A program made the translations under genes and the position numbers. This document shows positions 1 to 64,000 of a stretch of 64,000 bases of DNA, one piece after another. The DNA lies in assembly GCA_029263455.1 (NCBI GenBank), contig JAJCXM010000014.1, positions 124,001-188,000 on the forward strand, written 5' to 3'. The DNA is from Holophagae bacterium (GTDB lineage: Bacteria > Acidobacteriota > Holophagae > Acanthopleuribacterales > Acanthopleuribacteraceae). The stretch's first letter is position 1; each line of letters opens with the position of its first letter. Below the pieces are notes generated by a model that was given only the letters and a program-made list of their open reading frames with translations, searched no databases and had not been told where the DNA came from.

Positions 1-497
1 GTCGCGATGGCGTCGTAGCGCGAAAGATCCAAATCAATAATCTGATAACTGCCACTAACATCACCTTTCTCTTTACGTCGTGGGGAACTTTGGATCAACC
101 GCCCTGGAAAGAAGCGCGCCTCTGTCAACAAGAACAGACATATCTGAGCTACGTGGGTCCCGGTTGTGATATGAACCAAATACTGCTCGCGCTCCTCATC
201 AAAGGCGTAGTTTGAACAAAATCGATGTAACTCAGAGAAAACCTCCTCAAAATCCCACGGGTCTTCCATGTCAACATCATGTAGACGCACCTCGGTTTCA
301 GGCGCCAAGACGCGCATGTCACTCATCAACTGCTGCGCTTGACGGCGGTACTTAGCACCGACCAACAATTCAAATCGGTCCACGATGAAATCTGGATGCT
401 GGAGTAGCGACAAACTGGGACGCCAGCGGTCCCAACGCTTCACACCCTTCCCTGCATCCAGATTAGAGCCATACAATCCGATCACCACATAGGCCAC
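1..497 (-). CDS. rtcR: RtcR, sigma-54-dependent RNA-repair activator (partial, N-terminal part)
   Basis: The minus strand carries an open frame that runs off the left edge; about 165 codons are visible. Its translation contains KRWDRWRPSL, DPWDFEEVF, HITTGTHVAQIC, RLIQSSPRRK and DLDLSRYDAIA in the order and spacing of the N-terminal domain of Escherichia coli RtcR. In RtcR this is a divergent CARF domain that binds 5' tRNA fragments ending in 2',3'-cyclic phosphate; the AAA+ and helix-turn-helix parts would lie beyond the edge. I chose the GTG at 497-495 because GAGG lies six bases upstream; a GTG at 509 is also in frame and gives an N-terminus of more E. coli-like length. It is divergent from the tRNA-like RNA and slipin gene, which have a sigma-54 promoter, as expected for an RtcR target. 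Confidence 0.93.
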   Translation of the reverse strand, partial: MAYVVIGLYGSNLDAGKGVKRWDRWRPSLSLLQHPDFIVDRFELLVGAKYRRQAQQLMSDMRVLAPETEVRLHDVDMEDPWDFEEVFSELHRFCSNYAFDEEREQYLVHITTGTHVAQICLFLLTEARFFPGRLIQSSPRRKEKGDVSGSYQIIDLDLSRYDAIA

Positions 498-581
498 AAG
501 CCACCTCACAAGACTATCAGATAAAAGCTTATACGACTGGATAGGATATTAACAACGAAGAAGTCTTCAATTTCATTGCGG

Positions 582-609
582 AAGCGACAAATACCCACAC
601 AAGTCGCTT
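582..609. promoter_or_regulatory. inverted repeat, candidate RtcR upstream activating site
   Basis: AAGCGAC at 582-588 is the exact inverse of GTCGCTT at 603-609, with a 14-base spacer. Its centre lies about 74 bases before the expected start of the sigma-54 promoter, a normal place for an enhancer bound by a sigma-54 activator. It sits in the rtcR-slipin divergent region. Assigning it to RtcR is inference. Confidence 0.45.
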
Positions 610-643
610 GATATACAAGAGTTATAGGCATCATGTCCATGTT

Positions 644-658
644 TGGCACAGGCGTTGC
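644..658 (+). promoter_or_regulatory. sigma-54 (RpoN) promoter, -24/-12
   Basis: TGGCACAGGCGTTGC matches the sigma-54 consensus TGGCACG-N4-TTGC at all but one defined base. The invariant GG (645-646) and GC (657-658) are exactly ten bases apart. Transcription should begin near 669-671, about 80 bases before the tRNA-like RNA. RtcR works only with sigma-54, so this promoter ties the downstream genes to the divergent rtcR. Confidence 0.87.
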
Positions 659-747
659 CTAATAGCACTTCAGTCGTACGGGTTTCCGGCGGCATGCGCT
701 TGCCTGTTCAAGTCGTATGTTCCGCGTCACGGATTCAACACCTTAGC

Positions 748-817
748 GGCCGTGTAGCTGAATGGTACAGCAATAGGTTTAGGTCCTATGTTTACGGGTT
801 CGATTCCCGTCACATTT
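748..817 (+). ncRNA. tRNA-like RNA with UAG anticodon loop and defective acceptor stem
   Basis: The D arm is perfect (GCTG 757-760 with CAGC 768-771, GG in the loop, T755-A756 at positions 8-9). The anticodon arm is perfect (773-777 with 785-789, loop TTTAGGT, anticodon UAG at 780-782). There is a four-base variable region and a perfect T arm (794-798 with 806-810, loop TTCGATT). The acceptor stem fails: of seven positions (748-754 against 811-817) only the inner three pair, two are mismatched and the outer two are G-U. No CCA follows. UAG would be a leucine anticodon, but the long variable arm of tRNA-Leu is absent. It is therefore not a normal tRNA. It lies inside the unit made from the sigma-54 promoter, between rtcR and slipin. 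tRNA-like Y RNAs occur in other RtcR operons. Confidence 0.82.
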
Positions 818-904
818 ATCAAACTCAATAGGAAAGGAGTCGTACGGTTGTCAAGAACAGCCTAACCCAATCCGTTTGTGTGTTTCGACACATATACAGC
901 GCGG

Positions 905-1035
905 GTCGAAAGCGGCCGAGCGGCCTCGCAGTTGCTGGAACCAATGCCACCACGTGTGTGTCAATCCTTAGGTCTTGATCCGACGGCAAAACCCCTTCGG
1001 TTCCAGCATATTGAGCCACACACACCGCAGGGCAT
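905..1035 (+). ncRNA. structured leader / candidate second ncRNA upstream of slipin
   Basis: The 280 bases between the tRNA-like RNA and slipin have no convincing gene but strong pairing potential. GCTGGAACC (934-942) is the exact inverse of 999-1007. GTGTGTG-TCAAT (954-965) pairs over 12 base pairs with 1010-1023 around a two-base bulge. The two helices interleave, so they form an H-type pseudoknot or are alternatives. A further GGCC-GAGC-GGCC hairpin lies near 913-924. The region could be the 5' leader of the slipin mRNA or a separate RNA processed from the same transcript. Function is unknown. Confidence 0.5.
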
Positions 1036-1114
1036 GGAACGCCAACTCCGCCATCTTGACCGCGCTGCGATTAATAACCGTACGCTCCCGACCAAAAGCC
1101 AATAGGAGGCTAAA

Positions 1115-2230
1115 ATGTTCACCAAAATTCATATCAAACAATTCGAAACCGGCTTGCTCTTCAAGCGCGGCGAGCTCGTTGACGTCCTACATCCTGGCCA
1201 GCACCGGATCTTTGGATTCAATTTGCGCACGGAGACGTACGACCGTTTACAAACTTGCTTTGTGCATGCGGAACTCGAGCGACTTGTTCGATTGCCAACT
1301 ATGGCAGCCGAGCTCGAAGTGGTTGATTTGAAGGAGAACGAACGCGCCGTTGTCTGGCGTGAAGGCCGCTTGTTTGCGGTCTTGCGACCAGGAATCAATG
1401 CGTTCTGGAAAACGCCTGCCGAATTGACGATTGAACGCTTTGATACGGACGTGATTGAATTCAAACACGCCCAACTGAGCAAGATCATCGAGTGGCCACA
1501 AGCACGCGCTTTGTTGACCATCGTCGATGTTAAAGCGCATGAAGAAGCCATGCTCTTTCGGGACGGCGAATTGATTGCTCAACGCAAGCCAGGACGTTAT
1601 GCATTCTGGCGACAAGGTGGCGAGTTGCAAACGATTGTCGTTGACCTTCGTGAGCAGGTTCTCGATATCCAAGGCCAAGAGATCATGACCTCGGATAAGG
1701 TGACTTTGCGAATCAACTTGCTGGTGACTTTTCGGGTCGTCATGGCGCTCAAAGCCGTCACGCAAGTGGCCGACTTCAATCAGTCACTCTACCGTGAAGC
1801 GCAGCTTGCGTTGCGCGCAGCAGTAGGGACGCGATCCTTGGAGCATTTGCTAGCCGACAAAGAATCCATTGGCGGCGTCGTGGCAAATGCCTTAAAAGCT
1901 AGGGCAACGGAGTTTGGACTGGATGTGACCAGCACTGGTGTGCGCGACATCATCCTGCCGGGCGACATGAAGGCACTCTTAAACCAGGTAACAGAAGCCC
2001 AAAAGGCAGCTGAAGCCAACATCATCAAACGTCGAGAAGAAACGGCGGCGGCACGTAGTCAAGCCAACACCGCGCGTTTGTTAGCCGACAGCCCGACCTT
2101 GATGAAAATGCGTGAATTGGAGGCGTTACAAGACATCATGAAAGGCGTGAAAGCAACTTTCATTTTTGCCGGAGGCGACGTCAATTCGCAATTGAAGGAG
2201 CTCTTAACGACATCCATCAAAGAAACCTAA
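1115..2230 (+). CDS. slipin (SPFH/band-7 family) of the RtcR regulon
   Basis: A 371-residue protein preceded by AGGAGG six bases before ATG. The N-terminal third holds three related segments (HIKQFETGLLFKRGELVDVL, LKENERAVVWREGRLFAVL, VKAHEEAMLFRDGELIAQRK). These are followed by an SPFH/band-7 domain (about residues 150-300) and an Ala/Glu-rich coiled tail. No obvious hydrophobic membrane hairpin is visible, unlike stomatins. Slipins are scaffold proteins that multimerise, usually at membranes. As I recall, slipin genes recur beside RtcB/RtcR loci in other bacteria, with no settled function. Here it is the only protein gene between the sigma-54 promoter and a strong hairpin, so it looks like the main protein output of the regulon in this window; no RtcB ligase or RtcA cyclase follows. 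Confidence 0.92.
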   Translation: MFTKIHIKQFETGLLFKRGELVDVLHPGQHRIFGFNLRTETYDRLQTCFVHAELERLVRLPTMAAELEVVDLKENERAVVWREGRLFAVLRPGINAFWKTPAELTIERFDTDVIEFKHAQLSKIIEWPQARALLTIVDVKAHEEAMLFRDGELIAQRKPGRYAFWRQGGELQTIVVDLREQVLDIQGQEIMTSDKVTLRINLLVTFRVVMALKAVTQVADFNQSLYREAQLALRAAVGTRSLEHLLADKESIGGVVANALKARATEFGLDVTSTGVRDIILPGDMKALLNQVTEAQKAAEANIIKRREETAAARSQANTARLLADSPTLMKMRELEALQDIMKGVKATFIFAGGDVNSQLKELLTTSIKET

Positions 2231-2254
2231 AGCAAAGTCTCCAATAACTGGAGC

Positions 2255-2280
2255 CACCCAGGGTTAATCTACCCTGGGTG
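2255..2280 (+). terminator. strong hairpin after slipin
   Basis: CACCCAGGGT (2255-2264) pairs perfectly with ACCCTGGGTG (2271-2280) around a six-base loop, 25 bases after the slipin stop. No T-run follows, so it may end the transcript with a factor or act as a 3' stabilising stem. It closes the RtcR/sigma-54 unit. Confidence 0.6.
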
Positions 2281-2495
2281 ATCAGCTGGCGAATTCCAGC
2301 GCCGACATTTGATGCAATTGGCCTGAACGATGAGATGTCATTGCAACCCACATTGATCTACCCAAGACACCCGTCTTGGCCAACCTGGCTTTACTGGACA
2401 TGTCACCTTGATGTAAAAATACACCCGCTTCGGACTTATTGGTATTCAGCTTGCTCAGGTTTTGTTTATTGATCATATAGACGGGGATATATTTG

Positions 2496-3116
2496 ATGTT
2501 TTTAAGTTCTTGCCTCGTGCTCTTATCTAGCACGGTTATTGCCAATGAAATCCACATAGACTTCAATAACGGCTCGGGTTCCTTAAGAAATCAATACGAA
2601 CGTTATGGGATCATTTTCGACTCTGAAGGCATCGGAGACAGGATGCCAACACACTCAACCGGTTACGAGTCGAGCACCCCTTATGCGCGCTGCAGTGTAA
2701 CAACCTACCCGCCTGGTTTTAATATAGTTGCCCACTTCACAGTCGACGTAGAAGGCGTTAGTGCTGATGTTCAAACCGCCTATGGACGCTACGTAACGAT
2801 GCGCGCCTTCAATGAAGCTGGCGATCTAATCGAAGAAAAAGAATCACCAGCCGTGCCAGATGGATTTTGGAAGGGTCGTTTAAGCATCGAAAGCGAAGAG
2901 CCAATTGCCAGAGTCGAGTGGTGGCCTTCTCTAGACAACGCCAGCGTGGGTATCGACGACCTAGTCATCATTACTGACCACATCGTGGTTGGACCACCCA
3001 ATGGATCAACCACGGTTCCCACTTTAAGTATGACAGGCATAATGAGCTTGGTCATGACCATGATGGCGATAGCAATCTATATGCGCCGTAAGAGTGAAAA
3101 CCGGTCAAGCGCGTGA
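2496..3116 (+). CDS. secreted protein with IPTL-CTERM-type C-terminal sorting signal
   Basis: About 206 residues. ATG at 2496 follows a TTG at 2493; GGGG lies about ten bases upstream of the ATG. The protein has a signal peptide (MFLSSCLVLLSSTVIA), a body of about 150 residues resembling secreted beta-sandwich proteins, and a C-terminal VPTLSMTGIMSLVMTMMAI helix followed by YMRRKSE. That layout (PTL motif, transmembrane helix, basic tail) is the IPTL-CTERM signal, a relative of PEP-CTERM recognised by exosortase-like enzymes. No exosortase gene is in the window. The body gave no family I can name. Confidence 0.75.
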   Translation: MFLSSCLVLLSSTVIANEIHIDFNNGSGSLRNQYERYGIIFDSEGIGDRMPTHSTGYESSTPYARCSVTTYPPGFNIVAHFTVDVEGVSADVQTAYGRYVTMRAFNEAGDLIEEKESPAVPDGFWKGRLSIESEEPIARVEWWPSLDNASVGIDDLVIITDHIVVGPPNGSTTVPTLSMTGIMSLVMTMMAIAIYMRRKSENRSSA

Positions 3117-3305
3117 CCCGATCTGAAACCTAAAAGGTATCCTAATGGCAAGCGAACACTTCTGGACTACACGCGACTCGTGCACGCTGCAAGCCTTCGG
3201 AACCGCAAACACAACTTGTTTAGCACAATAGTTTTACAACGAAATAGGACTGAACGAAAATCAAGCGCTAGTTTGTTATGTTTTTTAGAGTCCTACCCCT
3301 AGAGA

Positions 3306-3359
3306 TTGACACGAGTGGGAACTCAACCTAGCTTGGCACTGCCAATTCTGCTAGGTTGA
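3306..3359 (+). promoter_or_regulatory. putative promoter with 10-bp palindrome before the ankyrin gene
   Basis: TTGACA (3306-3311) is followed 17 bases later by TAGCTT, a weak -10. A perfect 10-bp inverted repeat (3323-3332 with 3350-3359) begins in the spacer and covers the -10, and a nested TTGGC-ACT-GCCAA hairpin lies inside it. It could be an operator or an RNA stem ahead of the TTG/ATG start at 3372/3387. Confidence 0.4.
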
Positions 3360-3371
3360 TCAAAACCTATA

Positions 3372-5192
3372 TTGAGTCAAAAAAGAATGCGTAAGAAGAA
3401 ATCTGAAGGATGGCTCGGCTGTTTTCTCGGCGGGGCTCAACTATCGGCGATTACGGCTGCCATTGCCTGGTATCTGAACGGGTTCATTCCCCTTGGTGGC
3501 CAAATATTCCTGTCGCTTGTAGGGGGCTTAGTTATTTATTCAGGCCTTTGGATGGCTTACAAAGCAGCTATCAAAAAACCGCTAAAGCCAGCATCATTGG
3601 TGACCGCCGCTTTCGTCTTGACGCTTGGTTTATTGACACTTACACCAGGAGCACCTGATAACTGGCTATTAAAAACACCCATAGGTTGGTCGGTCATTGA
3701 AAGTAGGTGGGAAAGCTTAGAACAAGCCATTCGAGACGGTAAGATACAGGTTGTACGCAAGATTTGTTGGGCTGGCGTCGGTGATTCAGCGCCACGTGAC
3801 ACATTCGGTAGCCCACTCATTGACGACGCTAAGTCACCCGAGATCCTACGTATCTTGCTCGAATCCGGCCTAGATCCAGATGCCCGCAGCGAGGGCGCCA
3901 TCACGCGTCTCATGAGAGTCTATGACGCGGAGCTAGCACAAGTCCTGCTGGACTTCGGGGCAGATGTCAATGCACGCGACGATGAGGGTATGACACCGCT
4001 GATGCATGTGGTTCGAACAAACTTAGACATTGTCAAAACACATGTGGAAAACGGCGCTGACCTACAAGCTGTCGACAATGTTGGCCGCACCGTCGCTGAT
4101 CTCTTGGGCTCCGACCCTGCAATCGAAGACTACATAAAATCACAATCTGGCGGACAGCTTCGGTATGGCCGCGAAATGGACTATGCCGACCTAGCTCGGC
4201 GCGATTGGCTCGTTCAGAAAGATCTTACCGATGCGCGTTCGCTGCTGCCGACACAAATTAGCGTAACGCCTGATCCGATGGCGTATGGTCAGTTAGCAGA
4301 TGTCGAAATTCAAATGTCAAATGATTCAGACAAAGACCGTGTGATGCGAATTGAAGCCCACCTAAATGAGGTTGCCCTCTTTGTGGATGCATCTCATGAT
4401 GGGAAAATTGCTAATCCCTACCAACCCAAAATAGATCAGGTCATTAGTTGGCCGCCCTTAGCGCTTCCGGCCCGCAGTAGCGGCCTCCTTAAAATGCGCA
4501 TTATTGCCCGCTCTGATTGGGATGCAGGCGACCTAAATGTTGATATCCGTGCCCAAAATGTTTTGGATTATTCGGAAGGTTCAGAGGTCAATTTGAATCT
4601 CTATCAGCCGCTTTCCGTCAGCGGTTCTCAGGAAGAAGACAATGCAGCCTGGGCCTTCATTTTGGCCTTTCCGCTTTCGATCCTCATTTGGGTTTTGTGT
4701 GGTAGATTCTTGGGCGCTGAGCATAGGTTGACAGTCCTTTCTAGCCGAATCGCCGCAGGACTGTTTTCGTTTGTCTTGGCTCTGGTCGCCTATCGATTAG
4801 TCATGGATACGCTGAAACCGTACACGGAATACCACGAGACCCAGGCCACCATCCTTGATCGACGCTTCTTTTTAGCGACCGCAACAAGCAGTACCGCCAG
4901 CAAGACCTCGACCACAACCATACATAGAGTACCTATTGTTTCGGTCGCTTACCGCTCGACTGGCAAAGAAGTCATCGCAACAGGTTTCGCCAATCAACCC
5001 GTTTCCCCACAGATTTTTCGTGACTTCAAGTTGGGCGCTGAAGTCACCTGTTGGTTCGATCCAGCCAATCCAAGCGAATTTGTCCTTATCCGTGGCGTCA
5101 GCATTCTGATGGTGCTTGGCACTTTAATGGCGTCTGGTGGAGCACTAGTCCTAGGCTGGTTAGCGCTGCGCAAAAGACCAGTCGCGGAATGA
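3372..5192 (+). CDS. membrane protein with ankyrin repeats and a C-terminal DUF3592 domain
   Basis: A 606-residue protein. There are three hydrophobic segments in the first 100 residues, then about four ankyrin-like repeats (for example ILLESGLDPDARSEGAITRL and LLDFGADVNARDDEGMTPLM, residues about 140-260). An extended beta-rich region (270-410) follows, then two transmembrane segments around 430-480 and a DUF3592-like soluble domain (TQATILDRRF, VAYRSTGKEV, CWFDPANPSEFVLI) closed by a last transmembrane helix. The start is uncertain: TTG at 3372 or ATG at 3387, neither with a good ribosome site. I know no such fusion by name. Ankyrins imply protein binding; DUF3592 has no known function. Confidence 0.8.
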   Translation: MSQKRMRKKKSEGWLGCFLGGAQLSAITAAIAWYLNGFIPLGGQIFLSLVGGLVIYSGLWMAYKAAIKKPLKPASLVTAAFVLTLGLLTLTPGAPDNWLLKTPIGWSVIESRWESLEQAIRDGKIQVVRKICWAGVGDSAPRDTFGSPLIDDAKSPEILRILLESGLDPDARSEGAITRLMRVYDAELAQVLLDFGADVNARDDEGMTPLMHVVRTNLDIVKTHVENGADLQAVDNVGRTVADLLGSDPAIEDYIKSQSGGQLRYGREMDYADLARRDWLVQKDLTDARSLLPTQISVTPDPMAYGQLADVEIQMSNDSDKDRVMRIEAHLNEVALFVDASHDGKIANPYQPKIDQVISWPPLALPARSSGLLKMRIIARSDWDAGDLNVDIRAQNVLDYSEGSEVNLNLYQPLSVSGSQEEDNAAWAFILAFPLSILIWVLCGRFLGAEHRLTVLSSRIAAGLFSFVLALVAYRLVMDTLKPYTEYHETQATILDRRFFLATATSSTASKTSTTTIHRVPIVSVAYRSTGKEVIATGFANQPVSPQIFRDFKLGAEVTCWFDPANPSEFVLIRGVSILMVLGTLMASGGALVLGWLALRKRPVAE

Positions 5193-5220
5193 TCGAATAA
5201 ATCAGTCTGAAATCATAAAG

Positions 5221-5262
5221 GCTTCAAGCAGCAAGCTTCAAGCTGCAAGCTGCAAGCAGCAT
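5221..5262. repeat. short tandem heptamer repeat, about six copies of GCWKCAA
   Basis: Six imperfect seven-base units (GCTTCAA, GCAGCAA, GCTTCAA, GCTGCAA, GCTGCAA, GCAGCAT) run head to tail after the ankyrin gene. The rest of 5193-5552 holds no gene I can support; it carries this array and two copies of the dispersed GACTCACATT element. Confidence 0.7.
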
Positions 5263-5263
5263 G

Positions 5264-5289
5264 AATGTGAGTCTTGCTTCCTTGGCGCC
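5264..5289 (-). repeat. dispersed repeat, GCGCCAAGGAAGC..GACTCACATT family
   Basis: Read on the minus strand, this segment matches the right half of the MITE-like elements at 36115 and 57287 almost base for base (GCGCCAAGGAAGC, two to three variable bases, GACTCACATT). Shorter relatives lie at 5451-5460, 36065-36074 and 36423-36432. It is a dispersed genomic repeat, probably a fragment of the same element. Confidence 0.65.
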
Positions 5290-5552
5290 TCATCTTGCCT
5301 GTGATGTCAAAAAGTCCGAATCATCACTCCTGTTTAATATCTTGATTAATTAGATTGAACGACAGCATCGCATTCGAGGAATTGAGTCTACGTATGCATC
5401 ACTAATTTGCAGGATAACGGTTAACAGCCCAACCTCCGACACGGATGTCGGACTCACACTCTTCATGTTTAGGCATCGGAGATGCCAGACTCAAATCAGA
5501 GAAAGCATGCCTTCACCTTCGATTTGCCCTTATAATTATCAAAGAGGTTGAA

Positions 5553-5936
5553 ATGCTCCGTCTTTGCACCACACTTCTTTTGGCCCTCTTTATGTTTGCG
5601 AATTCAGCGATGATCGTCGACACGGCCTATTTCTGCCTAATAGACAATCAAGTTAGAAGCGACTGCTGCAGCGAATTCGAAAATAGCCAAAACGACGATT
5701 GCGATCAACAGAATCTAAGCAACTGTTGCGAAGTGCTTCTTACGCAAACAGAATATCCCCCAGCAAGAGCAGAAACCGACCAGCCCGAGCTGCAACAAAT
5801 CCCGGTCGTTGCTCAATTGGCACTGTTGACAAAGCAACCGTATCTACCTCAAGCGCACGCCTCGTTCCCGACAGTCATGGCACCACACGGCACAGGTCCG
5901 CCGCTCTTCATACGTAACTGTAGCTTCCTAATTTAA
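5553..5936 (+). CDS. small secreted Cys-rich protein at the head of the metal-efflux operon
   Basis: I place the start at the ATG 5553, preceded by AAGAGG, because a signal peptide (LRLCTTLLLALFMFANSA) follows it directly; the longer frame from 5445 adds residues without any feature. The mature protein of about 105 residues has YFC, SDCC, NDDC and NCC cysteines and ends GPPLFIRNCSFLI. This resembles the small HYC/CC/PP-type proteins often encoded just before CusB/CusA-type pumps in other bacteria. A periplasmic metal-binding role is inferred from cysteines and position. Confidence 0.65.
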   Translation: MLRLCTTLLLALFMFANSAMIVDTAYFCLIDNQVRSDCCSEFENSQNDDCDQQNLSNCCEVLLTQTEYPPARAETDQPELQQIPVVAQLALLTKQPYLPQAHASFPTVMAPHGTGPPLFIRNCSFLI

Positions 5937-6103
5937 AGCGTCGACACGAGTCCTGATCGGCACCGCTGTGCCCTGCTCTGGATATCTTCGCCCGTGCCTA
6001 AGTCACGCGTCCAAATGGGCGTGCTGATTCTAATCCGCCAACAGGGTGACGACGATAAAAACCAATAATTCACACATCTACACCTATCCATAAGGAGAAA
6101 AAA

Positions 6104-6493
6104 GTGACTAAGAATTTAATTACAGGCGTTCTGCTTTTAGCCATCGGAGCGATGGCAGGTTACGCCTACATCCAGTTCAATAAACAGTCATCTCACGGCA
6201 ATCACAATGTCGAATTGACCCATGACAAGATGCATGGCGTTGAATTGAACGGCGTTGAATTTTGTGTCGAACATCAAATTGCCGAAAGTGAGTGTCCATG
6301 GTGCGATCGAAGTCTGATATCAAAGCTCGGCCACTGCGCCGAACATGACGTGCCCGAAGCTTTATGTAGTCAGTGTAAACCCGCCCTTATCGCTGGCTTC
6401 AAGGCAGAAAACGATTGGTGCGCTGAGCATCGCTTGCCGGAATCCCAATGCGCCATCTGCCTAGCTCAGGCTGACCACGACTCAAGCGAATAA
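6104..6493 (+). CDS. membrane-anchored protein with three Cys/His metal-binding repeats
   Basis: A 129-residue protein starting at GTG with AAGGAG upstream. An N-terminal transmembrane anchor (residues 5-25) is followed by a His-rich linker (SSHGNHN, THDKMH) and three repeats of C-x2-H-x3-E-x2-C-x2-C: FCVEHQIAESECPWC, HCAEHDVPEALCSQC and WCAEHRLPESQCAIC. The N-terminal part of the next gene product has the same repeats, and the last one is nearly identical. It is therefore a free-standing duplicate of the adaptor's N-terminal domain. The residues suit Zn, Cu or similar soft metals. It lies 23 bases before the adaptor gene. Function is inferred from context only. Confidence 0.8.
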   Translation: MTKNLITGVLLLAIGAMAGYAYIQFNKQSSHGNHNVELTHDKMHGVELNGVEFCVEHQIAESECPWCDRSLISKLGHCAEHDVPEALCSQCKPALIAGFKAENDWCAEHRLPESQCAICLAQADHDSSE

Positions 6494-6516
6494 TAATCTC
6501 AAAAAGGAAACCGTTC

Positions 6517-8025
6517 ATGAATAAGCTAATTAAGTTCATCGTCCCCTGCTTACTGCTCTTCTGCGGAGCGACGTTGGTGGTGGTGGGTGACAAATACGGT
6601 TGGTTCACAGGCGGTACCTCAGAAGCTCAAGTTTGTCCCCACGGATTGACCACCTCAACATGCGCGTTCTGCGATCCGACCCTAATTGAATCCTTAGGTT
6701 TCTGCGGTGCGCACGGTGTGCCCGAAGCTTTTTGTACGCGTTGTAACGAAAAACTCATCGTCGCATTCCAGAGCATTAATGACTGGTGTGCAGAGCACCG
6801 TCTACCCGAATCCCAATGTACGATCTGCAACCCTGAACTTTCGAACGTCACCTTAGCCACAACGCCAGCTGACGCAATCAAAATAGTCAGTAACCACTTT
6901 CTTCGTAACCAACAAGCACCTTCGCTAACCTGCACAAACGAGAGCCTTCTTGTTCAGTTCTTAAGCCCACAAACTGTCAAAAAGGCCGGTCTCGAATATG
7001 AAGCGGCAATCGAAAGGGCAGTCACAGAAACCATTACCTGCAATGCAGAAGTCACTTATAACCAAAACCAGTTTGCCCATATTTCAGCAAGAACCCCTGG
7101 CATCATAAATCAGGTCCATAGAGATTTAGGCGATGCAGTTCAAACCGGCGATCTTCTGGTCACCATCGATTCATCCGAACTGGCCATGGCAAAGGCCAAT
7201 CTCCTTCAAGCTCAGGCGCACGTGAACCTGTGGCAAAAGAATGTCGCCCGCGAGCAGTATCTACTAAGAAAAAATGCTTCTACCGAGCGCGAAGTTTTGG
7301 AAGCCGAGACCGAACTGACAGAACACCAGATTCAAGAATCCCAAACATCTCAGCGATTAACGAGCTTGGGCTTAGACCACGCCGCTGTCGAACTGGTCTT
7401 GGCCAATAACGACACCTCTTCGTTACTCGCGATCAGAGCCCCTTTTGACGGTATCATCGTCGAACGTGACGCCGTTGTCGGTGAAGTGATCGATTCAGCG
7501 CAACCCCTCTTAGCGATCGCCGACACCTCGCACATGTGGGCGAAACTGGATCTAGCCGAGACGGACATTGCCAAGGTGAAACTTGGCCAAAGCGTCAACG
7601 TCCGCTTTGGCAGACAAACAGGCGAAAATTTCCAAGGGAAAACGACCTGGATCAGTTCCCAGCTCGATCCCAAGTCCAGAACTGTCCAGGCTCGCATCGA
7701 GATACCCAACCCAGACAATCTGCTCAGATCGGGCATGTTCGGCAAAGCGCACATCACCGTCAAAGACAACAACGCTTCTTTGACCATCCCCAAGAGCGCC
7801 GTGCAATGGGAAGGCTGCTGTAATGTCGTTTTCGTCAGGCGTAGCGATTACGTTTTTGAGCCGCGAAAGATAAGCATCACCTACGAAGCAGACACTTATT
7901 ACGCTGTCACTGGCAACATCCAAGCCAACGAAACCGTGGTCACAACCGGCAGTTTCCTGCTCAAAACCGAAATTCTCAAGGGCAGTATTGGTGCTGGTTG
8001 CTGTGAAGTGGAACCAGGAAGATAA
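6517..8025 (+). CDS. RND heavy-metal efflux periplasmic adaptor with N-terminal Cys/His domain
   Basis: A 502-residue CzcB/CusB-type membrane fusion protein. Residues about 7-25 form a membrane anchor. Residues 38-110 hold the repeats VCPHGLTTSTCAFC, FCGAHGVPEAFCTRC and WCAEHRLPESQCTIC. Residues 140-500 are the normal adaptor: lipoyl-like halves (ISARTPGIINQVHRDLGDAV and IRAPFDGIIVERDAVVGEVI) around a coiled hairpin, then beta-barrel and membrane-proximal domains with the GCC pairs (WEGCCNVVFV, GAGCCEVEPG) typical of heavy-metal members. It bridges the inner-membrane pump and an outer-membrane channel. The stop codon abuts the ATG of the pump gene. It lacks the methionine-rich N-terminus of E. 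coli CusB; the Cys/His domain may replace it. Confidence 0.92.
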   Translation: MNKLIKFIVPCLLLFCGATLVVVGDKYGWFTGGTSEAQVCPHGLTTSTCAFCDPTLIESLGFCGAHGVPEAFCTRCNEKLIVAFQSINDWCAEHRLPESQCTICNPELSNVTLATTPADAIKIVSNHFLRNQQAPSLTCTNESLLVQFLSPQTVKKAGLEYEAAIERAVTETITCNAEVTYNQNQFAHISARTPGIINQVHRDLGDAVQTGDLLVTIDSSELAMAKANLLQAQAHVNLWQKNVAREQYLLRKNASTEREVLEAETELTEHQIQESQTSQRLTSLGLDHAAVELVLANNDTSSLLAIRAPFDGIIVERDAVVGEVIDSAQPLLAIADTSHMWAKLDLAETDIAKVKLGQSVNVRFGRQTGENFQGKTTWISSQLDPKSRTVQARIEIPNPDNLLRSGMFGKAHITVKDNNASLTIPKSAVQWEGCCNVVFVRRSDYVFEPRKISITYEADTYYAVTGNIQANETVVTTGSFLLKTEILKGSIGAGCCEVEPGR

Positions 8026-11000
8026 ATGCTAAACCGAATCATATCTTGGTCTCTAGAAAACCGAATGCTGGTGATATTCCTTTCGCTGGTTTTGATGATC
8101 AGCGGCACATTTTCCCTATCCAAACTGCCGATTGACGCCTTTCCCGACACCACACCCGCTCAGGTACAAATCAATACGGTCGCACCTGCGCTCTCACCGC
8201 TAGAGGTTGAACAGCAGATTACCTTTCCCATTGAACAATCCATCAGTGGTCTGCCCAAATTGGCCAACGTGCGCTCTATCTCAAAGTTTGGGCTCTCGCA
8301 AGTTACCGTGATCTTCGAAGATGGCACCGACATCTATTTCGCACGCCAATTGGTGTCAGAACGCATTCAGTCTGTCGAGTTACCCGCTGATATCGCTCGT
8401 CCCCAGATGGGACCAGTGGCTACGGGCCTCGGAGAGGTGTACCACTACATCGTGTCCGGGGAAGATAAAACCCTTGAGGAATTGACCACGCTGCATGATT
8501 GGGTAATCAAACCCCGACTTCGATCCATTGCAGGCGTAGCCGAAGTGAATACGTGGGGCGGCGAACGCAAGCAATATCACGTGCTGGTTGAGGTCGCTAG
8601 ACTCATCAAATACGACCTGGTCTTAGACGACGTCTTTGATGCCTTACGTAAGAACAACATCAATGTCGGTGGCGGTAACATCACCCAAGCCGGTGAGTTG
8701 CACCTGATCCAGGGCGTCGGCATCACCACCAACACGCAAGAAATCGGTCGTATCGTTATCAAAGCCCACAACGGCATGCCCGTTCGCATAACCGACGTTG
8801 CCAACGTGGAAATTGGTCACGAAATACGACGCGGTGCCGCCACAGTCAACGGCCAGGGAGAAGCTGTTCTAGGGCTTGGCTTTATGCTGATGGGCGAGAA
8901 CAGTCACGAGGTAACCGAACGCCTAAAAACCAGAATGGAAGAGATCAAGCTAGCCCTTCCCGACGGCGTACGCATCGATCCTGTTTATGAGAGAACCGAG
9001 CTCGTTGACCAAGTAATCGCCACCGTTAAGAAGAACCTCTTTGAAGGGGCCATTCTGGTAGTCGCCATTCTTTTTGTGTTCTTAGGCAACCTACGGGCAG
9101 GTCTCATCGTCGCCTCGGCCATTCCACTCTCCATGCTTTTTGCCTTCAACCAAATGCTGCAATTTGGTATCGCTGGCAGCCTGATGAGTCTGGGCGCCAT
9201 CGATTTTGGACTCATTGTCGACAGCTCCGTCATCATGGTTGAGAACAGTGTGCGACACCTGGCCGAAAATGATGGTAAGCGCTCTGTGATTGATGTCGTT
9301 CGTGATGCGTCGATCGAAGTTCGCAAACCGACCATGTTTGGCGAACTCATCATCATGATCGTATTTTTGCCCATCCTCACGCTCGAAGGTATTGAGGGCA
9401 AACTGTTCAGGCCGATGGCGCTGACGGTCATCTTCGCATTGCTTGGTTCACTTATTCTGTCGATGACATTAATGCCAGTTCTGGCAAGCCTATTTCTTTC
9501 AAAAGAGACAAAGGAGCGCGAGAACGTCTTTGTGCGACTGGCTAAAAACAGCTATCGACCACTATTACAAGCGGCTATCAAGTTTCGTTTCGAATTTATT
9601 GCTGCCGCCCTTTTGCTTTGCGCCCTCAGCGTTTGGGTCTCAACCCGCGTTGGTTCCGAATTCATTCCTCGACTCTCCGAGATGGGCATTGTTATCAACA
9701 CGGTCAGACTGTCAGGTGTGTCGCTCGATGAGTCCATTCGCTATGGGACCCAAATGGAAAAGATCATTCTCAGGGAATTCCCCAACGAAGTGAGGGACGT
9801 GTGGACGAGGACGGGTACAGCAGAAGTGGCAACCGACCCCATGGGCATCGAACTCAGCGACGTATTCATTACCCTAAACCCACGTAACCAGTGGCAAAGG
9901 GCCCGCGACCAAGATGAATTGACAGATCTCATACGCCAAGAGCTGAGTGATCTTCCGGGCATGCGTTTGGTCTTCACCCAACCCATCGAAATGCGTGTCA
10001 ACGAAATGATTGCCGGTATTCGCTCCGATTTAGGCATCAAACTGTTTGGTGACGATTTGGAGACACTTAAGGCCAAGGCAGCCGATATCCAGACCATCCT
10101 GGAATCCATCACCGGCAATGCCGACGTTTACGTAGAACAGATAACGGGACAGCCCATTTTGGAGATCGAAGTTGATCAGGACGCCATCGCCCGTCACGGT
10201 GTTGCCGCAAGCCAAGTTCTGCAGATGATCGAAGCAATCGGTACAAAAAAGATGGGCGAAATCAGGGAGGGCCAGCGTCGCTTCGACCTGGTTGTCCGTT
10301 TAAGTGAAAGCGACCACGCAAACCCAGCCGAAATTAGCAAGATCCTGGTGCCCACCGTGACCGGTCAGCAGCTGCCTCTGGCTGAGCTGACCAGGATCCG
10401 ACAAATCGAAGGTCCCTCAACCATTACCCGAGAATGGCAGAAGCGCCGCATCGTCGTTCAATGCAACGTCAACAACCGCGACATCGGCAGTTTCGTGGAG
10501 GAAGTAAAGCAAAGAATCGATCAGGAACTGGACCTGCCTGAAGGCTACCACGTCGCCTATGGCGGTCAATTTGAACATTTAGAACGCGCGCAAACGCGTT
10601 TGATGATTGTCGTGCCTGTGGCGCTCTTATTGATCCTAACGCTCCTTTACATGAGCACGAACTCGATCATGGACACGCTCATCATTTTCACGGGTGCACC
10701 GTTCGCGGCCATCGGTGGCATCTTCATGCTCTGGCTACGCGACATGCCATTCACCATCTCGGCGGGCGTGGGATTTGTGGCCGTATCAGGCGTCGCCATG
10801 CTTAATGGACTCGTCATGGTTTCAACCATCAAACAGTTCCTGGCCAAAGGCGTTGCATTAAACAAGGCTGTCGAAGAAAGCGCCCTATTAAGGCTGAGAC
10901 CCGTCTTGATGACCGCGTTGGTGGCAGGTCTAGGATTCGTGCCCATGGCCTTTAACACTGGCATAGGCGCAGAGGTTCAAAGACCCTTAGCTACGGTCGT

Positions 11001-11121
11001 CATCGGCGGCGTCATTTCCGACAACATACTGACTTTATTGGTCTTACCCGCTCTGTACATCGTTGCGTTCAAAATCAGAGAAAAAATGAGTAGGCAGTCT
11101 AGACACTCCATTGTGGCATAG
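8026..11121 (+). CDS. heavy-metal efflux RND pump, CusA/CzcA family
   Basis: A 1031-residue proton-driven inner-membrane transporter. It has the usual length, twelve predicted membrane helices and two large periplasmic loops. Diagnostic pieces are LPIDAFPDTTPAQVQINT, the amphipathic relay segment GAIDFGLIVDSSVIMVEN in helix 4 with its conserved Asp, and the GYHVAYGGQFEHLERAQ stretch. It exports metal cations from periplasm or cytosol. The metal is not readable from sequence; the Cys/His-rich partner proteins favour a soft metal. It starts one base after the adaptor stop. No outer-membrane factor (CusC/CzcC) follows, so the trimeric channel must be encoded elsewhere. Confidence 0.94.
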   Translation: MLNRIISWSLENRMLVIFLSLVLMISGTFSLSKLPIDAFPDTTPAQVQINTVAPALSPLEVEQQITFPIEQSISGLPKLANVRSISKFGLSQVTVIFEDGTDIYFARQLVSERIQSVELPADIARPQMGPVATGLGEVYHYIVSGEDKTLEELTTLHDWVIKPRLRSIAGVAEVNTWGGERKQYHVLVEVARLIKYDLVLDDVFDALRKNNINVGGGNITQAGELHLIQGVGITTNTQEIGRIVIKAHNGMPVRITDVANVEIGHEIRRGAATVNGQGEAVLGLGFMLMGENSHEVTERLKTRMEEIKLALPDGVRIDPVYERTELVDQVIATVKKNLFEGAILVVAILFVFLGNLRAGLIVASAIPLSMLFAFNQMLQFGIAGSLMSLGAIDFGLIVDSSVIMVENSVRHLAENDGKRSVIDVVRDASIEVRKPTMFGELIIMIVFLPILTLEGIEGKLFRPMALTVIFALLGSLILSMTLMPVLASLFLSKETKERENVFVRLAKNSYRPLLQAAIKFRFEFIAAALLLCALSVWVSTRVGSEFIPRLSEMGIVINTVRLSGVSLDESIRYGTQMEKIILREFPNEVRDVWTRTGTAEVATDPMGIELSDVFITLNPRNQWQRARDQDELTDLIRQELSDLPGMRLVFTQPIEMRVNEMIAGIRSDLGIKLFGDDLETLKAKAADIQTILESITGNADVYVEQITGQPILEIEVDQDAIARHGVAASQVLQMIEAIGTKKMGEIREGQRRFDLVVRLSESDHANPAEISKILVPTVTGQQLPLAELTRIRQIEGPSTITREWQKRRIVVQCNVNNRDIGSFVEEVKQRIDQELDLPEGYHVAYGGQFEHLERAQTRLMIVVPVALLLILTLLYMSTNSIMDTLIIFTGAPFAAIGGIFMLWLRDMPFTISAGVGFVAVSGVAMLNGLVMVSTIKQFLAKGVALNKAVEESALLRLRPVLMTALVAGLGFVPMAFNTGIGAEVQRPLATVVIGGVISDNILTLLVLPALYIVAFKIREKMSRQSRHSIVA

Positions 11122-11440
11122 TTAATCGAGCTCTTGTTTTGTTATGTCACTGAGGACCACTTGATTTTGGCCAAACTGGCGGGGCCAAAACATCGTCATC
11201 GCCGTCCACACGATAGCCGAAGTTCACTGCATGACGGATAGGACCATTAAGGCGCCTTCTGGAAGACCTCCGAAGACCCGACCTCGTTTCTTCAACTCCT
11301 TGATCCCAAACGAAGCCGTTTAATCCAGCATGATTTCGTCGACCCTGGTAACGACAGCGATTCCGTTCAGCTGAAGATCGTCGCGTATCTTGCGTCGACC
11401 GGAATCATATTGGCAGCGGCTCAACTTTCTTGACCGTGCG
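11122..11440. other. intergenic, no supported gene
   Basis: Between the pump stop and the tetR promoter I see no open frame with a start site. The minus strand holds short broken frames near 11240-11350 (for example one reading FGIKELKKRGRVFGGLPEG) that might be a gene remnant, but I cannot name a family. Confidence 0.4.
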
Positions 11441-11441
11441 C

Positions 11442-11486
11442 TTGACAAAATGAACAACGTTTCCTATATTGAACACTGTTCATTTT
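11442..11486 (+). promoter_or_regulatory. sigma-70 promoter overlapped by a TetR-type operator
   Basis: TTGACA (11442-11447), 17 bases, TATATT (11465-11470) is a near-consensus promoter. A perfect 13-base palindrome TGAACACTGTTCA (11470-11482) lies over the -10/+1 edge, and 10-base arms AAAATGAACA (11447-11456) and TGTTCATTTT (11477-11486) flank the spacer. The site lies 13 bases before the TetR start, so self-repression is likely. Confidence 0.8.
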
Positions 11487-11498
11487 GCGGGAGGTGGC

Positions 11499-12104
11499 AT
11501 GAATCTCAGGAACGAGAAACACAAACTTGGAAGGCAATTGATACTGCACGAAGCCCGCCAGCTCTTTATTGCGCTCGGGTACCATCAATTCTCCATGCGG
11601 CAACTTGCCAAAGCGGTGGGTTGCTCGCCAGGCACCATCTACGTCCATTTCAAGGACAAGAACGAATTAGTGAATTGCCTCATTGAGGATGCGTTCGACA
11701 AGCTCTCCGAGACACTGCATGCACTGGAGCCTCAAGACGATCCAAGTGATCAATTGAAGCACGCACTTCGGGCCTACATAGATTTCGGCTTAGAACACCC
11801 CAATCACTATCACTTCGCTTTTCTTATGAAGGACCCTCGACCTGCAGGGACGCCCTACGCCCCACATGCCGCATTCGATTTCTTACGCGACCTAACCAAA
11901 TCCAATATTCAATCCAAGAGACTGAGACTAAACGACATAGATATGGTTAGCCAGGTCTTGTGGACTGCCATTCACGGCATTACGTCGCTGTTGATCACCA
12001 AACCGAGATTTCCTTGGGTGAACAAGGACCAACTAATCAACGAACTCATCGAAACAGCCATAAGCGGTTTGAACCGTGAAGAATCAGCGCAGGAGAAAAC
12101 ATGA
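11499..12104 (+). CDS. TetR/AcrR-family repressor
   Basis: A 201-residue regulator. ATG 11499 is chosen because GGGAGG lies just before it and because the promoter's expected start point (about 11477) excludes the upstream in-frame ATG 11469. Residues about 10-55 form the helix-turn-helix (FSMRQLAKAVGCSPGTIYVH, then FKDKNELVNCL). The C-terminal ligand domain is WHG-like. It overlaps the next gene by four bases (ATGA), so the two are co-transcribed and the regulator probably controls the Lnt-like gene and itself. Ligand unknown. Confidence 0.92.
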   Translation: MNLRNEKHKLGRQLILHEARQLFIALGYHQFSMRQLAKAVGCSPGTIYVHFKDKNELVNCLIEDAFDKLSETLHALEPQDDPSDQLKHALRAYIDFGLEHPNHYHFAFLMKDPRPAGTPYAPHAAFDFLRDLTKSNIQSKRLRLNDIDMVSQVLWTAIHGITSLLITKPRFPWVNKDQLINELIETAISGLNREESAQEKT

Positions 12105-13594
12105 CCCACAAAAAGTATGGATACCTCGCAGCAGCCACTCTGCTGTTTCTATTCGCCAACGGACGTTACAATGTCGCCATTGCAGCTTGGCTAGCGCCCA
12201 TCTTCTTGCTTCTATATTTGCGACACCCAACATTAGTTCGCGGGTGGTTGATGACGTTTGTGGTCTTTACTGCGACGTGGGCTTTTCAATTTCGCGGCAT
12301 GGCGCCCTTGCCCCCCGTGTTTTATGTGGTTCTGGCAGCATTTTATGGTCTGTATCTTTCCCTACCCTTTTTGGCCCACCAACTGTTTTCGGCCAAAGTT
12401 CCCGGGCTAAAGTCGACCCTTATTCTGCCATGCACCTGGGTCTGTTTGGAGTACGTGCTAGCCACCTTTAGCCCGTATGGCAGCTGGGGTTCACTGGCAT
12501 ACACACAATATGAAAACTTAGAATTATTGCAGCTGATTTCGGTTACAGGATTGTACGGCATTCCTTTCTTAATCTACTGGAGCGCAAGTACGGTGTCTTG
12601 GGCCATACAAAACTCAGATAAGACACAGCAGTTCCGGAAGGCGATCGTCATACTCGTAGTCGTTCTTTCAGCCGTTCTTATTGGTGGAGGTCTGAGACTC
12701 CAGTTCACGGCCCCAAGCTCCGAAACCATGAGAGTGGCCGCAATTACTAAGTCCGATACCGAGATGTTTGCGGACTTCGACATGGCAATTCGAGCTCAAA
12801 TGGGCCAGCTAACCGAAGACGACCTTCACTATATCGAAAAACAGGTGGCCGTCATCAACGACGACCTATTTATGCGCTCAGAGAAAGAAGCACGCGCAGG
12901 AGCAAAGATCATTGTCTGGGGCGAAGCCAACGCCTTTGCTTTCAAGAAAGACGAACAGGTCCTGCTTCAACGAGGATCCGAATTCGCCAAGAACCACAAA
13001 TTGATTTTGGCAATGGGATGTGGCGTCTGGAACGAAAACGCTGCCAAGCCACTAGAGAACAAAATCGTCTTAATTGGACAAGATGGCACCTTTCTTTGGC
13101 AGTCTCTTAAGGCCATTCCTGTGCCAGGAGGCGAAAGCGCTATATCACTGCGTGACGACGGCGTCCTTCAGATCAGTGAGACAGCGCTGGGCCAGATCGG
13201 CGGCGCCATCTGTTTTGATATGGACTTTCCTCAGCATCTCAAGCAGGCACGCAGTGCGGATCTACTCTTGGTTCCTTCTAACGATTGGGACGCCATCAAC
13301 CCTTGGCACAGTCACATGGCGAGACTACGAGCTATCGAGCAGGGCTTTAATATGGTACGCGCCGTCAGTCTTGGGAAGTCCATGGCAGTCGACTCTCAGG
13401 GCCGTATCTTGGGAAGCATGGACCACGATCTGACACCCGACCGTAGCCTGGTAACAAACATGCCGACAAAAGGTCGCACCACCCTTTACGCCATCATTGG
13501 CGATGCCTTTGTCTTGCTGTGTTTCCTCGTGGCAGTCGCCCTAGCAATCACCGCATTTCGTCATTCCTCTCCCGAGTTACTGATTCCAGAATAG
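12101..13594 (+). CDS. apolipoprotein N-acyltransferase-like (Lnt family) membrane nitrilase
   Basis: A 497-residue protein with about six N-terminal membrane helices (to residue ~205), a nitrilase-type domain (~210-460) and a last helix, as in Lnt. The nitrilase triad is present: Glu in IVWGEANAF, Lys in QSLKAIPVPGGE and Cys in GGAICFDMDFP. Lnt adds the third acyl chain to lipoproteins at the outer face of the inner membrane. Being under its own TetR repressor suggests a conditional paralogue acting on a particular substrate rather than the housekeeping enzyme; that is inference. It could also be another carbon-nitrogen hydrolase of the same fold. Confidence 0.85.
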   Translation: MTHKKYGYLAAATLLFLFANGRYNVAIAAWLAPIFLLLYLRHPTLVRGWLMTFVVFTATWAFQFRGMAPLPPVFYVVLAAFYGLYLSLPFLAHQLFSAKVPGLKSTLILPCTWVCLEYVLATFSPYGSWGSLAYTQYENLELLQLISVTGLYGIPFLIYWSASTVSWAIQNSDKTQQFRKAIVILVVVLSAVLIGGGLRLQFTAPSSETMRVAAITKSDTEMFADFDMAIRAQMGQLTEDDLHYIEKQVAVINDDLFMRSEKEARAGAKIIVWGEANAFAFKKDEQVLLQRGSEFAKNHKLILAMGCGVWNENAAKPLENKIVLIGQDGTFLWQSLKAIPVPGGESAISLRDDGVLQISETALGQIGGAICFDMDFPQHLKQARSADLLLVPSNDWDAINPWHSHMARLRAIEQGFNMVRAVSLGKSMAVDSQGRILGSMDHDLTPDRSLVTNMPTKGRTTLYAIIGDAFVLLCFLVAVALAITAFRHSSPELLIPE

Positions 13595-13804
13595 GTTGCA
13601 TTGCACACTTCAACGCCCTCTATTTGGGCTCCAACAGATCGGCGGCTGGGGATGATCGCTGAACCAGCTTGGATTAAGTAACAACATCGTTTCTTTAAGC
13701 AGTATCGACTATAAAGAAAGGTTTGTTCGACGTCAGTTCTTGCTTGAGAAGTGGCGTAAATGGACTCAGCGGGCCTGCTCTTCAATATGCCAAGAATCAG
13801 GTTG

Positions 13805-15679
13805 TTAGTTTAACGCTGCAGTAGCAAATTCATATGCGTACTTACGATAGACACTATTCTGAGAATCGGTAAGTTTCTCCAATCGAACCCCATAATATTT
13901 ATGAATAATTTCATATAGCACAAAACCTTCCAGGCAATTCGCTTCGTAAACGGGCACAAGAAATTCAAAGAAATCATTCGGGCCATCAAAATCTTCGCGC
14001 GCTTTTGCTTTAATATACCCTTGCACAGCGGCCGTTACCGCCTGAAACTCTTCGAATACTGTCGGATTAGAGTCAGTTTGGGTGATTCCTAGCTTCGATC
14101 GATAATCCGGTTCGTTTTGAAATACAGACTTGGCAACCCAATAAGCCAAGAACGAAGTGGACCCGGGTTCTAGTTGCAAATGGATCTGCGTCGAGGGCTC
14201 TCCAAGTGCACCCGGAATCAACGCGGGAATAGGATTGTCAACCATTCTGCGGTGGTAACGGGATAACTGGTTGACGATCAGGTCCCAGTCATCATCACTG
14301 GGAAGAACGTATCTAAGGCCGTCTAAAATAGGATCAAAATCCTGATACTGGCCGATACCTTGGACGATTCGTCTAAATGTTTTCTTTGAAACTTTACTCT
14401 CCCCCTGCAACTTCAGCCCGCGTCGAAAGCGCTTTACTTCGCGATCGAAATACTGCTGTGATTCGTCGTTCTCAAGAGCCTTTATCTCGTAGAGCGTTTC
14501 CGACTCGGTAAGAAACAGCATGGCCAATTCAACAACGGACAGAGATTCATTCTGCTTTTGCTCATCTTCTGCAGATGCTTTCTTGATTAACCCGACATCC
14601 ATCGCCCACTGATAGAACGAGTCTTTCTTATCGGGAAATTCTTTGAAGTAGGCGGCTGTCAGATCGGGGATTCGCTTGTGCGAGATGAAATAGACAAATG
14701 AGTCTAGTTGATCATTCGCATCAGCCAAGACCAGATAATCATAAAGCGCGTGCTTGGATTCATTATTTTCTAATTTCTCCGTTTTCCACATTTCGAGCAT
14801 GATTTCATAGACTGAAGACTCCTCTTCGATAGAAGGGAAGTATCCTTTGGCCTCCGGAAACACTTGTTTGTGTTTCTTCTTGCGCCACAGTTGACGATGC
14901 ATGGCAACCATCATTTCAATATGCGGGTAAGGATCTTCAGGGTTAATCGCAATTTCCGTCTTGTCTAGTTCAGCCAAGCGCTTCTCAGCCACTTGCAATC
15001 GACGATCGTTTTGACCGTATCTTACAAACTGTTCGAGATACTCTTTCTCCTCGTAGTTATGACCATTAAGCTGTGCAAGAACTGACAAATGCAAATAGGC
15101 AGATGGGTGTTCGGGTTCAATCTCGATCGCCTTTAGGAAGCAAGCTTCTGCGCCCACAAGGTCTTCCAACCTTCGTAAAGACACACCCAAGTTAATGTGA
15201 CCCATCAATGAGTTGGGTTGGATATCTATTAGTCGTTTGTACTCCTTGATGGCCAATTCAGTTAGTCCCAAGTCGTCAAGGATATTGGCCTTAACCACAT
15301 AGATCTGCTCAAATTTCGGCGCCAACACTTGAGCTTTGACTGCAGCGCGCAGAGCATTGCGCTGTTCACCAAGCATTGAGTAGCTGAAAGCCATTTCGTA
15401 GTAATGGTGACCGTTTAGTGGATCGAGCTTGATCGCTTTCTGATAATTCTTGATCGCATCCTTGTAGCGGCCCATCTCATGGTCTTTGATTCCGGCTAGA
15501 ATCTTTTTGCGAGCTTTCTCTACCCTTTTTGGATCTGGATCGCCTGCACGGTCGACCAAATCTTCCGTTTGTCGAGTTACCTCTTCGATGATTTGGCTGA
15601 TTTCTTGTTCCAAATCGGTCTGCGCAATACAATCACCGCTCAATAAATTCAAAGCAAGTACAAACAATAAATACTTCAT
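13805..15679 (-). CDS. secreted TPR-repeat protein
   Basis: A 624-residue protein with a signal peptide (KYLLFVLALNLLSGDCIAQ) and four to five TPR units between residues 60 and 220 (for example GRYKDAIKNYQKAIKLDPLN and DLVGAEACFLKAIEIEPEHP). A long unrecognised helical C-terminal half follows. It overlaps the upstream S41 protease gene by four bases, so both are made together. TPR proteins often present substrates or partners to periplasmic C-terminal processing proteases (as NlpI does with Prc); a similar pairing is possible. Confidence 0.82.
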   Translation of the reverse strand: MKYLLFVLALNLLSGDCIAQTDLEQEISQIIEEVTRQTEDLVDRAGDPDPKRVEKARKKILAGIKDHEMGRYKDAIKNYQKAIKLDPLNGHHYYEMAFSYSMLGEQRNALRAAVKAQVLAPKFEQIYVVKANILDDLGLTELAIKEYKRLIDIQPNSLMGHINLGVSLRRLEDLVGAEACFLKAIEIEPEHPSAYLHLSVLAQLNGHNYEEKEYLEQFVRYGQNDRRLQVAEKRLAELDKTEIAINPEDPYPHIEMMVAMHRQLWRKKKHKQVFPEAKGYFPSIEEESSVYEIMLEMWKTEKLENNESKHALYDYLVLADANDQLDSFVYFISHKRIPDLTAAYFKEFPDKKDSFYQWAMDVGLIKKASAEDEQKQNESLSVVELAMLFLTESETLYEIKALENDESQQYFDREVKRFRRGLKLQGESKVSKKTFRRIVQGIGQYQDFDPILDGLRYVLPSDDDWDLIVNQLSRYHRRMVDNPIPALIPGALGEPSTQIHLQLEPGSTSFLAYWVAKSVFQNEPDYRSKLGITQTDSNPTVFEEFQAVTAAVQGYIKAKAREDFDGPNDFFEFLVPVYEANCLEGFVLYEIIHKYYGVRLEKLTDSQNSVYRKYAYEFATAALN

Positions 15680-17127
15680 TCTTCCTCTTTTAAATAAGAA
15701 ATCGCGCGCCTAATGGCCGGATCCACCTTTTTCTGAAGATACATCGATATTAGCGGTGATTCTAGATGTCGATTAAGTTCAATTCGCGAGGCGTCGTCTA
15801 ATTCAACGATCTCATCGGGAACGACGCCAGAGTCGCACCAAGATTCCTGCGTATCGGGAAAAAAATATTTCGTCATGGCTAGGCCCAGTTCGCCTTCGTT
15901 CTTGATAGGGTAGATCGTTTGTCCGACGCATTTTCCGACGGTATTTTCGCCGATAAGATAGCCGCGTTGCGCCATTTTGATAGCCGCCGCAAAAACTTCA
16001 GACATCGATGCCGAATTTCGATCAACTAGGATGACTAAGGGCGCAGCTACGTATTCGACGCTTGCAGCAACATGTTGGACAGAATCATGTTCTTTTCTTT
16101 GGAACGACATGATGGTTTGTCCAGGTTTTAATAAGCAATCAACCAACGCAGGCGAAGCGGCTCCTCCTGGATTACCTCTAAGATCAATAATAAGTCCAGC
16201 ACGCTCGTCCAAGGCAAGCAGACGATTGAGGCGTCTAAATTCTGTTAAGGTTTCAAAACTGAAACGAGAAAACCTCAGATAAACGATGCTTCCGATTTCA
16301 AACCAAGCGATCGTAGGTATACGCAGCGGAATACCAGAAGCCGAAACCGTTATCTGATGGCCACCACTATTATGGCCACCTCTATTAACTGTTAAGTGAT
16401 ATTCAAATGGCGATTCTTGCAACCAAAAATCAAGAAAGGCATCATTAGGCTTTTCGTTGTTGATGGCTATCACTTGATCGCCGGTCGAAACGCCTGCCTC
16501 TTGAAGTCTTCCATCCATTACTTCGCCAATTGTCCATGAGTCAGCGTTCGAGTCTATCGAAAATCCTGGCATAAAAAGCTTACCGCGGGAACGGATACGC
16601 TTGAATTGCAACTGATCTGCATAAACGTAATAGTTATATGGCGAATCCAGACAGTCAAGAACACTCTCGAACCACAAGAACCAAAGCAATTGGCCTGCAT
16701 GATCCTTGTCCCCATCAGATTCTCGAATCGATGCTTTGACTAATTTCTGAGCGGTTTTTGACAACGATCCAATATCAATAGTTCGACTTGATGTGCGCGT
16801 CATTAGCGTGAGCTTGGAAGCCGTTTCGATAGACAGAGTTAATGACAGCCCGAAATTTTTGCAGGCGACGCAATAATCAGATGATTCAAGCCTGACCAAG
16901 CGTTCCTGAAACGCGTTCAGGGCTTCGATGGTTTGAATTTGGCGACCCGATTCTTCATGAATGACACCTAGCACTCGTTTGAGTAACCGCTTCTCCTGGC
17001 CTAGAAACGATACGACGGGAAGCGTGCAATCGACAGATTGTATTCGTTCATCGGGTTGAGTGGCAGATCTCTGTACCAAGAAATTGGGGTAAACAACGGC
17101 ACAAACTAAAAATCCCAGATTGACCAT
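15676..17127 (-). CDS. S41-family C-terminal processing peptidase with PDZ domain
   Basis: A 483-residue exported protease. An N-terminal hydrophobic stretch is followed by a Cys-containing N-terminal domain, a PDZ domain (GRLQEAGVSTGDQVIAINN, about residues 205-250) and the S41 catalytic core. The core shows DLRGNPGG, the nucleophile Ser in NSASMSEVF and the Lys in GENTVGKCVGQT. It would cut envelope proteins near their C-termini. The start follows AGAGAG. The order protease then TPR protein, with a four-base overlap, suggests a working pair. Confidence 0.88.
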   Translation of the reverse strand: MVNLGFLVCAVVYPNFLVQRSATQPDERIQSVDCTLPVVSFLGQEKRLLKRVLGVIHEESGRQIQTIEALNAFQERLVRLESSDYCVACKNFGLSLTLSIETASKLTLMTRTSSRTIDIGSLSKTAQKLVKASIRESDGDKDHAGQLLWFLWFESVLDCLDSPYNYYVYADQLQFKRIRSRGKLFMPGFSIDSNADSWTIGEVMDGRLQEAGVSTGDQVIAINNEKPNDAFLDFWLQESPFEYHLTVNRGGHNSGGHQITVSASGIPLRIPTIAWFEIGSIVYLRFSRFSFETLTEFRRLNRLLALDERAGLIIDLRGNPGGAASPALVDCLLKPGQTIMSFQRKEHDSVQHVAASVEYVAAPLVILVDRNSASMSEVFAAAIKMAQRGYLIGENTVGKCVGQTIYPIKNEGELGLAMTKYFFPDTQESWCDSGVVPDEIVELDDASRIELNRHLESPLISMYLQKKVDPAIRRAISYLKEEE

Positions 17128-17562
17128 GATCTCTCTGCACTCTATTGATTAGTCTCAAATAGTAAAACCCTGAAACGACGGAATCAAGCAACTATTAAGT
17201 AATTACCATGTAACCGTTGATTTCATCTAGCAATCGCCAGGCAGGATCTAGCAACACGTCAGTCCCATCCACGTTTCGTAAGCCACCATTGATAGCGTGT
17301 TCCTAAGCAAGGCGACCTCCCGATGACGAAAATCGCAAGGCTAAATAATCTGATTGCGCTTCTTCTATCGCGCGGCACTAAGAACCTGGCGAAGAACCAA
17401 CACACCTAGGGAAATTGACAATAAATGCCAACCTAAACCACGCCACAAACGACTACCGGAATTACGAACAATTATTGAAAAAAGTCACCTCCAGATTGCC
17501 GTGAAACCTTAGGACAGGTTCTGATCTATCCTGTCAAAAACACCCAAGTACAGATTCCCGAA
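17128..17562. other. intergenic, only a short C-terminal-like fragment
   Basis: No full gene is seen. On the minus strand, about 17195-17295, a 30-35 codon frame reads LRNVDGTDVLLDPAWRLLDE and ends at TAA; it has no start and looks like the tail of a lost gene. A 6-bp stem-loop (GACAGG 17513-17518, CCTGTC 17530-17535) lies after the end of the minus-strand membrane gene, without a T-run. Confidence 0.35.
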
Positions 17563-18312
17563 TCAATCGACTTGTGCTTCCAGTAGCCCGTAAAAAAAGA
17601 CTAACTCCATAGCGTGAAAGCCGCTATACATGACCATAACGGCGGTCGTAAGGAAGAAATTTGAGACAACCATCGCGTAAGTAACCGGAAGCATTGAATA
17701 GGCCAAACTTACGATCCCCAGGCTTGGTAATCCCACTCCCAATACAGGAATCCACATAGCTAACGACGTCCGGAACTGAAACGAGATGATGCCTTGCGCT
17801 TGGGATGTAAGCGCCCAGCTTTTTTCAATTGCACGCCACGGGGGATCGCCATGCAGTAAGGTGAATTCGTCTGCCCAAAATAGTCGAATTCCTAGGTATA
17901 TACCGGGGAATATGAAAAACAGGTAGCCTAGGCAAATCAACGTCCAAACTACGATCCAGGTTAAGATCCAAGGAATGAATCGCCAAATGCTTTGCAGCAA
18001 TGATGAAGACTGACCCTGGTCATCACTCTTCACCAAGTCCGATAATAAGGTGCAAATGGCACACATCCCCATCAACAATGTAACGGCAAACACAAAAAAT
18101 GCCGTTCCCGTTGGGTGTCTAGAATGCTCATCCAAGCTATAAAACACACTCCGGTCGAGGGCTAAGAAAAATGCTGCAACGACGCCAAACTTCACGGAGT
18201 AGACAACAATCGAGCCTAAATTGCTCCACCACAATTTGAGTCCCAACGTAACGGGTGTCTGAAGCCAACCATCACGAGAAGGGCCACAAACCTCCGGTAT
18301 GGGGTGTTCCAT
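17563..18312 (-). CDS. multi-pass membrane protein, glycerophosphodiesterase-membrane-domain-like
   Basis: A 249-residue protein with about six membrane helices. The segment FIFPGIYLGIRLFWADEF followed by EKSWALTSQ is characteristic of the membrane-domain family also seen N-terminal to some glycerophosphodiester phosphodiesterases and in YciC-like proteins. No catalytic domain is attached. It stands alone between two gene-poor gaps. Function unknown. Confidence 0.7.
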   Translation of the reverse strand: MEHPIPEVCGPSRDGWLQTPVTLGLKLWWSNLGSIVVYSVKFGVVAAFFLALDRSVFYSLDEHSRHPTGTAFFVFAVTLLMGMCAICTLLSDLVKSDDQGQSSSLLQSIWRFIPWILTWIVVWTLICLGYLFFIFPGIYLGIRLFWADEFTLLHGDPPWRAIEKSWALTSQAQGIISFQFRTSLAMWIPVLGVGLPSLGIVSLAYSMLPVTYAMVVSNFFLTTAVMVMYSGFHAMELVFFYGLLEAQVD

Positions 18313-18685
18313 TACGTATCCCTAAGCCTGTTGAAGATGGTTCCACCTTACGACAAATGGGCGAATCAAACCCAACATTATTTTTTACGTTCCAGACATA
18401 GTCCTGAGAACGAAGTTAAGTCAATTCCGAGTGGACTATTCGGAATTTGAATCCAGGGACTGTATTACCATCATGACCTCACTGTGTCCGAATACCGTGC
18501 GAACGCTCAATGAATATTTGCTGAGATTACAATGTAAGCCGCACGTGATAAGGCGGATAGCGCATGAATCGCGATGATGCTCTTGCCTAACTAATCCTTG
18601 GAACCGGTATCGATTGGCCTTGATTGGTTGAGTTCAAGCGCGTTTAGCCGGATGGTAAGATGCTGACTCTGAAAGCTATGACCTC
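18313..18685. other. intergenic, no gene seen
   Basis: The 373 bases between the divergent membrane protein and the lipoprotein gene show no open frame with a credible start. They should hold both promoters, but I could not pick a convincing -10/-35 pair. Confidence 0.4.
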
Positions 18686-19174
18686 ATGACCAAACCAAAA
18701 AAGGCATTGTTCGGCCTATCGATTATCCAGGTTGCGGCTCTGCTGTGCGCCTGCTCACAGGTGCCTTCAAGAACGGACGAAGACCTGCGACGTCTTCAGG
18801 GCCACTGGCAAGGTGAAGGACCAGGTGGCGCGTGCTCTATCATCATTACGGGTCATTCACTGCATTTTCATGCGCGGCCGGACTTTTGGTTTGAGACAAC
18901 ATTCACCCTCCCCTCCGACACCGATCCAACTCAGCTCCACGCAACCATCATCAAGGACAGTTCACCGCAACAGGTCGACGTTGGCACCGTCGTGGTAGCC
19001 GTCTTTAAGGTTAACGAAGAGACACTCAAATTAGCCGTGATCGAAGACTTTGACGGGCCTCCGCAGAATCCAGTCATCACCGAATCGGACTGGGCAAAGA
19101 TCGAGGCGAATTGGATGCTCGATCGCTATAGGCTCAAGCGGGTTCAGGCCGAAACAAAGATCCAGCCCGAATAA
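18686..19174 (+). CDS. putative lipoprotein, TIGR03067-like
   Basis: A 162-residue protein with a lipobox-type signal (VAALLCACSQ; lipidated Cys at about 21-23). RRLQGHWQGEGPGGACSIII follows, matching the opening of small LQG-x-W domain proteins (TIGR03067-like) common in Planctomycetes and Acidobacteria. No enzyme motif is visible. The ribosome site is weak. Function unknown. Confidence 0.6.
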   Translation: MTKPKKALFGLSIIQVAALLCACSQVPSRTDEDLRRLQGHWQGEGPGGACSIIITGHSLHFHARPDFWFETTFTLPSDTDPTQLHATIIKDSSPQQVDVGTVVVAVFKVNEETLKLAVIEDFDGPPQNPVITESDWAKIEANWMLDRYRLKRVQAETKIQPE

Positions 19175-19397
19175 GCCAGAGTTATTGACCGCCCACGATC
19201 GCTGACATGTGGACCACCCAATCGCAGTAACCGTCATCCATCTTTAGCTTGAACCAGGAATAAAACCCAATAAGCAATTCGACCCTTCGTTGTGCCCAAA
19301 GCGTTCATGGCGATTGCGTTGCAGTAACCTAGACAATTCATCTGACCAAGCTAGAATACTCAACCTCGATGAAGAATACTGAGATCAAAGGTGCCCA

Positions 19398-19832
19398 ATG
19401 AAAGCCGTCACGAGCCTGATGCTCATACCCGCTCTATTTGGATCTACTCAAGACAGTGAGAAAATCCAGAAGTATAACCACCACTTTTACTCGCACCAAG
19501 CGATACACATCACGCCATGTATTTTTGAGATGGAGTTGGTACCCAAATGGTCCATGGCCTCACGCATCAAAAAGAAGAAGAATGGGAAGAATATTTACAG
19601 CGGAAAGGCCACGCGTGTCGCTATGGGAGAAGTGCCCAGATTGTACCCCGCTAATCAGCTCGACTACATCATGAGTCCCAGTGCTGGCAACCTGATCACC
19701 GCCGACTCACAAACCCTGCAACTTGAGATGACCCATAACCAGCGCCCTTGGTTCGAACACACGCTCAAATACGCCGAACCTAACGACATCATGAAACAAC
19801 TCCCTGATACGGTCATCGCCATTTGGAGATGA
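19398..19832 (+). CDS. hypothetical secreted protein
   Basis: A 144-residue frame with AAAGGTG seven bases before ATG and a short hydrophobic start (MKAVTSLMLIPALFGSTQ) that could be a signal peptide. The rest is basic in the middle (RIKKKKNGKN) and shows no family I know. It ends 66 bases before the hybrid sensor gene and points the same way. It may be real; codon use and the ribosome site support it modestly. Confidence 0.45.
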   Translation: MKAVTSLMLIPALFGSTQDSEKIQKYNHHFYSHQAIHITPCIFEMELVPKWSMASRIKKKKNGKNIYSGKATRVAMGEVPRLYPANQLDYIMSPSAGNLITADSQTLQLEMTHNQRPWFEHTLKYAEPNDIMKQLPDTVIAIWR

Positions 19833-19898
19833 TTGGCCTCCATCGAAGACTAACTACTGCATTAGTTGGGCTTAATGTGGGAGACTGATTAACCAAAA

Positions 19899-22800
19899 AT
19901 GTTATTGCTATGCGTGAGTCTACTGTATCAATCGGAACCATCCCTGTCGGTTGATCAAGCCTATCACTATCAACGTATTACGATGGAAGACGGGCTAGCT
20001 TCTGACACCGTCATTGGCATAACGCAAGATGATTATGGCTACATCTGGTTGGCAACTGGCGACGGACTAAACCGCTTTGACGGCGACAAAATGCTGACCA
20101 TGCGCCATATCGCGAACCGCAATGACTCCCTGTCTGGCAATGAAGTCATGCACCTATTCTGTGACCGTGAAGGCCGGATTTGGGCTGGCACTTTTGATCA
20201 CGGATTGAATGAAATTGATCCCAACTCGTTAGTTGTCAAACGCTACGAACATCGGGATGCCGATCCCACCTCACTAAGCCACAACCGCGTCACTGCTATT
20301 GTCCAAGACGACGATGGTTTTGTGTGGGTTGGAACCGCTGACGGCTTGAATCGCCTAGACCCGCGCACTGGCAGCATTAAGATATTCCAACACGCCAATA
20401 ACAAAAACAGCCTCAGCCATTCCGCCATCCAGTCACTCTTTGTCGATGACAAGGGCGTGCTTTGGGTAGCGACGCTGGATGGATTCAATCGCTTTGACCG
20501 GGTAACGTCCAGCTTTGAAAGATTCTATGTGGAGAAACCGCTTGGCGAGAATCTGGTTTGTAGCATCAAATCAGCGGGTAGCAATGATCTATGGATCGCA
20601 GAAAACTATGGCGGCGTAAGCCGTTTCGATACGAAGAAAAGAGTCTTTGAAAGTCGTTTGGACGAGCTCGCGGGTGTGCCAATTTACACGATGCACAGCG
20701 ATCGACAGGGTCAACTCTGGATCGGAACCGCTCAGCAAGGTATTTATTGTCGCGCTCCTGACGGCAACGTGACGCAACCAATTTACGATTTAAGTGATGC
20801 GAACAGTCTGGCAATTAAGCCGATCTCGTCGGTTTTCGAAGATGCGGAATCTGTCTTCTGGTTTGGGACATTTGACGCTGGCGTATACCGATTCAATCCA
20901 AGAACGCTCGATTTTCCCCAATGGCGCATCAATGAGGATGGGCGCGATATCGGGGCAGCGATTACGGCCATCACTTCAGGTCAAACAGGCGAAGTTTGGA
21001 TAGGTATCAGGGACGCCGGCGTCATCCAAATCGATAAGCACCGTCAGGTGACGCGCGACTGGGAATTTGATGCTCAGGTTAATTGCCTCTTGGCGGACAG
21101 GTCGCAGCGCTTATGGGTAGGACTAAGGAAACAGGGTGTGGTTCAAATTGAATTAGAAACCGGTGCGCAAACCCACTTTTTGGCCGACACAAACGGCCTT
21201 TGGTCCCTGAGCCACGAACACCCAACGGTCATGATTGAGGATCGTAGCGGAAACATCTGCATAGGAACACGTGGCGGACTCAATATCATCGAGCCTGAGG
21301 TCGTTAGCCAGTACACCGTCGAATCCCACGGAAGCAAAGGCATGGTTGACGACCGAGTTTTTGCGTTGTCAGCGGACAATCGCGGCGGAATATGGGTGGG
21401 CGTTTCATTTGGCACCCTACTCTACCTAAACGAGAGTCGAGAAGAGTTTGCGCCTTTCACCTTAAGCGAAAGGTCCGCACTTGACCCATTCGATCTTCGC
21501 GTTGCTGCCATCAGTTCATCACGAGCAGGTAATTTGTGGGTTGGCGTGCACGGGGAAGGCGTCAAGAGCTTCGACCTGGACAGCAGTCAAGTCGATGACA
21601 TTGAGTCCGGTCAAACACAGATCAGTGGTATCTATGAAGATGGCCAACAACGGCTTTGGGTTTATGGTGAAAAAGGCCTCTCCTGCATCAATCTTCTGAG
21701 CCGTGACATCCGGGTTTACGACCAAGAAGACGGCTTGATTTGGAAGTCTTTCTTGGACCGGAGCTTTAGCAGGCGATCCCAAGGCGAACTCGTATTAGGT
21801 GGTACCGGCGGATATTTTAGTTTCAATCCAGACAAAATTCAGCCAGACGCCAATCCCCCAAGGGTCTACTTCACAGATGTGGAAGTCTTTGGTCAGCCCC
21901 TCCACTCCAGCTATAGCTCAATAACACACAACATTGGATACAAACAGAAGGCAAAACTCACCCATAAACAAAACACATTAACCCTACGATACGCCGGTCT
22001 ACAATTTGCCAGTCCCAGCAAAATATCCTTTCGACACCGTTTGGAACCTTTGGACAAGCATTGGCAATACGGCGAAAGCGGTCAGAGGAGTTTGAATTAT
22101 TACAATCTGCCGCCCGGGCAATACGTTTTGGCACTTGAGGCAGCGAACGCGGATGCCGTTTGGTCACCGCAACGCCAATTCCCCTTCGAAATAGCCAATC
22201 CGCCCTGGCGTACTTGGTGGGCATTCATGCTTTATGCGCTCATTTCAATGGCAGCCATTGCTAGTTGGACCCGTATGCGAACCAGGATGCTGCGCAAACG
22301 CGCTGGCGAATTGGAAAGTGAGGTTAGGCTTCGAACGCAGAGTGTTCGTGAGCAAAAAGACACCATTGAACGTTTGTTGAAGCGTAAGGACATTCTGTTT
22401 GCTAATGTGTCCCACGAATTTCGTACACCTTTAACGTTGATCATGGGACCCATAACTCGCATGCTGGCGGCCGAGTCGCCATTCAAAGATCAGCTAAACA
22501 TGATCCGCAGGAATGCCACTCGTTTGCTGCGTATGGTGGATCAGTTATTAGACTTGGCAAGATTAGGAGAACATGAGCCATCTAATTCGACACCTCTGAA
22601 CGTGACTTCTCATCTTAATTTCATGGTGCAATCGTTCCTGCCAGTTGTGGAGGCCCAAGGTCAAACTCTAACTCAAGATGTCCACCCGCATTTGAGTCTG
22701 ATGATGCCGCAGGATGTATTCGAAAAGATTGTCTCGAATCTCTTATCCAACGCAGTGAAATATGCAGGTCGTGGCGCGTCAATTCACGTTCACGCCTTCG

Positions 22801-23927
22801 AACTCAATGATCGTGTCATGCTTGAAATCAGTGATAACGGTCCTGGCATCGAAGCTGAGTATCAACCGTTGGTTTTTGAACGATTTTACCGGTTGCCTGA
22901 TTCGTCAAGTTCGGAAGGCGCAGGCATTGGGCTGTCATTAGCAAAGGAGCTTGTTGAAGCCCACAACGGTTCAATTGAGCTCATCTCATCTCGTGGTCAT
23001 GGCGTTCTTTTTCGCATTGGCCTACCGGCAAACCATGACGCCATATCTTCTACCTTGGAACCTAGCGAACACCATCCAACTCTAGAGCTGGAACTGCAGA
23101 CATTAACCCAGCCCCAAGAACAGAATACTCACGCTGAGCGGGATCAAACCGAACAGAGACCGACCGTGCTGGTGATCGAAGATCACATGGACATGCGGAC
23201 CTATATCGTTGAAGAGTTAAGCGAAATCGCCGATTGCTCCTGTGCCAGTGACGGTGTATCTGGGTTAGCAGAAGCACAGAATCAGGTGCCCGATCTAATC
23301 GTCTGTGACGTCATGATGCCAGGCATGGATGGTTTCCAACTCAATGAAGCATTGAAATCGAATGAGCTGACAAGCCACATCCCCGTCATTTTGCTCACAG
23401 CAAGAGGAGACCAGGAAAGCCGCCTGCGTGGTCTAAAAGGAAGAGCCGACGCGTACCTCACAAAACCATTTGACGCCACCGAGTTACGCGTTCAAGTTGA
23501 GAATCTCTTGACCATTCGTGAATTGCTAAAGAAGCGTTTTGGAAGAATGTTGTTGGCGACCGAAGATCAACCCAACATTCAACCAGATGAGCTTAATGCC
23601 GTGGACGAGCAGTTTCTTAGCCGGTTCACAGCTGTATTGGATAAAAACTATTCAAACTCTGAATTCTCGTTGTCGGAAATCGTCGCTTTAATGCATACAA
23701 GTGAACGCCCGCTTCAACGAAAACTGAAAGCGCTGACCGATCACACCCCGTCACAATACCTGCGTCTTTTCCGCCTGCAGAAAGCGCGTTCGCTCTTGCA
23801 ACAAGGGCAAACAGCATCGCAGGTTGCCTTTGCGGTCGGCTTCTCGTCTCACGCGTATTTCACCACCTGCTTCAAAGCTCAGTTTGGGGTCGTGCCTTCA
23901 CATTACGTAGTCCCAAATCCCGACTAA
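19899..23927 (+). CDS. hybrid two-component system: propeller sensor kinase-REC-AraC regulator
   Basis: A 1342-residue one-protein signalling system. After a signal anchor, residues ~20-690 are Reg_prop propeller repeats (DDYGYIWLATGDGLNRFD and many relatives) and a Y_Y_Y domain, all periplasmic. A membrane helix lies near 772. The cytoplasmic part has the phospho-acceptor His in FANVSHEFRTPLT (~838), an ATPase with NLLSNAVKYAG, SDNGPGIEAE and GAGIGLSLAKE, a receiver with Asp in VCDVMMPGMDG (~1130), and a C-terminal AraC-type DNA-binding domain (SLSEIVALMHTSERPLQRK, AVGFSSHAYF). In Bacteroidetes such proteins sense glycans. It lies just before the peptide cassette and may control it through the direct repeats at 23991-24022. 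Confidence 0.95.
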   Translation: MLLLCVSLLYQSEPSLSVDQAYHYQRITMEDGLASDTVIGITQDDYGYIWLATGDGLNRFDGDKMLTMRHIANRNDSLSGNEVMHLFCDREGRIWAGTFDHGLNEIDPNSLVVKRYEHRDADPTSLSHNRVTAIVQDDDGFVWVGTADGLNRLDPRTGSIKIFQHANNKNSLSHSAIQSLFVDDKGVLWVATLDGFNRFDRVTSSFERFYVEKPLGENLVCSIKSAGSNDLWIAENYGGVSRFDTKKRVFESRLDELAGVPIYTMHSDRQGQLWIGTAQQGIYCRAPDGNVTQPIYDLSDANSLAIKPISSVFEDAESVFWFGTFDAGVYRFNPRTLDFPQWRINEDGRDIGAAITAITSGQTGEVWIGIRDAGVIQIDKHRQVTRDWEFDAQVNCLLADRSQRLWVGLRKQGVVQIELETGAQTHFLADTNGLWSLSHEHPTVMIEDRSGNICIGTRGGLNIIEPEVVSQYTVESHGSKGMVDDRVFALSADNRGGIWVGVSFGTLLYLNESREEFAPFTLSERSALDPFDLRVAAISSSRAGNLWVGVHGEGVKSFDLDSSQVDDIESGQTQISGIYEDGQQRLWVYGEKGLSCINLLSRDIRVYDQEDGLIWKSFLDRSFSRRSQGELVLGGTGGYFSFNPDKIQPDANPPRVYFTDVEVFGQPLHSSYSSITHNIGYKQKAKLTHKQNTLTLRYAGLQFASPSKISFRHRLEPLDKHWQYGESGQRSLNYYNLPPGQYVLALEAANADAVWSPQRQFPFEIANPPWRTWWAFMLYALISMAAIASWTRMRTRMLRKRAGELESEVRLRTQSVREQKDTIERLLKRKDILFANVSHEFRTPLTLIMGPITRMLAAESPFKDQLNMIRRNATRLLRMVDQLLDLARLGEHEPSNSTPLNVTSHLNFMVQSFLPVVEAQGQTLTQDVHPHLSLMMPQDVFEKIVSNLLSNAVKYAGRGASIHVHAFELNDRVMLEISDNGPGIEAEYQPLVFERFYRLPDSSSSEGAGIGLSLAKELVEAHNGSIELISSRGHGVLFRIGLPANHDAISSTLEPSEHHPTLELELQTLTQPQEQNTHAERDQTEQRPTVLVIEDHMDMRTYIVEELSEIADCSCASDGVSGLAEAQNQVPDLIVCDVMMPGMDGFQLNEALKSNELTSHIPVILLTARGDQESRLRGLKGRADAYLTKPFDATELRVQVENLLTIRELLKKRFGRMLLATEDQPNIQPDELNAVDEQFLSRFTAVLDKNYSNSEFSLSEIVALMHTSERPLQRKLKALTDHTPSQYLRLFRLQKARSLLQQGQTASQVAFAVGFSSHAYFTTCFKAQFGVVPSHYVVPNPD

Positions 23928-23990
23928 GCCTATTAATGCCTGGATCATTGGTTAACTAACACATCTTTTTCCAGCTACTTACAGTAATGA

Positions 23991-24022
23991 CGGAATATTG
24001 AAACAGGACGCCGGAATATTGA
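23991..24022. promoter_or_regulatory. direct repeat CGGAATATTGA, 21-bp period, before the peptide cassette
   Basis: CGGAATATTGA occurs at 23991-24001 and again at 24012-24022, exactly two helical turns apart, in the 196-base gap between the hybrid regulator and the thioredoxin-like gene. AraC-type proteins commonly bind such direct repeats. Assigning it to the upstream regulator is inference. Confidence 0.5.
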
Positions 24023-24123
24023 TAACGCTCCGCTAAGGGACTCCGCTAGCCTGTGGTTGTTTTGACGAGCCGAGATCCTGCTTTGATGTTCGATGGCAGA
24101 TGATCGGCTGGAAAGGATTGCCC

Positions 24124-24651
24124 GTGAAATGGATCGTGACCCTTGTAATGACCATGGCGTTGTTAACAGGATGGTGGTTCGTCAGTCGACCTGATTCGCC
24201 GCTAATTGACTATAGTGTTCGCGAGTTTGATGTTGGCTTGTTGCTGGGTTTGCAGTCGTTCGGCGACTTTGATCCAGACCTCGAATTCACCCACGATCTT
24301 TCGGTCATTTTCTACTTTTCGTCATTGAGCTGTTCAACCTGTACGACAAGAGAGCTCAGGAATTTGGCGGATTGGTATGAGAAGTATCGAGATCGAGTAG
24401 ATTTCTTTTTGGTTGTTCAAGGCCAGGACGATGTTTATTTGCACAATTTGAAACGACTAGGAGACGTGAAATATCCCATCTTGCTGGAAGCGGAGCAAGG
24501 GGACATGGGATTCGCTCATACCTGTGTCATGTTGATGTCAAAAAACGAAGCGTCCGTGCTTGCCACTTACTATCCGCAGGTCGACCCCAAAACCGCTGAT
24601 GACATTCTCTTCTTGGAGACATACTTGGTCGGTCAAATCAAAGGAACGTGA
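24124..24651 (+). CDS. membrane-anchored thioredoxin-like protein (CSTC), first gene of peptide cassette
   Basis: I prefer the GTG at 24124 (GAAAGGA six bases upstream); an ATG at 24100 is in frame. About 175 residues: an N-terminal anchor (MKWIVTLVMTMALLTGWWFV) and a periplasmic domain with VIFYFSSLSCSTCTTRELRN. This is a thioredoxin-fold beta strand and helix with the redox pair Cys-Ser-Thr-Cys. The later part (RVDFFLVVQGQDD, YPILLEAE) fits the fold. It could oxidise, reduce or isomerise the cysteines of the small peptides encoded next. It ends 62 bases before the first peptide gene. Confidence 0.78.
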   Translation: MKWIVTLVMTMALLTGWWFVSRPDSPLIDYSVREFDVGLLLGLQSFGDFDPDLEFTHDLSVIFYFSSLSCSTCTTRELRNLADWYEKYRDRVDFFLVVQGQDDVYLHNLKRLGDVKYPILLEAEQGDMGFAHTCVMLMSKNEASVLATYYPQVDPKTADDILFLETYLVGQIKGT

Positions 24652-24713
24652 ACGGATTGACTTGTCCCAATGGGTCCATTCATGTCCCAAAAAAATCTAT
24701 GGAGTTAGAACCA

Positions 24714-24944
24714 ATGAAAAAATTAATTTTGTCTCTGTTGTTCGCTGTTGCTGTGCTGGGTGGCACCGCAACATTTGTGATGGCTGGTAACGGCTATTAC
24801 TCAATTGTCGAGTCATGCTGGGGTCCAATTCGCCATGCAGACGGATCTATCAGCTACACACCAGGTGGACGTTACACAATGGCGTGTTTGCCAAACGGCA
24901 ACCAGTCTTGTGCCCAAGAACAATGTCTTGGTGACATTCGCTGA
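24714..24944 (+). CDS. small secreted four-Cys peptide 1 of the cassette
   Basis: A 76-residue precursor. ATG 24714 has GGAG about ten bases upstream; the longer frame from 24648 adds 22 residues with no feature. Residues 1-24 are a clear signal peptide (MKKLILSLLFAVAVLGG..VMA). The mature part of about 52 residues has cysteines in ESCWG, MACLPNG, QSC and EQC and is rich in Gly, Tyr and Ser. It shares CLPxG followed by another Cys with the second peptide at 26329. The layout (tiny signal-peptide protein, then a propeller) recalls NVEALA peptides of Bacteroidetes, but the sequence differs. Confidence 0.75.
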   Translation: MKKLILSLLFAVAVLGGTATFVMAGNGYYSIVESCWGPIRHADGSISYTPGGRYTMACLPNGNQSCAQEQCLGDIR

Positions 24945-24951
24945 TTCAGAC

Positions 24952-24978
24952 GTTTGGGAGGCCATTGGTCTCCCAAAC
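24952..24978 (+). promoter_or_regulatory. intercistronic hairpin between peptide 1 and propeller gene
   Basis: GTTTGGGAG (24952-24960) pairs perfectly with CTCCCAAAC (24970-24978), and the stem can extend inward to a three-base loop. It lies 8 bases after the peptide stop and 20 before the GTG of the next gene. With no T-run it is probably a partial terminator or a 3'-end stabiliser that lets peptide mRNA exceed the downstream message. Confidence 0.65.
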
Positions 24979-24998
24979 ACCATGACTTGGAGGATTTT

Positions 24999-26261
24999 GT
25001 GGTTAAAACGCAAGTGATTAGATGGGCCCGCCATAATGCCCTCTACCTGGTGATAGTGGGTTCGAGTCTTGTGACAGCAGCCTTGATGTGGCGATCAAAT
25101 TCGAAAGCACTGGACCATCGCACTATGATCGTCGCCAAAGCATCGGCCAATTTAGTGCAACAGGTGCCTGAAACGGAATTCCTGAAACCAACGATTACGC
25201 AGGTTTCTGACTTAATCACTCTGTCGGACATCGTGCTGTTTGAGCAAACGCCGGAATCGACGTTTGGTGAAATAACGGATTTGGTTTTTTGGAATCATCA
25301 ATGGTTTATTTTGGATAAGATGACCCGCAGCATCTTTCGCTTTGATGTAAACGGCAAATTCATAGCGCGTATTTCCACAGAGGACTGGATCGAGAACGGT
25401 CTCACCCATCCCAGACGGTTACGCGTCTGTTTTGATGGGCTGCTGGGTGTCTGCGACGCCTATTTAGGGAAAATATTTCTCTTCGATCAAGATGGTGTGT
25501 TAAATCGTGTTTCAGCGACAAAGGTCGGCGGATTTGCATTTTTTGCTCGTCACAATTTCATGTGGAATCAAGAGGACCGCCTTGTTATTCCAAGCTTTTC
25601 CTCCCGCGTACCAGAGTCACCGCTGCACGTGTTGATTAACAGTAAAGATCCAATTTCTAGAGAGTACCTGGGCTTTGGAAATCGTTGCCAACCCATCGAG
25701 CGGGCCGTTCTGATAGGAGCGCCCATCAAGCCGAATACAGCATTTGAAGAAATTGACGGCTTCTATTGGAGCGGCTCACCTTACACAACCTATGTCGACG
25801 TCTACAATGCAGAGGGTCAACAAGTGGCCCGTTTAGGTGAAACGGTAGAACGGGATCGAGAAAAACTCATACACCCTGAGGACTACGGGCATTTGCCTGA
25901 GATCAAGAATCAAGTCGATTATGTGACTTCATTGCTGACCAACAAAGCGGGAAACGAACGTATTTCTCGAATCGGTGATTTCGTCTTCGTGCAAATGGGC
26001 CATGTCTTTGATGTCTATCGGGTAGATCGATCCCCCGTCGCTGTTAATTTGCCTGCAACAGGTATTTGGATGGACTACGCCATCGATGACTATCTGGTCA
26101 TGGTCATCCCTTCTGGCTTAGATCTCGACCTCATCGAGAATCATGACGTCAAAGCTGCATTGATAGACGATGGTTACTCACCTGAGGGCAACCCTGCGGT
26201 TGTTTTGTTTGAGCTGGACAGCACAGCTACAGGCCAAGTTCTTGCCGAACTGTCATTGTAA
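24999..26261 (+). CDS. membrane-anchored six-bladed beta-propeller-like protein
   Basis: The GTG 24999 is the likely start because GGAGGA precedes it by four bases; the longer frame from TTG 24954 would start inside the hairpin. About 420 residues: an anchor (ALYLVIVGSSLVTAALMW, residues ~15-33) and a propeller-like domain with repeated blade motifs (ITDLVFWNHQWFILDKMTRS, FRFDVNGKFIARIS, IFLFDQDGVL, YVDVYNAEGQQVARLGE). It resembles the 6-bladed beta-propeller (BF3164/NHL-like) proteins that accompany small secreted peptides in Bacteroidetes. No catalytic residues are apparent; binding or presenting the peptide is a guess. Confidence 0.75.
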   Translation: MVKTQVIRWARHNALYLVIVGSSLVTAALMWRSNSKALDHRTMIVAKASANLVQQVPETEFLKPTITQVSDLITLSDIVLFEQTPESTFGEITDLVFWNHQWFILDKMTRSIFRFDVNGKFIARISTEDWIENGLTHPRRLRVCFDGLLGVCDAYLGKIFLFDQDGVLNRVSATKVGGFAFFARHNFMWNQEDRLVIPSFSSRVPESPLHVLINSKDPISREYLGFGNRCQPIERAVLIGAPIKPNTAFEEIDGFYWSGSPYTTYVDVYNAEGQQVARLGETVERDREKLIHPEDYGHLPEIKNQVDYVTSLLTNKAGNERISRIGDFVFVQMGHVFDVYRVDRSPVAVNLPATGIWMDYAIDDYLVMVIPSGLDLDLIENHDVKAALIDDGYSPEGNPAVVLFELDSTATGQVLAELSL

Positions 26262-26328
26262 CAAATGCAAACTTAAGGTATAAAACCCGGATCAAGCGTC
26301 CGGAGCAACACGAATTAGGAGGAACTAG

Positions 26329-26508
26329 ATGCCAATGAAGAAGAGGTTTTTTTATCTGTTGGGACTATGTGCGTTGATGCTTATGACCATGGGACAAGCG
26401 TCTGCTCGTGGATACGGCGCTCTCAATGCAGGTCGCATGTTAGATGGCCCAAACGGAAACTCCCAATATTGTCTACCGCCGGGCTTCCTTTGCCATGAAG
26501 TTCCCTGA
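26329..26508 (+). CDS. small secreted two-Cys peptide 2 of the cassette
   Basis: A 59-residue precursor with a textbook ribosome site (AGGAGG, six bases before ATG). Residues 1-26 are a signal peptide (KKRFFYLLGLCALMLMTM..ASA). The predicted mature peptide of 33 residues is Gly/Asn rich (RGYGALNAGRMLDGPNGNSQ) and ends with YCLPPGFLCHEVP, so it has exactly two cysteines seven apart. CLPxG-x-x-C matches CLPNG-x3-C of peptide 1. A small CCGGA/TCCGG stem (26287-26303) lies upstream. It sits 49 bases before the second propeller-like gene, repeating the peptide-then-propeller order. Confidence 0.72.
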   Translation: MPMKKRFFYLLGLCALMLMTMGQASARGYGALNAGRMLDGPNGNSQYCLPPGFLCHEVP

Positions 26509-26556
26509 CGAAAAGAATGCTTTCCGAAAAGCGAACATGGCTGGAACGACGCGTTG

Positions 26557-27528
26557 ATGCTGACCCTTTTTTTGACGCTTACCCTTGCTATTCAAACGCC
26601 CGCAGAAGCGGTCTTCAGCTCCGCTGAATTTCCAGCCATTTTCAACCCGATCTGGGGCGATTGGCATTTTCGCAACGGTACCTGGATCGGCATCGTATTC
26701 GGCGACTCCAGCCAAGCGCAAGGCATCTCGGTTTTTGTCTGGGAAGAGGGACAACCCCTCAGGAAACACGCCAGCGCGGACGCCCGAGAAGGATTGTTCA
26801 TGCTTCGCAATACCGACGTTTCGCCCTCAGGCCAAAAGCTCCTGGTGCAAGGTTACGGAAACTCGGTTGCCTACTTATGTTCACTCGTTGATCAGAAAGG
26901 GGTATTCAAACGAAAAATGGTGGTTGACCATGGAGATGACTTCATTTTTTGGGATGAAAAAACAGTGCTCAGCGGCTCCAAATTCCCGTCTATTCGCTTC
27001 GCCGTCCACGGTCGAAAGAAGATTGCTGAAATTGAACGATTGAAAGCACAGTTGCCGACAGGCATTGACCATCCCGTTGAACCCTATTACTACAAAAACA
27101 AAATGCACTTCAAACGTCACGAAAATAAGTTTGCATTCGCTTTTGGCTTGGTGCCCGAAGTCTATATTTGGGATGGAGTCAAACTTACCAGCCATGAAGT
27201 TGGCTTCGCTGATTATGAGGTGCCCACAAAAAAGTACCCGAAAGATTCTCGCAAGTATCGCAAATGGTTCTCAAGCTTCCACCATTTGCAGCAAATCGCT
27301 TGGTTCAAAGGTGATTTGTACGGTTTGTTTCGAAAAGGCTACGACGAATACGGAGTCTGGCTAAGGTTTCACGATCAAGGCAGTTTGAAAGTCTGGGACA
27401 ATGACGCCAATTCAATTCGTATTTTTGCGATGAACGGCGAAGAAATGATTCTTGGTAAGCGGTCAGATAAAGCTGAAGGAGACGTGACATGGCGGCTGTG
27501 GCGAGCATCCTCTTTGCCCTCGTTATAA
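26557..27528 (+). CDS. secreted propeller-like protein, partner of peptide 2
   Basis: About 323 residues, starting at ATG 26557 (a TTG at 26554 precedes it) without a strong ribosome site. A signal peptide (MLTLFLTLTLAIQTPAEA) is followed by a beta-rich domain with blade-like strands (GIVFGDSSQAQGISVFVWEE, VYIWDGVKL, WLRFHDQGSLKVWD). It is diverged from the first propeller but of similar type and role in gene order. The last 40 bases overlap the next gene in another frame. No catalytic motif was seen. Confidence 0.65.
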   Translation: MLTLFLTLTLAIQTPAEAVFSSAEFPAIFNPIWGDWHFRNGTWIGIVFGDSSQAQGISVFVWEEGQPLRKHASADAREGLFMLRNTDVSPSGQKLLVQGYGNSVAYLCSLVDQKGVFKRKMVVDHGDDFIFWDEKTVLSGSKFPSIRFAVHGRKKIAEIERLKAQLPTGIDHPVEPYYYKNKMHFKRHENKFAFAFGLVPEVYIWDGVKLTSHEVGFADYEVPTKKYPKDSRKYRKWFSSFHHLQQIAWFKGDLYGLFRKGYDEYGVWLRFHDQGSLKVWDNDANSIRIFAMNGEEMILGKRSDKAEGDVTWRLWRASSLPSL

Positions 27529-27890
27529 AGCAAAGTCAGATTGAACCCTATATCGAGTGGATATTTTCGGCTGATGCATGCATGTCCTGTTCTGAGGCGC
27601 AGCTGGAACTGATGACATCCTATTTTGTTGAAGGAGATCTAATCCTGATCAGCAATCCAACTGGTGACTCAAAAAGGGCCAATTTACTTATGGCGGAGAT
27701 AATGAAAAGGTTCCCAGACGTTGAGGTCACTAGTGTGGCGAACCGCATTAAATCGATCGCGACCGGATGGCTTTGGACCGATCCAGTCTCACATGAGGAA
27801 GTGATGTACCACAGCCGGCAGTTCTCATATTCACGAGCACGCGCGTCAGCCCTGCTTTTCTGCCTACGCCAACCAAATCCAAAGCGTTAG
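27489..27890 (+). CDS. thioredoxin-like CxxC protein, last gene of cassette
   Basis: A 133-residue protein. ATG 27489 has AAGGAG ten bases upstream and lies inside the end of the propeller gene, so translation is coupled. A short hydrophobic N-terminus (AAVASILFALVI) precedes EWIFSADACMSCSEAQLELM, a thioredoxin-like strand followed by Cys-Met-Ser-Cys. It is a shortened relative in design of the first gene of the cassette, so two CxxC proteins bracket two Cys peptides. Confidence 0.65.
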   Translation: MAAVASILFALVIKQSQIEPYIEWIFSADACMSCSEAQLELMTSYFVEGDLILISNPTGDSKRANLLMAEIMKRFPDVEVTSVANRIKSIATGWLWTDPVSHEEVMYHSRQFSYSRARASALLFCLRQPNPKR

Positions 27891-28518
27891 CCAGTATTGC
27901 CATGTCGACATCGGGTTGGAATCACGCGGTCAGCCTCAGTTCCACAGCAATGGCGTGCCGCGTTAGCTGCGCCAACTGGTCGCGATATGGGAGATGGCGA
28001 TGCACGATTTGTGCTCCGTCTGCAAAGTTAGGTTGTGCCATGAGTCCCATACACCGTGTCAATTTGTTCCGATTGAATATTGATCGGATCTTGTACCTGC
28101 CACACGGCTGACCCTTCATTTTCGTTGTCAGTTTCTATTGGACAGAGAGAACGCCTACACCGTTGGAAATCAGTTACACATATATACAGGACGCGCGACG
28201 CCCGAGCCATCAAACAATCCGATATCCCGCCAAGTAAGGCTTAGCGTGTCCTGTCCTAAAACACCATCCCAGAGGGCGCCAAAATCCTTGATCGTGAACC
28301 AATCCACGAACTTCGCTTTCATGCGAGCCGACTCTTATGCCAAAAGCGCGACCTGAATGAACGAACATCTTGCGCTCGCAGCGAACGCGTTAGCAAAAAA
28401 ATTATCGCAATACGCATGAAATCTTCCCATTGCCAAGATGATACGTGCCTGTCCCTAGAATACCCTGCCACGCCAGATGAATCCAAAAAACCAATCAAGC
28501 AATATTTTTAGTTCTGTT
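27891..28518. other. gene-poor gap, possibly decayed sequence
   Basis: Only short frames on both strands are present. Two overlapping minus-strand frames (27922-28213) shift between reading frames with no ribosome site and match nothing I know, so I do not call a gene. The following bases lead into the photolyase promoter. Confidence 0.35.
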
Positions 28519-28573
28519 TGTCTAAGTTTTTATTAGACATTTACTTGACACAATCAACTCGTTAATCTAAATT
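28519..28573 (+). promoter_or_regulatory. photolyase-operon promoter with upstream palindrome
   Basis: TTGACA (28545-28550), 17 bases, TAAATT (28568-28573) is a good sigma-70 promoter 24 bases before the first gene. A perfect palindrome TGTCTAA-N7-TTAGACA (28519-28539) ends five bases before the -35. Photolyase operons are often controlled by MerR-family light- or stress-responsive regulators; no such regulator is in the window, so the binder is unknown. Confidence 0.7.
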
Positions 28574-28596
28574 GTAATTGAATACGGGAGGTTGGA

Positions 28597-29547
28597 ATGG
28601 AACGTCCAAAGGTCGTAGTTTCTGGATGCTTACTCGGGGAATTGGTCCGCCACAATCAAGGACACTGCCGTAATAAGCTAGTTTTAAGTGTGTTATATGA
28701 ACAAGCCGAAATCATCTCAGTTTGCCCTGAAATGGGGATGGGGATGGGCACACCACGTCCCACGCTGAAACTGGTCGAGCGTGATGGCGTAACGAGATTA
28801 GTGGAGTCAAAGCTGGACATAGATTGGACAGATCGCATGAATGCCTATGCAAATGTGTTTCGGAAACAGTACGGGCCAAACGACATCCATGGATTTGTGC
28901 TCAAGAGCAAATCACCCACCTGCGGCATGGAACGTGTCCCTCTGACACGTGGCCAACATGGAGCAAAGCGAGACGGCGTTGGACTATTTGCGGCTGCCAT
29001 GAAAACGGCCTTTCCTTACACACCTATTGAAGAAGAAGGACGATTGAACGATGATCGTTTACGGGAGCATTTCATTGAACGTGTGTTCGCGCACCACAGA
29101 TTGGCGATCTTTCTGTCCTCTGACCCGCAGCCCAAGGATCTGATCGCATTCCATAGTCGACACAAGATGCAATTGATGATTCATGACGAACATCGCTATC
29201 GAGAATTGGGCAGACTAGTCGCTCAGTCAGGGAGTAGACCGTTTAGTAAGCTTATAGACGACTATGGGACAGGCTTCAAAACATGCCTCGCGAATCCGAG
29301 CAATGCAAAAAGAAACGCTAATGTCTTGAGCCATTTGGCGGGATTCTTCAAGCGCGGGAATGATGGCCATGACCGCAATGAATTGGCCAGCGCCATTGAT
29401 CTGTATCGGCGTCAACAGCAGCCGCTGAGTGTACCGCTCGCGCTCATACGCCACCATCTGCGACATCAGCCACACTCCTGGCTAGAGCAACAGAGCTATT
29501 TACAACCCTACCCTTCCCATTACCGAATTCGCGACTTCCTGGCTTGA
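28597..29547 (+). CDS. DUF523 + DUF1722 (YbgA-like) protein
   Basis: A 316-residue protein with GGGAGG before ATG. Residues 1-150 are DUF523 (VVSGCLLGELVRH, SVCPEMGMGMGTPRPTLKL, LKSKSPTCGM), whose conserved cysteines suggest an iron-sulfur or metal site. Residues 160-310 are the YbgA/DUF1722 domain (FHSRHKMQLMIHD). The two-domain form is a known neighbour of DNA photolyase genes. It overlaps the photolyase gene by four bases. The biochemical role is not established. Confidence 0.9.
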   Translation: MERPKVVVSGCLLGELVRHNQGHCRNKLVLSVLYEQAEIISVCPEMGMGMGTPRPTLKLVERDGVTRLVESKLDIDWTDRMNAYANVFRKQYGPNDIHGFVLKSKSPTCGMERVPLTRGQHGAKRDGVGLFAAAMKTAFPYTPIEEEGRLNDDRLREHFIERVFAHHRLAIFLSSDPQPKDLIAFHSRHKMQLMIHDEHRYRELGRLVAQSGSRPFSKLIDDYGTGFKTCLANPSNAKRNANVLSHLAGFFKRGNDGHDRNELASAIDLYRRQQQPLSVPLALIRHHLRHQPHSWLEQQSYLQPYPSHYRIRDFLA

Positions 29548-30878
29548 AGGAATCTGTCTTTGTATGGTTGAGACGCGACCTGCGGCTCACCGATAACCAT
29601 GCCTTATACCAGGCATTGAGTCGTCATAAGGACGTTATCCCGATTTTCGTTTTTGACCACGCTATCCTTAACGCACTCGACAATAAAGCAGACGCTCGAG
29701 TTTCCTTTGTCCATGAACAGCTCACTCGTCTAGATCAACAATTGGCCAGGATCGGCAAAGGTTTATTCGTGATGGCAGGTAATGTACTTGATGTATTTGG
29801 CCAATTGACTAACAGCCATAACATCAAAGCTGTATACGCCAATCGCGATGACGAGCCTAGCGCCATAAAGCGCGACCGGCTTGTAGCCGACTTGCTAGAA
29901 AGCAAAGGTGCGTCACTCCACCTATTCAAAGACAAATCGGTCTTTGAACGCGAGGAGGTGGTCAAGTCCAATGGCGATCCCTATTCGGTATTTACACCGT
30001 ACCGGCGAAAATGGATCGATCTTTTTCACAGCCAGCCCCTACCTCACTATCCAAGCGAAGATGTGCTGGACGCCTTGAGTGCGCGAGACAAAAGTAATGG
30101 CGTGCCGGATTTAGAAGAAATTGGATTTCGGCCCACAAATATCGATATCCCACCGGCAATTGTGGATCAGAGCTTACTAGAACAATATGAAAAGCAGCGT
30201 GACTTTCCAGCACTGGAAGGAACATCGCGACTCGGAATTCACCTGCGCTTTGGAAGCCTGAGTCCCAGGCAACTCATCGCCCAAAACAAAAGTGACACTT
30301 GGTTAAGTCAACTGATCTGGCGGGAATTCTTTCAGCAGACGCTATTTCATCACCCTCACGTGGTGGACACCGAGTTCAGGGCCAACTTACGTCAGCTGCC
30401 TTGGCTACGAGATCACGAATCCTTCCACCTTTGGTGCAATGGCCGAACCGGCTTCCCGCTGGTTGACGCCGGCTTGCGCGAATTGGTAAGCACCGGTCAT
30501 ATGCACAACCGCGTGCGCATGCTGGCGGCGAGTTTTCTGGTTAAGTCGCTGCTCATCGATTGGCGCTGGGGCGAACGCTTCTTTGCCAAGCATTTATTGG
30601 ATTTTGAGCTGGCATCAAATGTCGGCAACTGGCAGTGGGTGGCAGGAACCGGATGTGATGCGGCTCCCTATTTCAGAATCTTCAACCCTGTCAGACAGGC
30701 GAAACGCTTTGATGCGGATCAAAACTACATCCAGCGTTGGCTTCCAGAGTGGGGCACAGCGGACTATCCAAAACCAATGATCGACTTGGCCTTCGCGCGA
30801 CAACGGGCGTTGGCAGTCTATCGGCAGGCCCAATCCTTACACCTTGCTATGATTGAATCAACAAGGAGTCAGCCATGA
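29544..30878 (+). CDS. phrB: deoxyribodipyrimidine photolyase (cryptochrome/photolyase family)
   Basis: A 444-residue flavoprotein that uses light to split cyclobutane pyrimidine dimers. The N-terminal antenna domain opens with VFVWLRRDLRLTDNHAL. The C-terminal FAD domain has TSRLGIHLRFGSLSPRQ, QLIWREFFQ and NWQWVAGTGCDAAPYFRIFN. The TTG start overlaps the stop of the upstream gene (TTGA). Length and motifs fit class I enzymes. Part of a three-gene operon. Confidence 0.95.
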   Translation: MKESVFVWLRRDLRLTDNHALYQALSRHKDVIPIFVFDHAILNALDNKADARVSFVHEQLTRLDQQLARIGKGLFVMAGNVLDVFGQLTNSHNIKAVYANRDDEPSAIKRDRLVADLLESKGASLHLFKDKSVFEREEVVKSNGDPYSVFTPYRRKWIDLFHSQPLPHYPSEDVLDALSARDKSNGVPDLEEIGFRPTNIDIPPAIVDQSLLEQYEKQRDFPALEGTSRLGIHLRFGSLSPRQLIAQNKSDTWLSQLIWREFFQQTLFHHPHVVDTEFRANLRQLPWLRDHESFHLWCNGRTGFPLVDAGLRELVSTGHMHNRVRMLAASFLVKSLLIDWRWGERFFAKHLLDFELASNVGNWQWVAGTGCDAAPYFRIFNPVRQAKRFDADQNYIQRWLPEWGTADYPKPMIDLAFARQRALAVYRQAQSLHLAMIESTRSQP

Positions 30879-31210
30879 TTTGGTTTCTGCGTGTCTTTTT
30901 TACGTCGCTTTGGCTGCTGATCACCGGTGTGATTATCCGGACATCTTTACAGAGCAACCTCTTTGAGATCGGCGGTGACTTGCTGGAGATCCCTTGGATG
31001 GTCGCGACGCTTTGGGATTTCTATATCAACATCGCCATCATTGCGGTTTGGATGTGGATCCGTGAGCGACGCTTACCAGTTCGCCTTGCCTGGCTTGTAA
31101 GCTTCCTATTACTCGGCAGCATCGCTACGGTCGCATACGTTTTGGTTCAGCTATTCAGCGTCTCACCACAGGCCTCGGTTCGCGATGTGATTTGGTCCGA
31201 CACGGCATGA
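30875..31210 (+). CDS. small membrane protein, DUF1475-like
   Basis: A 111-residue protein with three to four membrane helices (FLRVFFTSLWLLITGVII, LWDFYINIAIIAVWMWI, AWLVSFLLLGSIATVAYVL). Its size and the LWDFYIN motif fit the DUF1475 family. It overlaps the photolyase gene by four bases (ATGA). Function unknown; the operon suggests a link to light or UV stress. Confidence 0.7.
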   Translation: MIWFLRVFFTSLWLLITGVIIRTSLQSNLFEIGGDLLEIPWMVATLWDFYINIAIIAVWMWIRERRLPVRLAWLVSFLLLGSIATVAYVLVQLFSVSPQASVRDVIWSDTA

Positions 31211-31347
31211 TGGCGGATGCCAAGTAGCAAGAACAAGATATGTGCAACATTCATGTGGCGCAAATCGGAGCGCTCCCGTCGGAAAGGGAATCTCACCAGC
31301 AAACCCTGACCGAGAAAGCAGAACCGATTTGCCACGCGAATGACGTG

Positions 31348-33783
31348 TTAATTCGAAACGTGTTTTGTTCCATGACCCAGCTCAAATATACGATCGTTGA
31401 TCTCGAAGCTGGGTTCAATTTGATCAACGTCCATTTCAACCAACCCAATCAAAGGTGTGGCGAATTGAGATTCCGCACGAAAAGGGAGCTGAACCCCTTT
31501 AACATCTCGATAGTCTTTGTAATTGGTGATGACGCCTACTTGACCCAGACCAGGAATTTGAACGATTGAGTCGGCGCGTACGACCTGTCCATTCTCGGCG
31601 TCTACATAAAAGGTGGACCCAGATCCGGTCTTTGGTACCACACGCACCATCGTACAAGCACGATTGTCCAAGACATCATTTTTCAAGACTCGGACTTGTT
31701 CATAGTACTTGGTCCAATCACCAAAAAGCACGACAAAGCGATCTGAAACCGCTGCTTCAAGGCGTTCACCACTTAAGCTTTGCGTGCCTGATCCCGTAGC
31801 GTACGTCCATGCTTCACCAGCCGTGGCCACAACGACTTCGTTCATGCCACCGATATGGATGTCGGTTCGTTGTTTTTGGGCGTCTAATAGCTGGGTAAAG
31901 GTGCCCTGCATTTTGCGGGTCTTGAAGTTGACTGTTCCAGTTATTCGAATAGGTCCAATATCGGCAATCAATTCCGCGTGGTGGCCATTCTTTACGCCGT
32001 CCACGATTGCTTGAACAGAGGGCAACTGGGTGTCTATTTGATGGATAGGGTTTAGTTCGATGCGACCGGCAAAACAGGTTCGCATGGCTGTGATTTTTCC
32101 TGAAACGTCGCGTTCAAATTCGATATAGGTATCGTTTCGCGCTTCGTGATTGAATCGATTAGCAAGCTTGCTGGGTTTAAAATGCAAGCGCATGCGGCCA
32201 GGGCGTTCCAATATGATGCGCTCGCCTGCGGGAATCACCACGTAATAGGCATGGCGGTTGGTTTCGTCCCAGTAGAGACCAGCCGCCTCATCAGGTGTGA
32301 TAGGCGCCACGGTTTGGGCTAAATTATCCTTCTTTTCTTCTGGGCTCTCAAACAGCGTTTGCTGAACCAAATGGCCAAGATCAAAACCAGCCAATGTTCC
32401 TCTCGATTGCGTAAAGAAGAGAATCATTAAGTCATGCTCAGGCCAGGCCCACGCGAAGGTGCCGTCTGAACCATCATGGCCGAAGGCGAATGGCGATTTT
32501 GAGTCAGCTTGATAAACAATCCACTGTTGACCGTAGTATGTCTGTATGCCAGCAAAGGGACTGGGCGCTTGAGTCAATGGATAGGCCGGCGTCAGGGCAT
32601 TTTGTACCGATGTTTCTTGTAGGATGCGGTCATCGCCTATCGATCCGCGATCCATCCAACATTGTAGGAATCGTGCGTAGTCGGAAGTCGTTGCATAAAG
32701 GCTTTGAGATGTCAGAAAAAAGGGATAAATAGCGGGATCACTCACCTGCCAATGTTTACTCCATGAGCCTGTACCTCCAGAGTAAGCACTTGGAATTCGC
32801 GATAAAACCGCAGCGCTCTGTTCTTCAAGTAAGGTGATGGAATCTTTCATATTGAGTGGATCAAGAATGCGTTTTTCGATGACACGATGAATGGGTTCGC
32901 CCGTTACGACTTCAATGATGGCGCCTAATGTGTCGCTGCCCGCATCGCTATATTGAAAGCCGGTTCCTGGTTCAAAGAGCGTGCCTCGTTCTGCTGCTTC
33001 GTCTGCAACCGCTTTCAAACTACCGTATTCATGAAGCGTCTTAGTGATCGTTGTAAAAGGAAATCCGGCACTATGGGTCAAGAGGTGTTCGATGGTGATG
33101 TTCTCAAGGCCAGGTTTAGAAAACGAAGGTATGAACGAGTGCACCGGTGTTTCGTAGGTTATGCGACCTTCTTCGACAAGCATTTGGATGAGCGTGCCCG
33201 TTAACGGTTTCGTCATAGAGCGCACACAATAAATATCATCGACGTCCATCGATGTGTTCGACTCACGATCCTTCCATCCGTATGCCTGACGCAGCAGAGT
33301 CTTCTTTTGATGGACGATCAAGAGTTCACCACCTACGATTTCTTCGCGATCCACCATGGATTGAACACGCGCGCTCAACTTTTCCAATCTCAATTTATCG
33401 ATGGTCAGCGCGTGAGGCGTCGCGGCCGGACTCGGTTCTGTCTTTTTGAGATAGATCAGGTTTAAAGGAGCCGCCTGTCCACGCTGATTTAACGTTCCTT
33501 CGATGCGTGTCTCTTGTATGCGTATGCCTTCATAAGCGACGTCGAGCTTGAGTATCTTAAACCTAAAGATTTTTCCATTCAGTGTCACTGAATCGAGACT
33601 AATTTTACCTTGACCTACAATTTCCATTTGTCCAGACAGATGGCCGTTCAGATCACGTAGATTGATCTTGATATCAAGCTGACGATTATCAAGTTCAACT
33701 TGGCCTTGCCAAATATCCAATTGATCTTGCGAGAAAAGGGTTAATCCAACTATTGACAGGACAAATAACCATATGTACTTCAT
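31348..33783 (-). CDS. secreted serine hydrolase, class C beta-lactamase fold, with extra domains
   Basis: The start is set at ATG 33783 with AAGGAG upstream; the longer frame to 33873 lacks support. About 811 residues: a signal peptide (KYIWLFVLSIVGLTLFS), a small N-terminal beta domain (to ~120), and a beta-lactamase/penicillin-binding-like core with SMTK (VRSMTKPLTG), YSD (FQYSDAGSD) and HDG (FGHDGSDGT). The C-terminal third resembles lipoprotein-sorting or RseB-like beta domains (VLFGDWTKYY, VVRADSIVQIPG). Likely a D-amino-acid peptidase or esterase in the envelope. Substrate unknown. Confidence 0.85.
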   Translation of the reverse strand: MKYIWLFVLSIVGLTLFSQDQLDIWQGQVELDNRQLDIKINLRDLNGHLSGQMEIVGQGKISLDSVTLNGKIFRFKILKLDVAYEGIRIQETRIEGTLNQRGQAAPLNLIYLKKTEPSPAATPHALTIDKLRLEKLSARVQSMVDREEIVGGELLIVHQKKTLLRQAYGWKDRESNTSMDVDDIYCVRSMTKPLTGTLIQMLVEEGRITYETPVHSFIPSFSKPGLENITIEHLLTHSAGFPFTTITKTLHEYGSLKAVADEAAERGTLFEPGTGFQYSDAGSDTLGAIIEVVTGEPIHRVIEKRILDPLNMKDSITLLEEQSAAVLSRIPSAYSGGTGSWSKHWQVSDPAIYPFFLTSQSLYATTSDYARFLQCWMDRGSIGDDRILQETSVQNALTPAYPLTQAPSPFAGIQTYYGQQWIVYQADSKSPFAFGHDGSDGTFAWAWPEHDLMILFFTQSRGTLAGFDLGHLVQQTLFESPEEKKDNLAQTVAPITPDEAAGLYWDETNRHAYYVVIPAGERIILERPGRMRLHFKPSKLANRFNHEARNDTYIEFERDVSGKITAMRTCFAGRIELNPIHQIDTQLPSVQAIVDGVKNGHHAELIADIGPIRITGTVNFKTRKMQGTFTQLLDAQKQRTDIHIGGMNEVVVATAGEAWTYATGSGTQSLSGERLEAAVSDRFVVLFGDWTKYYEQVRVLKNDVLDNRACTMVRVVPKTGSGSTFYVDAENGQVVRADSIVQIPGLGQVGVITNYKDYRDVKGVQLPFRAESQFATPLIGLVEMDVDQIEPSFEINDRIFELGHGTKHVSN

Positions 33784-34006
33784 GAAAACTCCTTTTTGAG
33801 TTTGAGATGCTCCCTGGTGATGGCTATTGCGGCTCGGGGCAGAGACACAAACTGTTCCGAAACGGACAATCACGCGTTGTTTATGTGTTCACTAGCAGGC
33901 CGGCTGCCGCCTTAATCGATAAAGAACTGATCAGCGTTTACCGACTGTTCATTGAATTACCGGCAAGAGAATCCTCTAACCGCTTTCAAGATGGCGTTGT
34001 CAATCA

Positions 34007-34894
34007 CTACTCTTTGTAAACATCAAAATCGAGGGATTCGACTTTTACATCTTGAAGAAATGAACCGATGCCAAAAAAGGAAACCAGCTGCAAATAGAGG
34101 CTCATTAGCGGTGGATCTATGATTTCCAAAGCATATTGGTCTACTGCCTGTGTGGCCATAAGAAAGATACTGGCAGCAATGCTGGTGAAAACCATCGACC
34201 TAACGATGAATTTGACTTCGGTCATGCGGTCCTTGGATGACTGGTAGGGGTTCGTCTTTTTTCCGTGCAAGTATCTGGCAATCAACACGCCATAGGCGAT
34301 GTTGAGGCCCGTGATCAATATGATGGTTACGTAGACTTCCGTTTGCCAAGACGAGAACTCACCGCGAGGCGCAACATAGAATATCAGCCATGCGATATAG
34401 AGAAGGATTGCAGTGACGAGGTAAATCGGCGGAATGAAATCAAACAAACGGCGCGGGTTCAAGTCTGCCTTGCGCTTGTTTGCCACAAATGATGCTCGTA
34501 GCAACTTGCCTTGTTTCCATTCCCCCATAACAAGATACATGAAGGGGCAGACCTGGACAAAAAAGTAGATCAGCACAAAGATTTCATCGCCACCCTTGGG
34601 ATCCGGGCGATAACCGGAAGCCAACATGGCAGATAGGATCATCAATCCCAGCGCCGCAATCACATAATTCAGGTTGCGGTAGAAGCGCATCCGGTGCACA
34701 CTCTTGATTTGCGCATAAGCATCCAGTGGTTTCGGATAGAGCTTGGGATATTCAGAAGGCGGATACGTGTCGATCACGTGCAAAATACGTCGACGAATTT
34801 TCGTCGGGTAGTAAATAGAAATCAGAATAATTTGGCATAAGAACGTAACAAAAAATATGGCCAATGTGGCCGACATCGAAAGGGTAGCTGACAT
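34007..34894 (-). CDS. multi-pass membrane protein paired with a GntR regulator
   Basis: A 295-residue protein with about seven hydrophobic segments and no family I recognise. It begins two bases after the stop of the GntR-family gene upstream, so both come from one transcript. Such YtrA-type regulator/membrane protein pairs often respond to cell-envelope stress or antibiotics; that role is inferred from the pairing only. Confidence 0.7.
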   Translation of the reverse strand: MSATLSMSATLAIFFVTFLCQIILISIYYPTKIRRRILHVIDTYPPSEYPKLYPKPLDAYAQIKSVHRMRFYRNLNYVIAALGLMILSAMLASGYRPDPKGGDEIFVLIYFFVQVCPFMYLVMGEWKQGKLLRASFVANKRKADLNPRRLFDFIPPIYLVTAILLYIAWLIFYVAPRGEFSSWQTEVYVTIILITGLNIAYGVLIARYLHGKKTNPYQSSKDRMTEVKFIVRSMVFTSIAASIFLMATQAVDQYALEIIDPPLMSLYLQLVSFFGIGSFLQDVKVESLDFDVYKE

Positions 34895-34895
34895 A

Positions 34896-35285
34896 TTAAT
34901 TTCTCCGAAGGGGACGTTGATTCATGGCATCGCCAAAAGCAATGCGAATTTCACTATCTGTGGCGCCAGCATCTCTGCAGGCCTCAATTACTTCACCGAT
35001 TTTTGAAAGCACTAAGGCGTTCAGATCTACCGCGCTATTAGCCACCGCGTCGGGGTGAACGAATGTCCCGCGGTAACCGCGCGTCTGAATAACAGAATCA
35101 CGTTCTAGGTGTCGATAAGCTTTGGCTACGGTTTTACTGTTCAGTTCCAAGTCGTTGGCAAGTTGCCGAATCGATGGCAACTGCGTTCCAGGTTTTAACT
35201 CTCCTTTAATTACCGCCTCTTTGATCTGTGAGATCAGCTGAGTGAACAGGGGAATTGGGTCGTCAATATCAATCAAAATTTCCAT
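34896..35285 (-). CDS. GntR-family transcriptional regulator, YtrA-like
   Basis: I set the start at ATG 35285 (MEILIDIDDPIPLFTQLISQ), which is where YtrA-type proteins begin; the longer frame to 35327 would run into the operator. About 129 residues: winged helix with LKPGTQLPSIRQLANDLELN and SKTVAKAYRHLERD, then a short tail of about 45 residues instead of a large ligand domain, as in the YtrA subfamily. It is first in an operon with a membrane protein. Confidence 0.9.
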   Translation of the reverse strand: MEILIDIDDPIPLFTQLISQIKEAVIKGELKPGTQLPSIRQLANDLELNSKTVAKAYRHLERDSVIQTRGYRGTFVHPDAVANSAVDLNALVLSKIGEVIEACRDAGATDSEIRIAFGDAMNQRPLRRN

Positions 35286-35301
35286 ATTAAGGGTGCTCCA
35301 T

Positions 35302-35327
35302 ATGTACCGTTCGAGGTAATGGTACAT
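35302..35327. promoter_or_regulatory. palindromic operator before the GntR gene
   Basis: ATGTACC (35302-35308) and GGTACAT (35321-35327) form a perfect inverted repeat with a 12-base spacer, 17 bases before the regulator start. YtrA-type regulators bind long-spaced palindromes with GTAC cores, so self-regulation is likely. Confidence 0.65.
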
Positions 35328-35570
35328 CTGGTGTAAATAAAATGCAAGGCTTTTTGTTTGCTCTTGATCCCCCGGTCACCCAGGCACTCGTCTAAGATCA
35401 GGCGCAGCAAGGCTCTTGAACAACGCGGCGCAAAAGACTGGACCGAGGGAAAGTGATTCAACTTGCCAACGAGGATCACAATTCATGGTAATTTGAGTTC
35501 CGGTCTGCCCTAGCCAGCGATGCTGCGCGGGACAGGATGGCCCATTCCATCATCTAATAGTGAGGTTCCA

Positions 35571-35924
35571 ATGCCGCAAACGGATCATGATCGTCGCATC
35601 GACTATATCGAATATTCCGTCCCCGATGTCGCTGCTGCAAAGTTGTTCTACACCAACGTTTTTGGCTGGAGCTTCACCGACTATGGCCCTAACTACACGA
35701 GCTTTTCTGATGGCCGCCTTGCCGGTGGATTCTCCACCGCATCTGAGATCAACGCCGGCGGTCCACTCATTGTCATGTACGCGCTTGATCTCATTGAAAT
35801 CGAGGACCTAATCGTCAACCACGGTGGCTCCATCGTCAAATCGACTTTCGAGTTTCCTGGCGGTAAGCGCTTCCACTTTAAAGACCCATTTGGAAACGAG
35901 CTCGCGGTTTGGTCAGATAAATGA
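35571..35924 (+). CDS. VOC (glyoxalase/bleomycin-resistance fold) protein
   Basis: A 117-residue single-domain protein. ATG 35571 has TGAGG upstream; the longer frame to 35520 has no support. The pattern RIDYIEYSVPDVAAAKLFY, FGWSFTDYG and FHFKDPFGNELAVWSD is the usual VOC fold with the terminal Glu metal ligand. Reaction unknown. It stands alone. Confidence 0.88.
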   Translation: MPQTDHDRRIDYIEYSVPDVAAAKLFYTNVFGWSFTDYGPNYTSFSDGRLAGGFSTASEINAGGPLIVMYALDLIEIEDLIVNHGGSIVKSTFEFPGGKRFHFKDPFGNELAVWSDK

Positions 35925-36114
35925 AGCCTGCTTTTATCCTTTGCCGCTTTAGTGGTGATGAACCCAGCCTTGCCTGCAATGATCAGTCAGACAGGCAGGC
36001 ACGGTGATATTCGCGATCGTGATGTCTTGCAATATTTGTTGGACCAAGGCTCCAAAGAGGGTCAGACTCACATTGGGAATCGCGCTGGTCTCACCTCCGC
36101 TAGGGTGAGTTTGG

Positions 36115-36303
36115 CTTCTAGAGGCTGTCTCATAAGTCCTAATAATTTGACGTAACGGTTAGAACGACTTTCTTGTTTATTGTATTTAACTGAATATAAA
36201 CGGATTATAACCTCTAGCTGGCCGGCTTCACACATTACGCCGCGCCGAGGAAGCCAGACTCACATTCTTGAGCCTTGAAGCGAGTTATGCGACAGCCTCT
36301 TCT
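36115..36303. mobile_element. MITE-like element 1 with target-site duplication
   Basis: Ends AGGCTGTCTCATAA (36122-36135) and TTATGCGACAGCCT (36285-36298) are inverted repeats with one mismatch. The element (36120-36298) is flanked by CTTCT direct repeats at 36115-36119 and 36299-36303. It has no room for a transposase. Its right ~85 bases match element 2 at 57287-57525, while the middles differ. The rest of 35925-36425 has no gene; it holds a small CTCACC/GGTGAG stem (36090-36109) and two short GACTCACATT copies. Confidence 0.78.
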
Positions 36304-36425
36304 AGACAGAGGTTATGCTGACGAAGTGTGGGAACACTGGGCGTTTTATGGGTAATGAAGTACTCTTTCCAGCCTCGTTTTTCTTCGCGCGTCAGTTTAT
36401 TCTAACCTCCGTCTGGAAGACGGAC

Positions 36426-36867
36426 TCACATTGGAGACGCGAGGACCGATAAACAGTCGTCGATGGCTCGTGCAAAATCAGGATGGGTTCCGCCCGCATC
36501 GCGCACCGTTGTGAATCCGCTTTCCACATAAAAACGCGCGGCTTCACGGGCCAGGGCCCCAGCGACTGTGGCATGGACACCCGGTTGGTCGTTAGGAAAC
36601 TGAATGGAAAGATGAGCGTGGAGATCGATAAAGCCAGGCGACAGTATTCTGCCTTTGCCTTCAATGACTGTCGCGTTCTTGGTCGCGACCATCGGTCCTG
36701 TACTTATCTTGACTATTTTCTCCCCATCAACGCAGCACATGCCCCACGACGAGTGTGGCGTTCACGCCATCGAAGATTCGAACGTCGCGAAACAGCACGG
36801 CATTCTGGCCCCACAGCAGCAACCCCGAATAAGACAAGGCAACAAGAATCAACGAGGTCCTAAACAA
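36426..36867 (-). pseudogene. truncated, frameshifted secreted amidohydrolase
   Basis: A TTG start (36867) with AGGGAG upstream opens a frame with a signal peptide (FRTSLILVALSYSGLLLWG) and LFRDVRIFDGVNA. It hits a stop at 36729-36727. The reading shifts frame and continues as GEKIVKIST, GRILSPGFIDLHAHLS (the His-x-His metal motif) and YVESGFTTVRDAGGTHPDFA. The frame then stops at 36426, leaving about 140 of the ~400 residues expected for a metal-dependent amidohydrolase. The break coincides with repeat sequence carrying GACTCACATT (36423-36432), so repeat insertion or deletion probably ended the gene. Confidence 0.75.
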
Positions 36868-37044
36868 GGCTGCTCCCTGTGACGCGCTAAGTGCGTCAGA
36901 TCAGTTTTGGTTTTTCGTTGGTTGATTCTAGGTTGCCCAATATGGTGTGTGCAAGACAAGACATCCACCTCTACTGTATAAGCGGTTTAGCAATTTACCA
37001 ATCGGATTGCGGCATTAACTCAATGTCGGAGTTGGTGAACGCTC

Positions 37045-39336
37045 CTAGTCGCCAGAAGGTGCAGCCTGCATGATCAGAGCCCAAAATTCCCGGTAAAAAT
37101 TGCCTGATGGATTATTGCCCATTCGGGTAATGACCAAATCCATACTAGGCACCACCCAGATTCGACGCCCACTTGCCCCTTGCGCGGCTACTAAATCCGT
37201 TGGTGCGGTTGGAATCAGCGTGCCTTCGCCATTCAACCACCACAAGAATCCGTACTCTAGATTTAAATCCTGAGACGGCCGCACAGATTCAAAAAGCAGT
37301 TGTTTGCTTGCTACTAATTCATTACCTCGCCAGGAACCTTGACCTAGGAGCATCAAGCCAACCCGCGCTAAATCTCGTGCACTGGTAATCAAACCATTTG
37401 CATTTTGGGCGCCTTCACCGCGTGGGCTCCAATAGGTATCTTCCATGCCAAGGGGTTCGGTCAACCATTTGGAAGTCAGTTCCTCGAGACTCATTTCTGT
37501 CGCGGCCTCCAGAACCTTGTGCATGGTTGAATAAACCGGCGTGTTGTATTCCCAACGACTGCCCGCCAACTGACGGTACTCAAAATTGGAGGTAAGGCCA
37601 CTGGTCATCGACAAAAGATGGCGTACGAGAATCAGGACTTCTAGCTCTTGAGGTGCCTGTGACCAGCCAACACCAATGAGTTCGCTGACAGGGCTTTCGA
37701 TGTCCAAAACACTGCGATCGCGGGCCATTGTTGCTAAGATAGATGTTACGCTTTTTTGTACAGAAGCTACATCCTCCATCGGCTGTCCCAACGGCGTAGA
37801 ACCTAATCGATTTGTTTCAGCCGGTGTCCAATAGCGCTCAGCTATTAAGGCACCGTCCTGGCTCATGACCACACTACTTGATCGGTTCTGTTGCGCCAGA
37901 GCGAAGGCTTGCTCAAGAATTTCCTCATCCCAGCCGAGCTCGCTTGGCTGAGCGCTTCGCCAGTTGAGGTTATCGCCCGGGAAATAGAGTTCATCGACGT
38001 CGCTGCCAGAATCGGCGAGTGTCGGGTTCAGAGCTTGGGTGAAGAGTAACTGTTCGTTTCCTTTTCCAGATATATCAATGCCAGACACGGCTACATCTGA
38101 TTCGATAACTAGTTGGTCGAACATCGGCTGATCGAATAGCGTATCTAAAGTCGTTGCCGTACGAGAGTTTGCCTGGAGGCTCAAGAGCTGGCTCTCAATC
38201 TCGTTTCCGTCCAGAAAAGCACTTAGTTTTGCTTGTCCATTGACAGCGCTTGTATTGTTGATGGCAAAACCCATCCAGGACAAATCGGCTGCTGCGTAAT
38301 TAGGCAAACAGTAAACCAATGATTCTGATACTTGTCTGTTCAGGATGAATTCAGCAGCGCCACCATCTAACAAGTTTCGATAAGAAACACGAAAGATAAC
38401 GCCATCCTCATCTAAAACAACTATCCCAGACTGTGCTTGAGATTTCGACGGCTGGTTTTCAAGCCGCAAGGTGCTGGACGAATTTGCAGGCACCTCAACG
38501 AAAAGAGGGTCCAGCGCTTGACCGTTGTCAAAAAGCCGAACGGACGGCTGCATATCGTCACTCGTTGTATTGTCCATGATGAGATAGGTCTCCCATCCAT
38601 TTGTCTCGTCGGCTATATGCGGAATAACGTAAGATCCGCCAGCTTTTCGACCGATGCTCGGCGTGAATACTAATATCTGGTTACTCTTAATACCCGCCAA
38701 GCTAATGCCCGTCATTGGAACTGTGCTCAGGGCGTCAACGCGCGCAATAAGACTTACATCTATGTCGGTAAATGCTTGGCCAAACTCAAAAACAAGACGG
38801 CTGTATGGCAGCAGGCTTTGATTGGCGACCGCAAGGGGCTGGCCTGATGCATCACGGGCGATGAAGGTGACATCTCCGCTTAGGCTGTAAGTATTCATCA
38901 CAGCCAATCCAGCCCAATCTCTAGTCTTTGAATCAGGGCCAGAATAGGTGAAATTCAAAGTTGCATAGGCATGTCCTGTAAGCAAGAACTCAGCAATTCC
39001 GCCTTCGGCAACACTGCGATATGAAGCACGCACGGTCAAGTTCGCATTTGAACTCAATACCAAGCCACAGTCTCCATGAGTCAGCGAATAAACAGCCTGG
39101 CTGTGAGCGGAGATTTCAAACGCCTTTTCTTCGATAACCTGACCCTGTCCATACAGGAAAACCGTCGCCTGAATGGTGTCGCTTCCAATATTATCCATCA
39201 CCAGATCAGTCTGCCAGACATCATTAACGGCTATGTGTGGAATCCAATACTGTAAAAGCCATTCGCTTTCCTGGGCGATTATGCACGTTGTTGATAACAA
39301 CAGTAGGCTCAATATGACTCGCTTGAAACTTAACAC
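37045..39336 (-). CDS. secreted serine hydrolase with tandem N-terminal beta domains
   Basis: A 763-residue protein starting at GTG with GGGGG upstream. A signal peptide is followed by two or three related beta domains of about 200 residues: YWIPHIAVNDVWQTDLVMDN, YVIPHIADETNGWETYLIMD, and a more distant LPNYAAADLSWMGFAINN. Residues 450-760 are a beta-lactamase-like serine hydrolase with SVQKS (SxxK), YNT and a GASGRR motif. It is unlike the hydrolase at 31348 outside the catalytic core. It would act outside the cell or in the periplasm; substrate unknown. It diverges from the radical SAM gene. Confidence 0.85.
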   Translation of the reverse strand: MLSFKRVILSLLLLSTTCIIAQESEWLLQYWIPHIAVNDVWQTDLVMDNIGSDTIQATVFLYGQGQVIEEKAFEISAHSQAVYSLTHGDCGLVLSSNANLTVRASYRSVAEGGIAEFLLTGHAYATLNFTYSGPDSKTRDWAGLAVMNTYSLSGDVTFIARDASGQPLAVANQSLLPYSRLVFEFGQAFTDIDVSLIARVDALSTVPMTGISLAGIKSNQILVFTPSIGRKAGGSYVIPHIADETNGWETYLIMDNTTSDDMQPSVRLFDNGQALDPLFVEVPANSSSTLRLENQPSKSQAQSGIVVLDEDGVIFRVSYRNLLDGGAAEFILNRQVSESLVYCLPNYAAADLSWMGFAINNTSAVNGQAKLSAFLDGNEIESQLLSLQANSRTATTLDTLFDQPMFDQLVIESDVAVSGIDISGKGNEQLLFTQALNPTLADSGSDVDELYFPGDNLNWRSAQPSELGWDEEILEQAFALAQQNRSSSVVMSQDGALIAERYWTPAETNRLGSTPLGQPMEDVASVQKSVTSILATMARDRSVLDIESPVSELIGVGWSQAPQELEVLILVRHLLSMTSGLTSNFEYRQLAGSRWEYNTPVYSTMHKVLEAATEMSLEELTSKWLTEPLGMEDTYWSPRGEGAQNANGLITSARDLARVGLMLLGQGSWRGNELVASKQLLFESVRPSQDLNLEYGFLWWLNGEGTLIPTAPTDLVAAQGASGRRIWVVPSMDLVITRMGNNPSGNFYREFWALIMQAAPSGD

Positions 39337-39628
39337 TGGATCCCCCTAATCGAAACTTGTTTGCGTATTCAAATGAAGTGACAGCTAACAAGCAGAATTG
39401 GTTTGCTCAATTGAAGTGACATCCCTCACACATTCAACATACATGGTATTAACTTAAGAACTTAGTTGATGAGCTGTCAATGAATGAACCGCAATGAATT
39501 TAGGCGTGCAGAAGTTGAATTCGTGTGCATATACGGTCAGTCAAGGCCGTCTAAATCTGGCAGGACACACAGGCGTCAGACATACGCTGTTACCAAATCG
39601 TCGACCCAAATAAGCGTAACAGTCACCC

Positions 39629-39680
39629 TTGCAAAAGCGCGTTTACTATTTCATAATAGATGAGTAGTTGGTCAACTACT
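39629..39680 (+). promoter_or_regulatory. promoter and 18-bp palindrome controlling the radical SAM gene
   Basis: TTGCAA (39629-39634), 17 bases, CATAAT (39652-39657) predicts a start near 39663. AGTAGTTGGTCAACTACT (39663-39680) is a perfect palindrome beginning at that point, so a bound repressor would block initiation. It also means the ATG at 39660 is not transcribed, which supports the GTG start at 39693. The other ~290 bases of the divergent gap (39337-39628) show no gene. Confidence 0.75.
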
Positions 39681-39692
39681 CTGGAGGACGTT

Positions 39693-40949
39693 GTGGATAT
39701 TCATAATCCTGGCTGGTTAAAACTCGCTCTCTATTGTGAGGGGTTGAGAATCAATGACGCGGCCCGAGGTGAACTAGAGTCTGGGCGCGAGATCATGCGT
39801 ACGCGAGCTGGTTTAGGCAGTGGGCTGGAAGTGATTCTGCCACCCAATCTGTGGACCAATGTGCCCGTCGAGGAGAGCTTCTGTGCCAAGTCCCCGTTCG
39901 TTTTCGATTGGCAGGACGGTCAGTTTTATGTGGTCCATGAACCGAGTACTGAACGGGTTGCTGTCAAGTTAGCCCCACGCCCAACATGGTATGACGATCA
40001 CTGTTCTTCTGGAAAACTGATGACCTCTATAGGCACGCTTCAAGGCACTTACTTGGGTGTTTACCCCACCAAAGTATGTGAGTTTTGGCAGGGCAAAGAC
40101 AAAGAGAATTGCAAGTTTTGCTCCGTCGGGCTCAATTTGGGATCGTGGGACGCTCCCGAGAAACGCCTCGATGAAGTGATAGAAGTAGTGGAACGAGCAC
40201 GCTCTGAATCGGGCATCACCTATGTGGACTTCAACACCGGCCACTACGACGACGAATCATTCCTTGACGTGCTTGAACCAATCATCAAAGAAGTAAAACG
40301 TCGGACAGGGATCTTGATTGGTGTGCAAACACCACCTCATTCAAACCTCGACCGCTACAGGCGACTACGGGACCTGGGTGTGAATCGCGTATCCTTTTGT
40401 TTTGAGATATACGATCCAGAACGATTTGTAGAGATCTGTCCAGGCAAGAACCGAGTGTACGGACTAGAACGATACTTAGACACGATGGATTTCTGTGCGT
40501 CGCTGGTCAAACGGCAAAACCTCAATGAGCCTTGGGTAACGAATGGTGAAATTATCGCGGGGCTCGAGTCACCCGAATCCAGTATGCAAGCTATCGACAG
40601 AATTACATCTGTTGGAGCTATCCCCACAGTATGTGTCTTTCGCCCTCTCATCGGTACCGCCTTTGAGCATATGGAGCCACCTAAAACAGAAGATATGGTT
40701 CCAGTTTTCAGACATCTTTATGAAGCCTGCATGGACCGCGGTTTGCCGATCGGACTCGCACCAAATATACACGTTAGCCTAGTCATGCTGCCCGAAGAGT
40801 GTCAAAGCCTATCGCCACGTGCTGGTTCACTTGGTCTGCTGCCGCGTGACTTGCAATTGGGTATTAAACGCTGGGTATTCACCAACAAATTCAAACGCAA
40901 GCTATCTCGCTATGATAACCAGCGTAGTCACGCCGCATTGGTTCATTAA
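39693..40949 (+). CDS. radical SAM protein with C-x10-C-x2-C cluster motif
   Basis: The GTG 39693 follows GGAGG by five bases. About 418 residues. TKVCEFWQGKDKENCKFCSV supplies three cysteines spaced C-x10-C-x2-C rather than the usual C-x3-C-x2-C. The rest follows the radical SAM barrel: YVDFNTGHYDDESF, ILIGVQTPPHSNLDRYRRLR, GVNRVSFCFEIYDPE and GEIIAGLESPESSMQAID. Long first spacings are known in Elp3 (C-x9-C-x2-C). The gene stands alone under its own operator, so no partner substrate is evident. The reaction is unknown. Confidence 0.85.
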   Translation: MDIHNPGWLKLALYCEGLRINDAARGELESGREIMRTRAGLGSGLEVILPPNLWTNVPVEESFCAKSPFVFDWQDGQFYVVHEPSTERVAVKLAPRPTWYDDHCSSGKLMTSIGTLQGTYLGVYPTKVCEFWQGKDKENCKFCSVGLNLGSWDAPEKRLDEVIEVVERARSESGITYVDFNTGHYDDESFLDVLEPIIKEVKRRTGILIGVQTPPHSNLDRYRRLRDLGVNRVSFCFEIYDPERFVEICPGKNRVYGLERYLDTMDFCASLVKRQNLNEPWVTNGEIIAGLESPESSMQAIDRITSVGAIPTVCVFRPLIGTAFEHMEPPKTEDMVPVFRHLYEACMDRGLPIGLAPNIHVSLVMLPEECQSLSPRAGSLGLLPRDLQLGIKRWVFTNKFKRKLSRYDNQRSHAALVH

Positions 40950-41001
40950 CCCAGGCGACGAAGAAGCTCTTTCTCAAGTCTTTAAGCCAAGAAGCTAGCC
41001 A

Positions 41002-42738
41002 TCACAAAGAACTAAGTTTGTGAAGTCCCGCACCCAGAGTCAAGGCTCCTGTATGTGTTCCGTTCGCCCAATGAACGGTAACTACACCTTTTTCTCTGTC
41101 ACCCAGCCCAAAAATCAGTTCTGGGGCATGTTGACTTAAGTAAGATACATCGGCGCCAAACCATTGGATCTGTTTATGCGCGGTGACCACTTCAACCCTT
41201 GCCCCAAACCGCAGGGCATCTGATGCATCCAGCCTAATTCTCAGCCAATGATGAATGGATGTGTTATTGCGCATTAAGGTGATGGCACCGCGATTTTCAC
41301 TTATCAAAATATCGGGATCGCCATCATTGTCAAAATCGCAAACGGCCAACCCTCTGCCCGACCGCGGTTCGGCAAATGGTGTTTGCTCTGTTACGTCCAA
41401 AAAATGGTTTCTCTGGTTCCAGAAGACAAATCCAGACTCTCGCCTTAACTGCGATGAATCATTGTTTTGTTCCAAGGTACTGCCGTTATTGACAATAATC
41501 TCCGGAAAACCATCACCGTCCAGATCCGTGAAGGCACAACCCCAGCCTACGTAGGGAACACTTACCTCACCAATGAGTAGCTGGCGGGAGCGATCGCGAT
41601 ATTCGAATGTATGGCCGATTTCCTGTTTCATGGAAACGTAATAAGCGTTGTCCTGTGCGACCCAGTGGGTCAGGAAAAGGTCTGGCAAATCATGCTCTCG
41701 CTCATCGTGCAGTGCGCGTCCAGCTGTCAATCCCATGGACCCTCGCACATCTGCGGTCCCAGTCTCGGTAGAAAGGTCAAGGAAGGACAAAAATCCGTCA
41801 AACGCGGTCGTGTTCACAAATAAGCGATTTGTTGAGACGTCATTATTCACGTAAATATCGAGCCAACCGTCTCCATTCAAGTCACATAGAATCACAGCCA
41901 GACTTCGTCCATCGGCATTAACCACGCCAACCTCAGAAGCGACATCCACAAAATGCCCATCTCCCTGGTTGAGATATAGATGGTTGCCTTGCGGATCAAA
42001 ACTACTGGGATTGAGGGTGTAGGGTACATGATATCCAGACACAGCCACCGCGCTACTCTTGGGTAAGAACGTCCAGTCAAAGGCCACATAATTCGTCACA
42101 TACAGATCCAGGTCTCCATCGCGGTCGACATCGCCCCAGGCAACACCCGCTGACCATCCGTCGCCCGCGACACCGGCCGCTTCGGTGACGTCTTCGAACC
42201 GCCCATTGCCTAGGTTGCGAAACAACCGGTTAGGACCTTCATTACTAAGGTAGAGATCTGGAAGTCCATCGTTATCGAAATCGGCAAATGAAGCACCCAT
42301 ACCGCGTACATCCGTGTTTGAAATCCCACCCGCTGCGGGCACGGGCACAAACGAGCCCTGCTCATTAAGAAAAAGTGCATTTTCAAATGTCTGTGATTTT
42401 TCGGATCTAAAGGAAGCCACCACATACAGGTCCCAATCACCATCGGCATCCACATCGGCCCATGCGACACCTGCACCCATGTCTTCAGGCAAAACATGAC
42501 CACGAGAACCCGCATCCACCACCAAATTCAAACCCACAGCTTGTGTCACATCTTTTAGTTGGATTGGGCAATCCTGGCTCTTCTTTTGCTCTCGACTAGA
42601 AATGGATTCGGATCCAGCGGTTTGATTTGGGTCACGGCCTTTATTGATCCAAATCCCGATCAACCAGATCCCCGAAAAAGCAAGAAGCATGAACACAACG
42701 GAATGAACAATTCGTCGCTGTCTTCGGGAAAGGCTCAA
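41002..42738 (-). CDS. CRTAC1-type FG-GAP / ASPIC-UnbV protein
   Basis: A 578-residue protein with an N-terminal membrane anchor (VVFMLLAFSGIWLIGIWI) and at least five FG-GAP/VCBS calcium-binding blades (DVDADGDWDLYV, DFDNDGLPDLYL, DVDRDGDLDLYV, DLNGDGWLDIYV, DFDNDGDPDILI). It ends in the ASPIC/UnbV domain (WLRIRLD, FGARVEVVT, FGLGDREKGVVTVHW). These are extracytoplasmic beta-propellers. The gene overlaps the multiheme cytochrome gene upstream by four bases, a pairing seen in other Acidobacteria and delta-proteobacteria to my knowledge. Specific role unknown. Confidence 0.93.
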   Translation of the reverse strand: MSLSRRQRRIVHSVVFMLLAFSGIWLIGIWINKGRDPNQTAGSESISSREQKKSQDCPIQLKDVTQAVGLNLVVDAGSRGHVLPEDMGAGVAWADVDADGDWDLYVVASFRSEKSQTFENALFLNEQGSFVPVPAAGGISNTDVRGMGASFADFDNDGLPDLYLSNEGPNRLFRNLGNGRFEDVTEAAGVAGDGWSAGVAWGDVDRDGDLDLYVTNYVAFDWTFLPKSSAVAVSGYHVPYTLNPSSFDPQGNHLYLNQGDGHFVDVASEVGVVNADGRSLAVILCDLNGDGWLDIYVNNDVSTNRLFVNTTAFDGFLSFLDLSTETGTADVRGSMGLTAGRALHDEREHDLPDLFLTHWVAQDNAYYVSMKQEIGHTFEYRDRSRQLLIGEVSVPYVGWGCAFTDLDGDGFPEIIVNNGSTLEQNNDSSQLRRESGFVFWNQRNHFLDVTEQTPFAEPRSGRGLAVCDFDNDGDPDILISENRGAITLMRNNTSIHHWLRIRLDASDALRFGARVEVVTAHKQIQWFGADVSYLSQHAPELIFGLGDREKGVVTVHWANGTHTGALTLGAGLHKLSSL

Positions 42739-44822
42739 GGGACTCCGCCCGAAGAGTTCACAGGCATTTCCACATTCAACGGTACCGAAAGTTCCGCTGT
42801 GCTCTGAATCACAGCCGGTTGGAAGACACCACTTTCTTCTTCCATATCAGGTACAACCAAATCCAGGAACTCCTGCCTGTATCGGCGAAACTTGAGTTCA
42901 GCCCGTATGGTCAGCGGTCCTTTTAGATCAGCTGGCAGGAGAGTTTTATACACTTGCCTGTCTGCATAACCAGGGAATATCACGCGTTGGCCTTCGCCAC
43001 CAGCTTTACGCCAAAGTTCGTGTTGCAGCAAGGGTTGCCCGAATTCGTCTAGCGGAGTTGCTTCTAAAACCATGGTGCCTTCATCCCGTGCATTACCGGT
43101 TTTGTGCTCCACATCTCCGTGATCCATAATCCTTCTCGTCACAGGATCAAGCGCACCCCATTCGTCAATGACCTGCTCATCTTGATCTAGTACCTGCACA
43201 AACAGCCAGGTTCTCACGAAGTCCAATGGTCCGGTGGTCAGGCTGTGACCGGCTTTACGATTGTTCACGAGCACCGAAAAGCGTAAGGGCTCACCACGGC
43301 CAATTTCTTCCGGTGCAACAATTTCAACGCCGGCGACGGGACCTGTTGGCCATCGATCGGCTATTTCAGGGATCAGTGTTTCCCCTTTGAGCCATTCGTT
43401 GGTCAGTCTAACGTGGGCCTGATATTGCGGTAATTTCAGAACGTCCGGCATAAAGCTGTTGGTGGCAATGAAGCCATGATGGCGATGCGCGCCATCATCC
43501 CCACGCTGAACATCACTCGCTTCACCACGCCCTGGATCCTTTGAATCAGTTACGAGGCGCATATGACAGTCGGTACAGGTTAAATCGATGTCGGGGTCTT
43601 CATTGTGCCAGTGGCTGCGTGCCCATTCATCGAATTGATTTTGGCCCGGTGAAATGCCGAATCGATTCAGCTCTTCAGGAATGAACTGTTTGTGACACGA
43701 ACCGCAGTACTCAGGGGTTTTAGCAACGCTCCTATCGTAATCTGCACGGTGTTTCCTGGGAAATGCGCGAATCAAGAACTCCGATATCCACCGTTTAGAT
43801 CCCGAGGCGTCTTCCCAAAGGTAAGGCTCGGGAGCTTGCAACAAATAATCCCCATTACCCCGTTGATCAACCTCAGCTATTGAATGGCAGGCCACGCAAG
43901 AAGCTCCCTCCTTAAAGCCAGGCGCAGACAAGTCTTTAGACTCGGAGCTCTTGGTCCCGGCAAACAAAGAAATAGGATCATGACAGCCCGCACAATAGCG
44001 TGTTTCAGCGGCGGAGCGGTCTTCGGCAAACATGTCTTGAACAGCTTGGAACGGCTGGTTCATAGCAGAAAATCGGTGAGCGCTGGGCTCCCATTCAGCC
44101 AGGATTTGTTGATGACATTTTGAGGTGCCACACGACTCAGATCTCGCCAAGACTTGTGGCTGTATTAACTTGTTTTCGCGCGTGCGCGCATAGCTTGGTG
44201 CAAAAAGGCCAGCCTCTTGACCATACTGATCGGCATGTTCGTAGTCGGTCGGTGTATCTAGGAAAAGTACGGGCGGAGATATTTGGGTCAACGCGAAGAT
44301 GACTGGAATCAATGTGACGGTTGTCCATGCGCCCACTCGAAGAGCAAACGACTTTCGAGCCCCCAACAGCGCCTTGTCGCTCTCGAACTGATTAATGCGC
44401 CGACGTACAGCAAACAGAAGGTGCAATAGGATCAGCGGCGCAATGGCAAAACCCGTGGTCAGGTGGATAAATGCGATTTGATCATCCACACGGGTGGTCC
44501 ATGCCGCCTGCACGGTAGTAATGATGCCTGTAGCCACTGCTAGGATGACCAAGAAACCGGTTCCATAGCCCATCATCGCGGTAGCTGTCGTGCGCTGGTC
44601 GGCCCATTTCTTGACATGGCTGACAATGTAAATGAGTAAAGGGACGGTTATTGCGCATCCAGCAACGACGTGCAGGATGACCACAATCTGTGAACTCACT
44701 GAAAAGGCCAGAAAATAGGTCCAAATCCCGGTAATCGCCTCAAGCAACAAACCGGCGACGGTAATAGCAGCCAGTTTACTTTGCCACCCTAACTGAACCC
44801 TTTGGCTGGTTGATATCTTCAA
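42735..44822 (-). CDS. membrane cytochrome with five c-type heme motifs
   Basis: A 695-residue protein. Residues 15-190 hold about five membrane helices with histidines (VILHVVAG, FIHLTTGF, LLHLLF) that could bind b-type heme. The periplasmic part has CGTSKCH (a C-x4-CH variant), CAGCH, CVACH, CGSCH and CTDCH, that is five c-type heme sites between residues ~235 and 425. A beta-rich C-terminus follows. It looks like a quinol-linked or electron-carrying oxidoreductase of the inner membrane. It is translationally coupled to the CRTAC1 gene. Confidence 0.87.
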   Translation of the reverse strand: MKISTSQRVQLGWQSKLAAITVAGLLLEAITGIWTYFLAFSVSSQIVVILHVVAGCAITVPLLIYIVSHVKKWADQRTTATAMMGYGTGFLVILAVATGIITTVQAAWTTRVDDQIAFIHLTTGFAIAPLILLHLLFAVRRRINQFESDKALLGARKSFALRVGAWTTVTLIPVIFALTQISPPVLFLDTPTDYEHADQYGQEAGLFAPSYARTRENKLIQPQVLARSESCGTSKCHQQILAEWEPSAHRFSAMNQPFQAVQDMFAEDRSAAETRYCAGCHDPISLFAGTKSSESKDLSAPGFKEGASCVACHSIAEVDQRGNGDYLLQAPEPYLWEDASGSKRWISEFLIRAFPRKHRADYDRSVAKTPEYCGSCHKQFIPEELNRFGISPGQNQFDEWARSHWHNEDPDIDLTCTDCHMRLVTDSKDPGRGEASDVQRGDDGAHRHHGFIATNSFMPDVLKLPQYQAHVRLTNEWLKGETLIPEIADRWPTGPVAGVEIVAPEEIGRGEPLRFSVLVNNRKAGHSLTTGPLDFVRTWLFVQVLDQDEQVIDEWGALDPVTRRIMDHGDVEHKTGNARDEGTMVLEATPLDEFGQPLLQHELWRKAGGEGQRVIFPGYADRQVYKTLLPADLKGPLTIRAELKFRRYRQEFLDLVVPDMEEESGVFQPAVIQSTAELSVPLNVEMPVNSSGGVP

Positions 44823-44844
44823 TTCTGCTCCTACTCCGTCGCAG

Positions 44845-44876
44845 CTTAGTCACCCATTATACAAAACACGACTAAG
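44845..44876 (-). promoter_or_regulatory. putative promoter and palindrome of the cytochrome operon
   Basis: Read on the minus strand, TATAAT lies at 44861-44856. CTTAGTC (44845-44851) and GACTAAG (44870-44876) form a perfect inverted repeat around it. The -35 is weak, as expected for an activated promoter. It is 34 bases before the cytochrome start. Confidence 0.5.
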
Positions 44877-45106
44877 TGATCATGTAATATTTTATTAAAT
44901 GTTTTGGGTCAACCGAAGTTCAATGTGTCGCACTTCCAGCTCTGGGTTTGCGCCTCGCTGGTTTCTGAGGCTGCGCGTGTCAAGAGATTACGCGGTGCCA
45001 ATATCCTATCCCTTCTGGCGGCACACCGTCGCAGCAGACATCTGTATAGGCGTTCTTGAAAAATCTGTTCTTGCGTGAGCAGCGAAAGCAAGCACCAAAA
45101 TCATGA

Positions 45107-45159
45107 TTGACATGCACATAAATCAGCGCCTATACTTCGTCTACCAAACGTTAGGTAGA
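45107..45159 (+). promoter_or_regulatory. promoter and TetR-type operator of the MAPEG-SDR-cupin-TetR operon
   Basis: TTGACA (45107-45112), 18 bases, TATACT (45131-45136) predicts a start near 45143. TCTACCAAACGTTAGGTAGA (45140-45159) is a 20-base palindrome with a single mismatched pair sitting on that start. The last gene of the operon encodes a TetR repressor, the likely binder. The leader to 45207 has no gene, and 44880-45106 shows nothing recognisable. Confidence 0.8.
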
Positions 45160-45206
45160 TTGCCGTTGCAACCCACTTAATAAACCAACCACAAGGGAGA
45201 GACACG

Positions 45207-45605
45207 ATGCAGCACGAAATTTACTGGATGACTTTGACCATCATCATGACAGCCGTTATCTGGGTACCCTACATTATTAATCGCATGATCGAGATGGGCG
45301 TCTGGCAAGCCATTGCCAACGCAAATATGGATCCGACACCTACAGCTACTTGGGCCAAACGCATGATGTGCGCACATCGCAACGCTGTCGAGAATCTCGT
45401 CATCTTCGCACCCTTGGTCATTGCCCTGGCTGCACTTGATGTCAGTACATCGTTAACCGTAGCGGCAGCTAAATTCTATTTCTTCGCCCGTTTAGCACAT
45501 CTGGTGGTGTACACATTCGGAGTTCCAGTTGTGCGTACCCTCATGTTTGTCGTTGGTTTCGCATGTCAGGTGCTGCTGGCTTGGGCTTTGCTAGGTGCGT
45601 TGTAA
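45207..45605 (+). CDS. MAPEG-family membrane protein
   Basis: A 132-residue protein with four membrane helices and the MAPEG pattern (WAKRMMCAHRNAVENLVIFA with conserved Arg, Asn and Glu). Family members are glutathione transferases or peroxidases, though many bacterial ones are uncharacterised. AAGGGAGAG precedes the ATG. Its stop overlaps the next ATG (TAATG). First gene of a TetR-regulated operon. Confidence 0.9.
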   Translation: MQHEIYWMTLTIIMTAVIWVPYIINRMIEMGVWQAIANANMDPTPTATWAKRMMCAHRNAVENLVIFAPLVIALAALDVSTSLTVAAAKFYFFARLAHLVVYTFGVPVVRTLMFVVGFACQVLLAWALLGAL

Positions 45606-46285
45606 TGCAAACAGCTGTGATCACAGGGTTTGGGCCAGGACTCGGTGAGCGACTAGCCACACGCTTGCTTGAAGAGATGACCGTAGTTGGCTTGTCACGC
45701 AGCGGCAAGAACGCCGGCTTGCTTCATGAATCATTCAGCACATGCGTTTGTGACGTGGGTGACCCTAAATCCGTTGCAAATGTCTTCAACAAGATTCAAG
45801 TCGAATATGGAACGCCAACCTTGTTGATTCATAACGCCGCACAACTTCTACTGGATGACTTCATGGAGATCTCGCCGACGGATTTTGAGCACATATGGCG
45901 CACTACCTGTTTTGGTGCGATGCTTTGCTCTCAGGCCGTGATTCCCGGGATGTTGGCGGCGGGAGGTGGTTCCATAGTACTAACCGGTGCCACTGCCTCC
46001 GTTAAGGCCGGAGCCAAGTCGGCAGCTTTTGGATCTGCCAAATTCGCACTACGAGGTCTAGCTCAAGCGCTTGCACGACAATATAGTCAACAAGGAATTC
46101 ACGTCGTCCATACCGTGATAGACGGCGTTATCTGGTCGCCACGAGCCGAGCAAGTTTTTAAGATGAATCAAGCTCAGTGTATTAAAGCGCAAGATCTGGC
46201 CGACAGTTACCTGAACCTGATTCAGCAATCGCGCTCGACCTGGACGCACGAATTAGACATTCGGCCTAGCACAGCTGTCTTTTGA
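45605..46285 (+). CDS. short-chain dehydrogenase-like protein lacking catalytic Ser and Tyr
   Basis: A 226-residue Rossmann protein. VITGFGPGLGERLA is the nucleotide site and LIHNAAQ the NNAG-type motif. In the active-site stretch VLTGATASVKAGAKSAAFGS the catalytic Tyr is Phe (FGSAK keeps the Lys) and the Ser position is Ala. A subfamily with this AF-x2-AKFALR pattern exists, so it is not decay, but classical proton-transfer chemistry is unlikely. It overlaps MAPEG by one base. Substrate unknown. Confidence 0.87.
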   Translation: MQTAVITGFGPGLGERLATRLLEEMTVVGLSRSGKNAGLLHESFSTCVCDVGDPKSVANVFNKIQVEYGTPTLLIHNAAQLLLDDFMEISPTDFEHIWRTTCFGAMLCSQAVIPGMLAAGGGSIVLTGATASVKAGAKSAAFGSAKFALRGLAQALARQYSQQGIHVVHTVIDGVIWSPRAEQVFKMNQAQCIKAQDLADSYLNLIQQSRSTWTHELDIRPSTAVF

Positions 46286-46297
46286 GAGGTGGAATCC

Positions 46298-46966
46298 TTG
46301 CAAGCAATCAACATGGACCTTACAAAACAGGTCTTGATCCAAACCAACGAACTGAACTGGCTCGACTCGCCTATGGCAGGAGTTCAACGCAAGCAGCTGG
46401 AAAGGGAAGCAGCGGAATCTGGTCACGTAACATCCTTGGTCCGCTATTCACCACAATCAAAGTTCCAAGCCCATGAACATCCGGCTGGTGAGGAGATATT
46501 GGTTTTAAGAGGCGTATTCTCAGACGAAAATGGTGATTACGCAGAAGGTTCATACTTGCGTAACCCGCCCGGCTCGAAACACGCGCCCTTCAGTCGAGAA
46601 GGCTGTTTAATCTTAGTCAAACTTGGTCAAATGACGCCCGGGCAACCTCAAATAGTCATTCACAGTAACAGGCACTGGCAGCCCACTGGCAAACCAGGAT
46701 ATTGGCGACAAACCTTATACACAGACCCGTTTTCCACGGAGGACGTAGGGCTAGAGAAGCTGGAGCCAGGAAGCAAATTGCCGCCTCTTGAGGTCGTTGC
46801 TGGTGAAGAGATATTTGTGATAGACGGCGTCATCAAGATTGGAGATGACTATTGTGCGGCCGGTACATGGGTCCGTCTTCCAGCCGGCCATCTTCGCGTT
46901 ATTTCTAGCGATCAAGGTTGTTATTTCTGGGTTAAACGTGGTCATTTGACACGGGTCCGTGTATAA
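46298..46966 (+). CDS. double-cupin (ChrR-like) protein
   Basis: TTG 46298 has GAGAGG eight bases upstream; a GTG at 46289 overlaps that site and is less likely. About 222 residues with two cupin domains. The first has the complete metal motif (FQAHEHPAGEEILVLRGVFS). The second is similar in shape (LPPLEVVAGEEIFVIDGVIK) but has no histidines in that place. This matches the cupin part of ChrR-type anti-sigma factors, without the zinc anti-sigma domain, so a sensor or oxygenase role is open. It overlaps the TetR gene. Confidence 0.83.
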   Translation: MQAINMDLTKQVLIQTNELNWLDSPMAGVQRKQLEREAAESGHVTSLVRYSPQSKFQAHEHPAGEEILVLRGVFSDENGDYAEGSYLRNPPGSKHAPFSREGCLILVKLGQMTPGQPQIVIHSNRHWQPTGKPGYWRQTLYTDPFSTEDVGLEKLEPGSKLPPLEVVAGEEIFVIDGVIKIGDDYCAAGTWVRLPAGHLRVISSDQGCYFWVKRGHLTRVRV

Positions 46967-47546
46967 GAACGCTATGAAGGACACCAGGACGCGCATCATG
47001 GATAGCGCCCAGGAACTGATACAGACCCGAGGATTCTCAGCCATGAGTTTCCAAGACATTGCGGTGATGGTGGGCATCAAAAAGCCGAGCATTATCCATC
47101 ACTTCCCTAGCAAGACTGACTTGGGTCGAGCAGTGATTGCGCGTTATCACGATCTGTTCAAATCTGCGTTGGTGCATGTCCAAGAGGATCCAGAAAAGAC
47201 GCCTTGGGACGCACTGGAGTTTTACTTCACGCCCTATTTGGACTTTGGTGACGCGGGCAACAAGGTTTGTCTATGTGGTGCATTAGCCGGAGAATTCATG
47301 GAATTGGGTGAAACCATGCAACACGAGGTCCAGTCTTTTTTCATCTGGCATGAACAGTGGCTCGAACGTATTCTTGAGGCTGGCCATGCGGCCGGACACT
47401 TCAAGTTGAATAAGCACACCAGCCAATTCGCTCGCACCTTGTTAAGTGCATTACAAGGAGCGCTGTTACTTAAGCGTGTGACTCGTGACCCCAAGCAATT
47501 AGAAGATGTGATGCAAACCATCAGGGAACTTATTGCGCCATCATAG
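46959..47546 (+). CDS. TetR-family regulator, last gene of its operon
   Basis: A 195-residue protein. The GTG 46959 overlaps the cupin stop; an ATG at 46974 is also possible. The helix-turn-helix is FSAMSFQDIAVMVGIKKPSI then HHFPSKTDLG. The C-terminal part with VCLCGALAGEF and FFIWHEQWLERIL resembles reactive-species or electrophile-sensing TetR proteins, where the cysteines (CLC) may sense. It most likely binds the 20-base palindrome at 45140-45159. Confidence 0.9.
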   Translation: MYKNAMKDTRTRIMDSAQELIQTRGFSAMSFQDIAVMVGIKKPSIIHHFPSKTDLGRAVIARYHDLFKSALVHVQEDPEKTPWDALEFYFTPYLDFGDAGNKVCLCGALAGEFMELGETMQHEVQSFFIWHEQWLERILEAGHAAGHFKLNKHTSQFARTLLSALQGALLLKRVTRDPKQLEDVMQTIRELIAPS

Positions 47547-47810
47547 CTAACACCAATTCGCCGAAATCAGGGCCAGAAGCGCAAGGCTATCCATATCTGT
47601 CGATGTAGTCGTTCTTGGATTTACGGTGAAAATTAAAGATCTCCAATCAACCACTACGGAACCAGCTATTTAGTGCACGACAGCTCTTCCTTTTACAAAA
47701 AAAAACGACCTGAATTGAATTTATGGTTAGGGTAATTCTGATGTTTCTCGCTTCTATTTGTGAGGACACGACCGTGTGTCTGGACAGTAGACTAATTCGC
47801 GGGAGCAGAC

Positions 47811-48788
47811 ATGATTCGCTTTCTAATTTTCACAACCTTAGTGGTTAGCCCATTCATCACCGTAAAAGCACAAGCAGAAATCCTGGACAGTACCCATTTT
47901 CCAGACAACAATTTTCTAGCCGCGTTACAGTCCATTTACCCGGGCGGATTATCGGAGGATGACGCGGCAATGGTTTTTGCGTTGAACGTAGAATCAAGTA
48001 ATATTTCCGACGTCACCGGCATCGAGTATTTCATCGGCATCAGCTATTTGGTGATTCGTTACAATCAGATCCAAGAACTGCCTTCATTGAGCCTATTCCC
48101 CAACCTCTTGGGCCTGCATTGTCAGAGCAACCAATTGACTAACCTGGACGGGATCGATCAGTTAACAAACCTTACGGCGCTTAACTGCAGTGAGAACCCG
48201 ATCCCCTTCATCCCAAACATAGCCCACAACCCGCTGGGCCAACTAAATACATCTTCTTGCCCAATAAGAGAATTGACTTGGTTAGGCGATATCCCAGAGT
48301 TATTTGATGTGCGCATAGCAAACATGAAACTTAACTCGATACCCGATCTCAGCGGTCTGATCAATCTTGGCTACCTTGACATCCGTAGCAATCGCATTTC
48401 AGGCCCCTTGATAATGCCTCTAACCACCGAATTGCATACCTTCTTCCTGGCCGACAACCTGTTCTTCGACTTGCCTGACTTGGCTGTCTATACCGGCTTG
48501 GAACGGCTTTATATATACGACAATTTGCTGTCTGAATTTCCTGACTTGTCCATGATGCCTCTCCTGGATCAGGTATCTGCAAATAACAACCTATTTACAA
48601 CCGCCGATTGTCCCCGCATTTCCGCCGTGGAGTCGTTGGGCATTTCATTCTCATATGGAACTCAAGGGACCTTCAAAGAGCAATATCAAGAGTTCCCTAG
48701 TTGGCCGAACAGTAATTTGTTACTTGATTGGGTGGACATGATCAGCAATCAAAGTTGGAACTATGCGCTTGATTGCTCGCAGCCGTAG
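47811..48788 (+). CDS. secreted leucine-rich repeat protein
   Basis: A 325-residue protein with a signal peptide (RFLIFTTLVVSPFITVKAQA), an N-terminal cap typical of bacterial LRR proteins (FPDNNFLAALQ) and about nine LRR units (LPSLSLFPNLLGLHCQSNQL, LTNLTALNCSENPI, LINLGYLDIRSNRI). It was probably exported for binding proteins or surfaces. It lies 24 bases before the ECF sigma gene, on the same strand. The gap 47547-47810 holds no gene. Confidence 0.83.
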   Translation: MIRFLIFTTLVVSPFITVKAQAEILDSTHFPDNNFLAALQSIYPGGLSEDDAAMVFALNVESSNISDVTGIEYFIGISYLVIRYNQIQELPSLSLFPNLLGLHCQSNQLTNLDGIDQLTNLTALNCSENPIPFIPNIAHNPLGQLNTSSCPIRELTWLGDIPELFDVRIANMKLNSIPDLSGLINLGYLDIRSNRISGPLIMPLTTELHTFFLADNLFFDLPDLAVYTGLERLYIYDNLLSEFPDLSMMPLLDQVSANNNLFTTADCPRISAVESLGISFSYGTQGTFKEQYQEFPSWPNSNLLLDWVDMISNQSWNYALDCSQP

Positions 48789-48812
48789 CATCAGTCGTCA
48801 AATCGCGGAACT

Positions 48813-49367
48813 ATGACGTCCCATACTAAAAACTATGATTCTGGTGGTCAGCCAGATCCGCCTTTTGGCGAATTCTTAGATGAAGCCTATCGAGAATTGC
48901 ACCGCATTGCGCGCCGCCTATTTGTTTCGGAACGCCAAAATCACACGCTGCAACCCACCGCTCTGGTTCATGAAGTATTCATCAAACTCAGTCAAAGCAA
49001 GGCGGTAAACTATTGGAACAATCGCGGTCAGTTTTATGCCTTAGCAACCCGCGTTATGCGACAGATTTTGGTTGACTACGCCAGAAGTAAAAGAACTGAA
49101 AAGCGCCTGGTCGCGCAGATCTGTGCTCCAATGGAAGACGGTGTCAATGGGGCCCTGAGCAGTGTAGAAATACTTGATTTAGAAAAAGGCTTGCTTGCAC
49201 TTGAGCAGAAAGACACTCGAAAAGTTAAGCTTGTCGAACTTAAATTCTTTGCCGGCCTTACCAATCAAGAAATTGCCGATACACTCTTTGTCTCAGTAAA
49301 AACCGTTGAGCGTGACTGGCGGCTCGCGCGAGCATTTTTACATAGTCGTGTGCGTAAATCTGATTAA
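48813..49367 (+). CDS. ECF-type RNA polymerase sigma factor (TIGR02999-like)
   Basis: A 184-residue sigma-70 family protein. Region 2 has LHRIARRLFVSERQNHTLQP, TALVHEVFIKL and RVMRQILVDYARSKR. Region 4 has FFAGLTNQEIADTLFVSVKT. This is the subfamily that in Acidobacteria and Planctomycetes lies beside large serine/threonine kinases, as here. Its last four bases overlap the end of the convergent kinase gene. No anti-sigma factor is adjacent, so phosphorylation by the kinase may control it (inference). Confidence 0.92.
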   Translation: MTSHTKNYDSGGQPDPPFGEFLDEAYRELHRIARRLFVSERQNHTLQPTALVHEVFIKLSQSKAVNYWNNRGQFYALATRVMRQILVDYARSKRTEKRLVAQICAPMEDGVNGALSSVEILDLEKGLLALEQKDTRKVKLVELKFFAGLTNQEIADTLFVSVKTVERDWRLARAFLHSRVRKSD

Positions 49368-52183
49368 TGGGCCATTTCAGCTGAATGCATCGGCAAACGA
49401 TTAATGACGTTTAGCAAAGCTGGCTGATGAATCTTGCCAGCCTGAAGAGCAGCCTGAATGCGCGAAAGCATCGGACGAGCTTCGCTAACAGCACCTAATT
49501 CGATTAGGCATTGGGCAAGAAAAACTTCCACTTCAGCCGTGCGATGATCATGAACTCCATATTTCTCGACGGTTATTTCGCGGCTGCGCTGCAAGAAGGG
49601 TTTAGCAAGCGCCCACTCATGTAAACCCAAATGAATGCGACCAAAGCCCAAATTTATCAAAGAGAAACGATGGTGGTTTTCGCCCAATGCAGGGATCATA
49701 ATGCCCTTGGCTCGATTAAATGCATCAATACTAAGCTGCCATTGCTCTTGGTCAAGAAACGCGAATCCCATGTTTATCCATGCGATGCCCACGTAATGGT
49801 GTCCCGGACCTAGCGTATCGCTAAAGATCTGACGCGCCTTTTCATAGCACTCCATGGCCTGACCTGTCAGCCCCATATCAAACAATAACCTGCCCAGATT
49901 GTTATAGGTCACGGCAACACGCCAGTGTTTATCACCCCAATGTCGTTGGCCATCGGCCAGGGCAGCACGATAGAGCGGCTCGGCCTCGGCGAAGCGTCCC
50001 ATTTCACGCAGTAAGATGCCCAGATTGGTCTTGGTCAGCGTGGTATCGGGGTGGCCGGAATCGAGCGCCGTCGTCCGTATCTCAAGCGCACGCCGGTAAT
50101 GGTATTCGGATTCTTGCCAACGACCTTGCTTTCGATAAATCATGCCAAGGAAATGATGGGTTTGCCCAATCGAAGGGTGATTCTCTTCAAGGACTCTGCG
50201 CCGTAATGCCATGACCTCAAGTACAATCTTTTCAGCTTTTGTCCACTTCCCTTGTGTAATCAGAACATCAGCTACGCCCATTTTGTCGCCGGAGTAAACA
50301 ATCTTCGATTCATCGTTTGGGTCCGCCATCTCGAGCGCTTGTTCGTAGAAAGCCAGGGCCCGATCAAGTTCTCCCTTTTGAAAAGCCAACAAACCAAATC
50401 GATGTTTGATGATCCCTTGTTGATACGTGCTGCAGTCCTCACATTGGTCAAAGGCGTCCTGGGCCTGTTGGCAGGTCTCCAAGGCTGTATCCAGCTGACT
50501 TAACTTCCAATTAAGCAAGGTGTAGTTTAGATAGCAATACACTAGCTGTGACGACGGCGCAGCCGTACCAAAATAGGCCAACGCCATCTTGAGCGCTTCA
50601 TCGGCCTTTTCGTATTGCTCGAGTTTTATGAAAACATTTGAGAGTCTGATGCGCAGATTTGCTAATCGCTCCGTGTCACTGGGTTCTTGGTTTTCGAAAT
50701 AGGCAAACGCTTGATTGTATAGACCCAAGCATTCCGCGTAATAGCCCAATTGAAAGTAAAGATTACCAATCAAGACCTTCATCTCAGAATGGAGGTCCGG
50801 TTGCTGACCGAGCTCTATATTTAGGCGCGTGACGCCACGATCGAGCAGGCTTTTGGCATTGAGATGCTTGCTGGTCACCCTGTTTGGACCGACTGATTCA
50901 AGCAGCTCCGATAAGAAACTCACCATTTCAGACGATTTTTTGGCTTCCATGCGTGCGAGGTTACGTTCCTTTGTGATGTTGTGAACGTAAAACACGATAC
51001 CCGTCAAGATCAGGGCCACCGTCGCTAAGCTATAAATTAGTTTCCAGAAATGCTTGTTTAAGAATTTTTGCACCGTATAGATACTGTGGTGCTGCCTGAC
51101 GCTAACCGGTTCATTTGCCATTACGCGCTCAACGTCGTTCAAGAGTTCATGGGCCGACGCATAGCGATCTTCGGCTTTCTTTTCCAAAGCCTTTAGGCAA
51201 ACCCAATCCAGATCGTTAAGTAGCGTGCTGCGCCACTTCTTGCTTTCAGACTCAGAAACCCAATCTGGCAAGGTAAGTTTAAGGCTGGGCTTTGCGGGCA
51301 GATCACGAACGATAGCGGTACTCACGTACCTCAAAGACGAACTCGTTTCACATACGAATGGTCGGCAACCCGCGATTAACTCATAAAGCAACAGCCCTAA
51401 CCCGTAAACATCAGTTGCTACGGAAATAGGAAGACCACAAACCTGCTCAGGGCTCGCATATTCGGGCGTCATCATTTGCTGTAGCGTGCTGGTGATTACC
51501 TGGCCAGTAGTATCTAGCGCCTTGGAGATACCAAAATCGAGAAGACGCACGTGCCCTTGCTCATCCACCAAGATATTGCTTGGTTTTAAATCTCTGTGAA
51601 CCACCAGGTTCTTATGTGCATAGTCAACCGCCAGACATACTTGCCGAAATAGTTTGAGCCGTTGATTCAAGTTCAAAGATTCAGCAAAGTGCGTCAGGTG
51701 CTCACCCTTCACATAATCCATGACAAAATAGGGTTGACCACCATCGGCTACGCCGGCGTCAAGCAGTTTACAGATGTTGGCATGGTCTAACTTAGCCAAA
51801 ATCTCTTTCTCAAACAGGAACCTCTGCACGTTGCTTTCAGATAAGTGCCACTGCAGAAACTTAATGGCGACTTCTTTGTTGAATTCGCCGTCAATACGTC
51901 GAGCCAAAAAGACAGCGCCCATACCACCTGTTCCCAGGTGCTCGACCAGTTTATAGGGTCCAATCTCGCTCCCTATAATGGGCGACGGCACCCATAGGTC
52001 GCTGAGTCCATCAGATTCAAGAAATGAAGAGCCTAATTGGTCATTCTCTACGAGTTGCAGAACTTCCGCTAAGAGCCGGCGGTCCTTAACAGCATCCAAT
52101 AAAAATGCCTTACGCTGCGATTCTGGCAGTTCTATCGCTTCATGAAAAAGAGATTCTATTTTAGACCAAGTATCAGACACCAT
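49364..52183 (-). CDS. transmembrane serine/threonine protein kinase with TPR repeats
   Basis: I place the start at ATG 52183 (MVSDTWSKIESLFHEAIELP), the common opening of these kinases; a frame to 52267 exists. About 939 residues. The kinase domain (~75-350) has the Gly loop (HLGTGGMGAVF), catalytic Lys in EVAIKF, VVHRDLKPSNIL, LLDFGISKAL and TPEYASPEQV, so it should be active. A membrane helix (LIYSLATVALILTGIVFYV) near residue 390 separates it from about ten TPR units outside the membrane. The TPR side probably senses or scaffolds. It is convergent with the ECF sigma gene. Confidence 0.95.
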   Translation of the reverse strand: MVSDTWSKIESLFHEAIELPESQRKAFLLDAVKDRRLLAEVLQLVENDQLGSSFLESDGLSDLWVPSPIIGSEIGPYKLVEHLGTGGMGAVFLARRIDGEFNKEVAIKFLQWHLSESNVQRFLFEKEILAKLDHANICKLLDAGVADGGQPYFVMDYVKGEHLTHFAESLNLNQRLKLFRQVCLAVDYAHKNLVVHRDLKPSNILVDEQGHVRLLDFGISKALDTTGQVITSTLQQMMTPEYASPEQVCGLPISVATDVYGLGLLLYELIAGCRPFVCETSSSLRYVSTAIVRDLPAKPSLKLTLPDWVSESESKKWRSTLLNDLDWVCLKALEKKAEDRYASAHELLNDVERVMANEPVSVRQHHSIYTVQKFLNKHFWKLIYSLATVALILTGIVFYVHNITKERNLARMEAKKSSEMVSFLSELLESVGPNRVTSKHLNAKSLLDRGVTRLNIELGQQPDLHSEMKVLIGNLYFQLGYYAECLGLYNQAFAYFENQEPSDTERLANLRIRLSNVFIKLEQYEKADEALKMALAYFGTAAPSSQLVYCYLNYTLLNWKLSQLDTALETCQQAQDAFDQCEDCSTYQQGIIKHRFGLLAFQKGELDRALAFYEQALEMADPNDESKIVYSGDKMGVADVLITQGKWTKAEKIVLEVMALRRRVLEENHPSIGQTHHFLGMIYRKQGRWQESEYHYRRALEIRTTALDSGHPDTTLTKTNLGILLREMGRFAEAEPLYRAALADGQRHWGDKHWRVAVTYNNLGRLLFDMGLTGQAMECYEKARQIFSDTLGPGHHYVGIAWINMGFAFLDQEQWQLSIDAFNRAKGIMIPALGENHHRFSLINLGFGRIHLGLHEWALAKPFLQRSREITVEKYGVHDHRTAEVEVFLAQCLIELGAVSEARPMLSRIQAALQAGKIHQPALLNVINRLPMHSAEMAH

Positions 52184-52397
52184 GTCACCGCTCAAACGAG
52201 CACGGAAATGAATATTGGGCATAATAGCACTGCGTGTATCTATCTGTGACAAGCCTAAACCAGCCACATGTCACTAAGTTAGTCACACGGCAGCGCTGGC
52301 TCAAGCCCTATAAGGTTTTTTTGAAATCTATGCCAAACTTCAGGCCATTTCGCTATTCATCACGAGATAGACACATGGGGATTAGATGTTTCAGCCA

Positions 52398-53453
52398 CTA
52401 TGATGAAGTCTTGGCTTTACTCCGTATAGCCTTTTTCTGGCTCGTATTTGTGCTTGCATTTGCGGCTGAAGCGCTTGCTTTAGATCGTGGCCTAGCGGTG
52501 TTTTTAGATTTACTGACGAGTTTCGTGTCCAAAGTTTCCTCAACAATTGGCTCTTCTTCCAGGTAACGCTCGCCTTTTTCATAAATATGTTTAGCTGAAC
52601 CGACGATGAGCGGGTCCGGTCGCAGTGATAACCTTTGGTCTTTGCTTTTGTAGTCCAACGAATGCAAAACGAATCGAAGCGCGTTTAGGCGCGCCCTTTT
52701 TTTGCAATCCGACTTCACAACCGTCCAGGGCGCATCAGCGGTATCCGTATAAAAGAACATCGCCTCTTTGGCCTCACTATAGTCACTCCATTTATCCAGT
52801 GACGCCAAGTCGATGGGACTGAGTTTCCACTGTTTCAGGGGATCTTGGCTTCTGCGTTGAAATCGCCGGAATTGTTCATTACGGCTCACCGAAAACCATA
52901 GCTTGTATAGATGGATGCCACTGCGGACCAGCATGCGTTCTAGTTCAGGCGCTTGGCGCATGAATTCCAGGTATTCGGCTGATGATGTGAAGCCCATTAC
53001 GCGTTCGACACCAGCACGGTTATACCAAGAGCGATCAAAAAGCACAATTTCACCTCTGGTCGGCAAATGTTCAATATAACGCTGGAAATACCATTGCCCC
53101 ATTTCCTCTTTCGACGGTTTTTCCAGAGCGACAGTGCGAGCGCCCCTGGGATTCATGTGTTCCATAAATCGCTTAATCGTGCCGCCCTTACCTGCCGCAT
53201 CCCGGCCTTCGAAAATCAAAAGAACACGCTGGCCCGTTTCTTTAACCCAAGCCTGCATTTTTAACAGTTCGATTTGCAGCCGCTCTTTGGCTTTTTCGTA
53301 CTCGGCTCGTCTCATCTTCTTCTTGTAAGGGTAATTCGCATCGTCAAAAATCTTGCGTTTGTCCATCTTGCGAATCATTTCCGGATCGGCCAGTTGCGTT
53401 TCTACACGGTTCCCTGCCAAATCGGATAACACATGTATGGATTTTTGGTCCAT
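52398..53453 (-). CDS. ppk2: polyphosphate kinase 2
   Basis: A 351-residue PPK2 that moves phosphate between polyphosphate and nucleotides in the cytoplasm. Walker A FEGRDAAGKGGTIKRFMEHM, the lid and base motifs (LFDRSWYNRAGVERVMGF) and KQWKLSPIDLASLDKWSDY are intact. The ATG follows GGAGGTGG. The last ~45 residues form an Ala/Ser/Lys-rich, disordered tail beyond the normal domain. Stands alone. Confidence 0.95.
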   Translation of the reverse strand: MDQKSIHVLSDLAGNRVETQLADPEMIRKMDKRKIFDDANYPYKKKMRRAEYEKAKERLQIELLKMQAWVKETGQRVLLIFEGRDAAGKGGTIKRFMEHMNPRGARTVALEKPSKEEMGQWYFQRYIEHLPTRGEIVLFDRSWYNRAGVERVMGFTSSAEYLEFMRQAPELERMLVRSGIHLYKLWFSVSRNEQFRRFQRRSQDPLKQWKLSPIDLASLDKWSDYSEAKEAMFFYTDTADAPWTVVKSDCKKRARLNALRFVLHSLDYKSKDQRLSLRPDPLIVGSAKHIYEKGERYLEEEPIVEETLDTKLVSKSKNTARPRSKASASAANASTNTSQKKAIRSKAKTSS

Positions 53454-53705
53454 GGTCCACCTCCAATCAAACTATCGCCATCAACAGGTCTGCGCTTTAA
53501 TGCGTTGCGTCAGGAGCCCTTATTAATTTGAATCAAAGTTCACACCTAAGTCGGCTGTAATGACAACCCATTTAATCATGCCACACGCACCTAAAACTTG
53601 TCTTGTCACAATTCAAAGCTGTCTAACAACTCAAGACCGTACTTAGCTTTGCTAATCGGCTTAATCTAGGTGGCTTTTCATGGCTTGATCGTAAACAAGA
53701 GGTCA

Positions 53706-54458
53706 CTAGAAATAGCGACGGGCCCAAGTCGCCAAAATACGGCCTACAAATTGAGAATCCGCTTCGCGTGTAAGCAGATGGTCTGCACCGTCAATGGAAA
53801 CGAAACTTTTGGGGTGTTTGGCCGAGCCAAATATCCGCCCAGCTTCGTCAATACTCACCAACTCGTCGGATGGCGAGTGCATCACCATCAGCGCTTTATG
53901 CATTCGGCTGACACTTTCGCGCACAGATTGTTGGCGCACATTGTCGATGAACGCCTTTTTCACCGTGAACGGACGTCCAGATAAGAGCACTCGAGCTTCC
54001 CCGTCCGCCTCAATGGTTTCGATGTGGTCGTCCACTAGTTTAAGCACGTGATCCGCGTCAGCCGGTGAGCCTAAAGTCGCCACCGCGACGGCACTGTCTA
54101 TTTCAGCGGCCGCCGCCAATACGGCGGTGCCTCCCAAAGAATGACCAATCAGCAGTTGCGGTGCCTGACCGTTCTGCTTCATCCAATTAGCCACATCGAC
54201 TAAGTCGGTTACGTTGCTGGAGAAATGTGTATCCGCGAAGTCACCTTCACTGTCGCCTAATCCGGTGAAATCGAATCGCATAACAGCGATCCCTTCGCCC
54301 ACTAAAGCGCGAGCGATATTCGTCGCCGCGCGCAGGTTACGCGTACAGGTGAAGCAATGGGCGAATAACGCGTATCCAGAAGCTCGGCCCGATGGCAGGT
54401 GTAAGTCTCCCACCAAGTCCACACCATCCCTATTCTTGACCGTTACACGTTTTTTCAT
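53706..54458 (-). CDS. alpha/beta hydrolase (serine aminopeptidase-like)
   Basis: The start is ATG 54458 (MKKRVTVKNRDGVDLVGDLH) with GGGAGG upstream rather than the longer frame to 54494. About 250 residues with the nucleophile elbow IGHSLGG, FAHCFTCTRN near the oxyanion strand, RFDFTGLGDSEGDF, and acid and His in SPSDELV and GADHLL. It resembles the hydrolases fused or adjacent to OsmC-type peroxide reductases, though no OsmC gene is here. Substrate unknown. Confidence 0.88.
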   Translation of the reverse strand: MKKRVTVKNRDGVDLVGDLHLPSGRASGYALFAHCFTCTRNLRAATNIARALVGEGIAVMRFDFTGLGDSEGDFADTHFSSNVTDLVDVANWMKQNGQAPQLLIGHSLGGTAVLAAAAEIDSAVAVATLGSPADADHVLKLVDDHIETIEADGEARVLLSGRPFTVKKAFIDNVRQQSVRESVSRMHKALMVMHSPSDELVSIDEAGRIFGSAKHPKSFVSIDGADHLLTREADSQFVGRILATWARRYF

Positions 54459-54588
54459 CTTGGCCTCCCTGCTCAAGTTACCAACAGGACGCAAGCCTTA
54501 GGCATTCCATGCTGGATCGCTTTGCTTGGTTTTCACGGGTTGATGACAAGACAGGTCGTGTGAGACTTATTCGCGCATTGACGACGAA

Positions 54589-55215
54589 CTATGACTGAAG
54601 CGAACGAATGACTTTCTCAATCCGCTTTTTCTTGGATGCTTTGCCTATTTCGGGCAGCCGCGACTCTAGCGTCTTGATGAACCCTGCTTTGCGACTCTCA
54701 TCAATCAAAGTGACGGCTGATTCTGCATACATAGGCAACTGGTTGGTGGGGCAGCTGCCCAGTTGAGTATTCAACAAATCAAAACACTCGTCCGCATAGG
54801 CTTCAACCGAACATAGACTGATCATGATCTTTACGGCATGGTCTCGAGTGATCACCGAACCGTGATCGGCCGCAAATTCGATGCTCTTCAGGTATTCATA
54901 AACAAGTTCTGGCTGGTGATCGGCGATGCCGCTTAGCGCGGTCATGGCGCCCCATTGCAGCCGATTGTTTTTATCTTTAAGCAAGCCTGCAAATTGATCC
55001 GAAAACTCGGCAATTAAAGTCGGTTTTCGAGCACCTACTTCATAAAGAACCTTGATACAGTCCTGTTGTATAGCTTTCTTACCGAACAACAATCCTCGAA
55101 CCAGTTCAGCAACCGCATGGTCGTCATTCTCTAGCGATATTCGCTCAGCTAAGTCGACATTTGCCCCTTGGTCCGAGCGATTGCTGGCAGATGCCAGTTG
55201 ATTCAAAATGGTCAA
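54589..55215 (-). CDS. HEAT-repeat-like helical protein
   Basis: TTG 55215 is favoured because GGAAAGG lies nine bases before it; the frame extends to 55233. About 208 residues of paired helices (DCIKVLYEVGARKPTLIAEF, LLKDKNNRLQWGAMTALSGI, ITRDHAVKIMISLCSVEAYA) in the pattern of HEAT repeats, with no signal peptide or catalytic motif. Probably a cytoplasmic protein-binding scaffold. Confidence 0.75.
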   Translation of the reverse strand: MTILNQLASASNRSDQGANVDLAERISLENDDHAVAELVRGLLFGKKAIQQDCIKVLYEVGARKPTLIAEFSDQFAGLLKDKNNRLQWGAMTALSGIADHQPELVYEYLKSIEFAADHGSVITRDHAVKIMISLCSVEAYADECFDLLNTQLGSCPTNQLPMYAESAVTLIDESRKAGFIKTLESRLPEIGKASKKKRIEKVIRSLQS

Positions 55216-55233
55216 ATTGATTCGCCTTTCCAA

Positions 55234-55732
55234 GGTCGGGAACGATAAGACCTAGGCTGACCTCTCATGTATTCTCCCATCCCAACGCCTCAACTGCAGC
55301 AAGAAACACACATATCGAGATAGCCCTTGTGATCAAGAAACCCGACAACCGACCGCCTGCGCCACAGTCATCGTCGCGTCTTCATAGGCGATTTTGAACA
55401 AGCACTGATCGGCCCGTAATCAAGGCGGCGCGCCGAACTAGGTTTAGGCAAAGGCCCATCAATCAACAAACTCTCGTCGGCTGAAACACTCGCCGAGTTT
55501 AAGCACACGATGATCTGTTTTAGGCGCGTCAGGGCAGACAAAAAATTACCGAATTGTGATAGTAATCACGACGATTCTGCTCACTTACTTGCAATGCTAG
55601 CCCTCGGTTGAAGAGCGAATCATTGGTTGACTCTTGTCTGAAGGCAGCCAAAACACGTTCTAAACATGTGCAGTAAATTCGATTGTCGCGCTATCCTGTA
55701 AACTCACTGACTAGGGACCTTGGAGAAAAGCT
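55234..55732. other. intergenic, no gene seen
   Basis: About 500 bases between a minus-strand and a plus-strand gene. Only short frames without ribosome sites occur. A small GTGAT/ATCAC stem near 55557-55570 is the only structure noticed. It should contain the promoter of the propeller gene. Confidence 0.4.
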
Positions 55733-56803
55733 TTGAATCTTATCTTGATCTTATTCGCGCTCATTTTTGGCGATAATGCTTCAATCAAAACAAGCATGGC
55801 GTACGAGCCGATTCCGGAGTCGAATGAGCTCTTTCTGCAACTCCCCTTTTCTATTGCCTTTAGCTCAAACTCAGACCTTTTTGTATTAGATACGCTGGCC
55901 AAGAAAGTCCATGTCTGGAGCAGCCTAGGCAAGTACCTGCAAAGCTTTGGCAGAATTGGCATGGGTCCTGGCGAGATGGCTCGGCCCGAGACCTTGGATA
56001 TACTCAATGATCGCTTGTGGTTGTATGACCATTCCGGTCGGCGACTGACGCAGTTCAGTCTTCAAGGTGAACCGCTACAGACCATTTCTTCGCAAGTACG
56101 CGCCAATCGGTTCGCCGCCCTGCGTGACGATCTTTTTGTGGCCGGCTACAAGAAACACCATGACAAAGAACGCACACAAGCTTCGTTTGAACTCATTGAT
56201 GGAAATGGGCGAGTGGTTAAGATCCTCAAGCAGTTCGACCATGGCGGTTACTTAAAACGCGATCAGGGCAAAACGCGAATCAAGGCGTTTGGTCCCGAGA
56301 TGGACATTCAGAGGATCAGCGCGAAACGCTGGCTATTCGGGTTCTCCCAAGAGAATGTCCTCTATGAAATCGACGACTCGGGCGAGATCGTTGCTAGTCA
56401 CGTCATAGAAATGTTCACCGAAAAACCAAGTGACTTTGACAAGGATCTCATTAAGACGTTGAGTTTTCCCAATAGCGCTGGCACACGAACCGGGTTCAGC
56501 GATTGGCGTCACCTCGAGTTATCCTTTGAACACGATAAAGCCTATTACACGCACTTCACCAAGCCGACAGAGAACAAACTCGTCTTTGCCTTGACCCCGC
56601 TGGGCGGCTTTGGAACCGTTGCTGGCTTCCATCGCGCGACCTATTTCGTGAGTGACCTAAAGACCAAGAAGATGGTGGCGCGTGGCTATTACGAGTTGCC
56701 TGAAGACTCACTCGTCTTCTACAAAGCAGGGCGCGTAATTGTCTTCGAGGTTACAGACGATGGCTCATATGCCATCAAATCCATCACCCTAAAGGGCTCG
56801 TGA
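55733..56803 (+). CDS. secreted six-bladed beta-propeller (NHL-like) protein
   Basis: A 356-residue protein starting at TTG, with GGAG about nine bases upstream. A short signal-type N-terminus (NLILILFALIFG) is followed by propeller blades: LFVLDTLAKKVHVWSSLGKY, SFGRIGMGPGEMARPETLDI, LWLYDHSGRRLTQFSLQGEP. This is the 6-bladed propeller type also found in the cassette at 24999, but here no peptide gene or thioredoxin accompanies it. Ligand unknown. Confidence 0.85.
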   Translation: MNLILILFALIFGDNASIKTSMAYEPIPESNELFLQLPFSIAFSSNSDLFVLDTLAKKVHVWSSLGKYLQSFGRIGMGPGEMARPETLDILNDRLWLYDHSGRRLTQFSLQGEPLQTISSQVRANRFAALRDDLFVAGYKKHHDKERTQASFELIDGNGRVVKILKQFDHGGYLKRDQGKTRIKAFGPEMDIQRISAKRWLFGFSQENVLYEIDDSGEIVASHVIEMFTEKPSDFDKDLIKTLSFPNSAGTRTGFSDWRHLELSFEHDKAYYTHFTKPTENKLVFALTPLGGFGTVAGFHRATYFVSDLKTKKMVARGYYELPEDSLVFYKAGRVIVFEVTDDGSYAIKSITLKGS

Positions 56804-56910
56804 CCTGGCAACTACCTGACTAAGACTAGCTTGCCGTTCAAGTGTCCGCATCAGGTCTGGTCGAGTATCCTAAAGAAAGCTGATCGGTAACAGCTAGCGC
56901 TCAATCAGCT

Positions 56911-57053
56911 TCGTCCGACGGAATGCGCGTATCGACAGGAGCCCAAGCGACTGAGGTACCGCTTTGAACGAAGTGCCAGCCACTCCGAAGAGCTCGCCTC
57001 GGGCATCGAACCCAGTGAGGTGCGCGGGCAAGTGGCTTGAAATCACGCGCAAC
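56911..57053 (+). repeat. dispersed repeat copy A (head part)
   Basis: This segment, from TCGTCCGACGGAAT through GACTGAGGTACCGCTTTG to CACGCGCAACC, is about 85-90% identical by eye to 58065-58210. It contains only the left part of the repeat. No gene is seen in 56804-57286 outside the repeats. Confidence 0.75.
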
Positions 57054-57205
57054 CTTACCCAATGTGATAAAGAGCCAATCTTAACTTCAAATAGTTCAAC
57101 AGCTTGGAGGCGATGATTCGGGTCGTCTTACCCGGTTCGGCTTCACGACCGATAGAGATGTCCATTGTCCATCAGCCCCTTCAGGGCTATTTGCAATCAA
57201 CGCAA

Positions 57206-57634
57206 CGACTGAGGTACCGCTTTGTACGAAGTGCCAGCCACACCGCAGAGCTCGCTCCGGGCATCGAACGCAGTGAAGTGATCGGGCAAGTAAAGGCTGT
57301 CTCATAACGTGCATGTGTCTTTGGTTAGTAAAACAGGCTTCAAGAGGCAGTCGTACAAGAGTCAATTACTTGTTATGACGAAACATACGGAAATCATGTG
57401 TTCCTGTAGTAGCCTGAAAAATGCCTTCGAACCTCCGGCTAGCCGGCTTCACTAGTTACGCCGCGCCAAGGAAGCTCGGACTCACATTGGAGACGCTCGA
57501 GGCTAGTTATGCGACAGCCTCAAGTGGCTTGAAATTGCGCGCAACTCCCCTACTTCACAGCTTGCGAACCTCGCTGCGCTCGATTCGCAGACCGGATCAC
57601 TTCGATTAAATCCACCTCTTCAGCGAAAGCTGTG
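57206..57634 (+). repeat. dispersed repeat copy B, split by MITE 2
   Basis: The copy begins at CGACTGAGGTACCGC and runs to CAAGT at 57291, is broken by the 229-base MITE, and resumes at 57526 through CGATTCGCAGACCGGATCAC to GAAAGCTGTG. The two halves join to match copy C at 58065-58296 without a gap. It lacks the TCGTCCGACGG head seen in copies A and C. Confidence 0.8.
57287..57525. mobile_element. MITE-like element 2 inside a dispersed repeat, with CAAGT duplication
   Basis: Ends AGGCTGTCTCATAA (57294-57307) and TTATGCGACAGCCT (57507-57520) are imperfect inverted repeats. CAAGT occurs at 57287-57291 and 57521-57525. Copy C of the host repeat shows the unfilled site GGGCAAGTGGC, so the five-base duplication is demonstrated within this window. 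No transposase frame is inside. A full-length IS elsewhere in the genome probably moves it. Confidence 0.85.
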
Positions 57635-57791
57635 GATGAAGCGCGTAACCCCCGTAGCTCCAGGTCGTAAGCGAGGAATCGTGTACATGAGGTCATGAAA
57701 TCGCCATCACTCAGAAGGAGGCTTCGCAAAAGGGCGGAGGGCGTGGTACAAAAGCCTGCTGGGCTTCGTGCCCCACAAAGGGAGGTGCACC

Positions 57792-57977
57792 ATGAGCAAT
57801 CGCGACAAGAAACGTATGAAAGGCGGAAAAGAGGCCATTGGGTTTGGCAGTGTGTTGGCCATTGTGATGTCTTGGTCGGCCAACAAGGCCATCGGCTGGG
57901 CTATTCTACATGGCGTATTTAGCTGGTTCTACGTGATCTACTACCTACTCACCCACCATGACTGGACCTGGTTCTAG
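57792..57977 (+). CDS. 61-residue membrane protein
   Basis: A short gene with GGGAGGTG seven bases before ATG. The N-terminus is basic (SNRDKKRMKGGKE), followed by two membrane helices (IGFGSVLAIVMSW and IGWAILHGVFSWFYVIYYLL). The second, with NKAIGWAILHG and FYVIYY, belongs to a small membrane protein type found in many bacteria with no known function. It lies between repeat copies B and C. Upstream 57640-57790 contains GC-rich stems but no gene. Confidence 0.8.
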   Translation: MSNRDKKRMKGGKEAIGFGSVLAIVMSWSANKAIGWAILHGVFSWFYVIYYLLTHHDWTWF

Positions 57978-58064
57978 CTAAAACGTAGGCTCCAGACGTA
58001 ACGTTTTATGGCCCCAATCTAGTCAAGGGCAAATAATCGGTGACCGGGAGTGTTTAACGAGGCC

Positions 58065-58296
58065 TCGTCCGACGGAATACGCGTATCGACAGGAGCCCCA
58101 GCGACTGAGGTACCGCTTTGGCCGAAGTGCTAGCCAATCCGAAGAACTCGCCTCGGGCATCGAATGTAGTGAGGTGCTCGGGCAAGTGGCCTGAAATTGC
58201 GCGCAACTCCTCTACTTCGCAGCTTGCGAACCTCGCTGCGCTCGATTCACAGGCCGGATCACTTCGATTCAATCCACCTCTTCAGCGAAAGCTGTG
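58065..58296 (+). repeat. dispersed repeat copy C (full length, empty MITE site)
   Basis: The most complete copy: head TCGTCCGACGGAATACGCG, middle GACTGAGGTACCGCTTTG, CTCGGGCAAGTGGC, and tail CTTGCGAACCTCGCTGCGCT to GAAAGCTGTG. It provides the empty site for MITE 2. The frames across it (58118-58475) differ between copies, so I take it as non-coding. 58297-58508 has no gene. Confidence 0.78.
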
Positions 58297-58508
58297 CCTC
58301 AATCGCTTTGCTCATGTCGACAAAGCAGTCCGTCGCTGGGCGACTACAGATCAATACCTTCATGACGATAAGGTTGGCTACACTAGCGAGATTCTGGATT
58401 GCCAGACAGTTGATCAATAAGCAATTTCTCGTCGACAGGCTTCCTTCTCTGGCAAAGGTGTCTGAGATACAATAACTATTTGTTACCAGTTAGGGGATTC
58501 TAATCATC

Positions 58509-58967
58509 ATGATCCATCGAGAGAAGTTCTATCGGACCCCTATTGTCCTGATTCTGCTGTTGGCAGCACCTTTTATTGGATTAAGCAACGAACTAAGTGA
58601 GATGCTGACGGAACTAAACCAAATCGATACAATTAGCGGATCCGCCACTGGGTTTGCGGGTACGCCAGGACGTTTTTATCTTCTTTCAAACCAATTCATG
58701 GAAAAAGGGCAGACGCACGACTTCATCGATATGACAAAAAGCCCTCATCCAGCAACGCGCATCATGGGAGCCTATTGTCTCATCAAACAAGACAAGCATA
58801 AACATGCCGAGCTGGTCGGTCTAATGTTTCAGGATCAGGAGCATATCTGTTGGAACCCGGGTGGCTGTATGGTTTCGTGCGAAGTCGAAGTAGGCAAGAT
58901 AATTAGAAATCTCTTCGAAGATCCTAACTGCCTCGGTTCGTTGCCACTCGTTAATTCACGGGAATAA
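58509..58967 (+). CDS. hypothetical secreted protein
   Basis: A 152-residue frame with a signal peptide (RTPIVLILLLAAPFIGLSN) and four to five cysteines near the end (HICWNPGGCMVSCEV, PNCLG). The helical middle (HPATRIMGAYCLIKQDKHKH) recalls a HEAT-like unit. The ribosome site is poor. No family recognised. Confidence 0.6.
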   Translation: MIHREKFYRTPIVLILLLAAPFIGLSNELSEMLTELNQIDTISGSATGFAGTPGRFYLLSNQFMEKGQTHDFIDMTKSPHPATRIMGAYCLIKQDKHKHAELVGLMFQDQEHICWNPGGCMVSCEVEVGKIIRNLFEDPNCLGSLPLVNSRE

Positions 58968-58994
58968 CAACATGAACTTTCGCGCCTATACTAT

Positions 58995-59627
58995 TTAACG
59001 TTTGTGCACCACGAAGGCTGGTGAACCAGGCAGATCGAGCTGCTGCAATCGCTTGCTTTGCATTTCAACCTGCAATCCCAACGACTCCATCCACTTGATC
59101 TGCAATCGTAGTGCTTCTCGATAGTTAGGATGACGCAAAAGGATTTCGGATACCACAGCGTCCGCTGCTTGGATCTGACCTTGTGCCGCCAACGATTTGG
59201 CCAACCATAGTCGGGTGCGATCGTCCATTTCGCTGTGAGCGAGATAAATGCGATACCAATGTACCGATTTGGAATACAGCCCTTCTTGATAATAGAGATT
59301 CGCAAGCAGACGTTCGGCATAAGGATAGCTACCGCGTTCTGCAATCATGGCTTCAAGGCTTGCCATGGCACTGCCCATGCGATGGCTGTCATTAAGCGCT
59401 CGGTCTATGTCCGTCCAACGAGCTGCGGGCAAAACTGTTGAATGGACCGATTGTAACGGTAATTGGGCAGGTCTCCTTCTTGCCCAAATAGCCCAAACAC
59501 AACCAATAACCAAGAGCGATCCAATCAAAATGAGTCTCAATGGAATGCGATCTTGTCGGGCGCCGCAGGTCGTGCAGTAGCTATAGCCATTTGCAGCTGA
59601 GCCGCATTTCTTGCACTTCTTGGTCAA
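58995..59627 (-). CDS. zinc-ribbon, single-pass TPR protein
   Basis: A 210-residue protein: an N-terminal zinc ribbon (CKKCGSAANGYSYCTTCGAR), one membrane helix (LRLILIGSLLVIGCVWAIWA, ~residues 28-48) and periplasmic TPR-like helices (YAERLLANLYYQEGLYSKSV, ALRLQIKWMESL). It overlaps the flavoprotein gene by four bases and is last in the cytochrome operon. It may help assemble the electron-transfer complex; this is inference. Confidence 0.78.
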   Translation of the reverse strand: MTKKCKKCGSAANGYSYCTTCGARQDRIPLRLILIGSLLVIGCVWAIWARRRPAQLPLQSVHSTVLPAARWTDIDRALNDSHRMGSAMASLEAMIAERGSYPYAERLLANLYYQEGLYSKSVHWYRIYLAHSEMDDRTRLWLAKSLAAQGQIQAADAVVSEILLRHPNYREALRLQIKWMESLGLQVEMQSKRLQQLDLPGSPAFVVHKR

Positions 59628-60946
59628 GTTGTTACTGCTAGATCACGTTTTTCTCCACCAAAAGCGATGCCCATGTCTTGCAGCAACTTGAACGGTGGCA
59701 CCCCACCAGCAAATACAAAAACGTAGTCGTTCCTTAGCTGCTCAATTACGCCGTTTTGTTCCACTTCAACAAAATTGGGCCCGATTTCTTTGATACCTGA
59801 ATCGAAAACAGCACGGATGGAGCCCGCCTCCAACATTTGCGTCAATCGCTCGTCATTGCGTTTCTTGATGCGAAAGAACTTGGTTTTTCTGTAGGAAATG
59901 GTCACAGTATTTCCCGGTTGCTTGGCTAATCCCATAGCAGCCTCAACAGCACTGTCTCCTCCGCCCACAACCAACAAATGATTGTTCCTGTACTGGACTG
60001 CATCAATGAGTTGATACATGACTTTGGGAAGCTCTTCACCAGGAACGCCAAGCTTTCGCGGGGAACCCCTGCGGCCCAGAGCAAGGATGACGCGTCGTGC
60101 GCTGAATTCTTCTGTCTTAGTCGAGATATCGAAGCCGTGTTCACGTGGTTGAATCGCGACGAGTTGCAGGCCCGTTCGAATATTAAGCTGGTTGTGGTCA
60201 ATGGCGGATTGCCATATCTCGAGTAACTCCTCTTTTTCGTACTCAGGTTTATCAAGCCGTATATATCCTGGTATTTCAACGGGTTGGGTAAGAACCAACT
60301 TTTTTCGCGGGTACTGGAGAATGGTACCGCCAGGTTCCTGCTGATCAATTACCAGATAGTTTATGCCAAGTTGTGCAGCCATAAGGCCAGCACTCAAGCC
60401 TGCCGGACCCGCGCCTACAATCATCAGGTCGTAGTCCAAGTCACCATGCGGCTTGGCGTCCAGTCGAATGGCTTCTACACAGGCTGTACCCTGGCTGATG
60501 GCGTTCTTGATCAGCGCCAACCCGCCCAGTTCCCCAACAACATACAGACCAGGTACGGTGGTTTCGAAATCCTGGTCGAGAATAGGAATATCGGGTCTCG
60601 ATTTCATGTCACCTAGCCCAATTGTCAGGGCCTCCACAGGACATGCTTCAGCGCAAAGACCGTGGCCCACACATCGAAATCCGTTGATGATGGTCGCTTT
60701 ACCTCCCACCAGACCCAGCACCCCGCCTTCAGGACAGGCACGAATACAAGACCCACAGCCAATACAGGCCACATCGTCGATCAAGGGGAATTGAGCCTTG
60801 GGTTTGTCTATTCCCAAACTGACCGCTTCTTGCTTGTCGGCTAGGTTGGTGCGTTGTTTGCCAATGCTGCGCAACGCATAAGGCAGAATCACAGCTGCTG
60901 CAAATAGGCCAGTGATCGCCCATATAATGATCGATTCACTCAACAA
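59624..60946 (-). CDS. membrane-anchored ferredoxin-FAD/NAD(P) oxidoreductase (YpdA-like)
   Basis: A 440-residue protein starting at TTG with GGGGGA upstream. It has a membrane anchor (residues 5-24), a two-cluster ferredoxin domain (CIGCGSCIRACP, then CVGHGLCAEACP), and a thioredoxin-reductase-like flavoprotein with two nucleotide sites (LMIVGAGPAGLSAG and LLVVGGGDSAVEAAM). In the second cluster motif a His replaces the second Cys. No CxxC disulfide redox pair of thioredoxin reductase is seen. It could pass electrons from NAD(P)H to the cytochromes encoded upstream in the operon. Confidence 0.88.
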   Translation of the reverse strand: MLSESIIIWAITGLFAAAVILPYALRSIGKQRTNLADKQEAVSLGIDKPKAQFPLIDDVACIGCGSCIRACPEGGVLGLVGGKATIINGFRCVGHGLCAEACPVEALTIGLGDMKSRPDIPILDQDFETTVPGLYVVGELGGLALIKNAISQGTACVEAIRLDAKPHGDLDYDLMIVGAGPAGLSAGLMAAQLGINYLVIDQQEPGGTILQYPRKKLVLTQPVEIPGYIRLDKPEYEKEELLEIWQSAIDHNQLNIRTGLQLVAIQPREHGFDISTKTEEFSARRVILALGRRGSPRKLGVPGEELPKVMYQLIDAVQYRNNHLLVVGGGDSAVEAAMGLAKQPGNTVTISYRKTKFFRIKKRNDERLTQMLEAGSIRAVFDSGIKEIGPNFVEVEQNGVIEQLRNDYVFVFAGGVPPFKLLQDMGIAFGGEKRDLAVTT

Positions 60947-60958
60947 GCCTGTCCCCCT

Positions 60959-62563
60959 TCAAAACCGGTAACCAAATTCCGCGTAGGCCTTTAACCCTTT
61001 TGATTCATCACCTTGGTTTTGTTCCAGTTGAATTTGTGCAAAAAAATGATCTCCAAGGGTTCCGTTGGCTTCAAGTCCTACCCAACTGTTGGTGCGGGTC
61101 TCAAGCGTGGACGCCACGTCGTATTCGGAGTGGGAATAGGTTGCGAACAAGGCGTGGCCACCTGAAAACTGCTTGCCAAAACGCAACGAGGGATTGAATC
61201 CGTCCGTAAGGCCGTTCTGGAAACCCGAAGTTCTAACGTTTAGGTTCACGCCGTCCCAGAAAAATCGACTGTTATAGTAATTGATGTAGTACGAGGTTGC
61301 GTCCTCGTCGTCGCCTTCTTTAGTGCGCATTCCATAACTAGCTGAAACCCGGGCATTAGAACTTAACTTCACGCTCAAATTGGCTCGAATACCTCTCCGA
61401 AACAGATCATCGAAGTAGCGTTCATCTTCGGTCATCAATTCATAGGTGCGGTAATTGCGCCGCGTATCGTAATTGAGACCCATGGTTATTCGCCCAGAGG
61501 GTCGGTATTGGGCACTGACAAATAGATTGGTCAATTGAGTGCTTTTCCCGGTAACCTCTTTTCGCCAATCGCGGTTAATGTCCAATTCGGCCGATTGGTA
61601 TGCCGAAAAGCGCTGGCCCCGATAGGAGAGATTCATATGCACAAACTCACGATTAACCTCACCATCGGTTTGCTCGCTGACCGCGGCCACTGCCGATTGC
61701 CAGGGGCTCTTTTCCGCGCCCTTAAAGCCCGAAAAACGATAGTAGATACCGGCCTTCTGGATTTGAGTACTCAGATCAGAATACTGCCAGGAGGGTTGTG
61801 TTCCGCCCATAGCTCCTATTTGATGGTTACCAGAACGGAAGCTGAATTTAGCGCCATCTAGAGGTCCAATCCCTGGAATCCCCCGTGGGATGATTCGCCC
61901 AAGCGCAAGACTAGTTCTCGAATCTTGCGGAGCCCGCGTGACCGAGGCCTCATAAACGCGGTTATACCAAATCGTATCATCGGTGCTGGTCCGAAATGGT
62001 CGGTCTCGCTGGGTGTATCGGGTACGTGTTCGGACGCGAATTGCGTAGGCTCCTCCCCACAATTCCTCGCCGCGCAAATTGACGCGCAGCCCTGGTTGTT
62101 TGAAGCCACGCTCGTTGCCCGAGTCGTCAGTGAATTGGTAATACTGTAGCGAAACCGATCCGCGTACGGGGCTTCGTTTAACGGATTTGGCTGTTCGAGG
62201 TTTTCGTTCTTTGCTTACGTTGACGGTATTTTCGGCAGGTTCAGAGGGCACCGACGGTTCGACTCGTTTTCTGAGGTAGCACCAATCGCCAAGTTGTAGT
62301 GCTTGAGTGTCAGTTTCCAATTTACAAGATGCCCGATTTTCAGCAACAGAGACAACCACCAGATTGGCGAGCCATTGTCCATCGCGATAAAACGCAAACT
62401 GATCGCCCACCGAAACGCCATTGGCCGAACCCGCATCTACATAAACGAGATCAGCACTGAGATAAGTTACTGTGGCGTCGGGTTTTGGACCTGGGTTCTG
62501 ACAAAGCACCCAAGCGCTTGAAAAGAGGGAAACAAACAGCGCGGTTGTTAGCTTAGCGTTCAT
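60959..62563 (-). CDS. outer-membrane beta-barrel next to the giant cytochrome
   Basis: ATG 62563 has GGAGAAG upstream; the frame to 62665 lies in the cytochrome gene. About 534 residues: a signal peptide (KLTTALFVSLFSSAWVLC), a small SH3/OB-like domain (VDAGSANGVSVGDQFAFYRD) and a long series of amphipathic strands (VRTRTRYTQRDRPFR, ARVSASYGMRTKEGDD) ending in YAEFGYRF, the Phe-terminated signal for barrel insertion. About 20 strands are plausible. It overlaps the cytochrome gene by 11 bases, as porin partners of decaheme cytochromes do in electron conduits. Confidence 0.82.
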   Translation of the reverse strand: MNAKLTTALFVSLFSSAWVLCQNPGPKPDATVTYLSADLVYVDAGSANGVSVGDQFAFYRDGQWLANLVVVSVAENRASCKLETDTQALQLGDWCYLRKRVEPSVPSEPAENTVNVSKERKPRTAKSVKRSPVRGSVSLQYYQFTDDSGNERGFKQPGLRVNLRGEELWGGAYAIRVRTRTRYTQRDRPFRTSTDDTIWYNRVYEASVTRAPQDSRTSLALGRIIPRGIPGIGPLDGAKFSFRSGNHQIGAMGGTQPSWQYSDLSTQIQKAGIYYRFSGFKGAEKSPWQSAVAAVSEQTDGEVNREFVHMNLSYRGQRFSAYQSAELDINRDWRKEVTGKSTQLTNLFVSAQYRPSGRITMGLNYDTRRNYRTYELMTEDERYFDDLFRRGIRANLSVKLSSNARVSASYGMRTKEGDDEDATSYYINYYNSRFFWDGVNLNVRTSGFQNGLTDGFNPSLRFGKQFSGGHALFATYSHSEYDVASTLETRTNSWVGLEANGTLGDHFFAQIQLEQNQGDESKGLKAYAEFGYRF

Positions 62564-64000
62564 CTTCTTCTCCGTTGGGGTGGCAGGCATAACACGCCAT
62601 TGATTCGTACACGTAGCCGTTGACCTCGTCGTGTTCGTCGTCCATGTCACTGCGTGGGTGGGCATGACAATCGATGCACGAGAACTGTTCGAAGTTGTTC
62701 GGGTTCACATGACAATCGGCACATGTATCCCATTCGTTGCGATGTTGGCCAGAATAGATAGGAAACATGTGATTGAAATTCGCATCGTTCCAATCAGCGG
62801 TGTTGTGGCAATCTTCGCAGGTGGTGGGGAACTGAGCCGCTAGGTGATTGGGGTCAATTGCGTTGGTGTAATCAATCTGGTGGCAGGCAACACAGTCAGT
62901 GGGCGTGTTGGCGTATCCCTGGGAATGGCAATCCAAACAATCCAAGGGCGCGTGGGCACCGGCTAGTGGGAACTGGGTCTGATTGTGATCGAAGGTGGCC
63001 GGCGACCAAGCGTTGGTCGAGTGGCACAAAGTACAGTCCGTGCTGAATTGGTTGCTCACATGGTTGGGATCTGGCACTTGATTGTAGTCAGTTTGATGGC
63101 ACGCTAAACAATCGGTGGGTGTATTGCTGTAACCCTGGGAGTGGCAGTCCAAGCAATCCAACGGCGCGTGGGCGCCGGCAAGTGGGAACTGGGTCTGATT
63201 GTGATCGAAGGTGGCCGGTGACCAAGCGTTAGTGGTGTGGCACAAGGTACAGTCCGTGCTGAACTGGTTGCTCACATGGTTGGGATCTGGCACTTGATCG
63301 TAGTCAGTTTGGTGGCACGCAATACAGTCAGTGGGTGTGTTGGTATAACCCTGGGAATGACAGTCCAGACAATCCAACGGCGCGTGGGCACCGGCAAGTG
63401 GGAACTGAGTCTGGTTGTGATCAAACGTGGCCGGTGACCAAGCGTTGATCGTGTGGCACAAAGTGCAATCCATGCTGAACTGACTGGCCACATGGTTGGG
63501 ATCTGGCACTTGATCGTAGTCAGTTTGGTGGCACGCAATACAGTCGGTGGGTGTGTTGGTGTATCCCTCGGAATGGCAATCCAGACAATCCAAGGGCGCG
63601 TGGGCGCCGGCAAGTGGGAACTGAGTCTGATTGTGATCGAACGTGGCCGGTGACCAAGCGTTGGTGGTGTGGCACAAAGTGCAATCCGTGCTGAATTGAC
63701 TGGCCACATGGTTGGGATCTGGCACTTGATCGTAGTCAGTTTGGTGGCACGCAATACAGTCAGTGGGTGTGTTGGTATAACCCTGAGAATGGCAGTCCAA
63801 ACAATCCAACGGAACGTGCGCTCCAGCAAGTGGGAACTGGGTCTGGTTGTGATCAAACGTAGCCGGTGACCAAGCGCTAATCGTATGGCAGGCCTGACAA
63901 TCGGTGCTAAATTGGTTGGTCGCGTGGTTGGGATTGACCGTTGCTTGATAATCAGTCAGGTGGCAGGACACACAATCGGTTGGCGTCCCTTGAAATCCAT
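62553..64000 (-). CDS. giant repeat multiheme c-type cytochrome (partial, 5' end beyond window)
   Basis: The frame enters from the right edge; 482 codons are visible and the N-terminus is missing. Twenty CxxCH heme sites are present: CVSCH at the edge, then repeating CTLCH/CLDCH/CIACH triplets, and a C-terminal part with CEDCH, CADCH, CIDCH and CYACH. Each 72-residue repeat holds three hemes plus conserved His (FDHNQTQFPLAGAHAPLDC). The C-terminal IYSGQHRNEWDTCADCH resembles other secreted cytochrome c3-like proteins. It should act in the periplasm or on the surface as an electron wire. It is followed by the barrel, flavoprotein and TPR genes in one operon. Confidence 0.93.
   Translation of the reverse strand, partial: GFQGTPTDCVSCHLTDYQATVNPNHATNQFSTDCQACHTISAWSPATFDHNQTQFPLAGAHVPLDCLDCHSQGYTNTPTDCIACHQTDYDQVPDPNHVASQFSTDCTLCHTTNAWSPATFDHNQTQFPLAGAHAPLDCLDCHSEGYTNTPTDCIACHQTDYDQVPDPNHVASQFSMDCTLCHTINAWSPATFDHNQTQFPLAGAHAPLDCLDCHSQGYTNTPTDCIACHQTDYDQVPDPNHVSNQFSTDCTLCHTTNAWSPATFDHNQTQFPLAGAHAPLDCLDCHSQGYSNTPTDCLACHQTDYNQVPDPNHVSNQFSTDCTLCHSTNAWSPATFDHNQTQFPLAGAHAPLDCLDCHSQGYANTPTDCVACHQIDYTNAIDPNHLAAQFPTTCEDCHNTADWNDANFNHMFPIYSGQHRNEWDTCADCHVNPNNFEQFSCIDCHAHPRSDMDDEHDEVNGYVYESMACYACHPNGEEDER
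62844..63923 (-). repeat. five tandem 216-bp repeats inside the cytochrome gene
   Basis: The coding DNA repeats every 216 bases (72 codons) five times, plus a diverged partial unit at each side. Units are near-identical at DNA level, with differences such as SQGY/SEGY and VASQ/VSNQ. This indicates recent duplication or gene conversion, so heme number may vary between strains. Confidence 0.85.

Follow-up and report, generated by a model that had tools for sequence, protein, structure and literature searches.

An exported cysteine peptide, a DUF5128 propeller and a thioredoxin-like protein form a conserved gene unit in Acidobacteriota

INTRODUCTION

Why should genes for small exported cysteine peptides, propellers and thioredoxin-like proteins lie together, and do they make up one system? 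The question is raised by a cassette at positions 24124-27890 of the window, the 64,000-nucleotide stretch of a 6.2-Mb Holophagae genome analyzed here. The original prediction described two cysteine peptides, two propellers and two thioredoxin-like proteins, compared them to the NVEALA/propeller loci of Bacteroidetes, and proposed that the thiol proteins act on disulfides of peptides bound by the propellers, with secreted signals, bacteriocin-like peptides or surface tethers as candidate products. The NVEALA peptides and six-bladed propellers of gut Bacteroidota have no known role. Our search of the open-access literature found no paper that describes the cassette or mentions NVEALA, and nothing relevant on DUF5128, PF14055, PF17170, BF3164, DUF4934 or the combination of parts. 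The families of the parts are known already, and the pairing of NVEALA peptides with propellers is visible in public annotation; the thioredoxin partner and the non-NVEALA form in Acidobacteriota appear to be new.

RESULTS

The six frames lie on one strand in the order Trx1, pep1, prop1, pep2, prop2 and Trx2, matching the frames first listed, including the proteins with CSTC and CMSC motifs. The genes are separated by 62, 54, 67 and 48 nt, and prop2 and Trx2 overlap by 40 nt; Trx1, pep1 and prop1 stand head to tail within 24124-26261. Terminator-like sites in the cassette do not exceed chance (4 found versus 4.9 expected), and none stands out. Codon use favors the claimed frame for the cassette genes, with the exceptions of Trx2, which ties with one reverse frame, and pep2, which is marginal.

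Trx1 (24124-24651, forward strand) encodes a thioredoxin-like protein, exported or membrane anchored, with a single CXXC (CSTC); its start is the GTG at 24124, with an alternative ATG at 24100. Among 14 aligned sequences the CXXC is invariant, its two cysteines and Met1 being the sole invariant columns. A structure predicted from three sequences shows thioredoxin topology (pLDDT, 65.6), with best structural matches of the ResA/TlpA type (Foldseek E value, 3e-6; VIA Z score, about 11), and we regard a ResA/TlpA-like thioredoxin fold as the predicted one. Trx1 shares with the extracytoplasmic ResA/TlpA thioredoxins this predicted fold, the single CXXC and an extracytoplasmic anchor, but it falls below the Pfam cut-offs for Redoxin (E value, 0.01) and AhpC-TSA (E value, 0.09), and its companions are a propeller and a peptide. 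The cis-proline opposite the active site, which the alignment shows at loci L016, L140 and L147, is not apparent for Trx1, whose model is too weak to confirm or dismiss it.

The neighboring pep1 (24714-24944, forward strand) encodes a peptide of 76 aa that bears a signal peptide, read by eye, and has a mature part of about 52 aa. It contains four cysteines, with a C-terminal C-x7-C-x4-C, and the claimed frame is the one that codon use supports best. When pep1 was aligned with eight peptides of other loci, the four cysteines were invariant across the nine relatives, and the Acidobacteriota members varied everywhere else. The CLPxG motif, put forward as a shared mark of such peptides, was therefore ruled out, conservation being limited to the cysteine positions; what the peptides have in common is four cysteines, usually spaced C-x7-C-x4/5-C. 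That spacing was derived post hoc from seven peptides, for which the shuffle probabilities multiply to about 2e-13, and holds also for three found later (L163, L201 and L220), while the first peptide of L162 reads C-x6-C-x4-C and those of L207 and L213 are off the pattern.

The third member of the unit, prop1 (24999-26261, forward strand), encodes a DUF5128 six-bladed propeller with an N-terminal membrane anchor. Its start is a GTG, in an ORF open from the TTG at 24954. It exceeds the curated Pfam cut-off for DUF5128 (PF17170; 25.1 versus 22.9 bits), and relatives score higher (50.7 bits at L011 and 72.6 bits at L013). DUF5128 was the only family returned by the Pfam scan, which gave no amine dehydrogenase match. 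Internal repeats are visible in the family profile, and the family alignment takes in lipoprotein relatives. A further DUF5128-like propeller is encoded at 55733-56803 of the window, with no cysteine peptide or thioredoxin detected alongside.

Searches made separately with prop1 and Trx1 found relatives whose places adjoin one another, Trx1 relatives lying next to propellers in 7 genomes. The order is peptide-propeller-thioredoxin at L012, L013, L014 and L016, thioredoxin-propeller-peptide at L011 and propeller-thioredoxin-peptide at L020, with exported cysteine peptides in each case; propeller and thioredoxin genes of the triads often overlap by 4 nt. A thioredoxin profile of 14 sequences with rows from both phyla (A11), searched against 93 genomes of the class, matched 11 places in 8 of them, of which nine were already profile rows or known and the one in G006 was new. 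All 11 adjoin a propeller, and 10 adjoin a small exported cysteine peptide; the eleventh, in G002, is cut by a contig end. The genes for peptide, propeller and thioredoxin are thus co-conserved, usually in the order peptide-propeller-thioredoxin, as the conserved unit that had been predicted. Since the trio is conserved as a unit, the concern that the peptide frames might not be conserved falls away for pep1.

The peptides themselves led to the same kind of locus. Searching with a profile of the peptides (A7) turned up two weak matches (E values, 0.086 and 0.8), both of which lie inside complete triads (L162 and L163); at L162 a single thioredoxin stands amid two peptides and two propellers. 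In the wider phylum, A11 found triads in G337 (L201), G150 (L207) and G096 (L213), as well as thioredoxin-propeller pairs with no peptide detected in G395, G397 and G262. Many other matches there are, by eye, ordinary redoxins, such as those next to CcdA-like genes in G061, G073 and G085. A scan of a contig set of 84,980 species with narrow patterns from the thioredoxin alignment returned only one Holophagae MAG and Sulfidibacter corallicola, a cultured species that has the triad at L011 and whose strain M133 (G003) belongs to the same family as the genome holding the window. Exported cysteine peptides without a detected thioredoxin adjoin propellers at L021 (1259-1501), L076 (5303-5551) and L100 (6748-6966), where the regular cysteine spacing suggests helical hairpins, and likewise at L017 and L067.

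Could unrelated exported genes simply have come to lie together? Of 12 prop1-type propellers, 7 have an exported cysteine peptide no more than 250 nt away, whereas the same holds for only 2 of 213 control ORFs (p by Fisher's test, about 5e-9; loci of related genomes are non-independent samples). This enrichment, the triads reached blindly and the occurrence in two phyla make chance neighborhood a very improbable account, disfavored for the first half of the cassette; what it has on its side is that pep2, prop2 and Trx2 do not recur together elsewhere as a conserved unit. Membership of every DUF5128 propeller in the system was ruled out, as a rule-based count placed a qualifying ORF within 250 nt of 4 of 72 other DUF5128-like propellers, and reading of those loci showed that some of these neighbors are HiPIP-like Tat proteins (L110 and L115) rather than peptides.

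In the second half, pep2 (26329-26508, forward strand) encodes a 59-aa peptide behind an AGGAGG ribosome site, with a signal peptide read by eye and a mature part of about 33 aa that holds two cysteines (C-x6-C). Our searches gave it no family match and no convincing relatives. The 323-aa product of prop2 (26557-27528, forward strand) is exported and stands at the propeller position. It has no significant family match, none to PF17170 (profile-profile probability, 0.4%) and no detectable blade repeats; it scores weakly against a large propeller profile (13 bits), and its single-sequence structure model is unusable (pLDDT, 37). One clear relative (G004:C352; E value, 3e-33) has neither peptide nor thioredoxin alongside. 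Trx2 (27489-27890, forward strand) encodes a 133-aa protein with CMSC that aligns to the thioredoxin profile in its CXXC region alone (2 to 3 bits), and searches found no convincing relatives. The prediction of two propellers and two thioredoxins thus stands for prop1 and Trx1, while the folds of prop2 and Trx2 are unproven. The best argument for prop2 as a propeller and Trx2 as a thioredoxin is their placement: pep2-prop2-Trx2 follows the commonest order elsewhere, and Trx2 matches the thioredoxins of other triads in position and overlap. The window holds one typical unit (Trx1, pep1 and prop1), and pep2, prop2 and Trx2 are probably a second unit that has diverged strongly.

On the same strand, ending 196 nt upstream of Trx1, a hybrid two-component regulator occupies 19899-23927 of the window, with Reg_prop, Y_Y_Y, histidine kinase, receiver and AraC-type HTH domains in a Pfam scan. 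It could control the cassette. The congener G001 has no clear orthologue of the regulator, and the module is absent there. A phage origin was dropped, as the cassette has no PHROG match and the viral contigs searched hold no relatives of the thioredoxin, and a role in antiphage defense was dropped after PADLOC gave no match.

To compare the cassette to Bacteroidota, that phylum was sampled through plasmid-collection records, several of which resemble chromosome pieces. At L140 and L147 of Phocaeicola, an NVEALA or NVEALA-like peptide, a DUF5128-type propeller and a thioredoxin-like protein stand in a row, and the thioredoxin groups of Acidobacteriota and Phocaeicola align with each other profile to profile (P, 3e-6; probability, 88%). 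The peptides are a separate matter. Neither pep1 nor pep2 matches the NVEALA model PF14055, no NVEALA match over the cut-off was found in any of 149 Acidobacteriota genomes, and the peptide groups of the two phyla gave no profile-profile match (2.5%); membership of the peptides in NVEALA was ruled out by family model and profile comparison. NVEALA (PF14055) and propeller (PF17170) loci thus likewise hold an exported cysteine peptide beside a DUF5128 propeller and, in Phocaeicola, a related thioredoxin, but the window peptides differ by lacking the motif, by another cysteine pattern and by the absence of a large array. The proposed link to these loci is real, and our best reading of the cassette is a variant of the uncharacterized NVEALA/propeller loci of Bacteroidota, with the thioredoxin as third partner.

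An array of NVEALA-propeller units, together with Trx+DUF1573 genes, is found in Phocaeicola massiliensis (L148; OY726023.1). Over 13093-34961 at least nine NVEALA-type peptides alternate with propeller-like lipoproteins, and Trx+DUF1573 and signal-peptidase-like genes lie near the array. The peptides have near-constant leaders and very variable cysteine-containing ends, and most are followed by their own propeller.

DISCUSSION

Because the trio recurs both among other Acidobacteriota and among gut Bacteroidota, it looks like a real machine that makes or handles disulfide peptides. As judged by sequence, the products of all three genes have signals for export or anchoring, and the place where they would be expected to meet is therefore outside the cytoplasm. 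The peptide would be a Sec substrate processed by signal peptidase, and the anchored propeller would then bind it. While the propeller holds the peptide, the anchored thioredoxin would make, break or reshuffle its disulfides, yielding a mature cross-linked peptide that would then be displayed or released. We put the chances at about even that the thioredoxin makes or edits disulfides of a propeller-held peptide. Co-conservation, the blind triad finds, the Phocaeicola trio, the tie of cysteine spacing to the thioredoxin and the precedent of NHLRC2 count in favor; cysteine peptides without a thioredoxin, thioredoxin-propeller pairs without a peptide, the congener without the module and the kinship of the loci count against. 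As for the cysteine spacing, the pattern is present in 10 of 13 peptides with an adjoining thioredoxin versus 1 of 7 others (p, 0.017), that one lying in a thioredoxin operon, an association that is suggestive only, because the samples are related and small.

In the structure of NHLRC2, the cysteine motif of a thioredoxin-like domain lies in a cleft alongside a six-bladed propeller, and this cleft has been proposed as a partner site (PMC6107167). NHLRC2 and SOQ1 hold the same two folds side by side (thioredoxin-like and six-bladed NHL propeller) but fused in one chain, whereas the cassette has separate genes, CSTC instead of CCINC or CC(I/V)NC, and a co-encoded cysteine peptide; sequence similarity is remote only (E value, about 0.1). 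In the cassette, where thioredoxin and propeller are separate neighbors, the co-encoded peptide may be such a partner. The fusion of both folds in eukaryotic proteins also suits an account in which the substrate of the thioredoxin is the propeller or some other protein of the envelope, with the peptide as a mere passenger, as do the thioredoxin-propeller pairs in G395, G397, G262 and G180, where no peptide was detected. Considering that a cysteine peptide accompanies 10 of the 11 thioredoxin places in the class and that the cysteine pattern goes with the thioredoxin, we think this account improbable.

Variable peptides, each with its own propeller, raise another possibility, namely, that peptide and propeller are a polymorphic interbacterial pair, either toxin and immunity or ligand and receptor, with the thioredoxin merely supplying disulfides. 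The P. massiliensis array fits such a pair, as do the Acidobacteriota peptides, which vary except at the cysteines. Reading of the neighboring ORFs, however, recognized no dedicated exporter, peptidase or modifying enzyme by the cassette (the profile scan covered the upstream regulator only), and this, with the negative PADLOC result, leaves a polymorphic pair unlikely.

The mau cluster for methylamine dehydrogenase also combines a propeller, a small disulfide-rich exported chain and a thioredoxin-like maturation factor, MauD. These same kinds of parts could mean that propeller and peptide make up an enzyme, with the peptide as its small, disulfide-rich subunit and the thioredoxin as its maturation factor, and a DoxX/MauE-like ORF, identified by eye, follows the triad at L207. 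The cassette propeller is of DUF5128 type, with no amine dehydrogenase match, no MauE-like gene was seen among the neighboring ORFs read by eye, and the peptides have only their cysteines in common, unlike an enzyme subunit; on balance, this account seems to us quite doubtful.

For loci of no known role, the finding that a related thioredoxin is conserved with peptide and propeller in two phyla offers a concrete biochemical guess, namely, disulfide work on a held peptide. It also provides small, single-copy versions that are good for testing, and for eukaryotic NHLRC2 and SOQ1 it hints at what a thioredoxin-propeller pair may act on. More broadly, and tentatively, since we rate it as somewhat less than an even prospect, an undescribed envelope system may extend across Acidobacteriota and Bacteroidota in which each six-bladed propeller lipoprotein is paired with a disulfide peptide of its own, fast evolving and exported by Sec, and with a thioredoxin dedicated to folding or loading that peptide. 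This would amount to a new class of secreted bacterial peptides with maturation machinery.

Several loci also hold features of separate interest. Rhodanese-like and DoxX/MauE-like ORFs (by eye) lie directly downstream of the thioredoxin-peptide-propeller triad of G150 (L207, 6298-7169). At L019 (G005:C67, 10778-15418), a long run of regular short direct repeats, whose frames repeat SFYPRNDSKAVAT, looks like a CRISPR array. A Tat-signal HiPIP-like gene lies just upstream of a DUF5128-like propeller in both congeners (G000, L110 at 6137-7728; G001, L115 at 5537-7084), and this is another conserved propeller pairing.
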